A stretch of 64,000 nt of DNA from Gammaproteobacteria bacterium (lineage in GTDB: Bacteria > Pseudomonadota > Gammaproteobacteria > Ga0077536): NCBI GenBank assembly GCA_009692365.1, contig SHZJ01000001.1, forward strand, positions 1-64,000. The letters run 5' to 3'. Each line of letters starts with the position of its first letter. Position 1 is the stretch's first letter. The notes below the pieces were generated by a model. That model was not told the DNA's origin. It was given only the letters and a program-made list of their open reading frames with translations, and did not search any database. Shown piece by piece: positions 1-64,000 of this stretch. A program made the position numbers and the translations under genes.

Positions 1-1662
1 CACCAACGCGCTGGCCAAGAGCGCCAAGTCGGTACTGAAATAGAACAACAAGACAAAGCTAGAGAGCGAAAAAATGCCGTTTAGGAAGGCGGCCACCGTG
101 GTGCGTGAGAGCGCCCGTCTGATCACATTGACGCCGTTGATGCGCGCTGCCAAATCCCCGGCCGAGTAGTCCCGAAAAAACTGCGCGGGCAGGCGCACGG
201 TACGGTCCCAAATGGCGGCCTGTAGGTCATTGTCCATGCGGGTCTCCAGCCGCAGCACGGCCACCGCACGGGTCACTTCAAACAGCGTTGTGGCCAAGGT
301 TGCGGCGGCTAGCGCGCCCACCATCTGCCACAGCGCAGGAATATCCGCCGAGGGAATGATGTTATCCACGAGGAACGCCGTGGCTAGCGGCATCGCAATG
401 CCCAACAGCCCGCCCAGTAGACCCAACCCCAGCACCACGGCCAGATCAACTCCCCGGTCCCAAGCCAGAAAGCGCAGCAGCGCGGGTATCCGCACCGGGG
501 TGGGGGGCAGTGCGCGATAAAACATGGTGGCGAAAGGCTCGAGTTGCCCGGCCAGTTCTTCGGTGACCGGCTGGCGATCGTTGGTTCCGGGCGTCACGGC
601 AAGGTAGCCACCCCGGTGTGGCAGCAGTGCGATCCAGTGTTGGTCCAGTGCGCTGCGCGCCAGCAACGGGCCGTTATCGCCGGTCCACCACTCGCCTTTG
701 AGCATCACCCGGCGGCTTTGGATCTGCGAGGTGTTGGCGATTGCCGCAACCGGATTAGTCGCCAGGGCGCGGGCCTCGGCCGGTGGCGGCGGCAAAAAAT
801 TGATCCCGAGTCGCTCCCCAATGAGACGAGTTGCCGTGAGACAGTGGTCCTGGTGCGCGGAGTTTTGGCGGGGGTTGGCGTTATTAGCCACGCTCAGCAG
901 CTGCTGCATGGCCTCCTGGGTGAGGATGAGCGAGTGCTGCGCGCGATTTTCTTGATGGGACTCGGCGCGGATTTTCTCAAGGCTCGCCGCGGCAATCAGC
1001 ACACTCAGGACCAACTGTTGGTGAACCGTCAGGGCAGGCCAGAGCCGCGCTTCGCGCAGCAGTTCAAGCGGGTCGTGCTCACGTACCGCTACCGCTTCGC
1101 TGGCGGTGAGCCATGCCGCGCGGTGCAGCGGCCATACGCCGCGGGCGGGGCCCAGCGGGCTGTCGGGACGTCCCATCCAGTGCGCAATACCACGTTCTAG
1201 CGTGACCCAGCAGGTACCCTCGCTGCCGCGTAGGGTTTCGCCAGGCTCTAAGGTCATGGGATCTCCGCGTGCGATCAAGCGAACTTGTCGCGGCGCGGGT
1301 GGGGTTTCCATTTCGGTGAGCAGCGCGCTCACCCAGTTTTCACACAGTGCCAAGAGGGTATCGGGGGCTAGCGTCGCGGCGACTTCAGTGGTGCTGGATG
1401 CCACTAGCCTGGTGTCGGGCAATGGCACTGCGACCAAGCCATAGTCCAAAGGCAGCGACTGCGCGCCTAGGGCTAAAATGATTTGGCCAGGCCCTGCTCG
1501 CCAGACATGCAAGCGGGCACCGGCGCTGCGGGCTTCGCGGGGGCGGCGCTGGAGGAAGATATCCACGCCGCCGGACGCGACAAGGTAGACCTCGGCGGGA
1601 TCCTCAAGCCTGCGCGGGCCACGCATGAGCACGGCGGTGTCCAAAAGTGCCTGTAGGCTCAT
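1..1662 (-). CDS. NHLM/NHLP-type bacteriocin export ABC transporter, permease/ATP-binding subunit without peptidase domain (partial, runs off left edge)
   Basis: Read by hand on the minus strand: ATG at 1662 (MSLQALLDTAVLMRGPRRLEDPAEVYLVASGGVDIFLQ...) open to base 1. Absent from the ORF track because it is truncated. Start overlaps the stop of the upstream peptidase-ABC gene. Confidence 0.8.
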   Translation of the reverse strand, partial: MSLQALLDTAVLMRGPRRLEDPAEVYLVASGGVDIFLQRRPREARSAGARLHVWRAGPGQIILALGAQSLPLDYGLVAVPLPDTRLVASSTTEVAATLAPDTLLALCENWVSALLTEMETPPAPRQVRLIARGDPMTLEPGETLRGSEGTCWVTLERGIAHWMGRPDSPLGPARGVWPLHRAAWLTASEAVAVREHDPLELLREARLWPALTVHQQLVLSVLIAAASLEKIRAESHQENRAQHSLILTQEAMQQLLSVANNANPRQNSAHQDHCLTATRLIGERLGINFLPPPPAEARALATNPVAAIANTSQIQSRRVMLKGEWWTGDNGPLLARSALDQHWIALLPHRGGYLAVTPGTNDRQPVTEELAGQLEPFATMFYRALPPTPVRIPALLRFLAWDRGVDLAVVLGLGLLGGLLGIAMPLATAFLVDNIIPSADIPALWQMVGALAAATLATTLFEVTRAVAVLRLETRMDNDLQAAIWDRTVRLPAQFFRDYSAGDLAARINGVNVIRRALSRTTVAAFLNGIFSLSSFVLLFYFSTDLALLASALV

Positions 1663-3836
1663 AGTGCCGCCACCAAACGGCTGTAGTGACCCTCCTCGAT
1701 GGCCAGTAGTTCTTCGTGTGTGCCGCGTTCCACCACCTCCCCGCGGGAGAGCACCACAATTTCGTCAGCGTCGCGAATAGTCGAGATCCGGTGCGCAATG
1801 ATGAGACAGGCGCAGCCGCGGCGGCGCAGGTTATCGTCGATGAGTTTTTCGGTGGCGGCATCCAAGGCGCTGGTCGCCTCGTCTAATATCAGCACGCGAG
1901 GATTAGTCACCAGCGCGCGGGCAATTTCGAGCCGCTGGCGCTGGCCCCCGCTCAGATTACGGCCGCCTTCTTCGATGCGCGCCGCGTAGCCTTCAGGCCG
2001 GATCTGGATCACATCGTGAATACAGGCGTCCTGCGTGGCGCGCATGATGTCGGCCTCCGTGACGGTGGGATCCCACAGGGTGAGGTTGTCGCGGACCGTG
2101 CCTTCAAACAGCACTATGTTCTGATCCACCAGCCCCACGGCACTAGAGAACTGATGCCGAGGGTGCGCTGTACGCGGCAGACCATCGAACAAAATTTCCC
2201 CAGACCACGGGGTGTACAGCCCCATGACGAGCTTGGAGACCGTGGACTTGCCGCAGCCAGAGGCCCCCACAATGGCCACCCGTTCGCCGGGGCGCAGCGT
2301 GAGATTGAGGTTCTGAATGAGCGGTGGGTCGGTCAAGCTATAGCCAAACTGGAGGTTTTGAATGCGCACCTCACCTTCGATCGGCGCCACGCTATGGGCG
2401 GTGTTCGGTGTTGGGCGGGTCACCCAGGGATCTGCGGGGTATTGGGTAACATCGTCGAGTCGGTTCATGTCGCCTTTGGCTTCTTGGAGCTTTGCCGCCA
2501 AGCCCACTAGGGCCATGACTGGCCCCATAAAGCTTGCCACCAGACTTTGAAACGCCACCAACTGCCCTAGCGACAGCTGTCCGTCGATGACCCTCAAACC
2601 GCCCAAACCCAACACCAGCAGCAAATTGAGTGCGCTCAGTAAGCCGGGCAGGGAACCCAGGAACAGGCCGACCCGCGCGACTTCCTGTTCCGATACCACG
2701 TACTTCGCCTGATGCCCGGCCCAGCGCGCGAAGACTTCGTTTTCGCGGCCGGAGGCTTTCACGGTTTCCATCAGCAGCAGGCTGTTCATGGAGGCGCCCA
2801 TTACTTTGCCGGCATCGAGCGACAAGCGCTGACTGAGCTCTTCGCTACGGCGCTGGATCAGGCGCACTGCCGCTAAATTCAGACCGACCACAACCAGTGA
2901 GAGCAGGGTCAACGGCACGTCGTAGCTAAACATCAGACCGGCAAAAAAGACCAGGGTCAGGACACTCAGCACAGCACGCGCTAGGTCGCCCGAGAGCAAC
3001 GCCGCCACCCGGTCGTTTAACGCCACGCGGCTGCTGATTTCTCCGGCCGAGCGCTGGGTGTAGAACTCCACCGGGAGCCGCAGGACGTGCCAGAAAAACT
3101 GGCTGGTGGTACTGAGCGCGAGATGGGTCTGCACCCGCAGCAGGTAGTAGCTTTCCAGCCACGTTAAGGCCATGCGCAGCGCGGCGGTGAGCAACATGCC
3201 CAACAGCAGGGGTTTAAGCCAACTGTGCTGACCACCGATGAGCAGCTTGTCTACGAACACGCTAGAAAACACCGGAATGACCAGGCCCGGCACCACCAGC
3301 GCAACGCCGACCAGTACCAGATAGCTAAGAGCCTCCCGGAGACCGACGAAGCGCCGCTTGAGTGCATCCACCACGCCCGAGGGCTGACCGCCGGGCTGAA
3401 AATCCGGGGATTTCTCGAACGTCAGAACCACGCCGGTAAATGACTGATCGAACTCCTCGGTATCGACCACGCGGGGCCCGGAGCTGGGGTCGTTTAAAAA
3501 TATCTTGCCCCCTCGAAAACCTTCCACCACGACAAAATGGTTGAAGTTCCAGAACACGATTTGTGGCAGGGCAAGGTTGCGCAGTTCCGCCGGCTCCTTC
3601 TTAAAGCCCCGCGCAATCAGGCCAAAACTGCGCGCCCCTTTCACCACATTGCTGGCTTTACTGCCGTCGCGCGTTACCCCGCACAGCAACCGCAGTGCTT
3701 CCAATGGCACGTGTCGCCCGTGGTAGCCCAGGATCATCGCCAGGCAGGCGGCACCGCACTCCACCGCCTCCATTTGTAAAATGGTGGGCGTCCGGTGGCG
3801 TCGAGTGTCGCGCAGGGTTGGGGTGGTGGTGCTCAT
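1659..3836 (-). CDS. NHLM-type bacteriocin export ABC transporter with N-terminal C39 peptidase
   Basis: C39 motifs QMEAVECGAACL (Cys), FNHFVVVEG (His), NDPSSGPR (Asp); TM region; Walker A GASGCGKST; signature LSGGQRQR; Walker B VLILDEATSALD. Confidence 0.93.
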   Translation of the reverse strand: MSTTTPTLRDTRRHRTPTILQMEAVECGAACLAMILGYHGRHVPLEALRLLCGVTRDGSKASNVVKGARSFGLIARGFKKEPAELRNLALPQIVFWNFNHFVVVEGFRGGKIFLNDPSSGPRVVDTEEFDQSFTGVVLTFEKSPDFQPGGQPSGVVDALKRRFVGLREALSYLVLVGVALVVPGLVIPVFSSVFVDKLLIGGQHSWLKPLLLGMLLTAALRMALTWLESYYLLRVQTHLALSTTSQFFWHVLRLPVEFYTQRSAGEISSRVALNDRVAALLSGDLARAVLSVLTLVFFAGLMFSYDVPLTLLSLVVVGLNLAAVRLIQRRSEELSQRLSLDAGKVMGASMNSLLLMETVKASGRENEVFARWAGHQAKYVVSEQEVARVGLFLGSLPGLLSALNLLLVLGLGGLRVIDGQLSLGQLVAFQSLVASFMGPVMALVGLAAKLQEAKGDMNRLDDVTQYPADPWVTRPTPNTAHSVAPIEGEVRIQNLQFGYSLTDPPLIQNLNLTLRPGERVAIVGASGCGKSTVSKLVMGLYTPWSGEILFDGLPRTAHPRHQFSSAVGLVDQNIVLFEGTVRDNLTLWDPTVTEADIMRATQDACIHDVIQIRPEGYAARIEEGGRNLSGGQRQRLEIARALVTNPRVLILDEATSALDAATEKLIDDNLRRRGCACLIIAHRISTIRDADEIVVLSRGEVVERGTHEELLAIEEGHYSRLVAAL

Positions 3837-3849
3837 GTGGGGATGCAGA

Positions 3850-5112
3850 TTACTCGAGCGCCAGCGTCGATTTAAGCAACGGGATCACCAAGGAAATGGG
3901 GGTTTGACGCGCCACCACGACCTCGGCCTGACACAGCGTGCCGCTGCTGATAGTCAGCGGGGGGCCGGCGGCTGAAGACCACTGATAGCCGCTGGGGGTC
4001 GCGGCTCGCTTGAGCGTGGCCCGGGCTTCGATGGGTGGCGCATTGCCGGCTAATTCACGCGCCAGCGCATCGTTCTGCAGCGTGAACGCCATGCTTTGTG
4101 GGGTGGCTGGATAGTCCGCCACGCGGGCAATCGCCGCTCGAATGAAGCCGTGCTCTTCGCGCTGCACGGTGCTGGGGGTGATCTGCGCTTCCATCCCGGG
4201 CTTGAGTTTTTTGCCGTCTGCGGCCGCCAGATAGATCACCGCCTCGAGTTGCCCACTGGCGCCGGCCTGCTCGACAGTCAGCACCGCGCTGCCTTCCGTT
4301 ACCAACATGCCCGTCCCGCTTTTAATCTCGACGACGCGCCCCGCATACGGGCTGGTAATGGTCACGGCAGCTCGCTGCGCTCCGCGTAAGCTGTCCAGCG
4401 CGCGGCGCGCTTCGTTAATTTGGACGTCGCTATTGGCCAGTTCCATTTGGGCCAGTTTTTCGGCTTCTAAGCGCCGCAATTCGAGTTCCTTGATTTGGTT
4501 GCGCAGGTTTTGCGCGTCTAATTCGGCCGCAACGCGCTCGTGTCCCGTTGCCACCACCGTTTGCGCCGTCACCAGACCCTCCCGTAGCAAGTGTTCTTCG
4601 ACCTGCGCACGTTCGGTGGCGAGGTGGGCACGCGCGCTGGCCGCCTCTAATTGGCTCTCAAAATTACGGCGATTTTGGCGCAAGGTTTGGGTTGTCAGCG
4701 TCGCGCCACGCGCGGCGAAAGTGCGCAGTACTTGCCCTTGGGATTCCAGTTCTCTAAGCCGGGCGTCGGCTTTTTCAATGCGGTCGGCTATTTCTGGTTG
4801 GGCCACCCGCGCAAGCGCTTGGCCTTGCACGATTGAGTCTCCGACCTTGACCGGCAACTCCAACAGACGGCCTGCAGCACCGCTGGTGACCTCCGCCAGA
4901 CCGGTGGGATTGAGTAGGATGCAGCGCCCACTCACCTTGAGCGGGATGCTGCCCAGCCAGCCCCACGCGACGGCGAGCGCTATCAGGCACAGCAGCGGGG
5001 CGAGCGCGAGCCAGGCATTGGGGGTCACGACGCGAATCAGCGTGTCCAGTTGCTCTGGTGAGGACAGACGCTCGAGGGATACTTTGCGAAAAATTCGTTC
5101 TGACCCAGCCAT
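3850..5112 (-). CDS. HlyD-family/NHLM secretion periplasmic adaptor protein
   Basis: Single N-terminal TM, coiled-coil and lipoyl-like arrangement (GRLLELPVKVGDSIVQGQALARV), placed directly upstream of the ABC genes. Confidence 0.88.
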   Translation of the reverse strand: MAGSERIFRKVSLERLSSPEQLDTLIRVVTPNAWLALAPLLCLIALAVAWGWLGSIPLKVSGRCILLNPTGLAEVTSGAAGRLLELPVKVGDSIVQGQALARVAQPEIADRIEKADARLRELESQGQVLRTFAARGATLTTQTLRQNRRNFESQLEAASARAHLATERAQVEEHLLREGLVTAQTVVATGHERVAAELDAQNLRNQIKELELRRLEAEKLAQMELANSDVQINEARRALDSLRGAQRAAVTITSPYAGRVVEIKSGTGMLVTEGSAVLTVEQAGASGQLEAVIYLAAADGKKLKPGMEAQITPSTVQREEHGFIRAAIARVADYPATPQSMAFTLQNDALARELAGNAPPIEARATLKRAATPSGYQWSSAAGPPLTISSGTLCQAEVVVARQTPISLVIPLLKSTLALE

Positions 5113-5115
5113 GCA

Positions 5116-6708
5116 TCAGTCTCCCAACGGGTCGCTGCCCAATAAGGCCGCCACCGCTACTTCAAATTGATCGCCCTCGCGCCGGACCAGCGTGCCAAGC
5201 TCAAAGCGCAGCCGCGCGATCGCGATGGCATATTGTTGGCGTAGCCCAATTTCATTCTGCAGCGAGGTGTTCAGGCGGTCTTCGATGTTGATGAGGTCGA
5301 TGACGGTGGACTTGCCTAACCTGCGTTTGGTTTGTTCATTCTTCAGCGTGATGGTGTAGCGGTTGACCGCCTCCGCGCCTTCTTGCAGTTGTGCGCCGGC
5401 GCGCATTAAGGCTAGCCACGCCACCGGCACCGTGTAGGCGATCGTCTGCCCCAGATCGCGCTGCCGGATGCTGGCTGCATCCCAGCCCGCCGCGGCCGTC
5501 AGTTCGGTGCCTTTCGCGCTCAGGTTCGCCCACGGCCACTGCACAGATAAGCTCGCGCCGACCGACGGTCCGGTCAGATTTTCCAGACTGTCGTCAAGGG
5601 CAAACTGCGAGGTGTCTTCGGCCAGCCCGGTGTAGCTCAGGCGCAGGTCGAGATCGACTTGCGGCTTGAGATTTGCCACCGCGGCGTTGGCACGGTAGTG
5701 CGCGGCTTCATTGCGCTGGCGGGCGGCCTCTAAATCTGCGCGTCGAGTTAGCGCCCGCTCCACCAGTGGCGCGGGGTCCTGGGTTGCAGGCAAGGCGCGC
5801 AGTTTAGGGAAGTCTTGTGCGGGCTGACCCAGCTCCGCGCTGCGGGCAGGTGGCAGACCCATGAGGTTGGCCAAGGCGACGCGCGCTTCGCTGGCGACCT
5901 GTTGCGCGGTAATGCGCTGGGCGCGGCGCTCGGCGCGACTTGCCAGCACGAGTTCGATGTCGGCGCGCGGGGTCTCTCCGGCCTCAATGAGGCGCTGCAT
6001 TTCGTGGACTAAGTCTTCCAGGCGCTGTTCTGCAGCTTCGCTAATCGCCAACTGCCGGGCGCTCGCTAACCATAGCCAGAACGCGCTGGTGGTCTGCAGG
6101 AGGATGCTGGCGTTGGTGTGTTCCAGCTCCGCGCGCGCCGCCGCAGACTCGGCGTTACTGGCGTCGACCTCTGCGCCAACCGTCGCGCGGCCCGCGTTGC
6201 GCGCCAGCGGCACGCGCAGCGTGAAGGCGAGCTTGCCGATCAGCTGCGAGGGGATGTCCAGCTTTTGCTCGAGGGAATTTTCCGCAGCGGCCACGCTGAA
6301 ACCAGCCCCGGCCTGCATGCCGTTCATCAGGGTGCGCTGGGCGCTGACGCCATAGGCCGTTGCGTCGATGACTTGGTTGCTGGGCGGGTTTATCCCAAGG
6401 GCTTGAAAACCAGCGCTCTGCGCGGTGCCCAAGGGAGTGTTGTCGTGGGCCCGACTGAGATCGCTACCCAGCACGGGGTCAAAGCGCCCTTGCGCTTGCT
6501 GCAGTTGGCCCTGCGCACTTCTAATCGCCTGCTGGCTGACCTGGGTGTCGACGTTCATCTGCAGGGCTAAAGAGAGTACATCTCGCAGGCCGATGCCGCT
6601 CTCCGCGCGGGCCGGTGCTGGGTGACTCAGCGCCAGCAGCCCCAGTGCAGTCACCAGCCAGTAGGCGACCCAGTGGCGCCACAGGGTTGGCATTTCAGCC
6701 TCCCGCAA
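5116..6708 (-). CDS. TolC-family outer membrane efflux protein
   Basis: Signal peptide, alternating coiled-coil OEP repeats, operonic with HlyD/ABC. Confidence 0.88.
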   Translation of the reverse strand: MREAEMPTLWRHWVAYWLVTALGLLALSHPAPARAESGIGLRDVLSLALQMNVDTQVSQQAIRSAQGQLQQAQGRFDPVLGSDLSRAHDNTPLGTAQSAGFQALGINPPSNQVIDATAYGVSAQRTLMNGMQAGAGFSVAAAENSLEQKLDIPSQLIGKLAFTLRVPLARNAGRATVGAEVDASNAESAAARAELEHTNASILLQTTSAFWLWLASARQLAISEAAEQRLEDLVHEMQRLIEAGETPRADIELVLASRAERRAQRITAQQVASEARVALANLMGLPPARSAELGQPAQDFPKLRALPATQDPAPLVERALTRRADLEAARQRNEAAHYRANAAVANLKPQVDLDLRLSYTGLAEDTSQFALDDSLENLTGPSVGASLSVQWPWANLSAKGTELTAAAGWDAASIRQRDLGQTIAYTVPVAWLALMRAGAQLQEGAEAVNRYTITLKNEQTKRRLGKSTVIDLINIEDRLNTSLQNEIGLRQQYAIAIARLRFELGTLVRREGDQFEVAVAALLGSDPLGD

Positions 6709-7234
6709 GCTGTTTTAACAAGCGCTCAAAACGCGCCCCTGCAAGGTGGACGTTGTCGAGCACGGCGGCATCCAGTTCGTCCTCCGCTAGACCCTCAGTC
6801 GGCACCTCGTCGCGCGCCTCCCCATAGCCCAGCGTGCGCATCGTGCTACGCATTCGATCGGCTAGAAATAGCGCTAACGCGCGATAGAATCGCGCGGCGA
6901 AAGCGGTATCGTCGGCCAGTTTTTTCTCAAGCGCAGGCTTGGCGATTGCCAGCACGGTGCAGTCTTGGTCGGCCCGCACGCTCGCTGCGGTGACGCCGGA
7001 GTCGAGCATGGACATTTCGCCCAGAATGTCGCCGCCGCCCAGTTCTGCGAGTTTCGTCCCTTGCTGATTAACCACCGACATGACGCCCGTGAGGATGAAA
7101 TACATGGTGTTGATACGGCTACCTTGGCGGATGAGTTCGGTGCCTTTGGCGATGACTTGGCGCTGCCCGTTATTGGCCAGCCACGCCGTATCCGAGTCAC
7201 TCATCTGGCCTAGAATGAACAGCACTTTTCGCAT
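6695..7234 (-). CDS. Cyclic-nucleotide-binding-domain protein associated with bacteriocin-type transport
   Basis: cNMP-binding fold (GTELIRQGSRINTMYFILTGVMSVV...GGGDILGEMSMLDSG); overlaps the start of the TolC gene. Confidence 0.85.
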   Translation of the reverse strand: MRKVLFILGQMSDSDTAWLANNGQRQVIAKGTELIRQGSRINTMYFILTGVMSVVNQQGTKLAELGGGDILGEMSMLDSGVTAASVRADQDCTVLAIAKPALEKKLADDTAFAARFYRALALFLADRMRSTMRTLGYGEARDEVPTEGLAEDELDAAVLDNVHLAGARFERLLKQLAGG

Positions 7235-7330
7235 GTCAAATCCCTAATTGCACGAGGTTCACACAATAGCTTGCCGGCTAGGGTCTGCACATTCGGGCAC
7301 CTCACAAATGGGCGCCGCCCTGGCGACCGA

Positions 7331-8470
7331 CTAAAAGCCCCGTAAGTTTGCGTAGCGCGCGCGCTGGAAGCCGGCGTCACCCAATAATTGCTGCGCCACC
7401 CGCGCGCGCTTCAGGAACAAGCCGATGTCCGCCACATCGGTCATGCCGATACCACCATGCAGCTGCACCGCTTCACTCGACACTAACTCGAGGGTTTCGC
7501 AGGCCTTGGCTTTTGCCAAGCAGGCAAGCAAGGGGGATTCGCTGCTGCCGGCGTCCAGCGCGCCCAAGGCCGCGCGCACCGCCGAGCGCGTGAGTTCGAG
7601 TTCACAGAACATGAGCGCGGCGCGATGTTTGAGCGCCTGAAACGACCCGATGGCCACGCCAAATTGTTCGCGCACTTTCAAATAGGCCAGCGTGCGCTCG
7701 AAGGCTTCCAGCGCGGTGCCCAGCATTTCGGCGGCTAAGCCAGCGCGGCCACCATCGAGCACCGGATCCAGCTGTGCGAGGGCTAAGTCGAGTTCCCCTA
7801 GCCTATCGCTGGCCCTGACCCGCACCGCGCGCAGGCTCAGTTGGGCCGCATTGCGGCTGTCGACCATCCGCAGGCGGGTGCGGGTGAGCCCCGCGGCGTC
7901 CCCGCGCAGGTGAAAGAGGGTCAGGCCATGGGCGTCACCGGGGTGTCCGGCGGTGCGCGCCAGTATGATGAGGTCATCGGCAATGTGGCCATCCAGCACG
8001 TAAGTCTTGCTGCCGTTGAGCACAAAACCGCCGGCCTCGGGGGTCGCCGTCAGGGCGGTGCGGGCGGGCGCGTGATGCGGGCCTTCCTCCAACGCCAGAG
8101 CCAGCACCCGGGTGCCGGCCACGACTGCGGGTAGGAGTGCCGTGCGCAAGGCGGCGCTGCCTGCCGCCCGCACCAGCGGCGCGGCCAGCAACGCCGTCGA
8201 GACCAGGGGGCTAGCGGCGAGGGTGCGTCCGGCTTCTTCCAGAATTTGCCCTAAGCCCTGATAACCAAAATCCGATCCGCCGTGCGCCTCGTCGATGAGG
8301 ATGCCGGCCCAGCCCAGCTCGGCCATCTCCTGCCAAAGCGCCCGGTCAAAGCCGGTGGGGTCGGCGCTGTCGCGCAGCGTGCGCAGCGCTTGCACGGGTT
8401 GTTGCTGGCTAAAGAATGCGTGCGCCGTGGCTTTGAGCATGGTTTGTTCGGGATTGAGCACCAGGGTCAC
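7331..8470 (-). CDS. Acyl-CoA dehydrogenase family protein
   Basis: ACAD architecture; LKVREQFGVAIGSFQALKHRAALM and VQLHGGIGMTDVADIGLFLKRA motifs. Confidence 0.92.
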   Translation of the reverse strand: MTLVLNPEQTMLKATAHAFFSQQQPVQALRTLRDSADPTGFDRALWQEMAELGWAGILIDEAHGGSDFGYQGLGQILEEAGRTLAASPLVSTALLAAPLVRAAGSAALRTALLPAVVAGTRVLALALEEGPHHAPARTALTATPEAGGFVLNGSKTYVLDGHIADDLIILARTAGHPGDAHGLTLFHLRGDAAGLTRTRLRMVDSRNAAQLSLRAVRVRASDRLGELDLALAQLDPVLDGGRAGLAAEMLGTALEAFERTLAYLKVREQFGVAIGSFQALKHRAALMFCELELTRSAVRAALGALDAGSSESPLLACLAKAKACETLELVSSEAVQLHGGIGMTDVADIGLFLKRARVAQQLLGDAGFQRARYANLRGF

Positions 8471-8480
8471 TGCGGGGGCC

Positions 8481-9686
8481 TCAATCTGGCAGACCCAGCA
8501 CGCGCTTGGCGATGACGTTCAATTGAATTTCAGAGGTGCCCCCTTCAATGGAATTACCTTTGGAGCGCAGCCACGTGCGACACAGCAGCGCCTCTTCCTC
8601 GCTGTGCTCCGCGTCCGCTTCCCAGCCCAGCGCGTGCGCGCCGGCGCATTTCAGGATGAGTTCAAACTTGCGCTTGTTTTGTTCGGTGCCATAGTACTTG
8701 AACAGCGAAGACAGCCCACTGGCCGCCACGCCGGCGCTGGTTTCCTGCGCCGCGCGGCGCAAGGTCAACGCAAAGGCGTGGTCGTCCATCACATGCCGGG
8801 CGACGGCATCGCGCAGCACCGGGTCGCCGATGCGCCCCTGAGCATCCCCCAGATAGCGCTGTGCGATGATTTCCACCGACGGCACGGTGCCGCCAATGGC
8901 GCGCCCAATCTCGGAAATCATGCCGCGCTCGTGTGTCAGCAGTTCTTTGGCGATGGCCCAACCAGCGTTTACTGCGCCCACGAGATTGCGCTTTGGCACC
9001 ACGACATCCGTGAAAAAAGTTTCGCAAAACGCTGAGGTCCCGCTAATGAGCTGGATGGGACGCGCTGCAACGCCGGGGCTGCGCATATCAAACAGCACGA
9101 AGCTGATGCCAGCGTGTTTGGGCTGGCTGGCGGTGCGCACTAGGCAAAAAATCCAATCGGCCAGATGGGCGTAGGAGGTCCACACCTTCTGGCCGTTCAC
9201 GAGGTAGTGGTCGCCCCGGTCCTCGGCGCGGGTCTGCAGGCTAGCTAAATCCGAGCCCGCGCCGGGCTCGCTATAGCCCTGGCACCAGCGAATTTCCCCG
9301 CGCGCGATGGGCGGCAGGTGCTCGGCCTTTTGGGCCGCCGTGCCTTGCGTCAATAACACCGGCCCGAGCATGCTGATGCCAAAGCCAAACAGCGGCTGGC
9401 GCGCGCCGAGTTGCTGCATCTCCTCTTTGAGAATCTGGGCCTCCGCCGACGACAGACCGCCACCGCCGTATTCGCGTGGCCAAGTGGGCACCGTCCAGCC
9501 GCGTTGCGCCATGAGCGCCAGCCAGTGCTGGCTGGCCGGGTTTTTGAACACGGCGTTGCGCCCGCCCCAAACGCGTTCTTCTTCTGGCATGGGCGTGCGC
9601 AATGACGCCGGGCAATTTGCCGCAAGCCAGCGCCGGGTGTCGCTGCGAAAAGTCTCCAGAGCTTCCAAGGCCAGTCTCCAAAACAA
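8481..9686 (-). CDS. Acyl-CoA dehydrogenase family protein
   Basis: WCQGYSEPGAGSDLASLQTRAEDRGDHYLVNGQKVWTSYAH flavin/substrate motifs; C-term EGGTSEIQLNVIAKRVLGLP. Confidence 0.94.
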   Translation of the reverse strand: MFWRLALEALETFRSDTRRWLAANCPASLRTPMPEEERVWGGRNAVFKNPASQHWLALMAQRGWTVPTWPREYGGGGLSSAEAQILKEEMQQLGARQPLFGFGISMLGPVLLTQGTAAQKAEHLPPIARGEIRWCQGYSEPGAGSDLASLQTRAEDRGDHYLVNGQKVWTSYAHLADWIFCLVRTASQPKHAGISFVLFDMRSPGVAARPIQLISGTSAFCETFFTDVVVPKRNLVGAVNAGWAIAKELLTHERGMISEIGRAIGGTVPSVEIIAQRYLGDAQGRIGDPVLRDAVARHVMDDHAFALTLRRAAQETSAGVAASGLSSLFKYYGTEQNKRKFELILKCAGAHALGWEADAEHSEEEALLCRTWLRSKGNSIEGGTSEIQLNVIAKRVLGLPD

Positions 9687-9703
9687 AAGGGCAACGAACG
9701 CCA

Positions 9704-9777
9704 GCTGGGCCGGGTCAGGTCGGGGGCGAGTAGACGCTGGGCCGGGTCAGGTCGGGGGCGAGTAGACGCTGGGCCGG
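9704..9777. repeat. 32-bp direct tandem duplication plus partial third copy
   Basis: gctgggccgggtcaggtcgggggcgagtagac at 9704-9735 and 9736-9767, then gctgggccgg. Confidence 0.95.
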
Positions 9778-9935
9778 CGCCTAAGGCTCACGCGCCAAGC
9801 CTCAGTCGTCAAGCGTTTCCCCGCTGGGCTCGCCACGACCCCGGCGATGGACCTGGGCCGGGACTTCAACCCGCACGCTGCGGCCACCCGGACGTCGGGG
9901 CCGCGCGGCTCGCTGTGGGCGCGCCGTTGACTGCG

Positions 9936-11819
9936 CTAGTTGGGTGCGCGCCCGCGATCCCCGATGTTGGCAGCGAAGGCGTCACGCACCAAGAGCGCCA
10001 CCGAGGGGCTGCTCAAGCTGCGCAGAAACGCCTCCAGGGCCGTGCGTTCGGCCGGGCTGAGTCCCAGGGCTTTGAGTTCGGGCGCCGCGCCGGGATGGGC
10101 GACCCCGCCGGCGTCATAGCGCGCGATCACCGCCGCTAGAGTGGGCAGGGAACCGTCGTGGAGATAGGGCGCGGTGAGTGCGACATTGCGTAGGCTAGGG
10201 GTGCGGAAGTGCCAATTATCAGCCGGATCGAGCGTGACCTCGGCGCGTCCGAGGTCGCTCGCGGGCGGCGCGAGGCTGGCGCCGGCGTCGCTCGGGAGCA
10301 CTTGGAACTGCGTGCCGGGTGCCACCGCGACCGTGAGGGTGGGGGGGCGCGGGAGGGCAGCAGCCACCGCCAGCCCGGTGTCGTGGAGCTGATGGTCGGT
10401 GAAAAGCGCCGTGTCCTGGCCGACGAGATGGCAGCCGCTGCAGCCCGCCTTGCCCGTGAACAGCGCAAAGCCGCGCTGCGCTGAGGCGTCGAGCGCGCGG
10501 CTCTCGCCCCCAAAGCGCCAGCGGTCAAAAGGGCTATCCCCGGCGATTAGCGTGCGCTCGTAGGCGGCGAGCGCGGCCCCCAGATTCTCCATACTGAGCG
10601 CCTGTCCCCCGAACGCCGCTGCAAAGCGGCTTTGATAATCCGGCAATCCCGCCAATTTCTCCAACACAAAGCCGATCGAGGGATTACCTAATTCGTTGGC
10701 GGCCAGCAACGGCGCCCAAATTTGTTGTTCCAGCCGGGATTCCCGGGCATCCACAAACAGCCTCGGCAGGAAGCCCACATTGAGCAGCGTGGGCGCGTTG
10801 CGGCGCACGCTGCGACCTTCAATGCCGACCGGTGTGGCGAGTTCATTGCTGGTATAGCCTTGGTCCGGCACATGGCAGCTGGCGCAAGACAGCGTGTCGT
10901 TATGTGAAAGCCGGCGGTCGAAAAATAATTGACGACCTAGTTGAATCTGCGCAGCGGTGGGCAGTGGACCATTATTCAAGGCTTGGGCGTTGGGCAAACC
11001 GAGCTGGCCTGCGCGTAGATGGGCCAGCAGGTCGGCCGGCACGGCGTCGCGCGCGGTGAGCGCGCGCGAGCGGGTGGTGAAATGCGAGGAGGTGTAGTCG
11101 CCGCGCTCGTCGCCGCCGCGCAGCGATGGGGAGGTTGGCACCCGCGCGGCGGCCGGCGGCGCGCGGGCTTCGAGGGCGAGGGTTTCGACGTCGGCGGCCA
11201 AACTCGCGACATCCAGAAAGCTCGAGGTGTATTCGTTGCGGATACGGCCCTCGGCATCGATGAGAAAGACCCGCAGCGTATGGGCCAACACCTGTCCGGT
11301 CGCATTGGTTTCGAGGTCTTGATGATAGTCCCGCAGCAGCGTGTCGAGGTCAGTGGCGAGAGCCGCTACGAAGGGCCACTCCAGACCGGGTTTGCGAAAA
11401 TGCTGGGCGTAGGCGCGCAGCACTTCGGGGGTATCGTGCGCGGGGTCAAAGCTCACGCTGACGAAGCGCGTCTGCTGAGCTAATCCGGGGTTTTTGCGCA
11501 GGCGCGCCGCCACCAGCCCCAGCGTGTGGCTCGCCATTGGGCAGCCCGCACCGTCCGCGCAGCGCGTATAAATGAAGCTCAGGACCACGATGCGTTGGTC
11601 AAAGAGCTCGTGCAGCGTGCGCACGGCGCCGGTTTCATCGCGCACCTGCGCGTTGGGTGCCGCCCCCACCGGCGGTAAGGCATAGGTGCCGGGCACCGGG
11701 GCGGTGGCGGCGCTGCTGGCGGCGCTGCTGGCGGGCTGCTCGGGGGCCGCCAGTGCGGTGCTCAACGCCAGCAGTAAACTACCCGCGATGACGCCGGCCA
11801 TCTCGCCGCCGCGACCCAT
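9936..11819 (-). CDS. Fused SCO1/SenC copper-chaperone domain plus di-haem cytochrome c peroxidase/MauG domain
   Basis: SCO-like FIYTRCADGAGCPMASHTLG and VSFDPAHDTPEVLRAYA; two CXXCH motifs (SCASCH, GCSGCH). The track extends to 11879, but ATG at 11819 directly follows the SBP56 stop. Confidence 0.88.
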   Translation of the reverse strand: MGRGGEMAGVIAGSLLLALSTALAAPEQPASSAASSAATAPVPGTYALPPVGAAPNAQVRDETGAVRTLHELFDQRIVVLSFIYTRCADGAGCPMASHTLGLVAARLRKNPGLAQQTRFVSVSFDPAHDTPEVLRAYAQHFRKPGLEWPFVAALATDLDTLLRDYHQDLETNATGQVLAHTLRVFLIDAEGRIRNEYTSSFLDVASLAADVETLALEARAPPAAARVPTSPSLRGGDERGDYTSSHFTTRSRALTARDAVPADLLAHLRAGQLGLPNAQALNNGPLPTAAQIQLGRQLFFDRRLSHNDTLSCASCHVPDQGYTSNELATPVGIEGRSVRRNAPTLLNVGFLPRLFVDARESRLEQQIWAPLLAANELGNPSIGFVLEKLAGLPDYQSRFAAAFGGQALSMENLGAALAAYERTLIAGDSPFDRWRFGGESRALDASAQRGFALFTGKAGCSGCHLVGQDTALFTDHQLHDTGLAVAAALPRPPTLTVAVAPGTQFQVLPSDAGASLAPPASDLGRAEVTLDPADNWHFRTPSLRNVALTAPYLHDGSLPTLAAVIARYDAGGVAHPGAAPELKALGLSPAERTALEAFLRSLSSPSVALLVRDAFAANIGDRGRAPN

Positions 11820-11820
11820 C

Positions 11821-13185
11821 TCAGTGTTTGAGCGCGACGCCCTCAGATACCGGCGACGCCGCCTGGGCTTGGGCCCCAACCGAGTAAGCGCCGAGGGTCA
11901 TCATGTGCGGGCGCCCCAGTTTGGCGGTGATGAAATTCAGGTTAAACGCAGGCTTGAGGGTCTTACCATCCCAGTCAAAGGCCTTGAAATACTGTAGGTC
12001 GCCCTCTGGCCCTTGGGTTTTATCCCAGTTGCTGACCAGCGAGGAGGTGAAGTAGACCCGCTTGCCGTCCCAGCTCTGCGACACCATGTTGACCTGCTCG
12101 CCGATTTTTTTCTCATAGACGACTTTGGGGTGGAAGGCATCGGAGATATCAAACAAGCGCGTCATGCCATCGTTCCAGGTGTTGACCCACAGGCGGGTGT
12201 CGTCGGCGGAGATCGAGATGTCTACCGGCAGCGGAATTTTTTTCGCGTCGCCGATGTCGGCCACCGCCTGCGCGTGCCACTCGCCCTGCGCGTCGCGATG
12301 GATCAGAAAGATTTTCGAGGTCAAAGCGGTGGTGGTGAAACAGTAATCGTGTTTTTCGTTCCACGCGCAGCGGATTTCCAGCGGCGCGCCCGGCACGTCC
12401 AGAATTTTGAGCGGTTTGCGGGTATGCAGGTCCCACACGGCAACCGTGCTGCCGAAGTGTTTCATGGCCTGCGGGTCGCCCATCATTTGGCCGAGATTCA
12501 TCATGTAGTTGTTCCAGCCGGTGAACGAAGACGTCAGCATGACGTTGAGCCGCGGCAGCGCCCGCACGTCGTAGCCATAGCCGTCCGCCATTTGCCCAGA
12601 TTTCACCGCCCCCTGCAGATTGTCATCGGTGGGCATCCAGTGGGTGGTGATGTACTCGCCCTCATTGGTGTACTCGGCCATGCCGGTGCGTCCGCCGTGG
12701 TCTTGATTATTCGACAGGCCCGTGATGAGCATGCGACCCGGCAGGGCGTAAAAAGTATGCGGGCCGACAATGCCGCCGGTGGCGGCCACGAAATCGGTGA
12801 TGGTGCGGGTCAGTTTGGGTTTGGCGGGGTCGCTGTAGACGTCAAAAATAAAGATATTGCTGCTGTCGAGGCCACCTGCCCAGAGGGCGCGCCGGTCGTC
12901 GCTGTAGCCGGAATGATGCGCCTCGTTGCGCCCGCCCACCGACAGGCTCGCCAGCACCTGGCCGTAGGTTTTAGATTTGGGCCGCACATCTACGGTCACT
13001 AGTTTATCTTGCTCATCGCCGAGTTCCATGACGCCCAAGGTCCAGATGTACATGAAGTCTTCCGGCCCGGTCAGGCGCTTCATATAGGGCGAGACGCAGG
13101 TTTCGTCTGCATAGCTCGGCGCTAGCGCCAGCAGGCCAATGATGAACGCAATGCCATGTTGCAGGATGCGGAAATTCAAACGCAT
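11821..13185 (-). CDS. mtoX: SBP56 (selenium-binding protein) family, methanethiol-oxidase-like, with signal peptide
   Basis: SBP56-like sequence (GGRNEAHHSGYSDDRRALWAGGLDSSNIFIFDV, GGIVGPHTFYALPGRMLITGLSN, PLPVDISISADDTRLWVNTWNDG) and N-terminal export signal. Confidence 0.88.
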   Translation of the reverse strand: MRLNFRILQHGIAFIIGLLALAPSYADETCVSPYMKRLTGPEDFMYIWTLGVMELGDEQDKLVTVDVRPKSKTYGQVLASLSVGGRNEAHHSGYSDDRRALWAGGLDSSNIFIFDVYSDPAKPKLTRTITDFVAATGGIVGPHTFYALPGRMLITGLSNNQDHGGRTGMAEYTNEGEYITTHWMPTDDNLQGAVKSGQMADGYGYDVRALPRLNVMLTSSFTGWNNYMMNLGQMMGDPQAMKHFGSTVAVWDLHTRKPLKILDVPGAPLEIRCAWNEKHDYCFTTTALTSKIFLIHRDAQGEWHAQAVADIGDAKKIPLPVDISISADDTRLWVNTWNDGMTRLFDISDAFHPKVVYEKKIGEQVNMVSQSWDGKRVYFTSSLVSNWDKTQGPEGDLQYFKAFDWDGKTLKPAFNLNFITAKLGRPHMMTLGAYSVGAQAQAASPVSEGVALKH

Positions 13186-13236
13186 GAGAGGCCTCCTAGG
13201 ACGGGGCGGATACGATGGTTGGTTTACGTTACAGGC

Positions 13237-15705
13237 TTAGCCAAAGGGTTTCCACATAAGGATGAGTTTTGGCATCAGGGTCAGGGCGCCCAGGATGGCA
13301 AGGGTCATGGCGATGGTGGTGAGAATGCCAAAAATGATGCTCGGCACAAAGTTCGACAAGACGAGGATCGAAAAGCCAAAGCACACCACTAGCGTCGTAT
13401 AAAAGCCGGCCTTGGCGATGTTGGAATGGCAATAGTACAGGGTGTCGAGGCCATTCTGGAGGCGTTTAAATTCGACCCCATAACGGTACAGGTAGTGGAT
13501 GCAGTCTTCGACCGCGATGCCGATCGTGAGTGAGGCCACCATGATGGTCATCATATCGAGCGGAATGCCCATCCAACCCATGAAACCCAGCACCCCCGTG
13601 GCCGCCACGATGTTGGGAATTACCCCAATGAGGGCCGCTTTGAAGGAACGAAACAGGAGCCAAAGAATGAGCAGCACACCGAAAATAGACCAGCCCAGAG
13701 ACTGAATCTGCGAAGAATAAAGACTCTGCAGCATGTTGCTGTAGAGCACTAACAGCCCGGTGACTTCGAACTCCGAGCGCTTCAGGCCGAGGTCGTGCTT
13801 GAGGCCGTGGCGGATCTTCGCCAAGAGTTCCTGGCGGCGCAGCTTAGGCTGCGAATCCAGCACTCGCACCGCGAGTAGCGCTTGGTCTTGCTCAATCGAG
13901 ATATAGGGCGTGAGCATTTCTGTTTTGAGGTTGTCGGGCAGGCGCTTGTAGATGACGTTGAGTTCGAAGGGGTCGAATTCGCGACCATGGTTCAGGTCTT
14001 CAGCTACCCGCACCATAGAGGCGAGCGAGGTGACCTTGCCGACACCGGGGATGGTCTCCAGAAAATCGTGCACCTGCTTGATGCGGGCAATTTTGTCGGA
14101 GGTGAACCAGTAATCAGATTTTTGACTCGATGAGTCTTCGAACAGGGAGGCTAATTCGGCGTCCGCCGCGGCGGTCGCGGCGGCCGGCGCCGGCGGGGAA
14201 AATTTCAGCACGACGGCCAGCGGCGTGGTGCCGCCCAGGGTTTCATCGACCTGCTTGAGGCCTTGGTAAATTTCGGTGCTCTGTTTGAAATAATTAATGA
14301 AGCTGTTTTCGACTTCCAGCTTGGCGATGCCCCACACCCCCAGCAGGGTAATCAACACCGTGGCGCTCAGTACCGCGGTGCCGTGGCGGTCGGTGAAACG
14401 CGCCAACACCAGCGTAAAGCCGGCGCTGCCTTCTTCTCGCACCTTGAGCGGACGCTTTTTCATCAGCGTCATCACGCAGGGAATGAGCGTAAACAGGGTC
14501 ACAAAGGCCACGGCGAGGCTCAGGCTCATCATCCAGCCAAAATCGATGATCGGCTTGATGTCGCTGGTCACCAACGAGGCGAAGCCCACGATGGAAGTGA
14601 GGCTGGTGTAGAAACACGGCGGGGCCATGTCGTGCACCATGCGGCGGACCAGTTCGGCCTGAGGGAGGTCTGGATGCTCTCGGTAGAGCTCCATGTAGTG
14701 CACGATGAGATGGATGTTGACCGAAATGGTGAGGATCAGCGTGAGCGCGATGAAGTTGGAGGAAATAACGGTCAATTCCCAGCCCACCAGCCCCAGCAGA
14801 CCCAAGATGATGGCCGTGCAATACACGCAGCTCACGAGTGGGATCATGACCCAGCGCAATTCCCGAAAGAGATAGCCGAGCATCACCACGGCGAGCGTCA
14901 GGGCACCGCAGCCGAACACCGAGATATCGCTGCGCACGTAGCTGATAAGGTCGTTGGTGATCATCGCTAGCCCACCGAGGTGGAGGTGCGCTGAGGCCGG
15001 ATATTTGGCGAGCACCTCCCGCAGGTGGCTGATCGCAACGCGGTTGTTTTCTTCGAGGGTGCGCTTGGCGGCGGCATAGACCGGCTCGATGGCGGCGAGT
15101 CGGGCGGCCGCGGCCGCGGACAGCCCGTCGGTAGCGCGTTGGTAGGCCAAATCGCCGCGTTCGGTTTGCAACGCGTCGAACGCCGCGTGGTCTTTCAACA
15201 TGACCCGGATTGCCGTGGTTTTACCGTCTTCGCTGATGACGACCTTGCGGTAGAGCGGGCTGGTTAAGAGCTCGCTGCGCGCTTTTATCAGGTCCACGCC
15301 GGGCGACTCCAGGGTCTTATATTTCGAGACCGCTTCCGACAGCCGGAGGTCGCTATTTTTGACCAGCGGCACGTCCAGTATGGTCATCACGGATGCCACT
15401 TCAGGCAGCGCTTTTAAGTCTGCCCGCAGGGCGGCGATCAGCCGCTGCGAGGCGGGCTCAAACAGCGACTCGGGCGGGGTTACCGTGATGAAAAGAAAAT
15501 CGGTGGCGCCGTAATGCCTGCTGAGGTCGCGATAGCGCTGCAGGTCGCGGTCGTTATCGAGCAGCAGGGAATCGGCCGAGGCGTCGATGCGAAAATTGGG
15601 AATTCCGCTCAGCGCGCCGCCCAGCGCGACCAGCAAGAGGCCCAGCACCACCCGCGGATAGCCCAGCACGTAACGGTCATAGCAGACGGCGAGTAGTTTG
15701 AGCAT
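13237..15705 (-). CDS. RND-superfamily/MMPL exporter
   Basis: 822 aa, duplicated TM blocks, SSD-like regions (ISVNIHLIVHYMELYREH; MTIMVASLTIGIAVEDCIHYLYRY). Confidence 0.9.
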   Translation of the reverse strand: MLKLLAVCYDRYVLGYPRVVLGLLLVALGGALSGIPNFRIDASADSLLLDNDRDLQRYRDLSRHYGATDFLFITVTPPESLFEPASQRLIAALRADLKALPEVASVMTILDVPLVKNSDLRLSEAVSKYKTLESPGVDLIKARSELLTSPLYRKVVISEDGKTTAIRVMLKDHAAFDALQTERGDLAYQRATDGLSAAAAARLAAIEPVYAAAKRTLEENNRVAISHLREVLAKYPASAHLHLGGLAMITNDLISYVRSDISVFGCGALTLAVVMLGYLFRELRWVMIPLVSCVYCTAIILGLLGLVGWELTVISSNFIALTLILTISVNIHLIVHYMELYREHPDLPQAELVRRMVHDMAPPCFYTSLTSIVGFASLVTSDIKPIIDFGWMMSLSLAVAFVTLFTLIPCVMTLMKKRPLKVREEGSAGFTLVLARFTDRHGTAVLSATVLITLLGVWGIAKLEVENSFINYFKQSTEIYQGLKQVDETLGGTTPLAVVLKFSPPAPAAATAAADAELASLFEDSSSQKSDYWFTSDKIARIKQVHDFLETIPGVGKVTSLASMVRVAEDLNHGREFDPFELNVIYKRLPDNLKTEMLTPYISIEQDQALLAVRVLDSQPKLRRQELLAKIRHGLKHDLGLKRSEFEVTGLLVLYSNMLQSLYSSQIQSLGWSIFGVLLILWLLFRSFKAALIGVIPNIVAATGVLGFMGWMGIPLDMMTIMVASLTIGIAVEDCIHYLYRYGVEFKRLQNGLDTLYYCHSNIAKAGFYTTLVVCFGFSILVLSNFVPSIIFGILTTIAMTLAILGALTLMPKLILMWKPFG

Positions 15706-15740
15706 GGGCGCGGCTAGTTTTTCGGTGGCTTAAGGGCGGC

Positions 15741-15746
15741 ATTATA
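15741..15746 (-). promoter_or_regulatory. Candidate -10 element (TATAAT on minus strand) for the RND-mtoX-SCO/MauG operon
   Basis: ATTATA on plus strand, about 35 bp upstream of the RND start; no convincing -35. Confidence 0.35.
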
Positions 15747-15811
15747 AAGTGCTTCAACGCGTAATCCGAGACGGGCGCCACCGCGCCGCCCGGCCCGGGT
15801 GCACCGCATGC

Positions 15812-16672
15812 TCAGGCGGCGTCGTGCAGCGCGGCGATGCGGGTGCTCAGCGGCGGGTGCGTGGCAAACAAATGCCCCAGTCCCCCGAGCATATTCCCGC
15901 TGATGCCGAAGGCCGCCAGGCCGCGCGGCAGTTGGGGTTCGTGACTGGCTTGCAGGCGCTCCAGGGCGGCAATCATTTTGCCGCGCCCCGCGAGGGTGGC
16001 CCCGCCCGCATCGGCGCGAAATTCGCGCTGTCGACTAAACCAGCACACCACCACCGACGCCAGCACCCCCAACACCGATTGGGCCACCATATAGCCGACG
16101 TAGTAGCCCATGCCGCGCCCACCGCCCTCGCGACTGCCGCGGTCCAGCGCGCTGGCGATGAGGTTGGCAAAGACCATGACGAAGGTGTTGACCACGCCTT
16201 GGATGAGCGTCAGCGTGATCATGTCACCGTTGGCAACGTGGGAGACCTCGTGGCCCAGCACCGCTTCCGCCTCGTCTTGGCTCATTTGTTGGAGGAGCCC
16301 GGTGCTCACCGCGACCAACGCATGGTTACGATTGGAACCCGTGGCGAAGGCGTTGGGTGTCGGGGACTCGAACACCGCCACATCGGGCATGCCGATGCCC
16401 GCCTGCTCGGTCTGGCGCCGCACCGTGTCGAGGAGCCAGCGTTCCGTGGCGGAGCGTGGTTCGGTGATGATCTGTGCGCCGACCGAGCGTACCGCCATCG
16501 ATTTCGACATCAACAGCGAAATGAACGAGCCCCCCATCCCGATGGCGGCGGTCATGAATAAATACGGCGCGAGGCTCATGCCTTGCTGATTAATGCCCAG
16601 CACGTTGAGTACCAGCGAGAGCACGGCGACCACCCCAAGGTTGGTCGCCAGAAAAAGCACAAGTCTGTTCAT
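15812..16672 (-). CDS. htpX: M48-family zinc metalloprotease HtpX
   Basis: HEVSHVANGDM zinc motif, four TMs, start MNRLVLFLATNLGVVAVLSLVLNVLG; the track start at 16789 is probably too early. Confidence 0.95.
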   Translation of the reverse strand: MNRLVLFLATNLGVVAVLSLVLNVLGINQQGMSLAPYLFMTAAIGMGGSFISLLMSKSMAVRSVGAQIITEPRSATERWLLDTVRRQTEQAGIGMPDVAVFESPTPNAFATGSNRNHALVAVSTGLLQQMSQDEAEAVLGHEVSHVANGDMITLTLIQGVVNTFVMVFANLIASALDRGSREGGGRGMGYYVGYMVAQSVLGVLASVVVCWFSRQREFRADAGGATLAGRGKMIAALERLQASHEPQLPRGLAAFGISGNMLGGLGHLFATHPPLSTRIAALHDAA

Positions 16673-16777
16673 TGCGAAGATCTCCTTCAGAACCGCTACG
16701 CGGTCGTTGCATTGTAATCGGCGCGAGCCCGATGTCATGATGCCGAGCCGGCCGTTATGGCCTTCATCGGCGTGATT

Positions 16778-17569
16778 ATGGACCCCCATTCAGAGCAAGA
16801 GTTTCGGCTATTTTTGCCCGAATTAGCCGCCTTGGCGGCTCGGGTCGTGTTGCCGTGGTTTCGCCAGCCGCTCAGCGTTACGGACAAGGGCGGGCGGCAC
16901 TTTGATCCGGTTACCCGGGCTGACCGCGAGGCCGAGCAAGCTCTGCGCGCCGCTATCTTGGCACGCTATCCCGACCACAGCATCTTGGGCGAGGAATTTG
17001 ACGAACAGGTGGGCAGCAGCGCCTATCGCTGGGTCATCGACCCCATCGACGGCACGCGCGCGTTCATCAGCGGGGTGCCGACGTGGGGCACGCTGGTGGG
17101 TTTGTGCGAGGACAACCAGCCGGTGCTCGGCATGATGAGCCAGCCCTTCGTGGGCGAGATTTTTATCGGCGGTGGGGCGCGTGCAACGCTGTTGCGGGGC
17201 GAACAGGCGGTCGATTTGCGCACCCGCGCGACCCCCAGTCTGGCGCAAGCCTCTTTATTCGCGACCACCCCTGAGATGTTTAGCGGCGCCGAATGGGCGG
17301 CGTTCCAGCGCGTGTCCGCGGCCGTGCGGTTGACCCGTTTTGGGATCGACTGTTACGCCTACTGTTTACTGGCCGCCGGGCACATCGATTTGGTCATCGA
17401 GGCGGGTTTGGGTTTCTACGACATCGCGCCGCTCGTGCCCATCATCACGGCCGCGGGCGGGCAGGTGAGCGATTGGCGCGGCGCGCCGGTACGCACCGGC
17501 GGGCGGGTCATTGCGGCCGCCAATGCCAGTCTCCATGCCAGCGCCCTGGCGCTCCTCGCCGAGGTCTGA
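16778..17569 (+). CDS. Inositol-monophosphatase-family phosphatase, HisN-type histidinol-phosphatase
   Basis: IMPase motifs DPVTRADREAE, GEEF, VIDPIDGTRAFISG, AGLGFYDIAPLVPII. Confidence 0.85.
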   Translation: MDPHSEQEFRLFLPELAALAARVVLPWFRQPLSVTDKGGRHFDPVTRADREAEQALRAAILARYPDHSILGEEFDEQVGSSAYRWVIDPIDGTRAFISGVPTWGTLVGLCEDNQPVLGMMSQPFVGEIFIGGGARATLLRGEQAVDLRTRATPSLAQASLFATTPEMFSGAEWAAFQRVSAAVRLTRFGIDCYAYCLLAAGHIDLVIEAGLGFYDIAPLVPIITAAGGQVSDWRGAPVRTGGRVIAAANASLHASALALLAEV

Positions 17570-18591
17570 TGGCCGCCGCCGGCCCGCGCGTCGCCGTGTG
17601 TATTGGCCGCTTTGCGCCCGTGCAGCACCACCACTGCCAGACCATCGAGGCGCAACTAGCCGGCCACGCGCTGGTCATCGTGTTATGCACCGGCAGCACC
17701 TCCGCGCGCGATGTGGCCAATCCCTGGACGCTCACCCAGCGGCTTGACGGCCTGCGCGCGGCGCTCCCCGACCCGCGGGTGGTCATCGTTGCGCTGGCAG
17801 ATTGTTGGTACGACGACCCGCGTTGGGCGGCCTTGGTCGCCCTCACCGTCGGCGCGGCCTGCCAGCGCGCGGGGCTGGCGCCGGAGGACGCTCAAATCAC
17901 CGTGGTCGGCACCGAACGGGCCGGCCCGGACTACTACGCCATGCTGTTTCCGCGCTGGCAGGCCGGCGCCACGGGGTCCAGCGCGTGGGTGCCGGCGTTG
18001 GCGGAAGCCTTGTTGCTCGCCACCGGCGCGGCGCGCGGGGCGCTGTTAGACACGCACTGCCCCCCGACCGCCCACGGCTTTATCAGCGCTGGGCTGGAGG
18101 GTGAGATTGGGCGTGAACTGGCGGCCGAGGCTGCGTTCGCGGTGGACTATCGCCGGGCCTGGGCCAGCGCGCCTTATCCGCCGGTGTTCGTGACGGTAGA
18201 CGTACTGGTGCGGCACCAAGATCGGGTGCTGTTAGTCCAGCGAGGGCGGCGGCCCGGCTTGGGGTTGCTGGCGCTACCCGGTGGTTTTGTGGGTCCCGGC
18301 GAGTCGCTGGCGGCGGCCGCCGTGCGCGAATTGTGCGAGGAGACAGGCTTGCAGATCCCCGCACCGGCGGCCGGCGCCGGGCGGGTGTTTGACCATCCGC
18401 GGCGTTCGCGACGGGGCCGGATCATCACCCATTTATTTGAATTTGATCTCAGCGTGCTGCCCGTCGCACCCGTGGCGGTGGGCGGCGATGACGCGGCCCT
18501 GGCGCTCTGGCTGCCCCGCGCTAGGGTGCGGGCAGAGGATTTTTTTGAGGACCACTACGCCATCCTGCAGGTCACGCTGGGCCTCCCCTGA
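17569..18591 (+). CDS. NadM-like nucleotidyltransferase / NUDIX hydrolase fusion
   Basis: N-terminal CIGRFAPVQHHHCQTIE (nucleotidyltransferase-like), C-terminal NUDIX box GGFVGPGESLAAAAVRELCEETGL; ATG overlaps the upstream stop (TGATG). Confidence 0.82.
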   Translation: MAAAGPRVAVCIGRFAPVQHHHCQTIEAQLAGHALVIVLCTGSTSARDVANPWTLTQRLDGLRAALPDPRVVIVALADCWYDDPRWAALVALTVGAACQRAGLAPEDAQITVVGTERAGPDYYAMLFPRWQAGATGSSAWVPALAEALLLATGAARGALLDTHCPPTAHGFISAGLEGEIGRELAAEAAFAVDYRRAWASAPYPPVFVTVDVLVRHQDRVLLVQRGRRPGLGLLALPGGFVGPGESLAAAAVRELCEETGLQIPAPAAGAGRVFDHPRRSRRGRIITHLFEFDLSVLPVAPVAVGGDDAALALWLPRARVRAEDFFEDHYAILQVTLGLP

Positions 18592-18822
18592 ACGACGGCG
18601 GGCGCAGGCCTGTGAGGGCCGCACCAAACGAAGGCGCGTCTGAGGGGCTTAGTTCCACGAACCTGGGCCGCTACCCCGGACGGGAGTCGTCTGATCTGAC
18701 CATCGACTCCCGCCTCGGGCGGGGCGAAAAACGCGGGTTTGGAGACGCCAACAGGCGACCCGCGCGCTCTATTGTTACCCTCCAAAGGCGGCCGCGCTCC
18801 GGCGTCGCTGCGAGATTTAACC

Positions 18823-19194
18823 ATGCACTTGCGTGTTGTTTTAGTCCTGAGTGCCGTGATGTCGAACGGGGCGCAAGCCGATGCCCGCTATCAGGCGGTC
18901 CCGATCGATGCGGGTCACGAATTTGGGATGGAGAAGGCGCTGATCCTCGACACCGTCGCCGGTCATCTGTGGATCTGGACCGAAAGCCCGGCCACCGATG
19001 AGGAACCGGGGGGGCGCTACGTCATTTATCAGGGCCAGCTAACCCCGGGTAGCCGGATGGGCGAGGTGGTGCTCAAACAGGAATGGGTGATGGGTAAACC
19101 GGGCGAAGAAAATTCCGCCGCCGCGGCCAAGCCCGTTGCCCCGGCCAAGACGGTGACCCCGGCCAAGCCGGTGGCCCCGGTCAAGCGCAAATAA
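18823..19194 (+). CDS. Hypothetical exported protein with Ala/Lys/Pro-rich C-terminal repeats
   Basis: Signal-peptide-like MHLRVVLVLSAVMSNGAQA; C-terminus AKPVAPAKTVTPAKPVAPVKRK. Confidence 0.6.
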   Translation: MHLRVVLVLSAVMSNGAQADARYQAVPIDAGHEFGMEKALILDTVAGHLWIWTESPATDEEPGGRYVIYQGQLTPGSRMGEVVLKQEWVMGKPGEENSAAAAKPVAPAKTVTPAKPVAPVKRK

Positions 19195-19207
19195 CGGGCC
19201 GGCGAGC

Positions 19208-19960
19208 ATGCGCTTAGCGGGTAAACGCATCGTGGTGACGGGGGCTAGCAGCGGCATTGGGCGGGCGATCGCGGTGGCTTGCGCGCGCGAAGGCGCCACG
19301 CTGGTGTTGAGCTACCGCGACTCGGCCGCGGCCACTCAGGCTCTAGTGGACGAAATCCAGCAGGCGGGCGGGCGCGCTTTTGCGCACGCCGCGCAGGTCG
19401 GAGATCCGGCGGCGGTCGCCGCGCTAGTGGCCCAGGCAGACATCCTCCTGGGCGGCATCGACGCTTGGTGCAATGTGGCCGGGGCCGATATTTTAACCGG
19501 CCCCGGGGCCCACGATCCCGACTTGCAAAAGCTGGCGCGGCTCATCGACACCGACCTGCGCGGCACGATGCTCTGCGCCTGGGCGGCAGCCCCGGCGCTG
19601 CGGCGCTCGCGCGGTTGTTTGTTGAATACCTCGTGGGATTTGGCGCTCTGCGGGATGGGGGGGCGAAATCCCGAAATGTTCGCCGCCGTCAAAGCGGGCG
19701 TTACCGGCTTCACGCGCGCCCTGGCGCGTTCACTGGCCCCGGAGGTGCGGGTCAACGAGGTGGCCCCGGGGTGGATCGAAACCACGTTTGCCCAACACGA
19801 GATGGGGGCCGCCTATCGCGCTGGGATCGAGGCGGCAACCCCGCTGGCGCGCCTAGGACAGGCGCGCGAAGTGGCGGCGGCGGCGGTTTTCTTGCTCTCG
19901 GATGAGGCCTCGTTCATCAGCGGGCAAACGCTGAAAGTCAACGGCGGGCTGTCGAGCTAG
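19208..19960 (+). CDS. SDR-family NAD(P)-dependent oxidoreductase
   Basis: TGASSGIGRAIA Rossmann motif, NVAG, C-terminal SDEASFISGQTLKVNGG. Confidence 0.93.
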   Translation: MRLAGKRIVVTGASSGIGRAIAVACAREGATLVLSYRDSAAATQALVDEIQQAGGRAFAHAAQVGDPAAVAALVAQADILLGGIDAWCNVAGADILTGPGAHDPDLQKLARLIDTDLRGTMLCAWAAAPALRRSRGCLLNTSWDLALCGMGGRNPEMFAAVKAGVTGFTRALARSLAPEVRVNEVAPGWIETTFAQHEMGAAYRAGIEAATPLARLGQAREVAAAAVFLLSDEASFISGQTLKVNGGLSS

Positions 19961-19973
19961 CGCGGCGCCTGGG

Positions 19974-21227
19974 TCACGCATCGCGCGCCAAGCGTAGGCC
20001 GGAGAACTGCCAGCGCTGGTGCGGATAGAAAAAGTTGCGATAGGTCGGGCGGGCATGCCCGGCGGGCGTGACACAGCAGCTGCCGCGCAGCACCATCTGG
20101 TTGGCCATGAACTTCCCGTTGTACTCGCTCACGATCCCGGCCAACGGCGCGAAGCCCGGATAGGGCGTGTAGGCGCTGGCGGTCCATTGCCACACCTCCC
20201 CGTGGAGCTGCTGGAGCGCGCCCGTGGCGGGCGCAGCAGGGACCGGCGCCCAGCGTGCCGCGGCGAGCGCGCTCGGTGCTTGCGCGGCGGCGGCGTGTTC
20301 CCATTCAAACTCGGTGGGTAGCCGCGCGCCCGCCCAGCGCGCGTAAGCATCGGCTTCGTAATAGCTGAGGTGACACACCGGCGCGGCCGCCACGCAGGGT
20401 CGCCAGCCGCCCAGCGTAAATTCCTCCTCGCCGCTGGCGTCGCGCCAGTAGGCGGGATGTTGCCAGCCCTCCCGGGTGAGCGTCGACCAGCCGTCGGATA
20501 GCCACAGCGCGGGCGTTCGATAGCCACCCTCGCGCACGAACTGCGCGAACTCCGCGTGGGTGACCAAGCGGTTAGCGAGCGCAAAATCTCCGAGAAAATG
20601 CCGATGTTGGGGGCGCTCGTTGTCGAAGGCAAAAGCGCCGGTGGAGGTCCCGATGGGCACCACCCCGCCGGCTTGCGCCACCCAGCGCCAAGGCTCCGCG
20701 CTGGCCGGCGCGGGCGCTGGGGATTCCCGGTAGACCGGGCCTAGCGGATTGCAGGCAAACAGATGTTTGAGGTCCATCAGCAGCAACTCCTGATGTTGCT
20801 GCTCGTGCTGCAGACCCAGTTCCATCAGCTCGGCCACGGCGGCCGGCAAGTCGCCCGCCAGTGCGCGCAACAGCCGCTCGTCGATGAACGCGCGGTAAGC
20901 GAGCACTGCGGCCAGCGTGGGACGCGTAATCAACCCGCGCTGCGGCCGCGCGAACTGCGGCCCAACGGCCTGATAGTACGAATTGAACAGCGTCCGATAA
21001 CCCGGGAACGCTGACCTATAGGTAGGGTCGAGAGCCGCGAGGACGACGGTCTCAAAAAACCAAGTGGTGTGGGCGAGATGCCATTTGGCCGGGCTGGCAT
21101 CGGGCATCGATTGCGCCCCGGCATCTTCCGCGGAGAGCGGCTCCACCAGCCAACCGCTATGTTCACGGATGGCCCGATAGCGGCTGGCCAACGGGTGGCT
21201 GGTCAGCGCCTCGGCGGGCAGCTTCAT
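19974..21227 (-). CDS. egtB: EgtB-like (ergothioneine-biosynthesis type) sulfoxide synthase
   Basis: DinB-like plus FGE-sulfatase architecture; iron motif HEQQHQE (HX3HXE); VLRGSCCVTPAGHARPTYRNFFYPHQRWQFSGLRLAR; start at 21227 overlaps the upstream stop. Confidence 0.9.
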   Translation of the reverse strand: MKLPAEALTSHPLASRYRAIREHSGWLVEPLSAEDAGAQSMPDASPAKWHLAHTTWFFETVVLAALDPTYRSAFPGYRTLFNSYYQAVGPQFARPQRGLITRPTLAAVLAYRAFIDERLLRALAGDLPAAVAELMELGLQHEQQHQELLLMDLKHLFACNPLGPVYRESPAPAPASAEPWRWVAQAGGVVPIGTSTGAFAFDNERPQHRHFLGDFALANRLVTHAEFAQFVREGGYRTPALWLSDGWSTLTREGWQHPAYWRDASGEEEFTLGGWRPCVAAAPVCHLSYYEADAYARWAGARLPTEFEWEHAAAAQAPSALAAARWAPVPAAPATGALQQLHGEVWQWTASAYTPYPGFAPLAGIVSEYNGKFMANQMVLRGSCCVTPAGHARPTYRNFFYPHQRWQFSGLRLARDA

Positions 21228-21997
21228 GGACGACCTATCGCCAGGGTGTAGCGGCTCTCGCCGCTGATTTGGGTGTCGATCGCGTAACGCCGTTCGATAA
21301 ACTGCAGTTGTCCGGTTCGCCCCCGCAGCACCACGCTCGAACAACGCGTGCCGTAGCCCTCGCCGACAATAAACACGGCGGCCCCCCAGCCCTCGCGGGC
21401 TAGTCCAACGCCGGTCTGTGGCAGCAGGGCGTCGGCGGGTTGAGTCGTGTCGCGCAGGGCGTTCAGCAGCGCCGTGATGAGGTCTTCGCCGGTGCACGAG
21501 CGGGCGCGCGCATAGGCTAGTTTGAGTTGCGTGACCTTCGGCCATTCCTCGCCGAAAGCCCCGTTGCTCAGGCCATGGAGGCCACGGGCCAGCGGCGTTA
21601 CCTCGCCGGCGAGGTTGGACCAGATATGGGCGCTGTGGCGGTCGGCGGCGATCAGATTAACCCCGGCATACAGGGGCGCTGCGCGCGTGAGCGCGGCCGT
21701 GTACGCCGCTGAACTAGCCCCCGTTGGGCGCAAAAAGTCGCTGACTAAAAACCCCCGTGAACGCCCCGCTGGGCGGCTCTCGTTGCTGCGCACATTGGTC
21801 ACCGCCGCAAAGTGTCCCGCCCGATCGACACCCAACCACGTGCCCCCAGCGCTTAAATCGCGGCCGGCTAAGATAGTCGGTGCATCGTCCCAAGGTGCTG
21901 CAGCAGCGCTGGGGCGCGCGTGAAATTCATCCCGATTGGCCATCACCACGAGATCGTAATCCGCATGATCGTCAATCGCGGCAACCAGTACGCACAT
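21224..21997 (-). CDS. NRDE/TANGO2-family protein
   Basis: N-terminal MCVLVAA...VVMANRDEFHARPS. Confidence 0.92.
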   Translation of the reverse strand: MCVLVAAIDDHADYDLVVMANRDEFHARPSAAAAPWDDAPTILAGRDLSAGGTWLGVDRAGHFAAVTNVRSNESRPAGRSRGFLVSDFLRPTGASSAAYTAALTRAAPLYAGVNLIAADRHSAHIWSNLAGEVTPLARGLHGLSNGAFGEEWPKVTQLKLAYARARSCTGEDLITALLNALRDTTQPADALLPQTGVGLAREGWGAAVFIVGEGYGTRCSSVVLRGRTGQLQFIERRYAIDTQISGESRYTLAIGRP

Positions 21998-22024
21998 GGC
22001 ATAGCTCCGGCAGGTGGGGGGTGA

Positions 22025-22540
22025 TTAGTAGTGCAGGAGCGAGTGCACCCGGCACTCGCCCAAGGCGGCTCGCCCGTGCAGAAAATCGAGCTCAAGCAGG
22101 CAGGCGAAACCCACCACGACGACCCCGGGTTGGCCCGTTAGCACCAGACCGGCGGCGGCGGTGCCACCGGTGGCGAGGACGTCGTCGATCAGCAGGGCGC
22201 GGTCACCGGGGCGTAGCGCATCGCGCTGCATTTCCAGGGCGGCAGAGCCGTATTCCAAGTCGTATTCCACCCGGTGGGTGGCCCCTGGCAGCTTGCCGGG
22301 TTTGCGCAGCGGGACAAATCCGGCCCCCAGTTCCGCGGCCACCAGTGCGCCAAAAATGAAGCCCCGCGCCTCGATGCCCAGCACGACGCTCACCCCAGCG
22401 CCGCGAAAGGGCGCCACCAGCGCCTGCATGGCCGTCCGCCGCGCGTTGGGGTCTAGCAACAGCGGGGTGATGTCTTTGAACAAAATGCCGGGTTTGGGGA
22501 AATCAGGAATATCCCGAATATAGGCGGTGAGCGTTTCCAT
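22025..22540 (-). CDS. apt: Adenine phosphoribosyltransferase
   Basis: IPDFPKPGILFKDITPLL; PRPP motif ALLIDDVLATGGTAAA. Confidence 0.97.
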   Translation of the reverse strand: METLTAYIRDIPDFPKPGILFKDITPLLLDPNARRTAMQALVAPFRGAGVSVVLGIEARGFIFGALVAAELGAGFVPLRKPGKLPGATHRVEYDLEYGSAALEMQRDALRPGDRALLIDDVLATGGTAAAGLVLTGQPGVVVVGFACLLELDFLHGRAALGECRVHSLLHY

Positions 22541-22719
22541 CTGAGATTTTCCTCAAGGTCTTAACGAGCGCGCGGGTGAGCGCGGGTGGGTGGTTCGTCA
22601 GCGACCGCGGCGCGCCGCTGAAAGTCCGGCAAAATGCCCGGGGCTGGCACGCTGCTCGCGCCACTGCGCTCGCAGGCGTGGCGCGCGCGGTGTGGCGGTT
22701 CGCTCGGCGGCTCATAATT

Positions 22720-24162
22720 TCAAGTGGACCGATGGACCACGAGGTCTTGTCCGGGCTGTAATGCATGCGACCGCCGCAAGGCGTTCCACGCCAATAGCTG
22801 GTCCACCGAGACCTTGAATTGGCGCGAGATGGTCCACAAAGTGTCCCCCGCGCGCACCCGATAGTGGGTGATTCGGTGCGAATCGCGCGCAGTTTTGGCC
22901 GCCTTGGGCGCCGTTGGCTGCGCCGCCGCCACCCGGTGCGCGCTCGTGTGCGCGGCCAGCGCGGGCGGACGGCCCCCGCTGATTTTCATCGTTTGGCCGA
23001 CTTTTAGCGGCGTTTTCGGCTGCAGGCCGTTGGCGCGGGCCAACTGCTCCACGTGCAAGTCGTAGTGACGGGCGATGGTCCACAGTGATTCTCCGGCGCG
23101 CACCCGGTGCACCTGCTCGGCCACCGCTTGGTGTGCGGTCTTGGGCGGCACGGCGCGCGCGAGGGCGGGGATGGGGCTAGGTGGCAGCGTCTCCGCCAGC
23201 GCCAAGGCGGCGGCCGCCTGGGCCACCGGGATGAGGATCGTGGCGGGCTGCTCGGGGCCGGTATGGGCGCGCCGCCAGCCGGCGTTCAGGCGGATAAACT
23301 CTGGCTCCGGCACCCCAATGCGGGTCGCAAATTGGCGCAGATCGGTGGGTTGTTTGACGGCTAGCCGAGCGAAGTAGGGCCGGTTATCGACCGGTGGCAA
23401 CCTAATGCCGTAGCGCGCCGGCGCGCGGATGACCTCGGCCATTGCGAGCACTCTGGCGAGCAGTTGGCGGGTTTCTCGGCGCAGCGGTAGCGCCCACACG
23501 CTGGGTCGCGCTCCGCCGCGGGCTGAGGACGCCAGCATGCGTTCCAGCGCCCCCGAGCCCACGTTGTAGCCGGCGATAGCCAGCAGCCAATCTCCGTCAA
23601 AGCGCGTCGCGAGCGTTTGGAGATAGTCGATTGCGGCCGCGGTGGACTGCGTGACGTCCAGGCGTCCATCGTGCCAGGGCGTCTGCGTGAGGCCAAACGT
23701 CTTGCCTGTGCCCGCCATGAATTGCCACAAACCCGCCGCCCCATAGCGCGACCTGACCGTGGGGTTGTAACCGCTTTCCAACATGGGGAGGAGGGCGAGT
23801 TCCCCGGGCAATTTCTGGGCCGCGATTTCGCTGGCAACAAATTGGAGAAACGGCGCGCCGGTGGTGCCAAGGCGTTCCAACCAGCGCGGATTGGCTCGCA
23901 GCCACTGCACTTCGCGCACGACTTCCGGGCGCTGGGCCTGGCCTAAGGAAAATTGCCCCTGCAGGCTAGCCCAAAGGTCGGTGCTCGCCGGCTTGGGCGC
24001 CGTGCTCGGCGCCGTGCTGGTCGGTGCGACCCGGTCTTCGACCGGGGACGGCAGTTGGGGGCGCAGGCTTGCAGGCTTGAGCCGGTCGGTCCCGCAGCCC
24101 ACCAGCAACAGGATAATCAGGCCTGACGCGAGCGTCAGGGCGGGGCGTAGAAAGCCGTTCAT
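22720..24162 (-). CDS. mltD: Membrane-bound lytic murein transglycosylase D-like with two LysM domains
   Basis: Lipobox LLVGC, SLT motif MLESGYNPTVRSRYGAAGLWQFM, two LysM repeats (HRVRAGESLWTIARHY; YRVRAGDTLWTISRQF). Confidence 0.93.
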   Translation of the reverse strand: MNGFLRPALTLASGLIILLLVGCGTDRLKPASLRPQLPSPVEDRVAPTSTAPSTAPKPASTDLWASLQGQFSLGQAQRPEVVREVQWLRANPRWLERLGTTGAPFLQFVASEIAAQKLPGELALLPMLESGYNPTVRSRYGAAGLWQFMAGTGKTFGLTQTPWHDGRLDVTQSTAAAIDYLQTLATRFDGDWLLAIAGYNVGSGALERMLASSARGGARPSVWALPLRRETRQLLARVLAMAEVIRAPARYGIRLPPVDNRPYFARLAVKQPTDLRQFATRIGVPEPEFIRLNAGWRRAHTGPEQPATILIPVAQAAAALALAETLPPSPIPALARAVPPKTAHQAVAEQVHRVRAGESLWTIARHYDLHVEQLARANGLQPKTPLKVGQTMKISGGRPPALAAHTSAHRVAAAQPTAPKAAKTARDSHRITHYRVRAGDTLWTISRQFKVSVDQLLAWNALRRSHALQPGQDLVVHRST

Positions 24163-24288
24163 GGCCCTATGCTAGGCGGGGGGCTTTTACAGCGTCAACC
24201 TTTGGGCCGCGTTGTTCCCTGCTGTTGGACCTGCCAAAGTACGCCCTTAGGGTCTTTTCTAACCGCCCAGCAGAGTTTAAATTACCTC

Positions 24289-25074
24289 ATGAAACCAGCA
24301 TCTGCGCGCCATGGCGGTGACCAACTGCCGCCCGTCACGGACTTGCGCGATTGGTTTTGCGGCGCGGCTGGCCGCGCGGTCGCCCAGCGGGAAGCGGCCC
24401 TCGCCGATGAACTGCTCCAAGATCTCTTCGGCTACCACATCCTGCAGGTGGGCAGCGCCTACCCATATCCCCTCATCGCAGCCAGTCGCATTGGCCATCA
24501 AATAGTGATGGAGGCCACCCCGCTGGACGCGCCCGTGGTGGTGTTGGGTCGGGGTGACGCCCTGCCGTTCCAGCCCGCGGCCATCGATGTGCTGGTGCTG
24601 CCACACGTGCTGGAATTTGCCAGCGACCCGCATGGGGTCTTGCGTGAGGTGGAGCGGGTATTGATCCCCGAGGGCTACCTGTTGCTGTTTGGTTTTAATC
24701 CCTGGAGCCTGTACGGCGCTTGGCGGCTGGCGACTGGCTGGCGCGGGCGGGCGCCGTGGCACGGGCATTTCCTGTCCTTGTCACGACTCAAAGAGCGGCT
24801 GAGCGTGCTCGGCTTTGAAGTCGACCGCAGCGGCGGTTTATCCTACCGCCCGCCATTGCGGGACCCCGCGCGCTTGGCGAGTCTGGCGTGGGTCGAGCGG
24901 TTGGGGGCGCATTTCTGGCCGTTTGCGGGCAATGCCTTCTGGATCCTCGCCCGCAAGCGGGTGCTGGGCGCGCGGCCTATTCGCATGACAAGAGCCCGCC
25001 AGCGACGACTGCGCGCCACCGGTCGGGTGGAGCCCTCGGTCCGGCGCAATGAACTGGAACCCCCGGATGCCTGA
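24289..25074 (+). CDS. SAM-dependent methyltransferase (YafS-like position between mltD and rnhA)
   Basis: Methyltransferase-like region ([43 protein letters not shown]); ATG at 24289. Confidence 0.82.
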
Positions 25075-25534
25075 AAAAAATACCCCCGAGAACATCGTCA
25101 TTTATACCGATGGCGCGTGTCGAGGTAACCCGGGGCCGGGCGCGTGGGGTGCCCTGCTGCGCTGTGGGGACAAGGTCAAGGAGCTATCGGGCGCCGAGCC
25201 TGCCACGACCAACAATCGCATGGAGTTAATGGGGGCGATCGCCGCCCTGGAAGCGCTCAAGCGGCCTTGCCGCGTGGCGGTCTACACCGACTCGCAGTAC
25301 GTCAAAAAAGGCAGCACCGAGTGGATCAAGGACTGGATCAAGCGTGGTTGGCTCACCGCCGCACGCCAACCCGTGAAGAACGCCGACCTGTGGCAGCGCC
25401 TGCAAAGCGCAACGCAAGGCCATCACATTGAGTGGCATTGGGTGAAAGGCCACGCCGGCAACCCGGGGAACGAGCGGGTTGACGCACTGGCCAACGCCGC
25501 CCTCGACCAACTACTGGCGGATCCCCCGCTCTGA
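25049..25534 (+). CDS. rnhA: Ribonuclease HI
   Basis: [60 protein letters not shown]. Confidence 0.97.
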
Positions 25535-25559
25535 GCAACCCCTGGAGACCCGCCGCGCC

Positions 25560-26282
25560 ATGCGCCAAATCATCCTCGACACCGAAACCACCGGCCTGAC
25601 GGTGGAAGACGACCACCGCATCATTGAGATCGGTTGCATCGAGTTACGCCACCGACGAGTGACCGAGCACCGTTTCCACACCTACCTCAATCCGGAGCGC
25701 GAGGTGGACGCTGGCGCCGCCGCGGTCCACGGCATGACGCGGGATAAATTACGCGATGCGCCCCGTTTCGGCGATGTGGTGGAAGAATTTTTGGCCTTCG
25801 TGCGTGGCGCCGAACTGATTATTCACAACGCTGCCTTTGATGTGGGCTTTCTGGACCGCGAACTGGCGCGTGTAGGTCCCGCGTGGGGACGGCTGAGCGA
25901 CTATTGCAGCGTGTTCGACACGCTCACGTTGGCGCGTGAACTGCATCCCGGGCAGCGCAATAGTCTGGATGCCTTGTGCAAGCGCTATGAGGTGGACAAC
26001 GCCCATCGCAGTCTGCACGGCGCCCTGCTGGATGCCGAATTGCTCGCCGAGGTCTATCTCGGCCTGACGGGCGGGCAGGGCGCATTGAGTTTCGAGGGGG
26101 CGAGTGCCGGTGCGCGCGCCGCCCCGAGCGCGAACCTGGCAGCGGGCCTGCGGGTGCGGCCGCCGGGGGTCAGGTTGACGCCGAGCGAGGCCGACCTCAC
26201 CGCCCACGCGGCGCGCCTGGCGGTCATCGACCAGCGCAGCGCCGGTCGCTGTCTGTGGCTAGCCGCCAGTACCCCAGCCTGA
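25560..26282 (+). CDS. dnaQ: DNA polymerase III epsilon subunit
   Basis: MRQIILDTETTGLTVEDDHRIIEIGCIEL; HNAAFDVGFLDREL; ALLDAELLAEVYL. Confidence 0.96.
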   Translation: MRQIILDTETTGLTVEDDHRIIEIGCIELRHRRVTEHRFHTYLNPEREVDAGAAAVHGMTRDKLRDAPRFGDVVEEFLAFVRGAELIIHNAAFDVGFLDRELARVGPAWGRLSDYCSVFDTLTLARELHPGQRNSLDALCKRYEVDNAHRSLHGALLDAELLAEVYLGLTGGQGALSFEGASAGARAAPSANLAAGLRVRPPGVRLTPSEADLTAHAARLAVIDQRSAGRCLWLAASTPA

Positions 26283-26283
26283 T

Positions 26284-26595
26284 TTAGCTCACGGCCGCGG
26301 TGAGCTTTTGCAGTTCGCCGCTTTGGTAGAGGTCCATCACGATGTCGCAGCCGCCGACCAGTTCGCCGTCGATGAAAACCTGCGGGAAGGTTGGCCAAGA
26401 GGAGTAGCGCGGCAGGTGTTGCCGAAAATCTGGCTCCGACAAAATGTCGACCGCGTGGAATTCCGCCCCGCAGGCCTTGAGCGCCTGCGAGGTGCGCATG
26501 GAGAATCCGCACTGCGGAAACTGCGGCGTGCCCTTCATAAACAACACGATGTGGTGTCCTTCGACGACTTGCTTGATGCGTTCCATGATATCCAT
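26284..26595 (-). CDS. grxD: Monothiol glutaredoxin, Grx4 family
   Basis: FMKGTPQFPQCGFS active site; WPTFPQVFIDGELVGGCDI. Confidence 0.96.
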   Translation of the reverse strand: MDIMERIKQVVEGHHIVLFMKGTPQFPQCGFSMRTSQALKACGAEFHAVDILSEPDFRQHLPRYSSWPTFPQVFIDGELVGGCDIVMDLYQSGELQKLTAAVS

Positions 26596-26803
26596 TGAAT
26601 TACCTCGGCTGTCTAGAGTGTAAGTTACGCTCATTGTAGGGTTTTAGATGCGCGCGCGTGAAGCTTCATTTGGGTGGGCCGCAGCTCGTGAATGACGGCT
26701 GGGATGGCGTTAGGCTTGAATCTTCAAAGTCGCTCATTGAAAATAAGGGGCTAGGCCGCGTGTGCGGGCATTAAACATCGAATGAACCATTTGGGAGAAA
26801 GTT

Positions 26804-26899
26804 ATGAATCCACTCGAGACCTTGCAAGGCACCGTCGCTGCGGGCGTCGTGCTGGCCGTCCTTCTGGCCTATGTGGCCAAGCAACTCGTCGGCGCCTAA
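26804..26899 (+). CDS. Putative 31-aa single-pass membrane microprotein
   Basis: ATG at 26804 after gggagaaagtt: MNPLETLQGTVAAGVVLAVLLAYVAKQLVGA*, stop TAA 26897-26899; below the ORF-track length cutoff. Confidence 0.6.
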   Translation: MNPLETLQGTVAAGVVLAVLLAYVAKQLVGA

Positions 26900-26946
26900 G
26901 CCTGCGCTGACGAATGAACCAAAATCCCGCTTAAGGAGAATCGAGA

Positions 26947-27474
26947 ATGGAGATCGCAATATTCGACCGCTGGCTGCACATCGTCGCCGGTGTGATGTGG
27001 ATAGGCCTGCTGTATTACTTCAACTTCGTGCAGGTACCGGCCTTAGGGCAGGCCGCTGCAGAGGCTAACAGCGGCGGGCCTGGTGGGGCCGCCATCACGA
27101 AATATGTCGCGCCGCGAGCCTTGTTCTGGTTCCGGTATTCGGCGCTAGTCACGTGGCTGACCGGCGCCTACTACCTCCACGCCAGTCCCTACACCCTGCA
27201 CGGCGCGTTCACGCTCGGTTTAAGCGCTGAGCCGCGCAGCCTAGCCCTGACCGGCATCGGCATGGGCGCTTGGCTAGGCACCATCATGCTGCTGAACGTG
27301 TGGGGCTTGATCTGGCCTAACCAGAAGAAAATTCTCGGCATCGTGCCGGCTACCGACGAGCAGAAGGTGCACGCCCGCCGCGTCGCGTTCTTGGCCTCAC
27401 GCACCAACACGGCGCTCTCCATCCCGATGCTGATGTTCATGCAGTCTGGGCACGGTCTGCCGTTCTTCGGCTAA
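26947..27474 (+). CDS. Short PuuD/urate-oxidase-N-terminal-like integral membrane protein
   Basis: FDRWLHIVAGVMWIGLLYYFNFVQVPAL, RALFWFRYSALVTWLTGAYYL; about 4 TMs; RBS aaggagaatcgag. Confidence 0.8.
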   Translation: MEIAIFDRWLHIVAGVMWIGLLYYFNFVQVPALGQAAAEANSGGPGGAAITKYVAPRALFWFRYSALVTWLTGAYYLHASPYTLHGAFTLGLSAEPRSLALTGIGMGAWLGTIMLLNVWGLIWPNQKKILGIVPATDEQKVHARRVAFLASRTNTALSIPMLMFMQSGHGLPFFG

Positions 27475-27561
27475 GCCGACCGCACGGCGGCGCAACTTGG
27501 ACCCGGCCAACTGGCCGGGTCCAGCATTTCTAGCAACCCCGTTTTTGCGCAGAGTACGCCC

Positions 27562-28761
27562 ATGAACATCCCCGCTATCATGCCGACCTATGGTCGGATG
27601 AACGTCAAATTTGTGCGCGGCGCCGGGGTCTGGCTGTGGGATGACGAAGGCCGCCGCTATCTTGACGCCCTGAGCGGCATTGCGGTGTGTGGCCTCGGCC
27701 ACGCACATCCGCGCTTGGCCGCAGCGTTGTGTGCACAAGCCAGCGTGCTCTGGCACACCTCCAACCTGTACCGGGTCGAATGGCAGGAGCGACTGGCCGA
27801 AACCCTCATCGGCCGCAGCGCGCTGGACGCCGTCTTTTTTGCCAACTCGGGGGCGGAAGCTAACGAAGCCGCGATCAAAATCGCCCGCCTAGCGGGCCAT
27901 CGCGCCGGCGTAGAACGGCCGGTCATCATCGTCATGGACGGCAGTTTTCACGGGCGCACCCTCGGGGCGCTGAGCGCCACGGGCAACGCCAAGGTGCAAC
28001 AGGGCTTTGGGCCCTTGCTCGAGGGCTTTGTGCGGGTGCCGTACGGCGATGCGGCGGCGGTCGCGCGGGTAGTGGCGGAAAACCCGGCGGTGGTGGCGGT
28101 GATGGTCGAGCCCATTCAGGGCGAAGGCGGGGTGGTCGTGCCAGCCGCCGACTACCTCCCCGAACTGCGGGCACTGTGCGACCGCCACGGCTTGCTGTTG
28201 ATGCTGGATGAAGTCCAGACCGGCATGGGTCGGACCGGCCATTGGTTTGCCTGCCAAGGCATGGGCGTGCGCCCGGATGTCATGACGCTCGCGAAAGGAC
28301 TGGGTAACGGCTTTCCCATCGGCGCCTGCTTGGCCGCCGGGGCCGCGGCGGCGGTCTTGCAGCCGGGCTCGCACGGTTCCACTTTTGGGGGCAATCCGCT
28401 GGCGGCCTGTGTGGCCCAGACGGTGTGCGAGGTCATTGAAGAACAGCAACTGACCGCTCGCGCCGCGACTTTGGGCGTCGCCCTGCGCGCGGGCTTTAAA
28501 CGCGAACTGGCACATTTGCCAGGCTTCGTTGAGGTTCGGGGCCGCGGTTTGATGCTCGGTATCGTGCTCGACCGGCCCTGCGGCGTGTTGGTGCAACGGG
28601 CCCTGGAACAAGGCCTGCTGATCAACGTGACCGCCGAGCAGGTGCTGCGCTTGCTGCCCCCGCTGATCTTGAGCGACGAGGAAGCGGGCCTGATAGTGAC
28701 TGGGGTCAGCGCGTTGGTTGCGGCGTTTCTGGCTGAAACCTCCGTCCCGGCAGGCGCATGA
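27562..28761 (+). CDS. argD: Acetylornithine aminotransferase
   Basis: Class-III PLP motif LMLDEVQTGMGRTGHWFACQ; VMTLAKGLGNGFPIGA; next to argF. Confidence 0.95.
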   Translation: MNIPAIMPTYGRMNVKFVRGAGVWLWDDEGRRYLDALSGIAVCGLGHAHPRLAAALCAQASVLWHTSNLYRVEWQERLAETLIGRSALDAVFFANSGAEANEAAIKIARLAGHRAGVERPVIIVMDGSFHGRTLGALSATGNAKVQQGFGPLLEGFVRVPYGDAAAVARVVAENPAVVAVMVEPIQGEGGVVVPAADYLPELRALCDRHGLLLMLDEVQTGMGRTGHWFACQGMGVRPDVMTLAKGLGNGFPIGACLAAGAAAAVLQPGSHGSTFGGNPLAACVAQTVCEVIEEQQLTARAATLGVALRAGFKRELAHLPGFVEVRGRGLMLGIVLDRPCGVLVQRALEQGLLINVTAEQVLRLLPPLILSDEEAGLIVTGVSALVAAFLAETSVPAGA

Positions 28762-29672
28762 GCATTCGGCACTTCATCCAGTTCGCGGACCTCTCCGGCG
28801 CCGAAATTCGCACGCTGCTGGCACGTGCGACCGAACTCAAGCAACGGCGCGCGGCCGGTGACAGGCCGCGGCTGTTTGAGCACAAAGTGCTGACGATGAT
28901 TTTTGAGAAATCCTCGACCCGCACGCGAGTGTCGTTTGAAACCGCCATGATCGAGGGCGGCGGCGGGGCTATCTTCCTGTCGCCACGCGACTCGCAGCTA
29001 GGGCGCGGCGAACCGGTGGAAGACACCGCACGCGTGCTCTCGCAAATGTGCGACGCCATCATGGTGCGTACGTTCGCCCATGACATCGTCGAGCGGCTGG
29101 CCCAATTCGCCAGCGTGCCCGTGATTAACGGCCTCACCGACCGCTTCCATCCCTGTCAGGTGCTGGCCGATATGCAAACTTATTTCGAGCACCGTGGCGA
29201 CATCGCGGGGCGCAAAGTTGCGTGGGTCGGCGATGGCAACAATATGTGTAATACCTATATTGAAGCGGCGGCGTTGTTGGATTTTGAGCTGGTGGTGGCG
29301 GTGCCGGCGGGCTTTGAGCCCTCGGCATTGCCCGCCGCGTCCAGCGCCCAGGGCCATGTGACCCTCACCGAAGACCCCATGGAGGCCGTGCAGGGCGCCG
29401 ATCTCGTGGTGACGGACGTCTGGGTCAGCATGGGGCAAGAGGAAGATGCCGCTCGGCGCCGGCAGGTCATGGCGCCTTTCCAGGTCAATTCGGCGTTGCT
29501 GGCACGCGCCGCGCCGCGCGCGCTGTTCATGCATTGTCTCCCCGCCCACCGCGGCGAGGAAGTTGCTGCCGAAGTCCTCGAGTTGCCCCACAGCGTGGTG
29601 TGGGAGGAGGCGGGCAATCGTCTGCACGCGCAGAAGGCGTTGCTGGAATTTTTGTTGCAGTCGGGCCGCTGA
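28758..29672 (+). CDS. argF: Ornithine carbamoyltransferase
   Basis: FEKSSTRTRVSFE, FHPCQVLADMQT, FMHCLPAHRGEEV. Confidence 0.97.
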   Translation: MSIRHFIQFADLSGAEIRTLLARATELKQRRAAGDRPRLFEHKVLTMIFEKSSTRTRVSFETAMIEGGGGAIFLSPRDSQLGRGEPVEDTARVLSQMCDAIMVRTFAHDIVERLAQFASVPVINGLTDRFHPCQVLADMQTYFEHRGDIAGRKVAWVGDGNNMCNTYIEAAALLDFELVVAVPAGFEPSALPAASSAQGHVTLTEDPMEAVQGADLVVTDVWVSMGQEEDAARRRQVMAPFQVNSALLARAAPRALFMHCLPAHRGEEVAAEVLELPHSVVWEEAGNRLHAQKALLEFLLQSGR

Positions 29673-29677
29673 CCGGC

Positions 29678-30424
29678 GTGCGATTTCTGTTGTGCAACGA
29701 CGATGGCTACCGTGCCCCCGGACTGTTGGCGCTGGCCACCACCCTGCGCGCCTTGGGCGCGGTGACCGTGGTGGCCCCGGAACGCAACCGCAGCGGTGCC
29801 AGCAATTCTTTGACCCTCGATCGCCCGCTGCGCGCGACTTTGGTGGCAGACGGGGTGTTTATGGTCGACGGCACGCCGGCCGACTGCGCCTATCTAGCCC
29901 TGACCGAACTGCTGCCTGAAAAGCCCGATCTGGTGGTGTCGGGGATCAATGCCGGCGAAAATCTGGGCGACGATGTGCTTTACTCGGGAACCGTCGCGGC
30001 CGCGATGGAAGGCTGTCTGTTGGGCACCCCGGCGCTGGCGTTTTCACTGGCGAGCCCTGACCCGACGGACTATGCTGGGGCGGCCCGTATCGCCGGGGAG
30101 CTGGTCCAAAAATTCATTGCAGAAGGCATGCCGCAGCACTGGTTGCTCAATATCAACATCCCGAATGTGCCGGCGCCCACCCTGCGCGATGCGCAGATTA
30201 CCCGCTTGGGGCGGCGCCAACGGGCGGCGGTGTCAATTATGCAGCGGGACCCGCGCGGCCGACCGATGTACTGGATCGGTCCCGCCGGTGCGCCCGGCGC
30301 GCAGGCAGGTCCCGGCACCGATTTTCATGCCATTGCCGCCGGCGTCGTCTCGATTACCCCCTTGCAGATGGACCTCTCGGCCTACGCCACGATGCCAGAC
30401 CTTGCGCAATGGTTGAGGAACTAG
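29678..30424 (+). CDS. surE: 5'/3'-nucleotidase SurE (GTG start)
   Basis: VRFLLCNDDGYRAPGLLALA; VAPERNRSGASNSLTL; VVSGINAGENLGDDVLYSGTVAAAMEG. Confidence 0.96.
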   Translation: MRFLLCNDDGYRAPGLLALATTLRALGAVTVVAPERNRSGASNSLTLDRPLRATLVADGVFMVDGTPADCAYLALTELLPEKPDLVVSGINAGENLGDDVLYSGTVAAAMEGCLLGTPALAFSLASPDPTDYAGAARIAGELVQKFIAEGMPQHWLLNINIPNVPAPTLRDAQITRLGRRQRAAVSIMQRDPRGRPMYWIGPAGAPGAQAGPGTDFHAIAAGVVSITPLQMDLSAYATMPDLAQWLRN

Positions 30425-30434
30425 CGCCCCGACC

Positions 30435-31094
30435 ATGATGACCGACCGCAGTGGCATAGGCCTAACCTCGCAGCGAGCCCGTAACCGGCTGGTCGATCTG
30501 CTGCGGAATATGGGTATCAGTTCGGAAGAAGTCTTAGCACTCATCAGCAGCACGCCACGGCATTTATTCGTCGATGAAGCTCTCGCCAGCCGCGCCTACG
30601 AAAACAACGCGCTGCCCATCGGCTACGGCCAGACCATCTCCCAGCCCTACGTGGTGGCCGCGATGACGCAAGTGCTGCGCGAGAGCGGTCCACTAGACCG
30701 TGTTTTGGAAATTGGCGGGGGCTGTGGTTATCAGAGCGCGGTTTTGGCCCGCATTGCGAGTCAGGTATACACCGTCGAGCGCATTGCCGCGCTCGCCAAC
30801 CGGCTGCGCGCGCGACTCCACGAACTGCACATTGGCAACGTCCGGGTGCGCCACGGTGATGGCCGTTTGGGATGGGCCTCGCAGGCGCCCTTCGACGCGG
30901 TGCTGGTGGCGGCGGCGGCGCCCAATATACCCAAAGCGCTGCTCGAGCAATTATCGATTGGCGGTCGGGCCGTGATGCCGATCGGGCGCCAGGGGGAGCA
31001 AATGTTGACCCTGTTTCGACGCACCGAGGACGGCATCGATGAGCAAGCGCTGCAGCGTGTCAGTTTTGTGCCCCTGCTAGAGAATGTTGACTAA
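30435..31094 (+). CDS. pcm: Protein-L-isoaspartate O-methyltransferase
   Basis: LPIGYGQTISQPYVVAAMTQ; VLEIGGGCGYQSAVLA; VGGRAVMPIG-like C-terminus. Confidence 0.95.
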   Translation: MMTDRSGIGLTSQRARNRLVDLLRNMGISSEEVLALISSTPRHLFVDEALASRAYENNALPIGYGQTISQPYVVAAMTQVLRESGPLDRVLEIGGGCGYQSAVLARIASQVYTVERIAALANRLRARLHELHIGNVRVRHGDGRLGWASQAPFDAVLVAAAAPNIPKALLEQLSIGGRAVMPIGRQGEQMLTLFRRTEDGIDEQALQRVSFVPLLENVD

Positions 31095-32067
31095 GTTGCG
31101 CCTAGGGAGGGGATTTGCGGCGGCATTGGCGGGCTGCGTGGGCGCGGCGCTGCTGGGTGGCTGCGCGGGGACCAACACCGCACCCATCGAGCAGAAATCT
31201 TTCGCCACCCCAAGCGCGCCCTCGAAGCTCGCGGTACCGCACGCCGGCGCGCCGGCGCCGACGACCCCGCCGAGCGTGTATCGGGTGGTGGCGGGCGACA
31301 CCCTGTATTCCATCGCCTGGCGTTATGGGCTGGATGCGCGAGACATCGGGCGTTGGAACAAACTCGATAATTTCAACCGTATTCTGGTGGGCCAGTCGCT
31401 GGTATTGCGCCACAACCCCGCGCCCGTTGCGCCAGCGAGTCGACCTGCCGTCCCGGTGGGCGCACCGCAGCCGACGGCGGCAACCCCCATTGCGCTGGCC
31501 GCGCCGCTCGCCACTCAAGTTGACAGCGCACCGGGAGCGGTGACGCCGACGCCCACCGCCGGCCCGGCACCCGCCGCTAGTCCAGCGCCCACCGCCGGCC
31601 CGGCGTCGACGGCGAGCGAGGTCGACGACGCCGCCGAGGCAGAGGACGATGCTGCCGTGGAGGAAACCTCTGCCGCCGCCGAGGGTGCGCGCAGTAGCGC
31701 GGGCATCGAGTGGCGCTGGCCGGCCACGGGCACCGCTAAAAATACCGTCGTGGCGAGCGGCGCGGCAGGTCTCGACATTACCGGCCAACGGGGCCAACCG
31801 GTCTACGCAGCGGCCGAGGGGCAAGTGGTGTACAGCGGCAACGGATTGCGGGGCTATGGCCAACTGGTGATCATCAAGCACAGCGAGGTGTTTCTGAGCG
31901 CCTATGCGCACAACGATAAGCTCTTGGTGAGCGAGGGAGCTCAGGTCCGGGGTGGTCAGCAGATTGCGGCGATGGGCGACTCCGATGCGGATGTCGTGGC
32001 ATTACATTTTGAAATTCGCAAAAACGGCAAGGCGGTCGAGCCGCGGCAGTTTCTGCCCGCGCGTTGA
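31084..32067 (+). CDS. nlpD: NlpD-like LysM/M23-domain lipoprotein
   Basis: Lipobox LLGGC, LysM YRVVAGDTLYSIAWRYG, degenerate M23 domain GQLVIIKHSEVFLSAYAHNDKLLV; follows surE-pcm. Confidence 0.93.
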   Translation: MLTKLRLGRGFAAALAGCVGAALLGGCAGTNTAPIEQKSFATPSAPSKLAVPHAGAPAPTTPPSVYRVVAGDTLYSIAWRYGLDARDIGRWNKLDNFNRILVGQSLVLRHNPAPVAPASRPAVPVGAPQPTAATPIALAAPLATQVDSAPGAVTPTPTAGPAPAASPAPTAGPASTASEVDDAAEAEDDAAVEETSAAAEGARSSAGIEWRWPATGTAKNTVVASGAAGLDITGQRGQPVYAAAEGQVVYSGNGLRGYGQLVIIKHSEVFLSAYAHNDKLLVSEGAQVRGGQQIAAMGDSDADVVALHFEIRKNGKAVEPRQFLPAR

Positions 32068-32211
32068 GTGCAGTGGGGTGGCGGTTCGTCCCGCTTGGCG
32101 ACCATCGCCGCTGCGGGTAGGGCAGTTCGGGCGGGTCACCGAATGCGACCGACAGGCCCCAGACAGCGCCGCGGCTATGCCATGGGTAATGCGCGTCGGC
32201 GCTCCGCGCGC

Positions 32212-32601
32212 TTAGGCAGGTGGCAGCGCGGCAAGCGGAAACAGCGCCGCACAGACTGAGCGAGATTCTGCGACCAGCACGTTATAGACGCGGCAAGCCG
32301 CGGCCGTCGTCATAACTTCGCAGCCAATGCCGCGCGCCAGAATGCCGGCCATGGTCTGCGGCGGTAAAAAAATTTGTCGGCTACCGGTGCCGATGATGAT
32401 GAGATCGGTACCTAAGGCACACAGCCCGGCAATATGTTCGGCGGTGAGTTCGTGCACCGTGGCGGGAAGTTGATCGCCCGAGAGGTAAGCGCCGGCGATG
32501 ACGAGAGCCGTGGTGATCCTGCGCTCGCCTACTAAAAATTCCCCGGGGCCGTAGGCGCGAATGGTGGGAGTTGCGGCGCCGGTGTCCAGTTCAAATTTCA
32601 T
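32212..32601 (-). CDS. Mth938/DUF498-family protein
   Basis: DLIIIGTGSRQIFLPPQTMAGILARGIGCEVMTTAAACRVYNVLVAESRSVCAALFPL. Confidence 0.85.
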   Translation of the reverse strand: MKFELDTGAATPTIRAYGPGEFLVGERRITTALVIAGAYLSGDQLPATVHELTAEHIAGLCALGTDLIIIGTGSRQIFLPPQTMAGILARGIGCEVMTTAAACRVYNVLVAESRSVCAALFPLAALPPA

Positions 32602-32681
32602 GCTGTTTATCGGTGTGGCTTGGCTGGGATGTCGCGACGACTAGCCCCGTGCCGGGGCCACCGTTCCTGATGAACCAATGA

Positions 32682-33362
<681 letters not shown>

Positions 33363-33430
33363 AAAAGATGTGGGTTTGTTGCGTTGAAGAAACAGAAAAT
33401 TCACTTGGCGGATTTTCTTAACCAGATTGC

Positions 33431-33460
33431 TTTACATGTGCTCGCTAGCCGCAGTATAAA
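33431..33460 (+). promoter_or_regulatory. Candidate sigma70 promoter TTTACA-N18-TATAAA upstream of the H1-like gene
   Basis: -35 at 33431-33436, -10 at 33455-33460, about 57 bp before ATG 33517. Confidence 0.5.
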
Positions 33461-33516
33461 TGCGCCCGTGGTGTTGTTTTTTTTATTCAACTCAAGTTGA
33501 AAAGGGGACTTTTAAA

Positions 33517-33738
33517 ATGGCTACTGCGAAGAAGAAAGCGAGCGCTAAAAAACCAGCCGTGAAGGCTGCCGTTAAAAAACCAGCCGTTGCTAAGGCGGCG
33601 GCGAAACAGCCGGCCGTCGTGAAGAAGGCTGTCGTGAAGAAGGCCGTCGTAAAGAAGGCCGTCGTGAAGAAGGCCGTCGTGAAGAAGGCCGTCGTGAAGA
33701 AGGCCGTCGTGAAGAAGGCTGCGGCAAAGAAAAAATAG
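33517..33738 (+). CDS. Histone H1-like Lys/Ala-rich repeat protein (73 aa)
   Basis: MATAKKKASAKKPAVKAAVKKPAVAKAAAKQPAVVKKAVVKKA...; own promoter and terminator. Confidence 0.82.
   Translation: MATAKKKASAKKPAVKAAVKKPAVAKAAAKQPAVVKKAVVKKAVVKKAVVKKAVVKKAVVKKAVVKKAAAKKK
33613..33717. repeat. 15-bp coding tandem repeat, 7 copies (AVVKK)
   Basis: gccgtcgtgaagaag-type units in register from 33613 to 33717. Confidence 0.95.
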
Positions 33739-33755
33739 CTGCGGCGGCGACCCAG

Positions 33756-33793
33756 AAAAGTGCCCGCTTTCGCGAGCGAGGACGGGCACTTTT
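33756..33793 (+). terminator. Rho-independent-like terminator after the H1-like gene
   Basis: Perfect 11-bp inverted repeat aaaagtgcccg ... cgggcactttt. Confidence 0.82.
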
Positions 33794-33948
33794 CCTCACC
33801 CTACCGGCGCGGCCGCCAGGCTAGCCTCTACCCGTTACGACCACCGCCGCCGCATGTCAGCGCAAGGTGAGCGCACCCGATGCGCTCGGCTTACAGGTCA
33901 AAATGCCCTATTTTGCGCGGTTAAATGCCGCGCTGAGCGGGGCTGAGC

Positions 33949-36273
33949 GTGCGCGCCGAGGCGGAAAAAGATCGCCTCAAGAACGGCTCGTCCGGGGCCG
34001 CTCGCGCTTATCTCAACTTCGCTGTCCGACATCTGCTGCTGTGGCTGCTGCTGGCTTTTGTGGCCTACTGGGCGTGGCTGGACCATGACGTTGTCGCGCG
34101 TTTTGGACAACGTCAGTGGGCGCTGCCCACGCGGATTTATGCCGCGCCGATCGAACTTTTCCCGGGACGACCTTTGACGCAGACCGCGTTGGCGCAGCGC
34201 CTCTCGGACACCGGTTATCGGGCGGTCGATTCGGTCAACGGTCCCGGCCAGTTCAGTGTGGCTGGCCATACGCTAACGCTGCAGACCCGGGGCTTTGTGG
34301 TCGGCGATGCGCGGGAGCCCACGCGCGACTTAGTGGTCTACTTCGCTCAAGGGCGTTTGAGCGCGTTGGCGAATCGCATCGGCGGTGAGGCGGTGGCATT
34401 GGTGCGGGTTGATCCGCTGGAAATCGGTCGTCTACATGCCGCGTCCTTCGAAGACCGGGTGCCGCTAACGGGCGCAGAACTGCCAGATTTTTTTCTCCAA
34501 TCTCTAATCGCCGTTGAAGACCGGCGCTTCTCCGATCACGTGGGGGTCGATGTTTTAGGTATCGCACGGGCCGCGTTCGCTAATCTGCGCAGCGGCTCGA
34601 TTGCGCAGGGCGGGAGCACGCTCACGCAGCAGTTGGCCAAGAATCTTTTCTTGTCTCGGGAGCGCAAATTCTCGCGCAAATTAAAAGAGGCAATGATCGC
34701 GATTTCGTTAGAGCGGGCGTTCGGCAAGCGCGAAATTCTGGAGGCCTACGTCAATGAAGTGTTCCTCGGGCAGGATGGGAATCGCGCTATTCATGGCTTT
34801 GGCTTGGCATCACGTTTCTATTTTGGGCGGCCCTTGGATGAACTGGGCGTGGCTGAGCAGGCACTGCTGATTGGGCTGATTCGTGGCCCCTCGCAGTACA
34901 ACCCGTTTCGATACCCCGAGCGGGCACTAGAGCGCCGGAATGTCGTGCTGGAGCGTTTACGCGACAGCGGGATCATTGATGCGGCGGAGGCGACGCGGTA
35001 CAGCAGCGGCCCGCTGCAACTGCGTGAGGGCGCATGGCGCGGCAGTAGCCGCTACGCGGGCTTTTTGGATTTAGTGGCGCGCCAACTCACGCAAGACTAT
35101 CAACAATCTGATTTGGAAACCGCGGGGCTAAAGGTCTATACGACGCTGGATGTCGCGACCCAGCGCGCGGCGGAACTCGCCGTGACCAAGGTGCTGGCGG
35201 CCATTGAAACCGAACGCCCGAAGGAGCGTCAAAAACTGCAGGCGGCGTTGGTCATCACCGATCCCCGCACGGCGGATATCAAGGCTCTGCTGGGCGATCG
35301 ACTAGGCGTGCCGGGAGGATTTAATCGAGCGCTGGATGCGCGGCGCCAGATAGGCTCGCTGATGAAGCCCTTTGTTTACCTCACCGCGCTGGCAGATCCA
35401 GCGCGATTCAACGTGGCCACCCGGCTCTCCGATGCGCCGCGGACTTGGCGGGGCGCGGACGGTCGGGCGTGGTCGCCGGAGAACTTCGATAAGCGCTTCC
35501 ACGGGGAGGTCAGCATCGAATATGCCCTGGCCCATTCGTTGAATCTTGCGACGCTAGACCTCGGGTTCAAGATTGGCCTTAGTCGCCTCACCCAAACCCT
35601 GCGTCGCTTGGGCGTGGAGAGCGCGCTGCCGCCCTATCCCTCGCTATTTTTGGGCGCGGTGGAAATGACCCCCTACGAATTGGCCCAGCTCTACCAAACT
35701 GTCGCCAACGATGGTTTGCGCAGTCCACTGCGAGCGATCAGGGCGGTGGTGGATGTGCATAACAATCTGCTGCAACGTAACGTGCTCAAGCCCCGCCGGG
35801 TGCTCGACGCCCCTACGGCCTATCTGGTGCGCCATTTGCTCACCCAGGTCGTGGCCACCGGCACGGCCCACAGTCTGGCGCTGGCGCTGCCGCAAGCGCT
35901 GCCCCTAGCCGGCAAGACAGGTACCTCGGATCAGTCGCGCGACAGCTGGTTTGCAGGCTTCGGTGGGGATGCGCTGGGGGTCGCGTGGATCGGCCGTGAC
36001 GATAATCACGCGGTGGGTTTGACGGGTGCTAGCGGCGCGCTGCGCGTGTGGATTGAAACCCTGCGGACAGTGGGTATCACGCCGGTCAATATGGATCCGC
36101 CGCCCAGTGTCGAGTGGCATCGGGTCACGCCAGACGGTGCTGCGCTCGCCCCCGAAGACTGCCCCAACGCGGTCCTTGTCCCGCTAAATATCGAACATCT
36201 GCCCCGCGTGGCAGACAGTTGCACGGCCGCGCCCGATGGCGTGCTCGGCATCTGGCAAAATCTCCAGAGGTAA
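33949..36273 (+). CDS. mrcB: Penicillin-binding protein 1B (transglycosylase/transpeptidase)
   Basis: GT51 motifs EDRRFSDHVGVD, GGSTLTQQLAKNLFLS; transpeptidase QIGSLMKPFVYLTAL, KTGTSDQSRDSWFAGF. Confidence 0.94.
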   Translation: MRAEAEKDRLKNGSSGAARAYLNFAVRHLLLWLLLAFVAYWAWLDHDVVARFGQRQWALPTRIYAAPIELFPGRPLTQTALAQRLSDTGYRAVDSVNGPGQFSVAGHTLTLQTRGFVVGDAREPTRDLVVYFAQGRLSALANRIGGEAVALVRVDPLEIGRLHAASFEDRVPLTGAELPDFFLQSLIAVEDRRFSDHVGVDVLGIARAAFANLRSGSIAQGGSTLTQQLAKNLFLSRERKFSRKLKEAMIAISLERAFGKREILEAYVNEVFLGQDGNRAIHGFGLASRFYFGRPLDELGVAEQALLIGLIRGPSQYNPFRYPERALERRNVVLERLRDSGIIDAAEATRYSSGPLQLREGAWRGSSRYAGFLDLVARQLTQDYQQSDLETAGLKVYTTLDVATQRAAELAVTKVLAAIETERPKERQKLQAALVITDPRTADIKALLGDRLGVPGGFNRALDARRQIGSLMKPFVYLTALADPARFNVATRLSDAPRTWRGADGRAWSPENFDKRFHGEVSIEYALAHSLNLATLDLGFKIGLSRLTQTLRRLGVESALPPYPSLFLGAVEMTPYELAQLYQTVANDGLRSPLRAIRAVVDVHNNLLQRNVLKPRRVLDAPTAYLVRHLLTQVVATGTAHSLALALPQALPLAGKTGTSDQSRDSWFAGFGGDALGVAWIGRDDNHAVGLTGASGALRVWIETLRTVGITPVNMDPPPSVEWHRVTPDGAALAPEDCPNAVLVPLNIEHLPRVADSCTAAPDGVLGIWQNLQR

Positions 36274-36279
36274 ATCACT

Positions 36280-36603
36280 TTGAGTCAATTCCGGCGAGGT
36301 ATTTTTGGCGCGCTACTGCTAGCCGGGTTAGCGGGCTGCGCCATGGGGGCCGTGCAGCCGGCGAGGAGCGAGACCCGTGCGGCCGCAGGAAGTCATTCGC
36401 CACCGCCGGTCGCGCCCGCGACCGCGTTACCGCAGGCTGGGGCGGTTCCGTCTACTGCACCGCAAGTCAACGCACTGCCAGACACCCAAAGCCCCGCCAG
36501 CATGGCCATTGCGTTGCCCACCCCACCCAGCGGCGCGTCAGCCACGCCGCCCCCTGCACCGCCGGACGGGGGCCAGTCAGTGGTGGTCGCGCCGCCGCGC
36601 TGA
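36280..36603 (+). CDS. Small Pro/Ala-rich putative lipoprotein
   Basis: Lipobox LLLAGLAGCAMG; starts 7 nt after mrcB. Confidence 0.5.
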   Translation: MSQFRRGIFGALLLAGLAGCAMGAVQPARSETRAAAGSHSPPPVAPATALPQAGAVPSTAPQVNALPDTQSPASMAIALPTPPSGASATPPPAPPDGGQSVVVAPPR

Positions 36604-36652
36604 GGGCGGCCTGCACCACCGTGCCAAGCGCGCGTCTGCCGTCGTGGGCGCG

Positions 36653-36800
36653 GCAGGGTCGGTGCAGGGTCGGTGCAGGGTCGGTGCGGGCTCGGTGCGG
36701 GCTTGGTGCGGGCTCGGTGCGGGCTCGGTGCAGGCTCGGTGCGGGCTCGGTGCAGGCTCGGTGCAGGCTCGGTGCGGGCTCGGTGCGGGCTCGGTGCAGG
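36653..36800. repeat. 11-bp minisatellite, about 13 copies plus partial
   Basis: Units gcagggtcggt / gcgggctcggt / gcaggctcggt in continuous 11-bp register from 36653. Confidence 0.95.
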
Positions 36801-36840
36801 GCGCTGAAAATGGCGCGCGACAGGGCTTGCTGCGGGTGTC

Positions 36841-37149
36841 CTAGCCGGTGGTCGGCCCGCTCCCAGGTGCGGTGGGGGGGGCGCCCTGGGGCCGCCCGCC
36901 TAGCGCATAGGCAAAGGCGATAACCTCCGCCACGGCGACGTACAGTTGCCGCGGAATTTGCTGGTCGAGGTCCAGCTTGCTCAGGACGGTGACCAGCGCG
37001 TTATCTTCGCGCAAAGGCACCCCGTGGGCTTCGGCCAGCGCGATAATACGCTCGGCGACTGCGCCATGCCCCTTCGCGGTCACCCGCGGCGCGCCCTGGC
37101 CATCCCACTGCAGACTCACCGCCATCGGCAGGGGTGTTGGCGTGGCCAT
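36841..37149 (-). CDS. FlhB C-terminal-like (FhlB/EscU-family export-apparatus switch) small protein
   Basis: AVSLQWDGQGAPRVTAKGHGAVAERIIALAEAHGVPLREDNALVTVLSKLDLDQQIPRQLYVAVAEVIAFAYAL. Confidence 0.9.
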   Translation of the reverse strand: MATPTPLPMAVSLQWDGQGAPRVTAKGHGAVAERIIALAEAHGVPLREDNALVTVLSKLDLDQQIPRQLYVAVAEVIAFAYALGGRPQGAPPTAPGSGPTTG

Positions 37150-37150
37150 C

Positions 37151-38473
37151 TCAAGCCTCCGTATCGATTAAACGATCGGACCCACTGCGCAGCGGCTCGG
37201 GGGCGGCGATGGGTCGCATGACGCTCGGCGAAATTTCAAACCCATGGGCCGCCAACGCCCGGTCTAGGTCGCGCAGATGGGCTGCGATTAAGTCGCGCAA
37301 CACGGGTGTGTCGCTCCAAGTTGTGATCGCGATCCGATCGCCGGCGAGCGCGATGCGTGCGCGCAGCGTGCCCAGCGCCTCGATCGGCACGTCCACGGCG
37401 ATGCTGAACGGCGCCTCGCCGGTCTCGGTGCGCCGATGCCCGTCGCTCGCCACCTCCAGCGTCACGCTATCGGTGCCGGTCCCGGTGCGAATGGGGATCT
37501 CGAAATAGCTGAATAGTTGCTGATTTTGCACCGCGCCCGCAGTGTGCAGTTGGTGCGTGGTAATGCGCGCGAGGCCCGCATTGAGGTCGTCCAGCAACTT
37601 GGGAAGGCTGGTCAGGGCGAGCGTCTCGGGGCGATACTCCGGCGCGGCAGCGCTGCTGCTCTGCGGGGTCTGCGGGCTCTGCGCCGCCATATTCGGGGTG
37701 CCTGGCAGTGCTTTGGCGGTGAGCAGTGTGGTCTCGGCGTCGGGTGTGAGCACGGCGGGGGAGGCTGTTCGCGGCATCGGCGTGGGCCATAGCAGCGCTT
37801 TAATCTGGGCATCGGATGCTGCCGCCTTGGACGTTTGCTGCAGCACCTCGGACACCGTTTCGCGCAGCGCCAGCAGCTGCCATTTGAGATCCGTGACCGG
37901 CAGATCGAGCGCTGGCGGGGACCCCGCGAGGCGCGCCCAGGACGGCGCGACCAGTTGCGCCAACTTCGCTTCGAGCTGGGTTCCTGCGCCAGCGACGCCG
38001 CGGGCGAGCCCCGCGGGATCGGCGAGATTTACGAGCGTGGGCAGTGACGCGGCCAAGGCCTGTAATTTCACGTTCACGAGCGGCGGTAACTCGGCGCTAG
38101 GCTGAGCGGTGACTAGGGGCGCTAAGAGCTTGGGTAGCGTTTCCGCCAGCGGCGCTTGCTGCGGGAGCGCGCGGGCCAAGGAGGAGAGGACAACGCTGGC
38201 CGGTGACTCGGCGACGGGCGGTGGGAGCAGGGTCAGCTGCGGTTGCACCCCACCGGCGGTGACCCGGGCGGTGAACTGCTCACCGGGCGGGAGCTCCAGC
38301 CGGGTGTGTGCCACCAGATTTTGCCCGTTGACCGCGAGCCGCAGCGTGTTCTCATCGACGCGTTCGAGCACCGCGACGCGCAAGATCTGACCCACCGCCC
38401 ACGCAAGTGGCAGGGGGGCCGCGGCAGCCGGGCGTGACTGCGTGAGCAGTTGGGTAGAAAGATCGGTGTTCAT
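37151..38473 (-). CDS. Flagellar hook-length-control (FliK)-like protein
   Basis: Long Pro/Ala/Gln-rich protein with FliK-like C-terminal domain (PLRSGS tail; LGTLRARIALAGDRIAITTWSDTPVLRDLIAAHLRDLDRALAAHGFEI). Confidence 0.82.
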   Translation of the reverse strand: MNTDLSTQLLTQSRPAAAAPLPLAWAVGQILRVAVLERVDENTLRLAVNGQNLVAHTRLELPPGEQFTARVTAGGVQPQLTLLPPPVAESPASVVLSSLARALPQQAPLAETLPKLLAPLVTAQPSAELPPLVNVKLQALAASLPTLVNLADPAGLARGVAGAGTQLEAKLAQLVAPSWARLAGSPPALDLPVTDLKWQLLALRETVSEVLQQTSKAAASDAQIKALLWPTPMPRTASPAVLTPDAETTLLTAKALPGTPNMAAQSPQTPQSSSAAAPEYRPETLALTSLPKLLDDLNAGLARITTHQLHTAGAVQNQQLFSYFEIPIRTGTGTDSVTLEVASDGHRRTETGEAPFSIAVDVPIEALGTLRARIALAGDRIAITTWSDTPVLRDLIAAHLRDLDRALAAHGFEISPSVMRPIAAPEPLRSGSDRLIDTEA

Positions 38474-38572
38474 CGGGTGGGGAGCGGCCGTCGCCCACAG
38501 AACTTGATTCCCGGGCTAAGATGGCAGCACTGAAGAGAGTCTGGTTTTCTAGTTGAGCTTAGGATTTCCTAA

Positions 38573-39541
38573 ATGCCGATCGGTCACTTGTGGTGGGTCA
38601 AGCGTACCGGGGCGCCCAAAGGGCCGTACCCCGCCGCTTTGATCGAAAAAAACATCACGTTGGGGCGGATTATCGCCACCGATAAAATCAGTTCTGACGG
38701 CAAGCTTTGGCAACCCGCTGGCGACTACCCGGACTTTGAGGCGCTGCTGCAGAGCGCTCGCGCAGACCTAAGCGGCCGCCCAGCGGCTGATGAGGACAGC
38801 GGGGCACGTCATCGTGCTAGCGAGGTTGCGGATGCCGATGCCGATGCCGATGCCGATGCCGATGCCGATGCCGATGCCGATGCCGATGCCGATGCCGATG
38901 CCGATGCCGATGCCGATGCAGCCGGCGACCAACGTGAGGCGCGCTGGCTGGCGGAAGACGCGGCGCTGGTCGCTCGTCGTGAGCGTTCGAGCCGCGTGTG
39001 GGCGGGTTTGCGACCAGCGCGACCCGGCAGGCGCTCTTGGCCCCTGTTAGTGGTGGGTGTGCTAACCCTGGGGGTGTTTGCCTTGGCGCTCATGCAAGTC
39101 GGGTCCAAGCGCCCTGCGGCGCAATGCGCAGCCCCGCCCGGCCCCGGGGTCAATTGGGAGTTCTGCCCTCTGGCGGGTCGAGACTTTCGCACCAGCGATC
39201 TGCAAGGGGCCGTCCTGCGCAACGCGCAATTGGCCGGCGCGGATTTCAGCGGCGCAGATTTACGCGGCGCGGATCTCGCCTACGCTGACCTGAGCGCAGC
39301 GGTGCTGCGCGACGTCAGGCTGGGCGGCGGCAGGCTGACCGGCGCGATGTTGCGGGGCGCAGTGCTAACGGGGTCGGATTTACGTCGCGCCGATTTGGGC
39401 TTCGCGGACCTAACCGGTGCACGCCTGACGGGGTCCCTGCTACAGGGTGCAAACCTCGAACAGACCATCCTGCCGTCGGGTCAAACCTGCGAGCAGGCGC
39501 AGCTGCAGGCCTGCCTGCGGGCGATCCTGGGCGCAGAGTAA
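38573..39541 (+). CDS. GYF2-like / (Asp-Ala)n linker / TM / pentapeptide-repeat protein
   Basis: N-term WWVKRTGAPKGPYPAALIEKNITLGRIIATDKIS...LWQPAGDYPDFEALL; (DA)n; TM PLLVVGVLTLGVFALALMQV; pentapeptide repeats GADFSGADLRGADLAYADL. Confidence 0.82.
   Translation: MPIGHLWWVKRTGAPKGPYPAALIEKNITLGRIIATDKISSDGKLWQPAGDYPDFEALLQSARADLSGRPAADEDSGARHRASEVADADADADADADADADADADADADADADADAAGDQREARWLAEDAALVARRERSSRVWAGLRPARPGRRSWPLLVVGVLTLGVFALALMQVGSKRPAAQCAAPPGPGVNWEFCPLAGRDFRTSDLQGAVLRNAQLAGADFSGADLRGADLAYADLSAAVLRDVRLGGGRLTGAMLRGAVLTGSDLRRADLGFADLTGARLTGSLLQGANLEQTILPSGQTCEQAQLQACLRAILGAE
38831..38920. repeat. 6-bp coding microsatellite (gatgcc)x15 encoding (Asp-Ala)n
   Basis: Uninterrupted gatgcc from 38831; last unit gatgca. 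Confidence 0.97.
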
Positions 39542-39572
39542 CGCCGGGGCTAAATTAAGCGCGCCGCAGTGC

Positions 39573-39601
39573 TTGTTTTGTTGGTGCTGCCGCACTAAGA
39601 T
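39573..39601 (+). promoter_or_regulatory. Candidate sigma70 promoter TTGTTT-N17-TAAGAT for tRNA-fMet
   Basis: -35 39573-39578, -10 39596-39601, tRNA begins about 16 nt downstream. Confidence 0.5.
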
Positions 39602-39616
39602 TCTGGGCCGAACAAT

Positions 39617-39693
39617 TGCGGGGTGGAGCAGTCTGGCAGCTCGTCGGGCTCATAACCCGAAGGTCGCAGGTTCAAATCCTGCCCCCGCTACCA
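39617..39693 (+). tRNA. metY: Initiator tRNA-fMet (CAU), CCA encoded
   Basis: Near-identical in layout to bacterial initiator tRNA: anticodon arm TCGGG-CTCATAA-CCCGA (three G:C pairs), T-arm GCAGG-TTCAAAT-CCTGC, 3' CCA; upstream of rimP-nusA-infB. Confidence 0.95.
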
Positions 39694-39701
39694 ATTCGAA
39701 C

Positions 39702-39729
39702 AAAAGGCCCCGGGAAATCGGGGCTTTTT
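39702..39729 (+). terminator. Terminator/attenuator between tRNA-fMet and rimP
   Basis: aaaaggccccg-ggaaat-cggggcttttt hairpin with T-run. Confidence 0.75.
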
Positions 39730-39749
39730 CGTTTCGAGACCGGGGAAAA

Positions 39750-40274
39750 ATGCAAGACGCCGACCACATTCTGCAACAAATCGAGCCGACCATCCGGGGC
39801 TTAGGATACGAGCTCTGGGGTATCGAGCGGAACCGGTCGGCCCAGAGCCAACTCGTGCGGGTTTTCATTGATACGCCGGCCGGCATCGTGGTGGAAGACT
39901 GTGAACGGGTGAGCGCGCAGGTTGCAGACCTCATCGACGCCAACGAACTCATCCTGGGTGCCTACACCCTAGAGGTCTCCTCGCCGGGGGTTGAGCGAAT
40001 TCTGTTTCAGCCCTCTCAGTGGCCGCGTTTTGTGGGCGAAGTCGTGCAGGTGCGGCTGCGAAGTCCCATCGATGGCAAGCGTAAAGTGGTCGGAAAACTG
40101 CTAGAGGCAACCGCCGAGACCGTCACTCTGCAAGAAGATACGGCCCCGCTGCAGTTGCGCTTTAGCGCGATAGAACGCGCGCGACTGGTACCAGATTGGT
40201 CCTCGTTGGCGGCAGCAAAAAAACCCACTCGGCGTGGGAGTGGTCGGGCCAAAATTGACCGGGAAGCAAGATGA
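39750..40274 (+). CDS. rimP: Ribosome maturation factor RimP
   Basis: [36 protein letters not shown]; upstream of nusA. Confidence 0.95.
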
Positions 40275-41821
40275 ACAAGGAAATCCTCACAGTCGTCGAC
40301 GTCGTGTCCAACGAGAAAGGCGTCGCGAAAGAAGTCATTTTCGATGCGCTCGAAGCGGCATTGGCCAGCGCGACTAAAAAAAGATACACCGACGAAGTCG
40401 ACGTGCGCGTCGCCATCGACCGCGCCACCGGCGACTATCAGGCGTTCCGCCGCTGGGAAGTGATCGACCCCGACGAGCGCGCGGCCTATCTAGAATTAAA
40501 TCCCGGCGACCAGCCAGAGCTGGAATTCCCGGAACGCCAAATTTTTCACCCCGACGCGCTCGACCGGTATCCCCTGATCAAGCCCGGCGAGTTTGTGGAA
40601 GACCCGCTAGCGGCCGCCGAGTGGGGCCGCATCGCCGCCCAGACCGCGAAACAGGTCATTGTGCAAAAAGTCCGCGAGGCCGAGCGCGCCCAGATCATCG
40701 AGGCCTTCCAACCACGGATCGGCGAACTGGTGATGGGCGTGGTGAAACGCATCGAGCGCGGCAACATTTTTTTGGATCTGGGTGGTAACGCCGAGGCCGT
40801 GATCACCAAGGAGCACGTCATTCCACGCGAAGTCGTGCGCCCCGGCGATCGGGTGCGCGGCTATCTTTTTGACGTCCGCCCGGAAAAACGTGGACCGCAG
40901 CTATTTGTCAGCCGGACCGCCCGCGAGTTGCTCATCGAACTCTTCAAATTGGAAGTGCCCGAGATTGGCGAGGGCGTTATTCGGATGCACGGCGCCGCAC
41001 GCGACCCCGGCCTGCGCGCCAAAATTGCGGTGCAAAGTACCGACCCTCGCATCGATCCCGTGGGCGCCTGTGTGGGCATGCGTGGCTCGCGGGTGCAGGC
41101 CGTATCCAATGAATTGGCAGGTGAGCGGGTCGACATCATCCTGTGGGACGGCAACCCGGCGCAGTTCGTCATCAACGCCATGGCGCCCGCAGATGTCGTG
41201 TCGATCCTCGTCGACGAAGATGCCGGCAGCATGGATGTGGCGGTGGCCGAAGAGCAGTTGTCGCAGGCCATCGGGCGCAACGGCCAAAACGTGCGGCTGG
41301 CGAGCCAGCTCACAGGCTGGGATTTAAACGTCATGACCGAGGTGGCGGCCGAGCAAAAGAGCGAAGCCGAGGTGCAGAAGTCGCAGAAAATCTTTATGGA
41401 TCTGCTGGACGTGGACGAAGAAATCGCCGCCATTTTGGTCCAAGAGGGCTTTGCCTCGATCGAGGAGATAGCCTACGTGCCCGAGCACGAAATGATGGCC
41501 ATCGAAGAATTTGACGAGACCTTAGTGTCTGAGTTGCGGCAACGCGCGAAGGATATTCTGCTCACGCGGGCGATCGCATCAGAAGAGCAAATTGGGGACG
41601 CCTCACCCGCGCAAGACCTGCTCGAAATGGCCGGCATGGAACCAGAACTTGCCTATGAGCTGGCCGCGCGCGGCGTGGTTACGATGGACGACCTCGCAGA
41701 GCTGTCCGTGGATGAAATGATGGATATCGAAGGCATGACGGAAGCGCAGGCAGGAAAATTGATCATGACCGCTCGTGCGCCGTGGTTTACCGACACGGAC
41801 AACACCGGGGCTGGGAGTTAA
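40271..41821 (+). CDS. nusA: Transcription termination/antitermination protein NusA
   Basis: [41 protein letters not shown] region [21 protein letters not shown]. Confidence 0.97.
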
Positions 41822-41823
41822 GC

Positions 41824-44385
41824 ATGGCTGAAATTACCGTTCGCGAGTTCGCGACTGTCGTGGGCGTTCCCGTTGAGCGCTTGATCGCGCAGCTCAATGA
41901 AGCCGGGCTTAACGGCAAGCTCGCCGATTCCTCTCTGGCCGAAGGGGAAAAAAGTCAGTTACTGACTTACCTTCGCCGGCTGCACGGCAAAGACGACGCC
42001 TCCGCCGAGCCGAACAAAATCACGCTCAGTCGCAAAACGGTCAGCGAGATCAAAATCCCCGCTGACAAGAGCAAAATCCGCTCGCGACTGGTGAAACCGG
42101 GCGTCGCGGCCAAGACGGTGGCGGTGGAGTTCCGGCGGACCCGCACCTACGTCAAACGCAGTGTGGTGGCCGAGGAAGAAGCGGCCAAGGTGGAGAAAGA
42201 GCACGGCAGTATGGGAGCTGTGGGCGGGGATGCGAGCGCGCTGCCGACGGTCACCGAATTTGAACTCGTTGCCGAAATCGAAATCAAGAAGCCAGAACCG
42301 GTGATCGAAGCGGCGTCGGAGCCAGTGGTCGTCGCAGTGGCACCGGAGTCCGTGGTGACGGCAGCGCCAACCAAGGAGGTGGCAGCGCCTGCGCCGCGCT
42401 CTGAACCGAGACCGAATTCAGCCCCCGCACCCGCGCGGCCACGCCCCGAGACCAACCCTCGGCAGGGCGAACGTCGCGATGCCCCGGGAGGTGCTGACAA
42501 GTCACGCTCCGGTCGGAAAGAACTCCACGTCGCCACCGATAAATCCGGTCGGCGCAAAAAGAAAGCCCCGATGCAGCGGCGTCTCGTACCGCAAAACACC
42601 GGCAAACACGCTTTCGAACGTCCCACTGCGCCGGTGGTGCGCGAAGTGCTCATTCCCGAGAGCCTGACGGTGGCCGAACTGGCCCAGAGCATGTCGGTGA
42701 AAGCCGCCGAAGTGATCAAAGTCATGATGAATCTGGGCACGATGGTCACTATCAACCAGATGATCGACCAGGAAACTGCGGTCGTGGTGGTCGAGGAAAT
42801 GGGGCATAAGCCGAAGCTTCTGCGCGAGAACGCGCTAGAGGAAGATTTGCTAGAAACGGCGACCGGTGGCGATCTCACCGCGCGCGCCCCGGTGGTGACC
42901 ATCATGGGTCACGTCGATCATGGCAAAACCTCGCTGCTCGATTACATTCGCAAGTCGCAGGTCGCGGCCGGCGAAGCGGGCGGGATTACGCAGCACATCG
43001 GTGCTTACCGCGTGGCGACGGGGCTGGGGCCGATTACCTTCCTGGACACGCCCGGTCACGAGGCCTTTACCGCGATGCGTGCGCGGGGGGCCAAAGTGAC
43101 CGACATCGTGATCCTCGTGGTGGCCGCCGACGACGGCGTGATGCCACAGACCGAAGAAGCGGTGAAGCACGCGCGGGCGGCCAAAGTGCCGCTCATTGTG
43201 GCGATCAACAAGATCGACAAAGGCGGCGCAGATTTCGACCGGGTCCGCCAAGAGTTGTCGCAGATTGGCGTGAATTCCGAAGAATGGGGCGGTGACACAC
43301 TCTTTGTCCCCGTCTCTGCCAAGACCGGGCAGGGGGTCGACACGCTGCTCCAGACCATCTCGCTGCAAGCAGAAGTGCTGGAACTCAAGGCGGCCGACAC
43401 CGGCGCTGCCAAAGGCGTGGTCATCGAATCCCGGCTCGACAAGGGGCGGGGACCTATTGCCACCATCTTGGTGCAACGGGGCGAACTGCGGCGGGGCGAC
43501 GTATTGCTCACTGGCACCGAGTTTGGCCGCATCCGCGCCATGCTGGACGCGGCGGGCAACCCGATCGAATCCGCTGGTCCGTCCATCCCGGTCGAGGTGC
43601 TAGGGCTGTCCGGCACGCCTAACGCAGGCGAAGACGCGATGGTCGTCGAGGACGAACGCAAAGCGCGCGAAATTGCGTTCTTCCGGCTCGATAAGGGTCG
43701 CGAAACCAAACTGGCGCGCCAACAGGCGTCCAAATTAGAGAACGCCTTCCAGCAAATGAAAGAAGGCGAGAGCACAGCCCTGCGAATTCTCCTCAAATGC
43801 GACGTGCAGGGTTCGGCTGAGGCGTTGTCAGAAGCGCTGTCTCGGCTGGGCACGGACGAAGTGCGGGTGGAAATCGTGGCCAGCGGGGTGGGGGGTATCA
43901 ATGAGTCGGACGTCAACTTGGCGCTGGCCTCCAAGGCCTACTTAATCGGCTTCAACGTGCGGGCAGACGCGGCGGCGCGCCGGCTGGTCGATGAGGCCGG
44001 CCTCGACCTGCGCTACTACAGCATTATTTACGACGTCATCGACGATGTTAAAGCGGCCGTGAAAGGCCTGCTTTCCCCCGAGATTCGGGAAACCATTGTG
44101 GGTGTGGCTGCGGTTAAAGACGTTTTCCATTCCTCCAAGCTGGGCGCTATCGCGGGTTGTCTCGTGTTGACCGGCGTGGTCCGGCGCAAAAATCCGATCC
44201 GTGTCCTGCGCGACGATGTGGTGGTTTACGAAGGCGAATTGGAGTCTTTACGGCGCTTCAAGGATGACGTGAACGAAGTGAAATCTGGGACGGAATGCGG
44301 CATCGGGGTGAAGAATTACAACGACGTGAAGCCCGGCGACCAAATCGAGGTCTACGAGCGCACGATCGTTTCTCGCTCGGTCTGA
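41824..44385 (+). CDS. infB: Translation initiation factor IF-2
   Basis: GTPase motifs [39 protein letters not shown] at 41824. Confidence 0.97.
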
Positions 44386-44404
44386 GCGCCGGTACGCACC
44401 GCGC

Positions 44405-44752
44405 ATGCCCCGCGAGTTCTCCCGTAGCGTTCGAATCGCAGAAAGCATCAAGCGGGTATTGGCTGAACCGGTGATGCGGGCCGGGCGCGACGGGGGCATC
44501 GGGATGCTTACCCTCACGCGCGTCATCGTGGCGTCCGACTTAAGCACCGCGCGCGTGTTGGTGAGTGCTTTTTCGGTCCCCGAAGGGCGTTCGCCGCTCG
44601 ATCGGCTCAAGGACATGCGCCCGCTCATGCGGCAACTCATCGCGCGCGAGCTGCAGCTCAAAAAAATTCCCATCATTTATGTGGAACTTGACGAAACCAT
44701 GGCCACGGCCGCGCGCATCGGGGAACTCCTGATCGACCGCAACCGCGAGTAA
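44405..44752 (+). CDS. rbfA: Ribosome-binding factor A
   Basis: Small KH-like protein between infB and truB. Confidence 0.93.
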   Translation: MPREFSRSVRIAESIKRVLAEPVMRAGRDGGIGMLTLTRVIVASDLSTARVLVSAFSVPEGRSPLDRLKDMRPLMRQLIARELQLKKIPIIYVELDETMATAARIGELLIDRNRE

Positions 44753-44772
44753 TCGCCGCAGGCCTGATCCAG

Positions 44773-45717
44773 ATGCGGCAACCCAACCGAATTCCCCGCC
44801 GCGAGATTAGCGGCATTTTCTTACTCGATAAGCCGCCCGGCATCAGCTCCAACGGGGCGTTGCAGCGGGTGCGCTATGTGTTCGGCGCGGCCAAAGGCGG
44901 GCACACCGGCAATCTTGATGTGGCGGCCAGCGGCCTGCTGCCGATTTGTCTGGGCGAAGCCACCAAGGTAAGCGCCTGGCTGCTGGAATCAGATAAAGGC
45001 TACATCGCCGAGCTGGCGTTGGGGGTTACGACCAACACGGGCGACGCTGAAGGCCAAGTGATTGCCACCGGCGCCGTCACCGCACAGATGCTGGCCCGAG
45101 TCCCCGAGGTGCTCACCCAGTTTTTGGGTCCGCAGGAACAAGTGCCGCCGATGTACTCGGCCCTCAAACGCGGCGGCCGCCCTTTATATGAACTGGCCCG
45201 GGCCGGCATCGAGGTGGCGCGAGCGGCGCGACCGATCACGATAAAAGCCCTGCGCCTGCTCGCGCTAGACGCGCAGACTTTGCGTTTCGAAGTGCTCTGC
45301 ACCAAGGGGACCTATATTCGCGTGCTGGCGGAAGAAATCGGTGCCGCACTAGGGTGCGGCGGGTCCTTGTCGGCGCTGCGGCGCACGCTGGCCGGGCCGT
45401 TTCAATTAAATGCCGCCACCGCACTCAGTGAGTTTGCCCACGTGGAGCATCCCACCCAGGCCTATGATGACCGGCTGGCGCCCATTGATTCGGCATTGTC
45501 GGGCATGCCTGCGCTGGCTCTCGACACCCCCATGGCGCAACGGCTGTGGCGGGGGCAGATGATTGAAATTCCGCCTACGGCCAGCCCGGGCCTCGTGCGC
45601 GCTTATGGACCCGATGGCGGGTTTATCGGTATCTGCGAAGTGCTATTGAACGGGCGGCTGGTGTCCCGGCGGCTAATGAGTCCGCAAAAATCGTCGATTA
45701 GTCCGAAAACCCACTGA
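44773..45717 (+). CDS. truB: tRNA pseudouridine(55) synthase
   Basis: LLDKPPGISSNGALQRVR, GHTGNLDVAASGLLPICLGEATK. Confidence 0.96.
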   Translation: MRQPNRIPRREISGIFLLDKPPGISSNGALQRVRYVFGAAKGGHTGNLDVAASGLLPICLGEATKVSAWLLESDKGYIAELALGVTTNTGDAEGQVIATGAVTAQMLARVPEVLTQFLGPQEQVPPMYSALKRGGRPLYELARAGIEVARAARPITIKALRLLALDAQTLRFEVLCTKGTYIRVLAEEIGAALGCGGSLSALRRTLAGPFQLNAATALSEFAHVEHPTQAYDDRLAPIDSALSGMPALALDTPMAQRLWRGQMIEIPPTASPGLVRAYGPDGGFIGICEVLLNGRLVSRRLMSPQKSSISPKTH

Positions 45718-45814
45718 TTCGACCGAGAAATTTCTTGTTCCAAGGTGGCGCGGCAGTTAGACTGCCCGGCCTAACAAAGTGCATTTTGATAAGAAGCAGT
45801 AGGAGTTTCGAGTA

Positions 45815-46084
45815 ATGGCGTTGACGAGCGATCAAAAGCAACAAATCGTGACGGGCCACCGTCGCGGCAACACCGATACGGGCAGTCCGGAAGTGCAGGT
45901 CGCCCTGTTATCCGCCCGCATCGAAGACCTGTCCCAGCATTTTAAAGCCCATGCCCACGACAACCACTCCCGTCAGGGACTGCTGCGCATGGTGAATCAT
46001 CGGCGCAAATTACTCGATTACCTGCGCAGCCGTGATACTGACCGCTACCGCTCGCTCATTGGGCGGCTTGGCTTACGCAAATAA
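45815..46084 (+). CDS. rpsO: 30S ribosomal protein S15
   Basis: [50 protein letters not shown]. Confidence 0.98.
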
Positions 46085-46171
46085 GACTTTCCCGTGTGGC
46101 GGGAGCTGGGCGCACCGCGCCGGGTCCCCGCCCATCTAGACTCCTCCCACTGACCAACGATTGGGTTATCC

Positions 46172-48250
46172 ATGACGCCTACCACTGTTTCGTTCACTTA
46201 CGGCGACCAACAAGTCACTCTTGAAACCGGCCGGCTCGCCAAACAGGCGACCGGTGCAGTACTGATAACGATGGGTCAAACGGTGGTTATCACCACCGTC
46301 GTTTGCAATAAAGAGACCGGCGTGCCCCGGGACTTCTTTCCTTTGACGGTCGACTACCAAGAACGCACCTACGCGGCCGGTAAAATCCCGGGCGGGTTCT
46401 TCAAGCGCGAAGGTCGACCCAGCGAAAAAGAAACCTTGACCTCGCGGCTGATCGACCGGCCAATACGGCCACTGTTTCCTGAGGGTTTTACGCGCGAAGT
46501 GCAGATAATCTGCACCGTCTTGTCGCTGGACCCGGCGGTCGACCCCGACATCCCGGCCCTGATCAGCGCCTCCGCCGCACTGGCTATTTCCGGCCTACCC
46601 TTTATGGGGCCTATCGGCGCCGCCCGCGTTGGCTATCGGGATGGCCAGTACTTGTTAAACCCAAGCTTTGGCGCGCTGGCTGATTCCGAACTGGACTTGG
46701 TGGTCGCCGGCACCGAAACCTCGGTGCTGATGGTCGAGTCTGAAGCCTCGGAACTCTCCGAAGAAGTCATGCTCGGCGCGGTGGTCTTCGGCCACGAGCA
46801 AGCCCGTATTGCTGTGAATGCGATCAAAGAACTGCAGTCCAAGGTGCAGGTAACGCCATTGAAATGGCTCGCGCCGGTCGCGCCCACCGTTCTCATTGAA
46901 GCCGTGCAAGCGCAATTTAGCGCCGATTACGCCGCGGCTTACGCCATTGTCGACAAACTCGCGCGCCGCGATCGTCTCTCCCAGCTGCGCGCAGACATGG
47001 TCGCCCGTTTTGCCCCAGAGTGGTCCGCTCAGCAAGTGTCCGAGGTGGCCTCGAATCTCGAATACGACACCGTGCGCAACGCCGCGTTAGCGGGCCACCC
47101 CCGGATCGATGGCCGCGGCAAGGCCGATATTCGGGCCATTTATAGCGAAGCAGGGCTGCTGCCCCGCACGCATGGTTCCGCGCTATTCACCCGCGGTGAA
47201 ACCCAAGCGCTGGTGGCGGTAACGCTAGGCACAGAACGAGACTCGCAAATCATCGATGCCATCGAAGGCGGCCGCAGAGAGCCCTTCATGCTGCACTACA
47301 ACTTCCCGCCTTTCAGCGTGGGTGAAGTGGGCCGGGTCGGTTCGCCGAAGCGCCGGGAAATCGGCCATGGGCGTTTGGCCAAGCGCAGCATCCAGGGCGT
47401 CATGCCCAATATGACCACCTTCCCCTACGCCATCCGCGTGGTGTCAGAAATTCTGGAATCCAATGGGTCCAGTTCGATGGCGTCGGTTTGTGGCACCAGT
47501 CTGGCGTTAATGGATGCCGGGGTGCCGCTGTCTGCCCCCGTCGCTGGCATCGCGATGGGCCTAATCAAAGACCAAGACCGCTACGTGGTGCTCTCCGACA
47601 TCTTGGGCGACGAGGACCACCTCGGCGACATGGATTTCAAGGTCGCGGGTACGGCTAAGGGCGTTACGGCGCTGCAGATGGATATCAAAATCAACGGTAT
47701 CACGCGGGAAATCATGGAAACCGCGCTGCATCAGGCCAAAGAAGGCCGCCTGCACATTTTGGAGTGCATGAACCGCGTGTTAAGCACGGCGCGCACCGAG
47801 ATGTCGGTCTATGCGCCCAGAATCATCACCATCAAGATCGACCCCGACAAAATTCGCGATGTTATCGGCAAAGGTGGCAGCACCATTCGCCAGATCACGG
47901 AAGAAACCGGCACCACCATCGACATCACCGATGACGGCACGGTGAAAATCGCCTCGGTGGATTTTGCGGCTGGCCAAGAAGCCAAGCGCCGCGTCGAATC
48001 CATCACCGCCGATGTCCAAGTCGGGGCGATTTACGAGGGGCGGGTTCAGAAATTAATGGACTTCGGTGCCTTCGTGAATATTCTGCCGGGCAAAGACGGT
48101 CTCGTGCACATCTCGCAGATCTCGCACGAGCGGGTGGAAAACGTGAGCGATAAACTCACCGAAGGGGACACCGTGCGCGTGCGGGTGCTGGAAGTGGATA
48201 AGCAAGGCCGTATCCGGCTGAGCATGAAGGCGGTCGACGAGCCTGCTTAG
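46172..48250 (+). CDS. pnp: Polyribonucleotide nucleotidyltransferase
   Basis: Full-length PNPase with RNase PH domains, KH ([20 protein letters not shown]) and S1 domains. Confidence 0.98.
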
Positions 48251-48272
48251 TCGCGAGCAGCCTAGCGCCAGA

Positions 48273-48297
48273 AAAGCCCGCCTTGCGGGCTTTTTTT
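48273..48297 (+). terminator. Rho-independent terminator after pnp
   Basis: aaagcccgc-ctt-gcgggctttttttt. Confidence 0.88.
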
Positions 48298-48387
48298 ATG
48301 CCGGGAAAGCCGCCGATCGCAGTAAATGACGGTTAAGTTTTCACTTTAAGTAAATTGAAATAAACAGATAAAACAAATATTTAGAGA

Positions 48388-49011
48388 TTATATTTGAGAT
48401 TCTGATGTAATAATCCGCGCGTGAGTGGTCAACACGCGTTTTTCGGTAATCACATAGTCGACGACCTCGTCATGCGGCTGGTTCGGCAGGTCCTCAAGGA
48501 GCTGGTGTTCAAAGCACAGGCCGATGCGGCGGGCGGTGGGTTGCAGTGCTAGCCAGCGGTCGTAGTACCCGCCGCCGTAGCCGAGTCGTCGTCCGGCGGG
48601 CGTGTAGGCCAGCCCCGGCACCAGCACGCAGTCAACCTGACCGAGATATTCGGTGGTGCTCTGTGGAGCCAAAATGCCGAGCGCACCGGGGGCTAAATCT
48701 TGCCACCCGGTGTAGCTCACGGCCAACATCCGGGTGCGCCCAAGCAGGCGCGGCACGAGCACCACCGCACCGGCGTGGTGATAGGCGTTGACCAAGCGGG
48801 CGGTCGCGGTTTCCTCGGGCGCGGCGAGGAAGATGAAAATGGCCGAGGTCTGTGCGGCGGGCTGGAAGGCTAAAACCTTTGATTGCAGCGCGTACTCCGC
48901 GTCTGCCTTCGCGGTGGCATGCGCAAAAGCACCGCTGCGATTAGCGCGTAGGAGGGGGCGTAAACGCCCTTTTTCCACGGCCGCAGCGTCGCTGTCGGTG
49001 GTGGTCTTCAT
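48388..49011 (-). CDS. 5-formyltetrahydrofolate cyclo-ligase family protein
   Basis: LGYGGGYYDRWLA; LVPGLAYTPAGRRLGYG; start MKTTTDSDAAAVEKGRLRPLLRANR. Confidence 0.92.
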   Translation of the reverse strand: MKTTTDSDAAAVEKGRLRPLLRANRSGAFAHATAKADAEYALQSKVLAFQPAAQTSAIFIFLAAPEETATARLVNAYHHAGAVVLVPRLLGRTRMLAVSYTGWQDLAPGALGILAPQSTTEYLGQVDCVLVPGLAYTPAGRRLGYGGGYYDRWLALQPTARRIGLCFEHQLLEDLPNQPHDEVVDYVITEKRVLTTHARIITSESQI

Positions 49012-49133
49012 GGCGACAGCGGGAGATTGAAGATTGGCTTCATTTGGCTGGTCATCTTCGCATAGAATGTGCGACCGCGCGGCCGGCTGCGGCCACGCTC
49101 GTCCAAGACTCTCCTTAAAAGGCATCCAACTGA

Positions 49134-49382
49134 ATGGTCACTATTAGACTCTCTCGCACCGGCGCCAAGGCGCGGCCGTTTTACCACATCGTTGTCACAG
49201 ACAGCCGCAACAAGCGCGACGGACGTTTCATCGAGCGTTTGGGTTTTTTCAACCCGATCGCGGTAAAACAGGAAGAACCCTTCCGGATGGACCGTTCCCG
49301 CTTTGAGTATTGGCTTGGGGTAGGCGCGCAGCCGTCCGAGCGAGTCGCCGGTCTGATGAAGCAACACGGCGCCGCTGCCTGA
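49134..49382 (+). CDS. rpsP: 30S ribosomal protein S16
   Basis: [41 protein letters not shown]. Confidence 0.98.
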
Positions 49383-49405
49383 ACGTCCCGACCCGTTCCG
49401 ACGGG

Positions 49406-49978
49406 TTGATTTCGCCCGCCGCTGGGCAGCTTCCGAAGCCCCTGGAAGACACCTCTGACGGCGGGCCACCAGCGGCCACGGAAGAACACCTCGTGCTGGG
49501 AGAAGTGCGCGGCGTGTTCGGCGTGCGCGGCTGGGTGAAAGTGCGTTCGCTAGCGCGCCCCGCGGACGGACTACTCCGCTACCCGCACTGGTCACTCAAC
49601 GGTCCACTGAGCGTGCAACGCGTTGCACTGGCCGAGCACCAACCGGCCCGCGACGGCTTCGTGGTGCGCCTCGAGGGCGTCACAACCCGCGAAGCCGCGC
49701 TCGCCTTAGTAGGCCTGCAAATCTCGGTGCCCGTCAGTGCGCTCCCGCCCTCGCCAGCAGGCATTTATTACTGGCGCGACCTCATCGGCATGCGGGTCTC
49801 CAACGCCAGCGGGGTGTTCTTTGGCACCGTGTCCGGCTTGCTCGAGACCGGCGCCTCAGACGTGCTAGTGGTTAACGGCGAGCGCGAGCGTCTGATTCCG
49901 TTCGTGACCCCGCGTTACATCCAAGCCGTGGATGTTGGGCGGCGCGAGATCGTGGTGGACTGGCATCCGGACGACTGA
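49406..49978 (+). CDS. rimM: Ribosome maturation factor RimM (start uncertain)
   Basis: LVLGEVRGVFGVRGWVKVRS; YYWRDLIGMRV; between rpsP and trmD; no ATG near the expected start, so TTG at 49406 is only a guess. Confidence 0.88.
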   Translation: MISPAAGQLPKPLEDTSDGGPPAATEEHLVLGEVRGVFGVRGWVKVRSLARPADGLLRYPHWSLNGPLSVQRVALAEHQPARDGFVVRLEGVTTREAALALVGLQISVPVSALPPSPAGIYYWRDLIGMRVSNASGVFFGTVSGLLETGASDVLVVNGERERLIPFVTPRYIQAVDVGRREIVVDWHPDD

Positions 49979-49979
49979 T

Positions 49980-50744
49980 ATGCGCCGCTTTAGCGTCATC
50001 ACGCTCTTCCCGGAACTGCTCACCGCCTTCGCCGGGGTTGGCATTGTGCGCCGGGCCTGTGAGCGTGGGCTCATCGATATTCAACTCCTCAACCCGCGCG
50101 ATTTCGCCGCGGACGCCCGTCGCTCGGTCGACGATAACGCCTATGGTGGTGGACCCGGCATGGTGATGATGGTCCAGCCCTTGCGGCGCGCTATCGCCGC
50201 GGCGCGCCGGACCGCGCCCGCTGGGGTCCATGTGGTTTATTTAAGCCCGCAGGGCCGCACGCTGAGCCAACCGACGTTGCCGTTGCTCGAGCGTCATCCT
50301 CATCTGGTGCTCTTGGCCGGTCGCTACGAGGGGGTCGACGAGCGCTTGATCGAGCAGGATATCGACGAAGAATGGTCGCTCGGCGATTTCGTACTTTCCG
50401 GCGGTGAGATCGCTGCGATGGCGGTCATCGACGCGCTGACTCGGCGCCTCCCCGGGGCTTTGGGCGACGAGCGTTCGGCATTAGCAGATTCCTTCGAACA
50501 CGGGCTGCTCGATTTCCCGCACTACACGCGTCCGGAAATAGTCGACGGTCAAGAAGTCCCCGCCGTCCTCCTCAGTGGTAATCACGCCGCCATCGCCCTC
50601 TGGCGCCGGCAGCAGGCGCTAGTCCGCACGTGGCGACGCCGGCCCGATCTGCTGGTGAACTGCGTTTTGTCTGCCGCGGACCGCGCGTTGCTCGACAAAT
50701 GTCTTTCAGAACCTCAGGGCGGTTCCAAAGACGCGCAATCGTAG
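49980..50744 (+). CDS. trmD: tRNA (guanine(37)-N1)-methyltransferase
   Basis: DDNAYGGGPGMVMM; LLAGRYEGVDERLIEQDIDEEWSLGDFVLSGGE. Confidence 0.98.
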   Translation: MRRFSVITLFPELLTAFAGVGIVRRACERGLIDIQLLNPRDFAADARRSVDDNAYGGGPGMVMMVQPLRRAIAAARRTAPAGVHVVYLSPQGRTLSQPTLPLLERHPHLVLLAGRYEGVDERLIEQDIDEEWSLGDFVLSGGEIAAMAVIDALTRRLPGALGDERSALADSFEHGLLDFPHYTRPEIVDGQEVPAVLLSGNHAAIALWRRQQALVRTWRRRPDLLVNCVLSAADRALLDKCLSEPQGGSKDAQS

Positions 50745-50786
50745 TTATCATCCCAAGCTTCACTGAAAGACCCGCCGGAGCCCGCC

Positions 50787-51149
50787 ATGACCAATATCGT
50801 TCAGGAACTCGAAGCCGAACTGCTTCAAAAAATCATCCCCGAATTTTCGCCCGGCGACACCATCGTCGTGCAGGTGCGCGTGAAGGAGGGTACTCGCGAA
50901 AGGCTCCAAGCGTTCGAAGGTGTGTGCATCGCCAAGCGCAATCGCGGCGCCAACTCGGCGTTCACCGTGCGGAAAATCTCGCACGGCGAAGGCGTGGAGC
51001 GCGTGTTCCCGACCTACAGCCCGATGATCGCCGAGATCACCGTGAAGCGGCGTGGTGCGGTGCGCCGTGCCAAGCTGTACTACATGCGCGAGCTCAAAGG
51101 TAAGGCGGCGCGTATTCGCGAGAAAATCCCGACCAAAAGCAGCAGCTAG
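50787..51149 (+). CDS. rplS: 50S ribosomal protein L19
   Basis: [35 protein letters not shown]. Confidence 0.98.
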
Positions 51150-51202
51150 CCGCTAGTCTTGATGCCCGTGCGTGGTCTTCCACCGCCACGGGCCCGCCGG
51201 CG

Positions 51203-51478
51203 CTAGGTGAAGCGCGCTGAAAGATAGCGACAAATGTCGGCGGACTCGTAACGCCACTCCACTCGCCCATCCGGCTGCGCAATGCGCAGGCACGGAACCT
51301 GTGCCTTGCCCCCACCCTCTACCAGTTCCTGGCGCCGGCTGCTGCTGGCCGCGATGTCGTGCAACTCGATCTCAATGCCTAAATCGCAGATGGCCTGCCG
51401 CACTTTGCCGCAAAACCAGCAGGTGGTCGTGTGGTAAAGCGAGAGTTCACCGGTTGCCACGGAGTTATTTGATGTCAT
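51203..51478 (-). CDS. Glutaredoxin/GST-N-terminal-like protein
   Basis: LSLYHTTTCWFCGKVRQAICDLGIEIELHDI (CXXC), QVPCLRI, ESADICRYL. Confidence 0.88.
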   Translation of the reverse strand: MTSNNSVATGELSLYHTTTCWFCGKVRQAICDLGIEIELHDIAASSSRRQELVEGGGKAQVPCLRIAQPDGRVEWRYESADICRYLSARFT

Positions 51479-51621
51479 GGCTACGGCCGTCCTAGCGGCG
51501 ACTTTGGGTTAGGTGGATAGACTTATCCGCGTAGGCTAAAGTTCACCGAGCGATGGCACAAGCGGCGGGGCGCCTCCCGTGCGCTGCACTAGCCTCGCCG
51601 TGAGGCCGGCCGGGAAAACGG

Positions 51622-52506
51622 ATGATCGACCGCCCCTTGTTGATGCGTTTTCTCGACCACCTCTGGGTCGAGCATGGCCTGAGCCCGAACACGGTGCAGG
51701 CTTATGGCGCGGATCTGCGGCTAGTCACCGGCGTGCTGGCCGCGCTGGGGGTGCCGCTGGCGCAGGCCACGGAAGCAGATTTGCTCGCCTATCTGGCCGG
51801 TTCCTCGCGCCAATCGGGACGCTCGACGGCGCGCCGTCTGTCCTGCCTGCGCGGCTACTATGCCTATTTGGTACGCGAGCGAATTCGCCTCGACGACCCC
51901 ACGCTGCGCCTGAAAAACCCCCGCATTAGCCGGCATCTCCCGCGAAGTCTGAGTGAGCGCGACGTCGATCTTTTGCTCAGCGCGCCCGCTGCCACGACCG
52001 CGCTGGGCGTGCGCGATGGCGTGATGCTGGAAGTGCTGTACGCGACCGGGCTGCGGGTCTCGGAACTAGTGGCGCTAACCCACGCACAAGTGAATCGGGT
52101 GGCGGGGGTGGTGCGGGTGATCGGCAAGGGCGACAAGGAACGACTCGTGCCCTTGGGTGAGGTGGCGCGTGACCGACTGGAACATTACCTCCAGGCCGCG
52201 CGGGCTGAGATTCTAAAGGGCAAAATCTGCGAGTCGTTGTTTCCCACCAGCCGCGGGGGCGCGATGACCCGCCAAGCTTTTTGGTGGCTAGTCAAAAAAT
52301 ACGCGCGCAAGGCTGGGATTGCCGCAGATTTATCGCCGCACACTTTGCGTCACGCATTCGCCACCCACTTGCTCAACCACGGCGCCGATTTGCGGGTGGT
52401 GCAGTTGCTGTTGGGGCACGCGGATATTTCGACTACGCAGATTTATACCCATCTCGCGCAAGACCGTCTGAAGCAGCTGCACGAACTGCACCACCCGCGC
52501 GGCTAG
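51622..52506 (+). CDS. xerD: Site-specific tyrosine recombinase XerD
   Basis: YATGLRVSELVALTHAQVN; HTLRHAFATHLLNHGADLRVVQLLLGHADISTTQIYTHL. Confidence 0.95.
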   Translation: MIDRPLLMRFLDHLWVEHGLSPNTVQAYGADLRLVTGVLAALGVPLAQATEADLLAYLAGSSRQSGRSTARRLSCLRGYYAYLVRERIRLDDPTLRLKNPRISRHLPRSLSERDVDLLLSAPAATTALGVRDGVMLEVLYATGLRVSELVALTHAQVNRVAGVVRVIGKGDKERLVPLGEVARDRLEHYLQAARAEILKGKICESLFPTSRGGAMTRQAFWWLVKKYARKAGIAADLSPHTLRHAFATHLLNHGADLRVVQLLLGHADISTTQIYTHLAQDRLKQLHELHHPRG

Positions 52507-52552
52507 GCCGGCGGCTCGTGCGCGCGGCTCGCAGCCTTAGCCACTGCCTCAA

Positions 52553-54379
52553 TTATTTGGCGGTGGCGTCGCCTGCGGGCGGCACGACCGACAGCACTTC
52601 GGTAAACGTGGTTTTGCCGGCCGCTATCTTCGCCGCCCCAGATAGTCGTAGGGGCCGCATGCCGTCACGCACGGCGGCCTCGCGCAGCGCGTTAGTTTGC
52701 AGGCCCGGTTTCACCAGCGTCTGCAGCGCTTCAGAGAGGGTTAGCACTTCGTAGAGGCCGACGCGCCCGCGAAAACCCGTATGACGACATTCAACGCAAC
52801 CCGCCGCCACCTGCATTCCCGTCGGTTGAGCCAGCCTCGCGCTACCGACTAACGTTGACCACGCGGTGCGGTCCAGCGGCACGCTACGCTGACAGTGCGG
52901 ACACAGTGTGCGCACCAGGCGCTGGGCCAGCACGCCCAACAGCGTTGCTGCGATGAGATAGGGTTCGACGCCTAAATCCATCAGGCGCGTCACGGCGGCG
53001 GGCGCATCGTTGGTGTGCAACGTTGAGAGCACCAAATGCCCCGTGAGTGCGGCCTGGATCGCCACCTCCGCCGTTTCACGGTCGCGAATTTCGCCGATCA
53101 TGATGATGTCGGGGTCTTGCCGGAGGAGCGTTCTGACCCCGTTGGCGAAGCTCAGGTCTAAGCCCGGCTGGATTTGCATCTGATTGAAAGTGGGCTCGAC
53201 CATCTCGATCGGGTCTTCGATGGTGCAGACGTTGATTTCTGGGCGAGCCAGTTGGCGTAACGCCGAGTACAAGGTGGTGGTTTTGCCCGAACCGGTCGGG
53301 CCGGTCACTAAGATGACGCCGTGTGGATGGCGGGTGAGCGCCAGCCAAGCGGCGAGGTCTTCGTCGCCAAAACCCAGCGCGGCAAAGGGTTGCTCCAATT
53401 TTTCAGGGTCGAAAATGCGCATCACCAGTTTTTCGCCGAAGGCGGTGGGCATGGTCGATAGCCGGAGTTCCACTTCTTTACCCAGGGGGGTTTTAGTTTT
53501 CATGCGGCCGTCCTGCGGCCGTCGTTTGTCGGCGACGTCGAGTCGACCCAGCGTTTTGATCCGGCTGACAATGGCGCCGATCACGGGGGTCGACATCTGA
53601 TTCACGAGATGCAAAAGACCGTCGATGCGAAATCGGATATTCCCTTGTTCCCGGCGGGGTTCGATGTGAATGTCGCTGGCGCGTTGCTCAAAAGCATACT
53701 GGAGCAGCCAATCGACCAAGTGCACAATGTGGCGGTCGTTGGCGTCTGGTTCGCCAACCTCGCCCAAGTGGGTAAGCGCCTCGAGGTTTTCGACGATGCT
53801 GCTGCGCTCGGCAACCTTGCTGGTCATCGCCTTGTTGATGGAACGACTGACCCCGTAGAACTCACGCAGGTAGCGCCGAATTTCGAGCGGATTGGCCACT
53901 ACCCGCTTAATCTGCCGTTTAACGATCGGCGCTATCTCTTGTTCCCATTCGGTGATAAAGGGCTCCGCAGTGGCGATCACAATGTGCTGGTCGCCGACTT
54001 CGACCGGTAAAAATTGCCAGCGAGTGGCATAAGCTTGGGACACGAGCGAGGTGACCGACTCGACCTCAATTTTCAGTGGGTCGATGCGGCAATAAGGCAA
54101 ATCCACGCACTCGGCGACTAACCGGGTGACGGTTTCGAGCGTTAGCGCGAGGCTAGGTTCGGAATCACTGCGCAGATTTTGGGCCGCCAACTGCGCAAAC
54201 GGGTGGCGTTGGTCGTTCTGTGCGATCCCGAGGCGCAGGCGCTGGACGGTGCTCGCCGCCAACCAGCCCTTGCGCTGCAAGAGCAGCAGCACTTCCTCTA
54301 GCGTGAGCGTATGCGCTGGCGGTGCCCCTGCTTTCGCCGCGCCGGCGGCGGGCATCGGCGGTCGCTGGTTGGCGCTCAT
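52553..54379 (-). CDS. GspE/PilB-family secretion/pilus ATPase
   Basis: GPTGSGKTTTLYSAL, Asp box, His box LVLSTLHTNDAPAAVTRL, CPHC..CVECRHTG zinc motif. Confidence 0.94.
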   Translation of the reverse strand: MSANQRPPMPAAGAAKAGAPPAHTLTLEEVLLLLQRKGWLAASTVQRLRLGIAQNDQRHPFAQLAAQNLRSDSEPSLALTLETVTRLVAECVDLPYCRIDPLKIEVESVTSLVSQAYATRWQFLPVEVGDQHIVIATAEPFITEWEQEIAPIVKRQIKRVVANPLEIRRYLREFYGVSRSINKAMTSKVAERSSIVENLEALTHLGEVGEPDANDRHIVHLVDWLLQYAFEQRASDIHIEPRREQGNIRFRIDGLLHLVNQMSTPVIGAIVSRIKTLGRLDVADKRRPQDGRMKTKTPLGKEVELRLSTMPTAFGEKLVMRIFDPEKLEQPFAALGFGDEDLAAWLALTRHPHGVILVTGPTGSGKTTTLYSALRQLARPEINVCTIEDPIEMVEPTFNQMQIQPGLDLSFANGVRTLLRQDPDIIMIGEIRDRETAEVAIQAALTGHLVLSTLHTNDAPAAVTRLMDLGVEPYLIAATLLGVLAQRLVRTLCPHCQRSVPLDRTAWSTLVGSARLAQPTGMQVAAGCVECRHTGFRGRVGLYEVLTLSEALQTLVKPGLQTNALREAAVRDGMRPLRLSGAAKIAAGKTTFTEVLSVVPPAGDATAK

Positions 54380-55674
54380 GAGTGTTTAGGCGGGTGCACT
54401 AATCGTTCCGTGGCGCTGTGTAACCGGGCGATGAGCGCCCGCAGAAAGCTGCGTTGGAAGCGATTCTGGGTAATGAGTGACATGCGTTCGATCAGCGAGC
54501 TCCCGATTTTGAGCAGCGTGACTGCCGTGAGTGCCACGATATTAGCGCTGCGTCTGCGGCCGGACACCAGGCCCATTTCGCCGAAACATTCACCGGCGTG
54601 CAGTTGGACAATTTCCAGCGCATTTTTCTGCACCGCGACGCTGCCCTCTACGAGCACGAAAAAATAGGTGTCGAGGTCTCCCTCGGTGATGATCTGGTCG
54701 CCTTGGGCGGACGTCTGCCACTCGGCGGCGTGCACAATCTCCCAGAGGTCTTCCTCGGCGAAACTCTGAAAAAAATCGAGCTTGGACACCGCCGCAAATT
54801 TTTTCTGAGGGGAGACCCAAGTGGGGTTTTCTGGCAGGAAATCAAAAACGAGGGATAGGTCGCCGGCCAGATCGGCGCCGGATTTATAGCGATGGCCGGG
54901 GTTTTTTGCGAGGAGTTTCTCGATGATTCGTTGATATATATCGGGCACTTCGACGCGGAAATCGGCCAGCGGTGGCGGCCGCTGCGGCGCGTTGTGCTGT
55001 CTTAGGTCAGCGCTTTGGGTCAGGAAAGGCTGCTTGCCCGTGAGCAACTGGTAGGCCACCACCCCCAACGAATAGAGGTCTGTTTGCGCGTTTGCGGGGC
55101 CGTCGCGGAATTGTTCTGGCGCCTGGTACGGGCTGCAGCCGGCCGCGGCCCTCGGTGCGCCGGCGGGCGTCGATTTGCTGATGGCGCCGCCAAAATCGGT
55201 GATCTTCACCTGCAATAGTTCACTGACCAGCACGTTGCTGGGCTTGATGTTTTGATGGATCACACCCCGCCGGTGGGCGTAGTCCAAGGCCAGCGCACAT
55301 TGCGTCAAAACCCGCGTGGTTTCCGTTAGAGGGAGCAGCCGCTCAGCGACAACATAATCCTCCAGAGAGTGTTCACCGGGCACGAACTCCATCGCGATAT
55401 AGTAACGGTGCTCTTCGATTCCCGCATCGAAAATAGTGGTGATATTGGGGTGCCGGAGCGCGCCGGCGGTTTGCGCATCGTTGAAAAACCATGCCCGTTG
55501 GGCCGCTGCCTCCGCGCCTTGGTCGTCTGCCGTGACCAGCGAGACCTTCAGCGCGACTTCACGATCGATGAAGGGATCGCGGGCCAATAAAACATCGGCG
55601 ATCGGGCTGATGCCGAGACGGCGAATAATGTGGTACTTGCCCAGCTGCGTGCCGGCGCGATCGGTGGTATCCAT
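54376..55674 (-). CDS. Ser/Thr-kinase-like protein (probable pseudokinase) with C-terminal cyclic-nucleotide-binding domain
   Basis: Kinase fold with VALKV Lys and ITDFG, but loop HQNIKPSN; C-term CNB domain HAGECFGEMGLVSGRRRSANIVAL; 4-nt overlap with GspE/PilB gene. Confidence 0.9.
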   Translation of the reverse strand: MDTTDRAGTQLGKYHIIRRLGISPIADVLLARDPFIDREVALKVSLVTADDQGAEAAAQRAWFFNDAQTAGALRHPNITTIFDAGIEEHRYYIAMEFVPGEHSLEDYVVAERLLPLTETTRVLTQCALALDYAHRRGVIHQNIKPSNVLVSELLQVKITDFGGAISKSTPAGAPRAAAGCSPYQAPEQFRDGPANAQTDLYSLGVVAYQLLTGKQPFLTQSADLRQHNAPQRPPPLADFRVEVPDIYQRIIEKLLAKNPGHRYKSGADLAGDLSLVFDFLPENPTWVSPQKKFAAVSKLDFFQSFAEEDLWEIVHAAEWQTSAQGDQIITEGDLDTYFFVLVEGSVAVQKNALEIVQLHAGECFGEMGLVSGRRRSANIVALTAVTLLKIGSSLIERMSLITQNRFQRSFLRALIARLHSATERLVHPPKHS

Positions 55675-55889
55675 GGGTCGCCTTGTTGCGCACGGTGGGT
55701 GCCGACGTGGCGCAGCTACCGGTTCAGTCGACGCGCGTAGATGCGCTCCCACTGTAGCGGCTTTGGACTAGGTGCGGAACCCTTGGAGAGTCGCCAGGGG
55801 CGGGCTCTCGAGGGCCGAAAAGGCCAATATCCGTGCTAGATTAACCGGGGGATCGCGCGTTGCGACTCCCTCGATCTAAGGAAACTTTA

Positions 55890-56624
55890 ATGAAGGCTAC
55901 TGCTCTTTTCGCCACCCTGACGGTGGCCCTGCTGGCGTGCTTGCCGGTGCACGCAACGGACGACGCGGCTCTGATCCAACGGCTTTCAGCCAAACTCAAA
56001 GGCGTGGTGCCCGACGCCGGGATTACCAGCGTCAAACCCGGTCCCCTGCCCGGCACCTACGAGGTGCTACTGGGCGCGACCGTGCTCTACCTAAGCGAGG
56101 ATGGCCGCTATGTGTTCCGGGGCGATATTTTTGACCTCAACACGCGGCTTAACATCACCGACCAGCGGCGCGAGGAAGCCCGCGCTAAGGCGTTTGCGAG
56201 GCTGCAACCTAGCGACATCATCGAGTTTAGCGCCCCGGCCGGTAAGCAGTTGAAAACGCTCTACGTGTTTACCGACATCGACTGCGGTTACTGCCGCAAG
56301 TTTCATAGCCATATCGCCGCGCTTAACAACGCCGGGATCTCCGTGCGCTATCTCTCCTTCCCGCGCACCGGTTTGGACAGCCCCTCCTACGATAAGGCCG
56401 TGGCCGTGTGGTGTGCCCCCAATCGGCAGCTCGCGCTCACAGATGCCAAAGCGGGGAAAGTGATCGCAAGCCCGAAGTGTGCCAATCCGGTGGCAGCAGA
56501 TTTTAATCTGGGCGAAGCCATGGGTGTCCACGGCACGCCTGCGCTGTTCTCGCAGGAAGGCGAGGAACTGGGCGGCTACCTGCCGGCGGCTGAAATCATT
56601 CAAAGGCTGCTGACCAAGGGCTGA
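55890..56624 (+). CDS. dsbC: DsbC-type thiol:disulfide interchange protein
   Basis: Signal peptide, FTDIDCGYCRKFHSH active site, GVHGTPALF cis-Pro. Confidence 0.93.
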   Translation: MKATALFATLTVALLACLPVHATDDAALIQRLSAKLKGVVPDAGITSVKPGPLPGTYEVLLGATVLYLSEDGRYVFRGDIFDLNTRLNITDQRREEARAKAFARLQPSDIIEFSAPAGKQLKTLYVFTDIDCGYCRKFHSHIAALNNAGISVRYLSFPRTGLDSPSYDKAVAVWCAPNRQLALTDAKAGKVIASPKCANPVAADFNLGEAMGVHGTPALFSQEGEELGGYLPAAEIIQRLLTKG

Positions 56625-56663
56625 GGGCGCGCGCCGCCGGGCCGCTACCGGACCCCCGGCGGT

Positions 56664-57383
56664 TCAATGCGGCGTGAGCCGCAGGCGGGCGAGGGTGATA
56701 CCGCCGTCTTTCTCTCGATATTCGATTTGCACGGGCTGGAAATCGAAATCTGGCGCGCACCACAAAGTGGTGCGACGGGTGTCGCCGCGCAGGTATTGCA
56801 CTTTTTTTGTCACGAGGACCGTGCTGCCGAAAGTGAGACTCTCGGTGCCCAGCAGTTCCAGCCGGTAGCGCTGCAGCTTGCCGTCATCGACGACCTCGTA
56901 GACCAAGTCGGTGTGCGCCCGCCGCAGGTCTGCCATCAGCGCCAGTTGGTAGACCAATTTGTCCAGCACGGCACCCGTCAGAGGGGTCTCCCACGACCGG
57001 GCGTTGGTGGTGCCGGTCGCCAGTTTGCTTTGCCAGTCGAACTGGACGTTCGAACGACGGTGCTTGTTGCCTGCGTCGCGCGTAATTTCGTAGTGTTCGG
57101 GTTGGTAGCCGTGGTCACGCAGCAGCCCCTCGCTGCGTTCTCGAATGTTTACCTGTTTGATGAGGGCGGCGACCCCGGTGGCTTCGAGGGTGGACGTGAA
57201 CACATAGTGGCCGCCGGCGGTGAGCGTGAGTTTGCGGGTCATGGTCGCGAGGTTCATGCCCTTGCTGCTCACCTCATACACGGCCGTAAACGCTGGTTGG
57301 GTGGCGGCGGCGTGCAGCGGCCCCGGTAGGAAGTTGAGCCAGCCCAAGAGGGTGGACAGCATGGCCAAGCGTGAGAATTGCAT
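56664..57383 (-). CDS. DUF3108-family exported protein
   Basis: Signal peptide; FTAVYEVSSKGMNLATMTRKLTL...W..PVQIEYREKDGGITLARL. Confidence 0.82.
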   Translation of the reverse strand: MQFSRLAMLSTLLGWLNFLPGPLHAAATQPAFTAVYEVSSKGMNLATMTRKLTLTAGGHYVFTSTLEATGVAALIKQVNIRERSEGLLRDHGYQPEHYEITRDAGNKHRRSNVQFDWQSKLATGTTNARSWETPLTGAVLDKLVYQLALMADLRRAHTDLVYEVVDDGKLQRYRLELLGTESLTFGSTVLVTKKVQYLRGDTRRTTLWCAPDFDFQPVQIEYREKDGGITLARLRLTPH

Positions 57384-57469
57384 GTGTTAGAATCGCCCCA
57401 GTTTTTGCCGCCATGGGCAGTTCTGCTGCCCGCCTTCAACCGCTCCACCAGTATACCCACGGTCGCTAG

Positions 57470-58906
57470 ATGAAAAGCGCAGTCGAACAGCTCAAGACCG
57501 CGAGAATTGCCGTCATCGGCGACCTGATGCTCGACCGGTATTGGACCGGCGCGGCCACCCGCATTTCCCCGGAGGCGCCGGTGCCGGTGCTCCGCGTTGG
57601 GGCACGCGAGGAGCGCATCGGCGGCGCGGCGAATGTCGCTGCCAATGCGGTGGCCCTCGGTGCGCAGGTGGCGTTATGCGGTTTGGTGGGGGACGATGCC
57701 GACGGCCGGACTCTCCAGCAACTTTGCGTGGCGGCGGGGATCCGCACACTGGTGCAGACCACGCGCGCCGCGACCACGGTCAAACTGCGGGTCCTCGCGC
57801 AGCACCAGCAATTACTGCGGCTGGATTTCGAGGAGCCCCCGGCCGCACAGGCGGCGCTGGACTTACTGGCCCTGCACGGGGCGCTCTTTGCTGACGCGGG
57901 GGCGATCGTGCTGTCGGATTATGCCAAGGGGGTCTTGAGTGTGCCGGGCGCCTGGATCGAGCGCGCGCAGCGTGCGGGCATTCCGGTAGTGGTGGACCCC
58001 AAGAGCCGCGATTTCGGCCGCTACGCGGGTGCCACGGTGCTCACCCCTAACCTGAGTGAATTCCAACACGTGGTGGGCGAGTGTCGCGACGACGCCACGC
58101 TCGTCGAGCGCGCCCTAGCGCTGTGCCTAGCGCATCGCTTGGGCGCCTTGCTCATTACGCGCGGTGAGCACGGCATGTCGCTCATTGCGCAGGGACAACC
58201 GGCGCTGCATCTGCCGGCGCGCGCGCGTGACGTCTACGATGTGACAGGGGCTGGTGACACCGTGTGCGCGCTACTGGCCTGTGGCTTGGCGGCGGGGCTA
58301 GACCTCGCTCTGGCGACGCGTCTGGCCAATATCGCCGCCGGCGTGGTGGTGGGAAAACTGGGGACCGCGGTGGTTTCCAACACCGAACTGGCCGCCGCCC
58401 TCGCGCCGGAGCCGGTCGACCGCCCAGCCGTCCTCACGCACGCCGCCCTGCTGGCGGAAATCGCCCAAGCGCGGCGGCGCAACGAGCGCATCGTCATGAC
58501 CAATGGCTGCTTTGATCTGCTGCACGCCGGGCACGTGCGCTACCTCACGGCGGCGGCGGAACTGGGCGGACGCCTGTTGGTGGCGGTTAATTCTGATGCC
58601 TCGGTGCAGCGACTCAAAGGACCTGCCCGACCCATCAACCCCTTGTCTGCCCGCCTGGAAGTGTTGGCGGGCTTGAAAGCGGTCGATTGGGTGACGTCCT
58701 TTGAAGAAGACACGCCGGCTCAACTCATCCAATTGGTGGCCCCGGATGTGTTGGTGAAGGGTGGTGATTACGCCATCGAGGATATCGTCGGGGGCGCTGA
58801 GGTGTTGGCACGCGGCGGACAGGTCCTCACGCTGCCGTACCACCCCGGTCATTCCAGCACGAGTCTGATTGCCGCGCGCGCGCAGCCGGCGGACACCACG
58901 CGATGA
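57470..58906 (+). CDS. hldE: Bifunctional heptose-7-P kinase / heptose-1-P adenylyltransferase
   Basis: PfkB domain DVTGAGDTVCALLA plus nucleotidyltransferase TNGCFDLLHAGHVRYL. Confidence 0.97.
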   Translation: MKSAVEQLKTARIAVIGDLMLDRYWTGAATRISPEAPVPVLRVGAREERIGGAANVAANAVALGAQVALCGLVGDDADGRTLQQLCVAAGIRTLVQTTRAATTVKLRVLAQHQQLLRLDFEEPPAAQAALDLLALHGALFADAGAIVLSDYAKGVLSVPGAWIERAQRAGIPVVVDPKSRDFGRYAGATVLTPNLSEFQHVVGECRDDATLVERALALCLAHRLGALLITRGEHGMSLIAQGQPALHLPARARDVYDVTGAGDTVCALLACGLAAGLDLALATRLANIAAGVVVGKLGTAVVSNTELAAALAPEPVDRPAVLTHAALLAEIAQARRRNERIVMTNGCFDLLHAGHVRYLTAAAELGGRLLVAVNSDASVQRLKGPARPINPLSARLEVLAGLKAVDWVTSFEEDTPAQLIQLVAPDVLVKGGDYAIEDIVGGAEVLARGGQVLTLPYHPGHSSTSLIAARAQPADTTR

Positions 58907-59847
58907 TCGTCGTCACCGGTGGCTATGGGTTCATCGGCAGCAATTTGGTCCACGCCCTTAACCAGCGGGGCCGGGACGATATTTGGGTGGTGGACGACCT
59001 GACCGACGGTCGCAAATTCGTCAATCTGGTGGGTGCCACAGTCGCTGATTATCACCACTGGAGCGATTTTCCGCAGCGTTTCGCGCAAACGGCGGCGCGC
59101 GGGGTGAGCATCGATGCGGTCTATCATCTCGGCGCATGTTCGGACACTCTGGAATGGGACGGGCGCCGCATGATGGCAGCCAACTTTGAATTCTCCCGGG
59201 ACCTCCTCGACACCTGCGAGCACCATCAGATCCCACTGATCTATGCCTCGAGCGCGGCGGTCTATGGTTTGAGCGAGGTTTGCGTTGAAGCGCCGGCCTA
59301 CGAGCGGCCGCTCAACGTGTACGGCTACTCTAAGCTCGCTTTTGACCAGCACGTCCGATACCGCTTACCCAACTTGCGGACCCGGGTGGTCGGCCTGCGG
59401 TATTTCAACGTGTATGGGCCGCGCGAGCAGCATAAAGGGCGGATGGCGAGCGTGATGTATCACTTCGACCAGCAGCTTCGTGGCGGCGCCTCGCTCGCCT
59501 TATTCGGCGCCTCGCACGGGGTCGCGGCAGGTGAGCAGTCGCGCGATTTTGTGTTTGTGGATGATGTCGTGGCGCAGACGCTCTGGTTCGGTAGCGAGAC
59601 GTCGGTGTCCGGCATCTTCAACTGCGGCACCGGCAGCGCCGCGACCTTTAATGACGTCGCGCAGGCGGTGGTTGCCCATCATGGTCACGGCACCATTCAG
59701 TACATTCCCTTCCCGGTTGAACTGCTGGGGGCCTATCAGCATCGGACCTGCGCCGACTTGCGCGCGGCCCGGCACGCCGGATTTAACCTGCCGCTGCGCA
59801 ATGTCACGCAAGGAGTGCGGGTGTATCTCGACCGACTGCGGCCATGA
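58903..59847 (+). CDS. hldD: ADP-glyceromanno-heptose 6-epimerase
   Basis: MIVVTGGYGFIGSNLVHALN; YGYSKLAFDQHVR; follows hldE with 4-nt overlap. Confidence 0.96.
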   Translation: MIVVTGGYGFIGSNLVHALNQRGRDDIWVVDDLTDGRKFVNLVGATVADYHHWSDFPQRFAQTAARGVSIDAVYHLGACSDTLEWDGRRMMAANFEFSRDLLDTCEHHQIPLIYASSAAVYGLSEVCVEAPAYERPLNVYGYSKLAFDQHVRYRLPNLRTRVVGLRYFNVYGPREQHKGRMASVMYHFDQQLRGGASLALFGASHGVAAGEQSRDFVFVDDVVAQTLWFGSETSVSGIFNCGTGSAATFNDVAQAVVAHHGHGTIQYIPFPVELLGAYQHRTCADLRAARHAGFNLPLRNVTQGVRVYLDRLRP

Positions 59848-61112
59848 GGCGGATTTATACCGCGTTGTGGTTGGGCTGCCTGCCGCTGATACTCGGGCGC
59901 CTTGCGTGGCAGGCGTTGCGCAATCCGGCCTACCGTGACCGCTGGCGCGAGCGCTTGGGTTGCTACCGCTCGCTGCCACGTTTGGACTCGCCCATCTGGG
60001 TCCACGCGGTTTCGGTGGGGGAGGTCGGCGCCGCGGCGCCGCTGATCAGGGAACTGCGCGAACGCTATCCCTTCAGGGATATTCTCATCACGACCACCAC
60101 CCCCACGGGCGCTGCGAGCGTGGCCCGTCAGTTCGGTGAAACCGTTCATCACGCCTATTTCCCTTATGACATTCCGTGGGCGGTCAGTAAATTTTTGCGG
60201 CGTTTTAAACCGCGCATGTTATTGCTGATCGAAACCGAACTGTGGCCCAACGTGCTCCATCAATGCACCCAGCAACACACCCCCGTGGTCTTGGTCAACG
60301 GACGGATGTCTGAGCGCTCGGCACGACGCTATCGCTATCTCGGCCAGTTGGTCCACGGCATGCTTGCGCAACTCACGATGGTGGCCGCCCAAACCTTGGC
60401 AGACGCCGAGCGTCTGCGACATCTGGGCGTGCCTCGATCGCGGCTGGCGGTCACCGGCAGCCTTAAGTTCGACGTGCATTTGCCGGCCAGCATTTTTGAG
60501 GAGGGGGCGGCGATCCGCCGGGAGTTGGGCGTCAGCCGGCCGGTTTTAGTCGCGGGCAGCACGCGCGAGGGCGAGGAAATTATCCTGCTGCGGGCCTTCC
60601 GGCTGTTGCGGCATCAGTTTCCGGACGCGCTCTTGGTGGTGGCGCCGCGACATCCCGAGCGCTTTGAGGCGGTCGCCGAGTTGATCCGGCGCGAAGGCTG
60701 GCATTGCCTGCGACGGCGCGACCAAACCGCTTGTGGCGTGGCGACCGAGGTTTTTTTGCTGGACTCCATGGGCGAGTTACTGCGCTTCTACGCGGCCGCA
60801 GACGTCGCTTTTGTGGGCGGCAGCCTCATGCCCCTGGGGGGGCACAACATGCTGGAGCCGGCGAGTCTAGGCGTCCCGGTGGTGACCGGGCCGCACGTCT
60901 TCAATTTTTTGGAAATTTCGAGCAAGTTAGTGGCGGTCGGCGCTTTGCGGATTGCCGCCGATGCGCCGGCACTCGTCGACACCCTCGCGCACTGGCTGGC
61001 GAACCCCGACCAACGCGACGACGCCGGACTCGCCGGCCGCCAAATGGTCGCCCACAATCGAGGCGCCACCGTTAGCGTCCTCGAACTACTCGCGAACGCC
61101 GGACTGCAGTGA
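59844..61112 (+). CDS. waaA: 3-deoxy-D-manno-octulosonic acid transferase
   Basis: IWVHAVSVGEVGAAAPLIREL; TTTPTGAASVARQF; FVGGSLMPLGGHNMLEPASLGVPVVTGPHVFNF. Confidence 0.97.
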   Translation: MRRIYTALWLGCLPLILGRLAWQALRNPAYRDRWRERLGCYRSLPRLDSPIWVHAVSVGEVGAAAPLIRELRERYPFRDILITTTTPTGAASVARQFGETVHHAYFPYDIPWAVSKFLRRFKPRMLLLIETELWPNVLHQCTQQHTPVVLVNGRMSERSARRYRYLGQLVHGMLAQLTMVAAQTLADAERLRHLGVPRSRLAVTGSLKFDVHLPASIFEEGAAIRRELGVSRPVLVAGSTREGEEIILLRAFRLLRHQFPDALLVVAPRHPERFEAVAELIRREGWHCLRRRDQTACGVATEVFLLDSMGELLRFYAAADVAFVGGSLMPLGGHNMLEPASLGVPVVTGPHVFNFLEISSKLVAVGALRIAADAPALVDTLAHWLANPDQRDDAGLAGRQMVAHNRGATVSVLELLANAGLQ

Positions 61113-61610
61113 TCTCAGGCGGCGGCCCCGCGGTCGCGCGCCTCAAACCGTCCAACAAGCGGTGGACCCATGCGCCGCGCAGGCAGGGTCGCGCCGCCCG
61201 GCGCTGGGCGGGCACTGCGCGCTCCGACCCGCGCCTGCCCCCACCGCCGCAAGTACGCGGCCGACCGCCGCCCGGGTGGGGCGCCCTCATCTCGCGGGGC
61301 CAAGGCCTGCGAGGGCGCATCCAAGCCCAGCCCCCGCGGCAGCATGACGCGGCCCTCGCGGCAAAACACGCCGTCTCCAAGGGCCCGCCCGACCCGGCGC
61401 TGCCGCCCGCTGCCGGGAGCCCGGTTGGCAACGGGGAGGCTGGCAGCGGGGCCAGGCCGCCAGCGTTGCTCGGTTTCAGCGTCCTAGCACCGTCAAGGAC
61501 AGGGCCGGACGCCCCCGCACAAAATTTAAGACGACTGTGCTAGCTTGCCAGAACTTGGCCCGCGCGGCGGGGCCGAACGGGTCAAGACTTGCCCAACTAG
61601 GTGCCATTGC

Positions 61611-62177
61611 ATGCGCTCCGAACCTCCATTCATCGGCGCTACACCGCCCAGCCCGGCGCTGGTCAGGCCGGTGATCCTCGACATCGAAGCGTCCGGGTTT
61701 GGGCGGGGCAGTTACCCGATTGAAATCGGCGTCGCGCTCGATTCTGGCCGCAGCGAATGCTTTCTCATTAAGCGCGAGTTGGACTGGACCCACTGGGACC
61801 CAGCGGCGGCGAGCCTGCACGGGATCTCGCCTGGGCTGCTGTTAACGTCTGGACGGCCACCGCGCGAAGTGGCCCAGCGTCTGAATCAACTGCTGACCGG
61901 TCTTACGGTCTATAGCGATGCGTGGGGCACCGACAGTTCGTGGCTGGCGTTGCTGTTTGAGCGAGCGGAATTACCGCAGCATTTTCGGCTGGATGCTTTG
62001 GTGGGTTTGCTGAGCGAGGCGGAGAAAACCATCTGGGCGGAGTCCAAGGTATTCGTGCGCAATGATTTGCGCCTGACGCGGCACCGTGCCAGCGCGGATG
62101 CGCTGATTCTACAAGCTGCTTATCTGCGCGCCAAAGCTGCCGGGGCCGCAGCATCGAGGCGGCAAACGCTAGCGTAA
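61611..62177 (+). CDS. DnaQ-like 3'-5' exonuclease-family protein
   Basis: VILDIEASGFGRGSYPIEIGVAL; SDAWGTDSSWLALLFE; HRASADALILQAAYL. Confidence 0.82.
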   Translation: MRSEPPFIGATPPSPALVRPVILDIEASGFGRGSYPIEIGVALDSGRSECFLIKRELDWTHWDPAAASLHGISPGLLLTSGRPPREVAQRLNQLLTGLTVYSDAWGTDSSWLALLFERAELPQHFRLDALVGLLSEAEKTIWAESKVFVRNDLRLTRHRASADALILQAAYLRAKAAGAAASRRQTLA

Positions 62178-62750
62178 CCAGGCCTGGATGGCTTTGAACT
62201 GGGGGTGGCGGGAGTCTCGCAGCCACTCAAAGACCACCGATTCCGCGCTGACCACGTTGACCCGGCACGCCCGCAGACGGTCCAGGGCGTTCTGATAATT
62301 TTCCAGACGGCGCGAGCAAATGGCGTCTTCGACGACAAACACCTCCGCCCCCGTGGCTAGCAGGTCTTGCGCTGTCTGCAGCACGCAGATGTGAGCTTCC
62401 ATGCCCACCACCACCACGTGGCGCCGCTCGAGGGCGGCAATCGCCGCGGGAAACCCTTCTGCATCCATACAGCTAAACGCCGTTTTGACGAAGGTTTTGC
62501 AATTTTTGGGGAGGGCCTTGGCCACCATCGGGTGCGTGCTCCCCAAACCATTGGGGTACTGTTCGGTGTGGAGCACCGGCACCTCGAGCAGGGTCGCAGC
62601 GCGGGCGAGCAGGGCGGTGTTTTGCAACACGCGATTAAGCACTTTGGCCGGCATCGCCTCGCCCAGTTTGCTTTGCACATCCACAATTAACAGGATCGTA
62701 TTCTCGACCGCACATTTCAACGCTCCAGTGATCCGGTTGTTGCTTGCCAT
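62169..62750 (-). CDS. Isochorismatase-family cysteine hydrolase
   Basis: ILLIVDVQSKLGEAMP; KTAFSCMD; VVVVGMEAHICVLQTAQDLL. Confidence 0.92.
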   Translation of the reverse strand: MASNNRITGALKCAVENTILLIVDVQSKLGEAMPAKVLNRVLQNTALLARAATLLEVPVLHTEQYPNGLGSTHPMVAKALPKNCKTFVKTAFSCMDAEGFPAAIAALERRHVVVVGMEAHICVLQTAQDLLATGAEVFVVEDAICSRRLENYQNALDRLRACRVNVVSAESVVFEWLRDSRHPQFKAIQAWLR

Positions 62751-62758
62751 GCGAACCG

Positions 62759-64000
62759 CTAGCGAAGTGCCGGGGCGGTCGGGGTCGCGGCGATCACGCC
62801 GGGTTTCAACCAAGAGTTAGTCAGCGCGATATCGGTGGGGGCGAGCGTGCCGGCGGCTTGTTTAAGGCGCAGTAGGTTGAGAATGTAGTCGTAGCGGGCG
62901 CGCGCAAGGTCGCGTCGCGCTTGGGATAAGCCGCGTTCCGCGGTGACCACATCCACCGATGTGCGGGTGCCTACATCGAAGCCCGCCAGGGTCGATTCCA
63001 GCGCCGCCGCCGAGGAAATGACAGATTGCCCCAAGGCCTGCACCGCGCTGATTTGCGTGACCACTCCGAGGAAGGATTCACGCGCCCGGCGGTAGGTAGC
63101 CCGACGGCTACGCTCTAGTCTTTCCAGCGCGGCGGCGTGGTTATGACTGGCCTGGCGGGTTTGCGACACCACCGTGCCACCGCTATAAATTGGCACGTTC
63201 AAGCGAATGCCAATATCGCTGTGGGTCGTTTGGACGTCGCCAAATTGCCCGCCGGCGTTGTTATAGCCGTGGCTGCCGTCAATATCGATGGTGGGATAAT
63301 GCCCTGCGCTGGCGATGTCGATATCGTCTTGGGCAATGTCCGTGGCCACCAGCGCCGCCGCGACGTCGAGGTTCTGATTGATGGCGGTTTCTGTCCAGCG
63401 CGTGACGTCGTTGGGCGAGGGGCGTTCCAACGGCAGCCGGTCCCCCAGCGTCCACAGGCTGGCCGGATAATCTCCGGTGACCTCGCGGAGTCCTTCTTCC
63501 GCGTTCTGCACCGCGTTTTCCGCGGTAATGACTTGGGCCACCGCCCGGTCGTAACCGGCCTGCGCTTCTTGCACGTCGGTGATGGCGATCAAGCCCACCT
63601 CGAAGCGTTGTTTCGCCTGCTCCAGTTGCCCGCCGAGGGACTCGCGCTCGGCGCGGGCGAAGCTGAGGTCGTCCTGCGCGCCCAAGACGGCGAAGTAGCG
63701 TTCGGCCAGCCGCACCATCAAGCCCTGCCAGGCGGCATCGACTTCTAGTTGCGCCTGATGCAGCCGTTTATCGGCCTGCTGCAAGCGCACATAGCGGTCG
63801 TGGTGGTAGACCGGTTGGCGCAAGGTGATGCGGTAATCAGAGCCCTCGTAGGAGGCGGAGCGTCCAGCCGGGTCTTGCTCGGTGGTGATGTCCAGCGAAT
63901 TGGTGCTGCCCCCCACAGTGAAGGCTAGTTCGGGCTTCCACAGCAGCGCGCGGGCCTGCGGGATGTCTTCGGCGACCGCGAGCGCGTTCTCCTGCGCCTC
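62759..64000 (-). CDS. tolC: TolC-family type I secretion/efflux outer membrane protein (partial, runs off right edge)
   Basis: OEP repeats; minus-strand frame stays open through 63916 to 64000 (EAQENALAVAEDIPQARALLWKPELAFTVGGSTNSLDI), so the track start is internal. Confidence 0.9.
   Translation of the reverse strand, partial: EAQENALAVAEDIPQARALLWKPELAFTVGGSTNSLDITTEQDPAGRSASYEGSDYRITLRQPVYHHDRYVRLQQADKRLHQAQLEVDAAWQGLMVRLAERYFAVLGAQDDLSFARAERESLGGQLEQAKQRFEVGLIAITDVQEAQAGYDRAVAQVITAENAVQNAEEGLREVTGDYPASLWTLGDRLPLERPSPNDVTRWTETAINQNLDVAAALVATDIAQDDIDIASAGHYPTIDIDGSHGYNNAGGQFGDVQTTHSDIGIRLNVPIYSGGTVVSQTRQASHNHAAALERLERSRRATYRRARESFLGVVTQISAVQALGQSVISSAAALESTLAGFDVGTRTSVDVVTAERGLSQARRDLARARYDYILNLLRLKQAAGTLAPTDIALTNSWLKPGVIAATPTAPALR

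Follow-up and report, generated by a model that had tools for sequence, protein, structure and literature searches.

Organization of the locus

The window analyzed here is a stretch of 64,000 nucleotides from a gammaproteobacterial genome. Its minus strand carries at 54376..55674 a gene for a protein of 432 amino acids (P0001), which its translation, its Pfam matches and the comparison of 24 orthologues identify as a predicted pseudokinase with a cyclic-nucleotide-binding (CNB) domain. The protein kinase domain is PknB-like and comprises residues 14–263 (54886..55635, minus strand). It matches the Pfam model Pkinase (PF00069) with 126.2–127.7 bits (E 2e-36, Pfam cut-off 31.7), as is expected of a Hanks-type fold. 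The kinase fold is complete in the AlphaFold2 model (pLDDT 83.5, pTM 0.71), whose best Foldseek match is PknB of M. tuberculosis (TMt 0.90). Among the PDB sequence matches the kinase domains of the PknB/StkP type are nearest, and chains of PKG are found as well.

The CNB domain comprises residues 323–397 (54484..54708, minus strand; PF00027 cNMP_binding, 54 bits, E 1.7e-14, Pfam cut-off 27.5). The phosphate-binding cassette of this domain, AGECFGEMGLVSGRRRSA, lies at 54544..54597 on the minus strand, and its residues G361, C363–M367 and R375 are invariant in the 24 orthologues. In P0001 the cassette reads CFGEMGLVSGRRRSA and has both hallmarks of the CNB family, FGE (as FGEM) and RxA (as R375–S376–A377). 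The first-pass annotation, made from the letters of this stretch, had described the domain as compatible with cNMP binding. The invariant cassette supports this description, class III cyclases are encoded in the genome, and the CNB domain is likely to bind a cyclic nucleotide.

Directly 3′ of the pseudokinase gene follows a tfpB-like gene (52553..54379, minus strand) for a pilus assembly ATPase of 608 amino acids with MshEN and T2SSE domains (T2SSE 419.5 bits). The two genes overlap by four nucleotides, as had been noted before; stop and start share the sequence ATGA at 54379–54376. The ATPase reaches 844.9 bits with the TfpB model NF053534 (5 bits under the curated cut-off of 850), compared with 506 bits for the GspE model and 498 bits for the PilB model, and the other assembly ATPases of the same genome score 382–429 bits against the TfpB model. 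Since the TfpB model scores best by far, the ATPase would belong to the TfpB group rather than to a generic GspE/PilB group. The earlier designation as GspE/PilB ATPase would be too general in this respect. TfpB is the second pilus-extension motor of Acinetobacter baylyi, where efficient extension requires TfpB together with PilB (PMC8213720).

A family by family search of the window's genome revealed that a canonical PilB is encoded as well (G000:C14, 789.5 bits, cut-off 675.65), with a pilC-like and a pilD-like gene after it, so that the TfpB-like ATPase and PilB coexist. Also present are gspE, accompanied by gspF-like and secretin-like genes, two further ATPases of the assembly type that have GspF-like partners, and three ATPases assigned from score and length to the PilT/PilU type. 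On the signalling side there are three class III cyclase matches, 21 CNB stretches and at least three kinase-CNB paralogues whose HRD is intact; the paralogues examined are not adjacent to an assembly ATPase. With these gene sets both a supply of cyclic nucleotides and a pilus machinery are plausible. A class III cyclase (L223:1436-2350) appears by eye to have a C-terminal FHA-like domain and is a possible cNMP source.

Several observations concern the other kinase genes. Pairs of kinase-CNB paralogues recur in many relatives, and in one of them, G007, they flank a glucose-6-phosphate isomerase-like gene (L222:3711-8129). A protein of 1308 amino acids, GGDEF/EAL-like by eye and with a long Gly-Val repeat region, is encoded directly before a kinase-CNB paralogue in an overlapping frame (L221:347-4273). 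Another kinase of the window's genome, in a long protein of ∼600 residues, has HLDLSPNN at the position of HRDxKPxN, i.e. the Asp is kept and the Arg is lost (L007:1501-2241).

Active-site residues

The catalytic loop of P0001 reads HQNIKPSN (H140–N147, 55234..55257, minus strand) according to both the orthologue comparison and the codons, which are ATC CAT CAA AAC ATC AAG CCC AGC AAC. The codon AAC at 55251–55249 specifies N142, and the catalytic Asp is thus replaced by Asn; in addition the Arg of HRD is gone (Q141). The glycine loop LGISPIADV (55591..55617, minus strand) is degenerate when compared with IGxGNMAxV of the active relatives. As the active orthologues have GxGNMA and not GxGxxG, Ala is the ancestral residue at the third Gly position, and the middle Gly alone was lost. 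The Glu of helix αC is changed to Asp (D66, NDA for NEA, 55477..55479, minus strand), a replacement found in the HQN group (see below) only. The β3 lysine K43, which corresponds to Lys72 of PKA and is part of VALKV, is encoded at 55546..55548 (minus strand) and is kept in all 24 orthologues. The metal-binding motif DFG (D160, 55189..55197, minus strand) is kept in P0001 and reads NFG in the HRQ group. Altogether, of the residues which characterize an active kinase P0001 has K43, N147 and D160 and does not have the HRD Asp, the glycine loop and the αC Glu.

The first-pass annotation had recognized the HQN loop with its AAC codon at 55249–55251 as well as the persistence of VALKV and DFG. Its remark that the glycine loop is without GxGxxG correctly described a degenerate loop; the reference, however, should have been the ancestral form GxGNMA. 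The αC replacement D66 and the loss of the HRD Arg had been overlooked.

Distribution of the gene pair

Orthologues of the kinase were searched for in 36 genomes of the order, the window's genome counted, and were found in 21 of them, all in one family. Where the contigs reach far enough the locus is shared: rplS, a glutaredoxin/GST-like gene and xerD lie on one side, tfpB directly 3′ of the kinase gene and dsbC on the other side. In 24 genomes kinase gene and tfpB share the strand and are spaced by −29 to +54 nt. In G005 and G028 tfpB is kept next to dsbC and no kinase gene lies between them (the G028 contig ends inside tfpB), so that the kinase is cleanly absent in these two relatives (L214:1-7501, L215:1-5542). 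In ten more genomes of the family the kinase query found no match at the threshold applied, and no close TfpB was found in these ten or in G003, G004 and G021. The first 30 residues, and with them the glycine loop, are missing from the orthologue of G001 (L107:1501-2694), which has an in-frame TGA; this may be a truncation or a sequence error.

We also sampled 276 genomes of the class, 75 of which have a TfpB match, and 60 of these loci were read. A kinase-CNB gene lies directly upstream of tfpB in three (G137, G150, G250, from two other families) and does not adjoin tfpB in the remaining 57. A general pairing of kinase and tfpB across the class is therefore rejected. Given these 57 loci and the two relatives described above, TfpB does not need the kinase. 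The kinase-CNB architecture itself is commoner than the pair, as 62 of 369 class genomes have a match at E < 1e-60, and these matches have HRD wherever the motif pattern is readable.

Predicted loss of catalysis in one clade

HRD, the αC Glu and DFG are intact in 17 of the 24 tfpB-linked orthologues. The catalytic Asp is lost in the other seven, all from the window's genus, which fall into an HQN group (the window's genome G000, G011 and G012), an HRN group (G009, G010) and an HRQ group (G013, G014); two further species of the genus, G007 and G008, have HRD. In the TfpB tree, which does not depend on the kinase sequences, the seven Asp-less genomes form one clade (100/99) which is sister to G007 and G008. 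Because the seven form a single clade, the Asp was lost once, on the stem of this clade, and several independent losses need not be assumed. After this single loss, as the motifs of the groups are read here, the other parts of the active site are eroded separately in each group. The HQN group acquired the αC Asp and HQ, the HRN group has the loop HRNLNCGN without the loop Lys, and the HRQ group has the loop HRQLTGTN and lost the glycine loop, the Asp of DFG (NFG) and APE.

HQN is not an accident of sequencing or assembly, since it occurs in three species and the Asp is gone in seven. An occurrence in this one sequence only, which the first-pass annotation had named as one of two findings that would refute its proposal, is hence not what we see. 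Its assignment as a pseudokinase is upheld by seven monophyletic species without the Asp, a syntenic locus and HRD in 17 relatives, and the presumed catalytic death of the clade is well supported. This evidence from the orthologues for a loss of catalysis is more than a single sequence could show. The first-pass annotation had also suggested seeing whether HQN is conserved where GspE/PilB co-occurs. It is not: the 17 orthologues with HRD reject HQN as a hallmark of tfpB-linked kinases in general, and judged from the same alignment the kinase stood beside tfpB before catalysis was lost.

Selection on the reading frame

All seven Asp-less reading frames are full length. Pairwise dN/dS values were calculated according to Nei–Gojobori and are rough, as several dS values are near or above 1. 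For the kinase domain they are 0.08–0.24 between dead kinases (upper bounds < 0.4) and 0.02–0.17 between live ones, for the CNB domain 0.12–0.23 and 0.04–0.32, respectively, and for tfpB 0.01–0.17. The reading frame is under purifying selection, and a pseudogene is disfavored by these ratios and by the full-length frames. The CNB domains of the dead proteins are by dN/dS no more constrained than their kinase domains, and the CNB domain as a whole diverged quickly.

Of the sites which are nearly invariant among live kinases, all seven dead ones retain 20 of 44 in the catalytic/activation segment and 70 of 101 elsewhere (Fisher p = 0.009), so that the losses are concentrated in this segment; the 70 include 18 of 23 sites in the CNB domain. 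Invariant in all 24 orthologues are K43, the metal-binding N147, E331, G361, C363–M367 with E366, and R375. Within the dead clade the kinase branches sum to ∼4.8 times the TfpB branches (summed printed lengths), as against ∼1.5 times in the rest of the tree, i.e. relative to TfpB the dead kinases evolve ∼3 times faster than the live ones. The pattern fits a protein that would have shed catalysis and kept its fold, its nucleotide site and its cNMP pocket.

The TfpB alignment of 605 columns has five columns that switch between the live-kinase and the dead-kinase clades, and only at column 313 (Thr to Ala) is the switch towards the residue which dominates in kinase-free TfpBs. Where a live kinase is linked, 14 of 16 readable TfpBs have Thr. 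The residue is Ala in the window (A313 in PTAFGEK, 53441..53443, minus strand) and in all seven TfpBs with a dead kinase, likewise in G005, which has no kinase, and in 88% of the kinase-free TfpBs. G002 and G006 are exceptions with a live kinase and yet Ala. Column 313 is a weak candidate phosphosite and, being picked post hoc with few events and two exceptions, only a lead.

Proposed mode of action

We infer that P0001 is a lineage-specific pseudokinase with a CNB domain which is tied to a pilus motor gene and has a regulatory role. Our preferred explanation, for which we judge the reasons for and against to be about balanced, is that the protein is specific to the genus, has an intact cNMP pocket and regulates TfpB without phosphorylation. 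The ancestor would have been a cyclic-nucleotide-responsive Ser/Thr kinase in a single chain, encoded beside tfpB, whose catalytic Asp was then lost once in one clade of the genus. The pseudokinase probably still binds nucleotide through the β3 Lys, Asn147 and DFG, and the intact CNB pocket may sense cAMP or cGMP. Pseudokinase and TfpB would be produced from the same transcript by coupled translation, and cNMP bound at the CNB domain might alter the contact of the pseudokinase with TfpB. In this way the bound pseudokinase would probably adjust when the second extension motor works, in whichever direction and without phosphorylation. TfpB is taken as the target because of the conserved linkage and the overlapping genes. 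The same linkage, limited as it is, speaks for the regulator of the ATPase that the first-pass annotation had proposed. It seems, then, that an enzyme of signalling was turned into a sensor without catalysis next to a pilus motor. In favor of this explanation are the same-strand pair in 24 genomes, the fixed linkage and the retained CNB cassette; against it are the two genomes that dropped the kinase and kept tfpB, the 57 loci elsewhere without the kinase and the faster evolution of the dead kinases. A more specific and rather improbable version is that a cNMP-gated kinase once phosphorylated TfpB, perhaps at Thr313, and became in this one genus a subunit of the motor that senses cNMP and works independently of phosphorylation, the phosphosite changing to Ala in the same clade.

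The threefold faster divergence, the different motifs lost in different groups and the outright deletion in G005 and G028 would also be expected if the dispensable kinase were a relic on its way out, kept for the time being by some weak constraint, residual or structural, or because translation of tfpB is driven by its own. We consider this doubtful, although it deserves some weight: seven full-length frames with dN/dS far below 1 argue against it, as does the invariance of K43, N147 and the CNB cassette in the three groups despite their divergence. Alternatively, the pseudokinase may act on other partners, for example as allosteric partner or decoy of the intact kinase-CNB paralogues, its position beside tfpB being historical. 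Such paralogues exist in the genome and most tfpB genes elsewhere are without such a neighbor; nevertheless the pair has been kept at one locus across the family and is also paired in three genomes of two other families, and the paralogues examined sit elsewhere with none beside an assembly ATPase, which makes this proposal unlikely.

Catalytic explanations have to be considered as well. The HQN group retains the Lys, Asn, DFG and the Lys of the catalytic loop, and HER3, which has Asn for Asp, shows weak trans-autophosphorylation in vitro (PMC4718504), so that P0001 might have a low residual activity and still phosphorylate TfpB or itself. We regard this as very unlikely, as the glycine loop and the αC Glu of P0001 are altered too, and as the loop has changed still more in the sister groups (HRNLNCGN; HRQLTGTN with NFG and without APE), which argues against conservation of activity within the clade. 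The kinase fold might also carry out a reaction of a new kind, such as the AMPylation or glutamylation of SelO or SidJ; this has precedent (PMC12599244) and would agree with the kept nucleotide-binding residues. However, we saw no newly invariant residue in the active sites of the clade and the motifs differ among the three groups, and we find this hardly credible.

Comparison with known systems

A literature search for pseudokinase-CNB proteins with PilB, CNB-bearing kinases and TfpB with a kinase returned nothing that describes the kinase-tfpB pair. The ATPase resembles TfpB of A. baylyi in scoring best with the TfpB model and in coexisting with a separate PilB; it differs in being slightly under the curated cut-off, and the paper does not mention a kinase (PMC8213720). 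CpiA, PilZ and FimX are likewise proteins that adjust a pilus-extension ATPase, but they are not kinases and the target of CpiA is PilB and not TfpB (PMC11656802). The cAMP route to pili described in the same review runs via gene expression (PMC11656802). If P0001 indeed acts on TfpB, cAMP or cGMP would be linked directly to the pilus motor at the protein level, and this would suggest what regulates the second extension motor.

The nearest solved kinase domains by sequence and fold are those of the PknB/StkP-type Ser/Thr kinases, from which P0001 differs by having no PASTA domains, a C-terminal CNB domain and no catalytic Asp. PKG also combines kinase and CNB in one chain; PKG is active and its CNB domains precede the kinase, whereas P0001 has one CNB domain after a dead kinase. 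Bacterial pseudokinase families with a Hanks fold and lost motifs have been reviewed (ActPs1-3, GLW, CP1, DYD, DLHK and EssB/YukC; PMC12599244), and EssB works in a secretion machine (PMC12599244). The review mentions neither cyclic nucleotides or cNMP nor pili, and the loss described here is confined to one genus. The birth of a bacterial pseudokinase is well resolved here, with a single locus and a single partner gene, both live and dead versions in one genus, and one inactivation after which the groups eroded separately.

For the mechanism the closest analogy, and no more than an analogy in view of their eukaryotic receptor/JAK context and their lack of a CNB domain, is with HER3 and JAK JH2. 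These have lost the Lys72–Glu91 pair, have Asn for Asp166 and keep Lys72 and Asn171, and they bind ATP and work non-catalytically (PMC4718504); HER3 binds ATP with one cation and acts through allosteric contact (PMC4718504). P0001 likewise has Asn for Asp166, an altered Lys72–Glu91 pair and both Lys72 and Asn171, and shares with HER3 in addition the retained Asp184.
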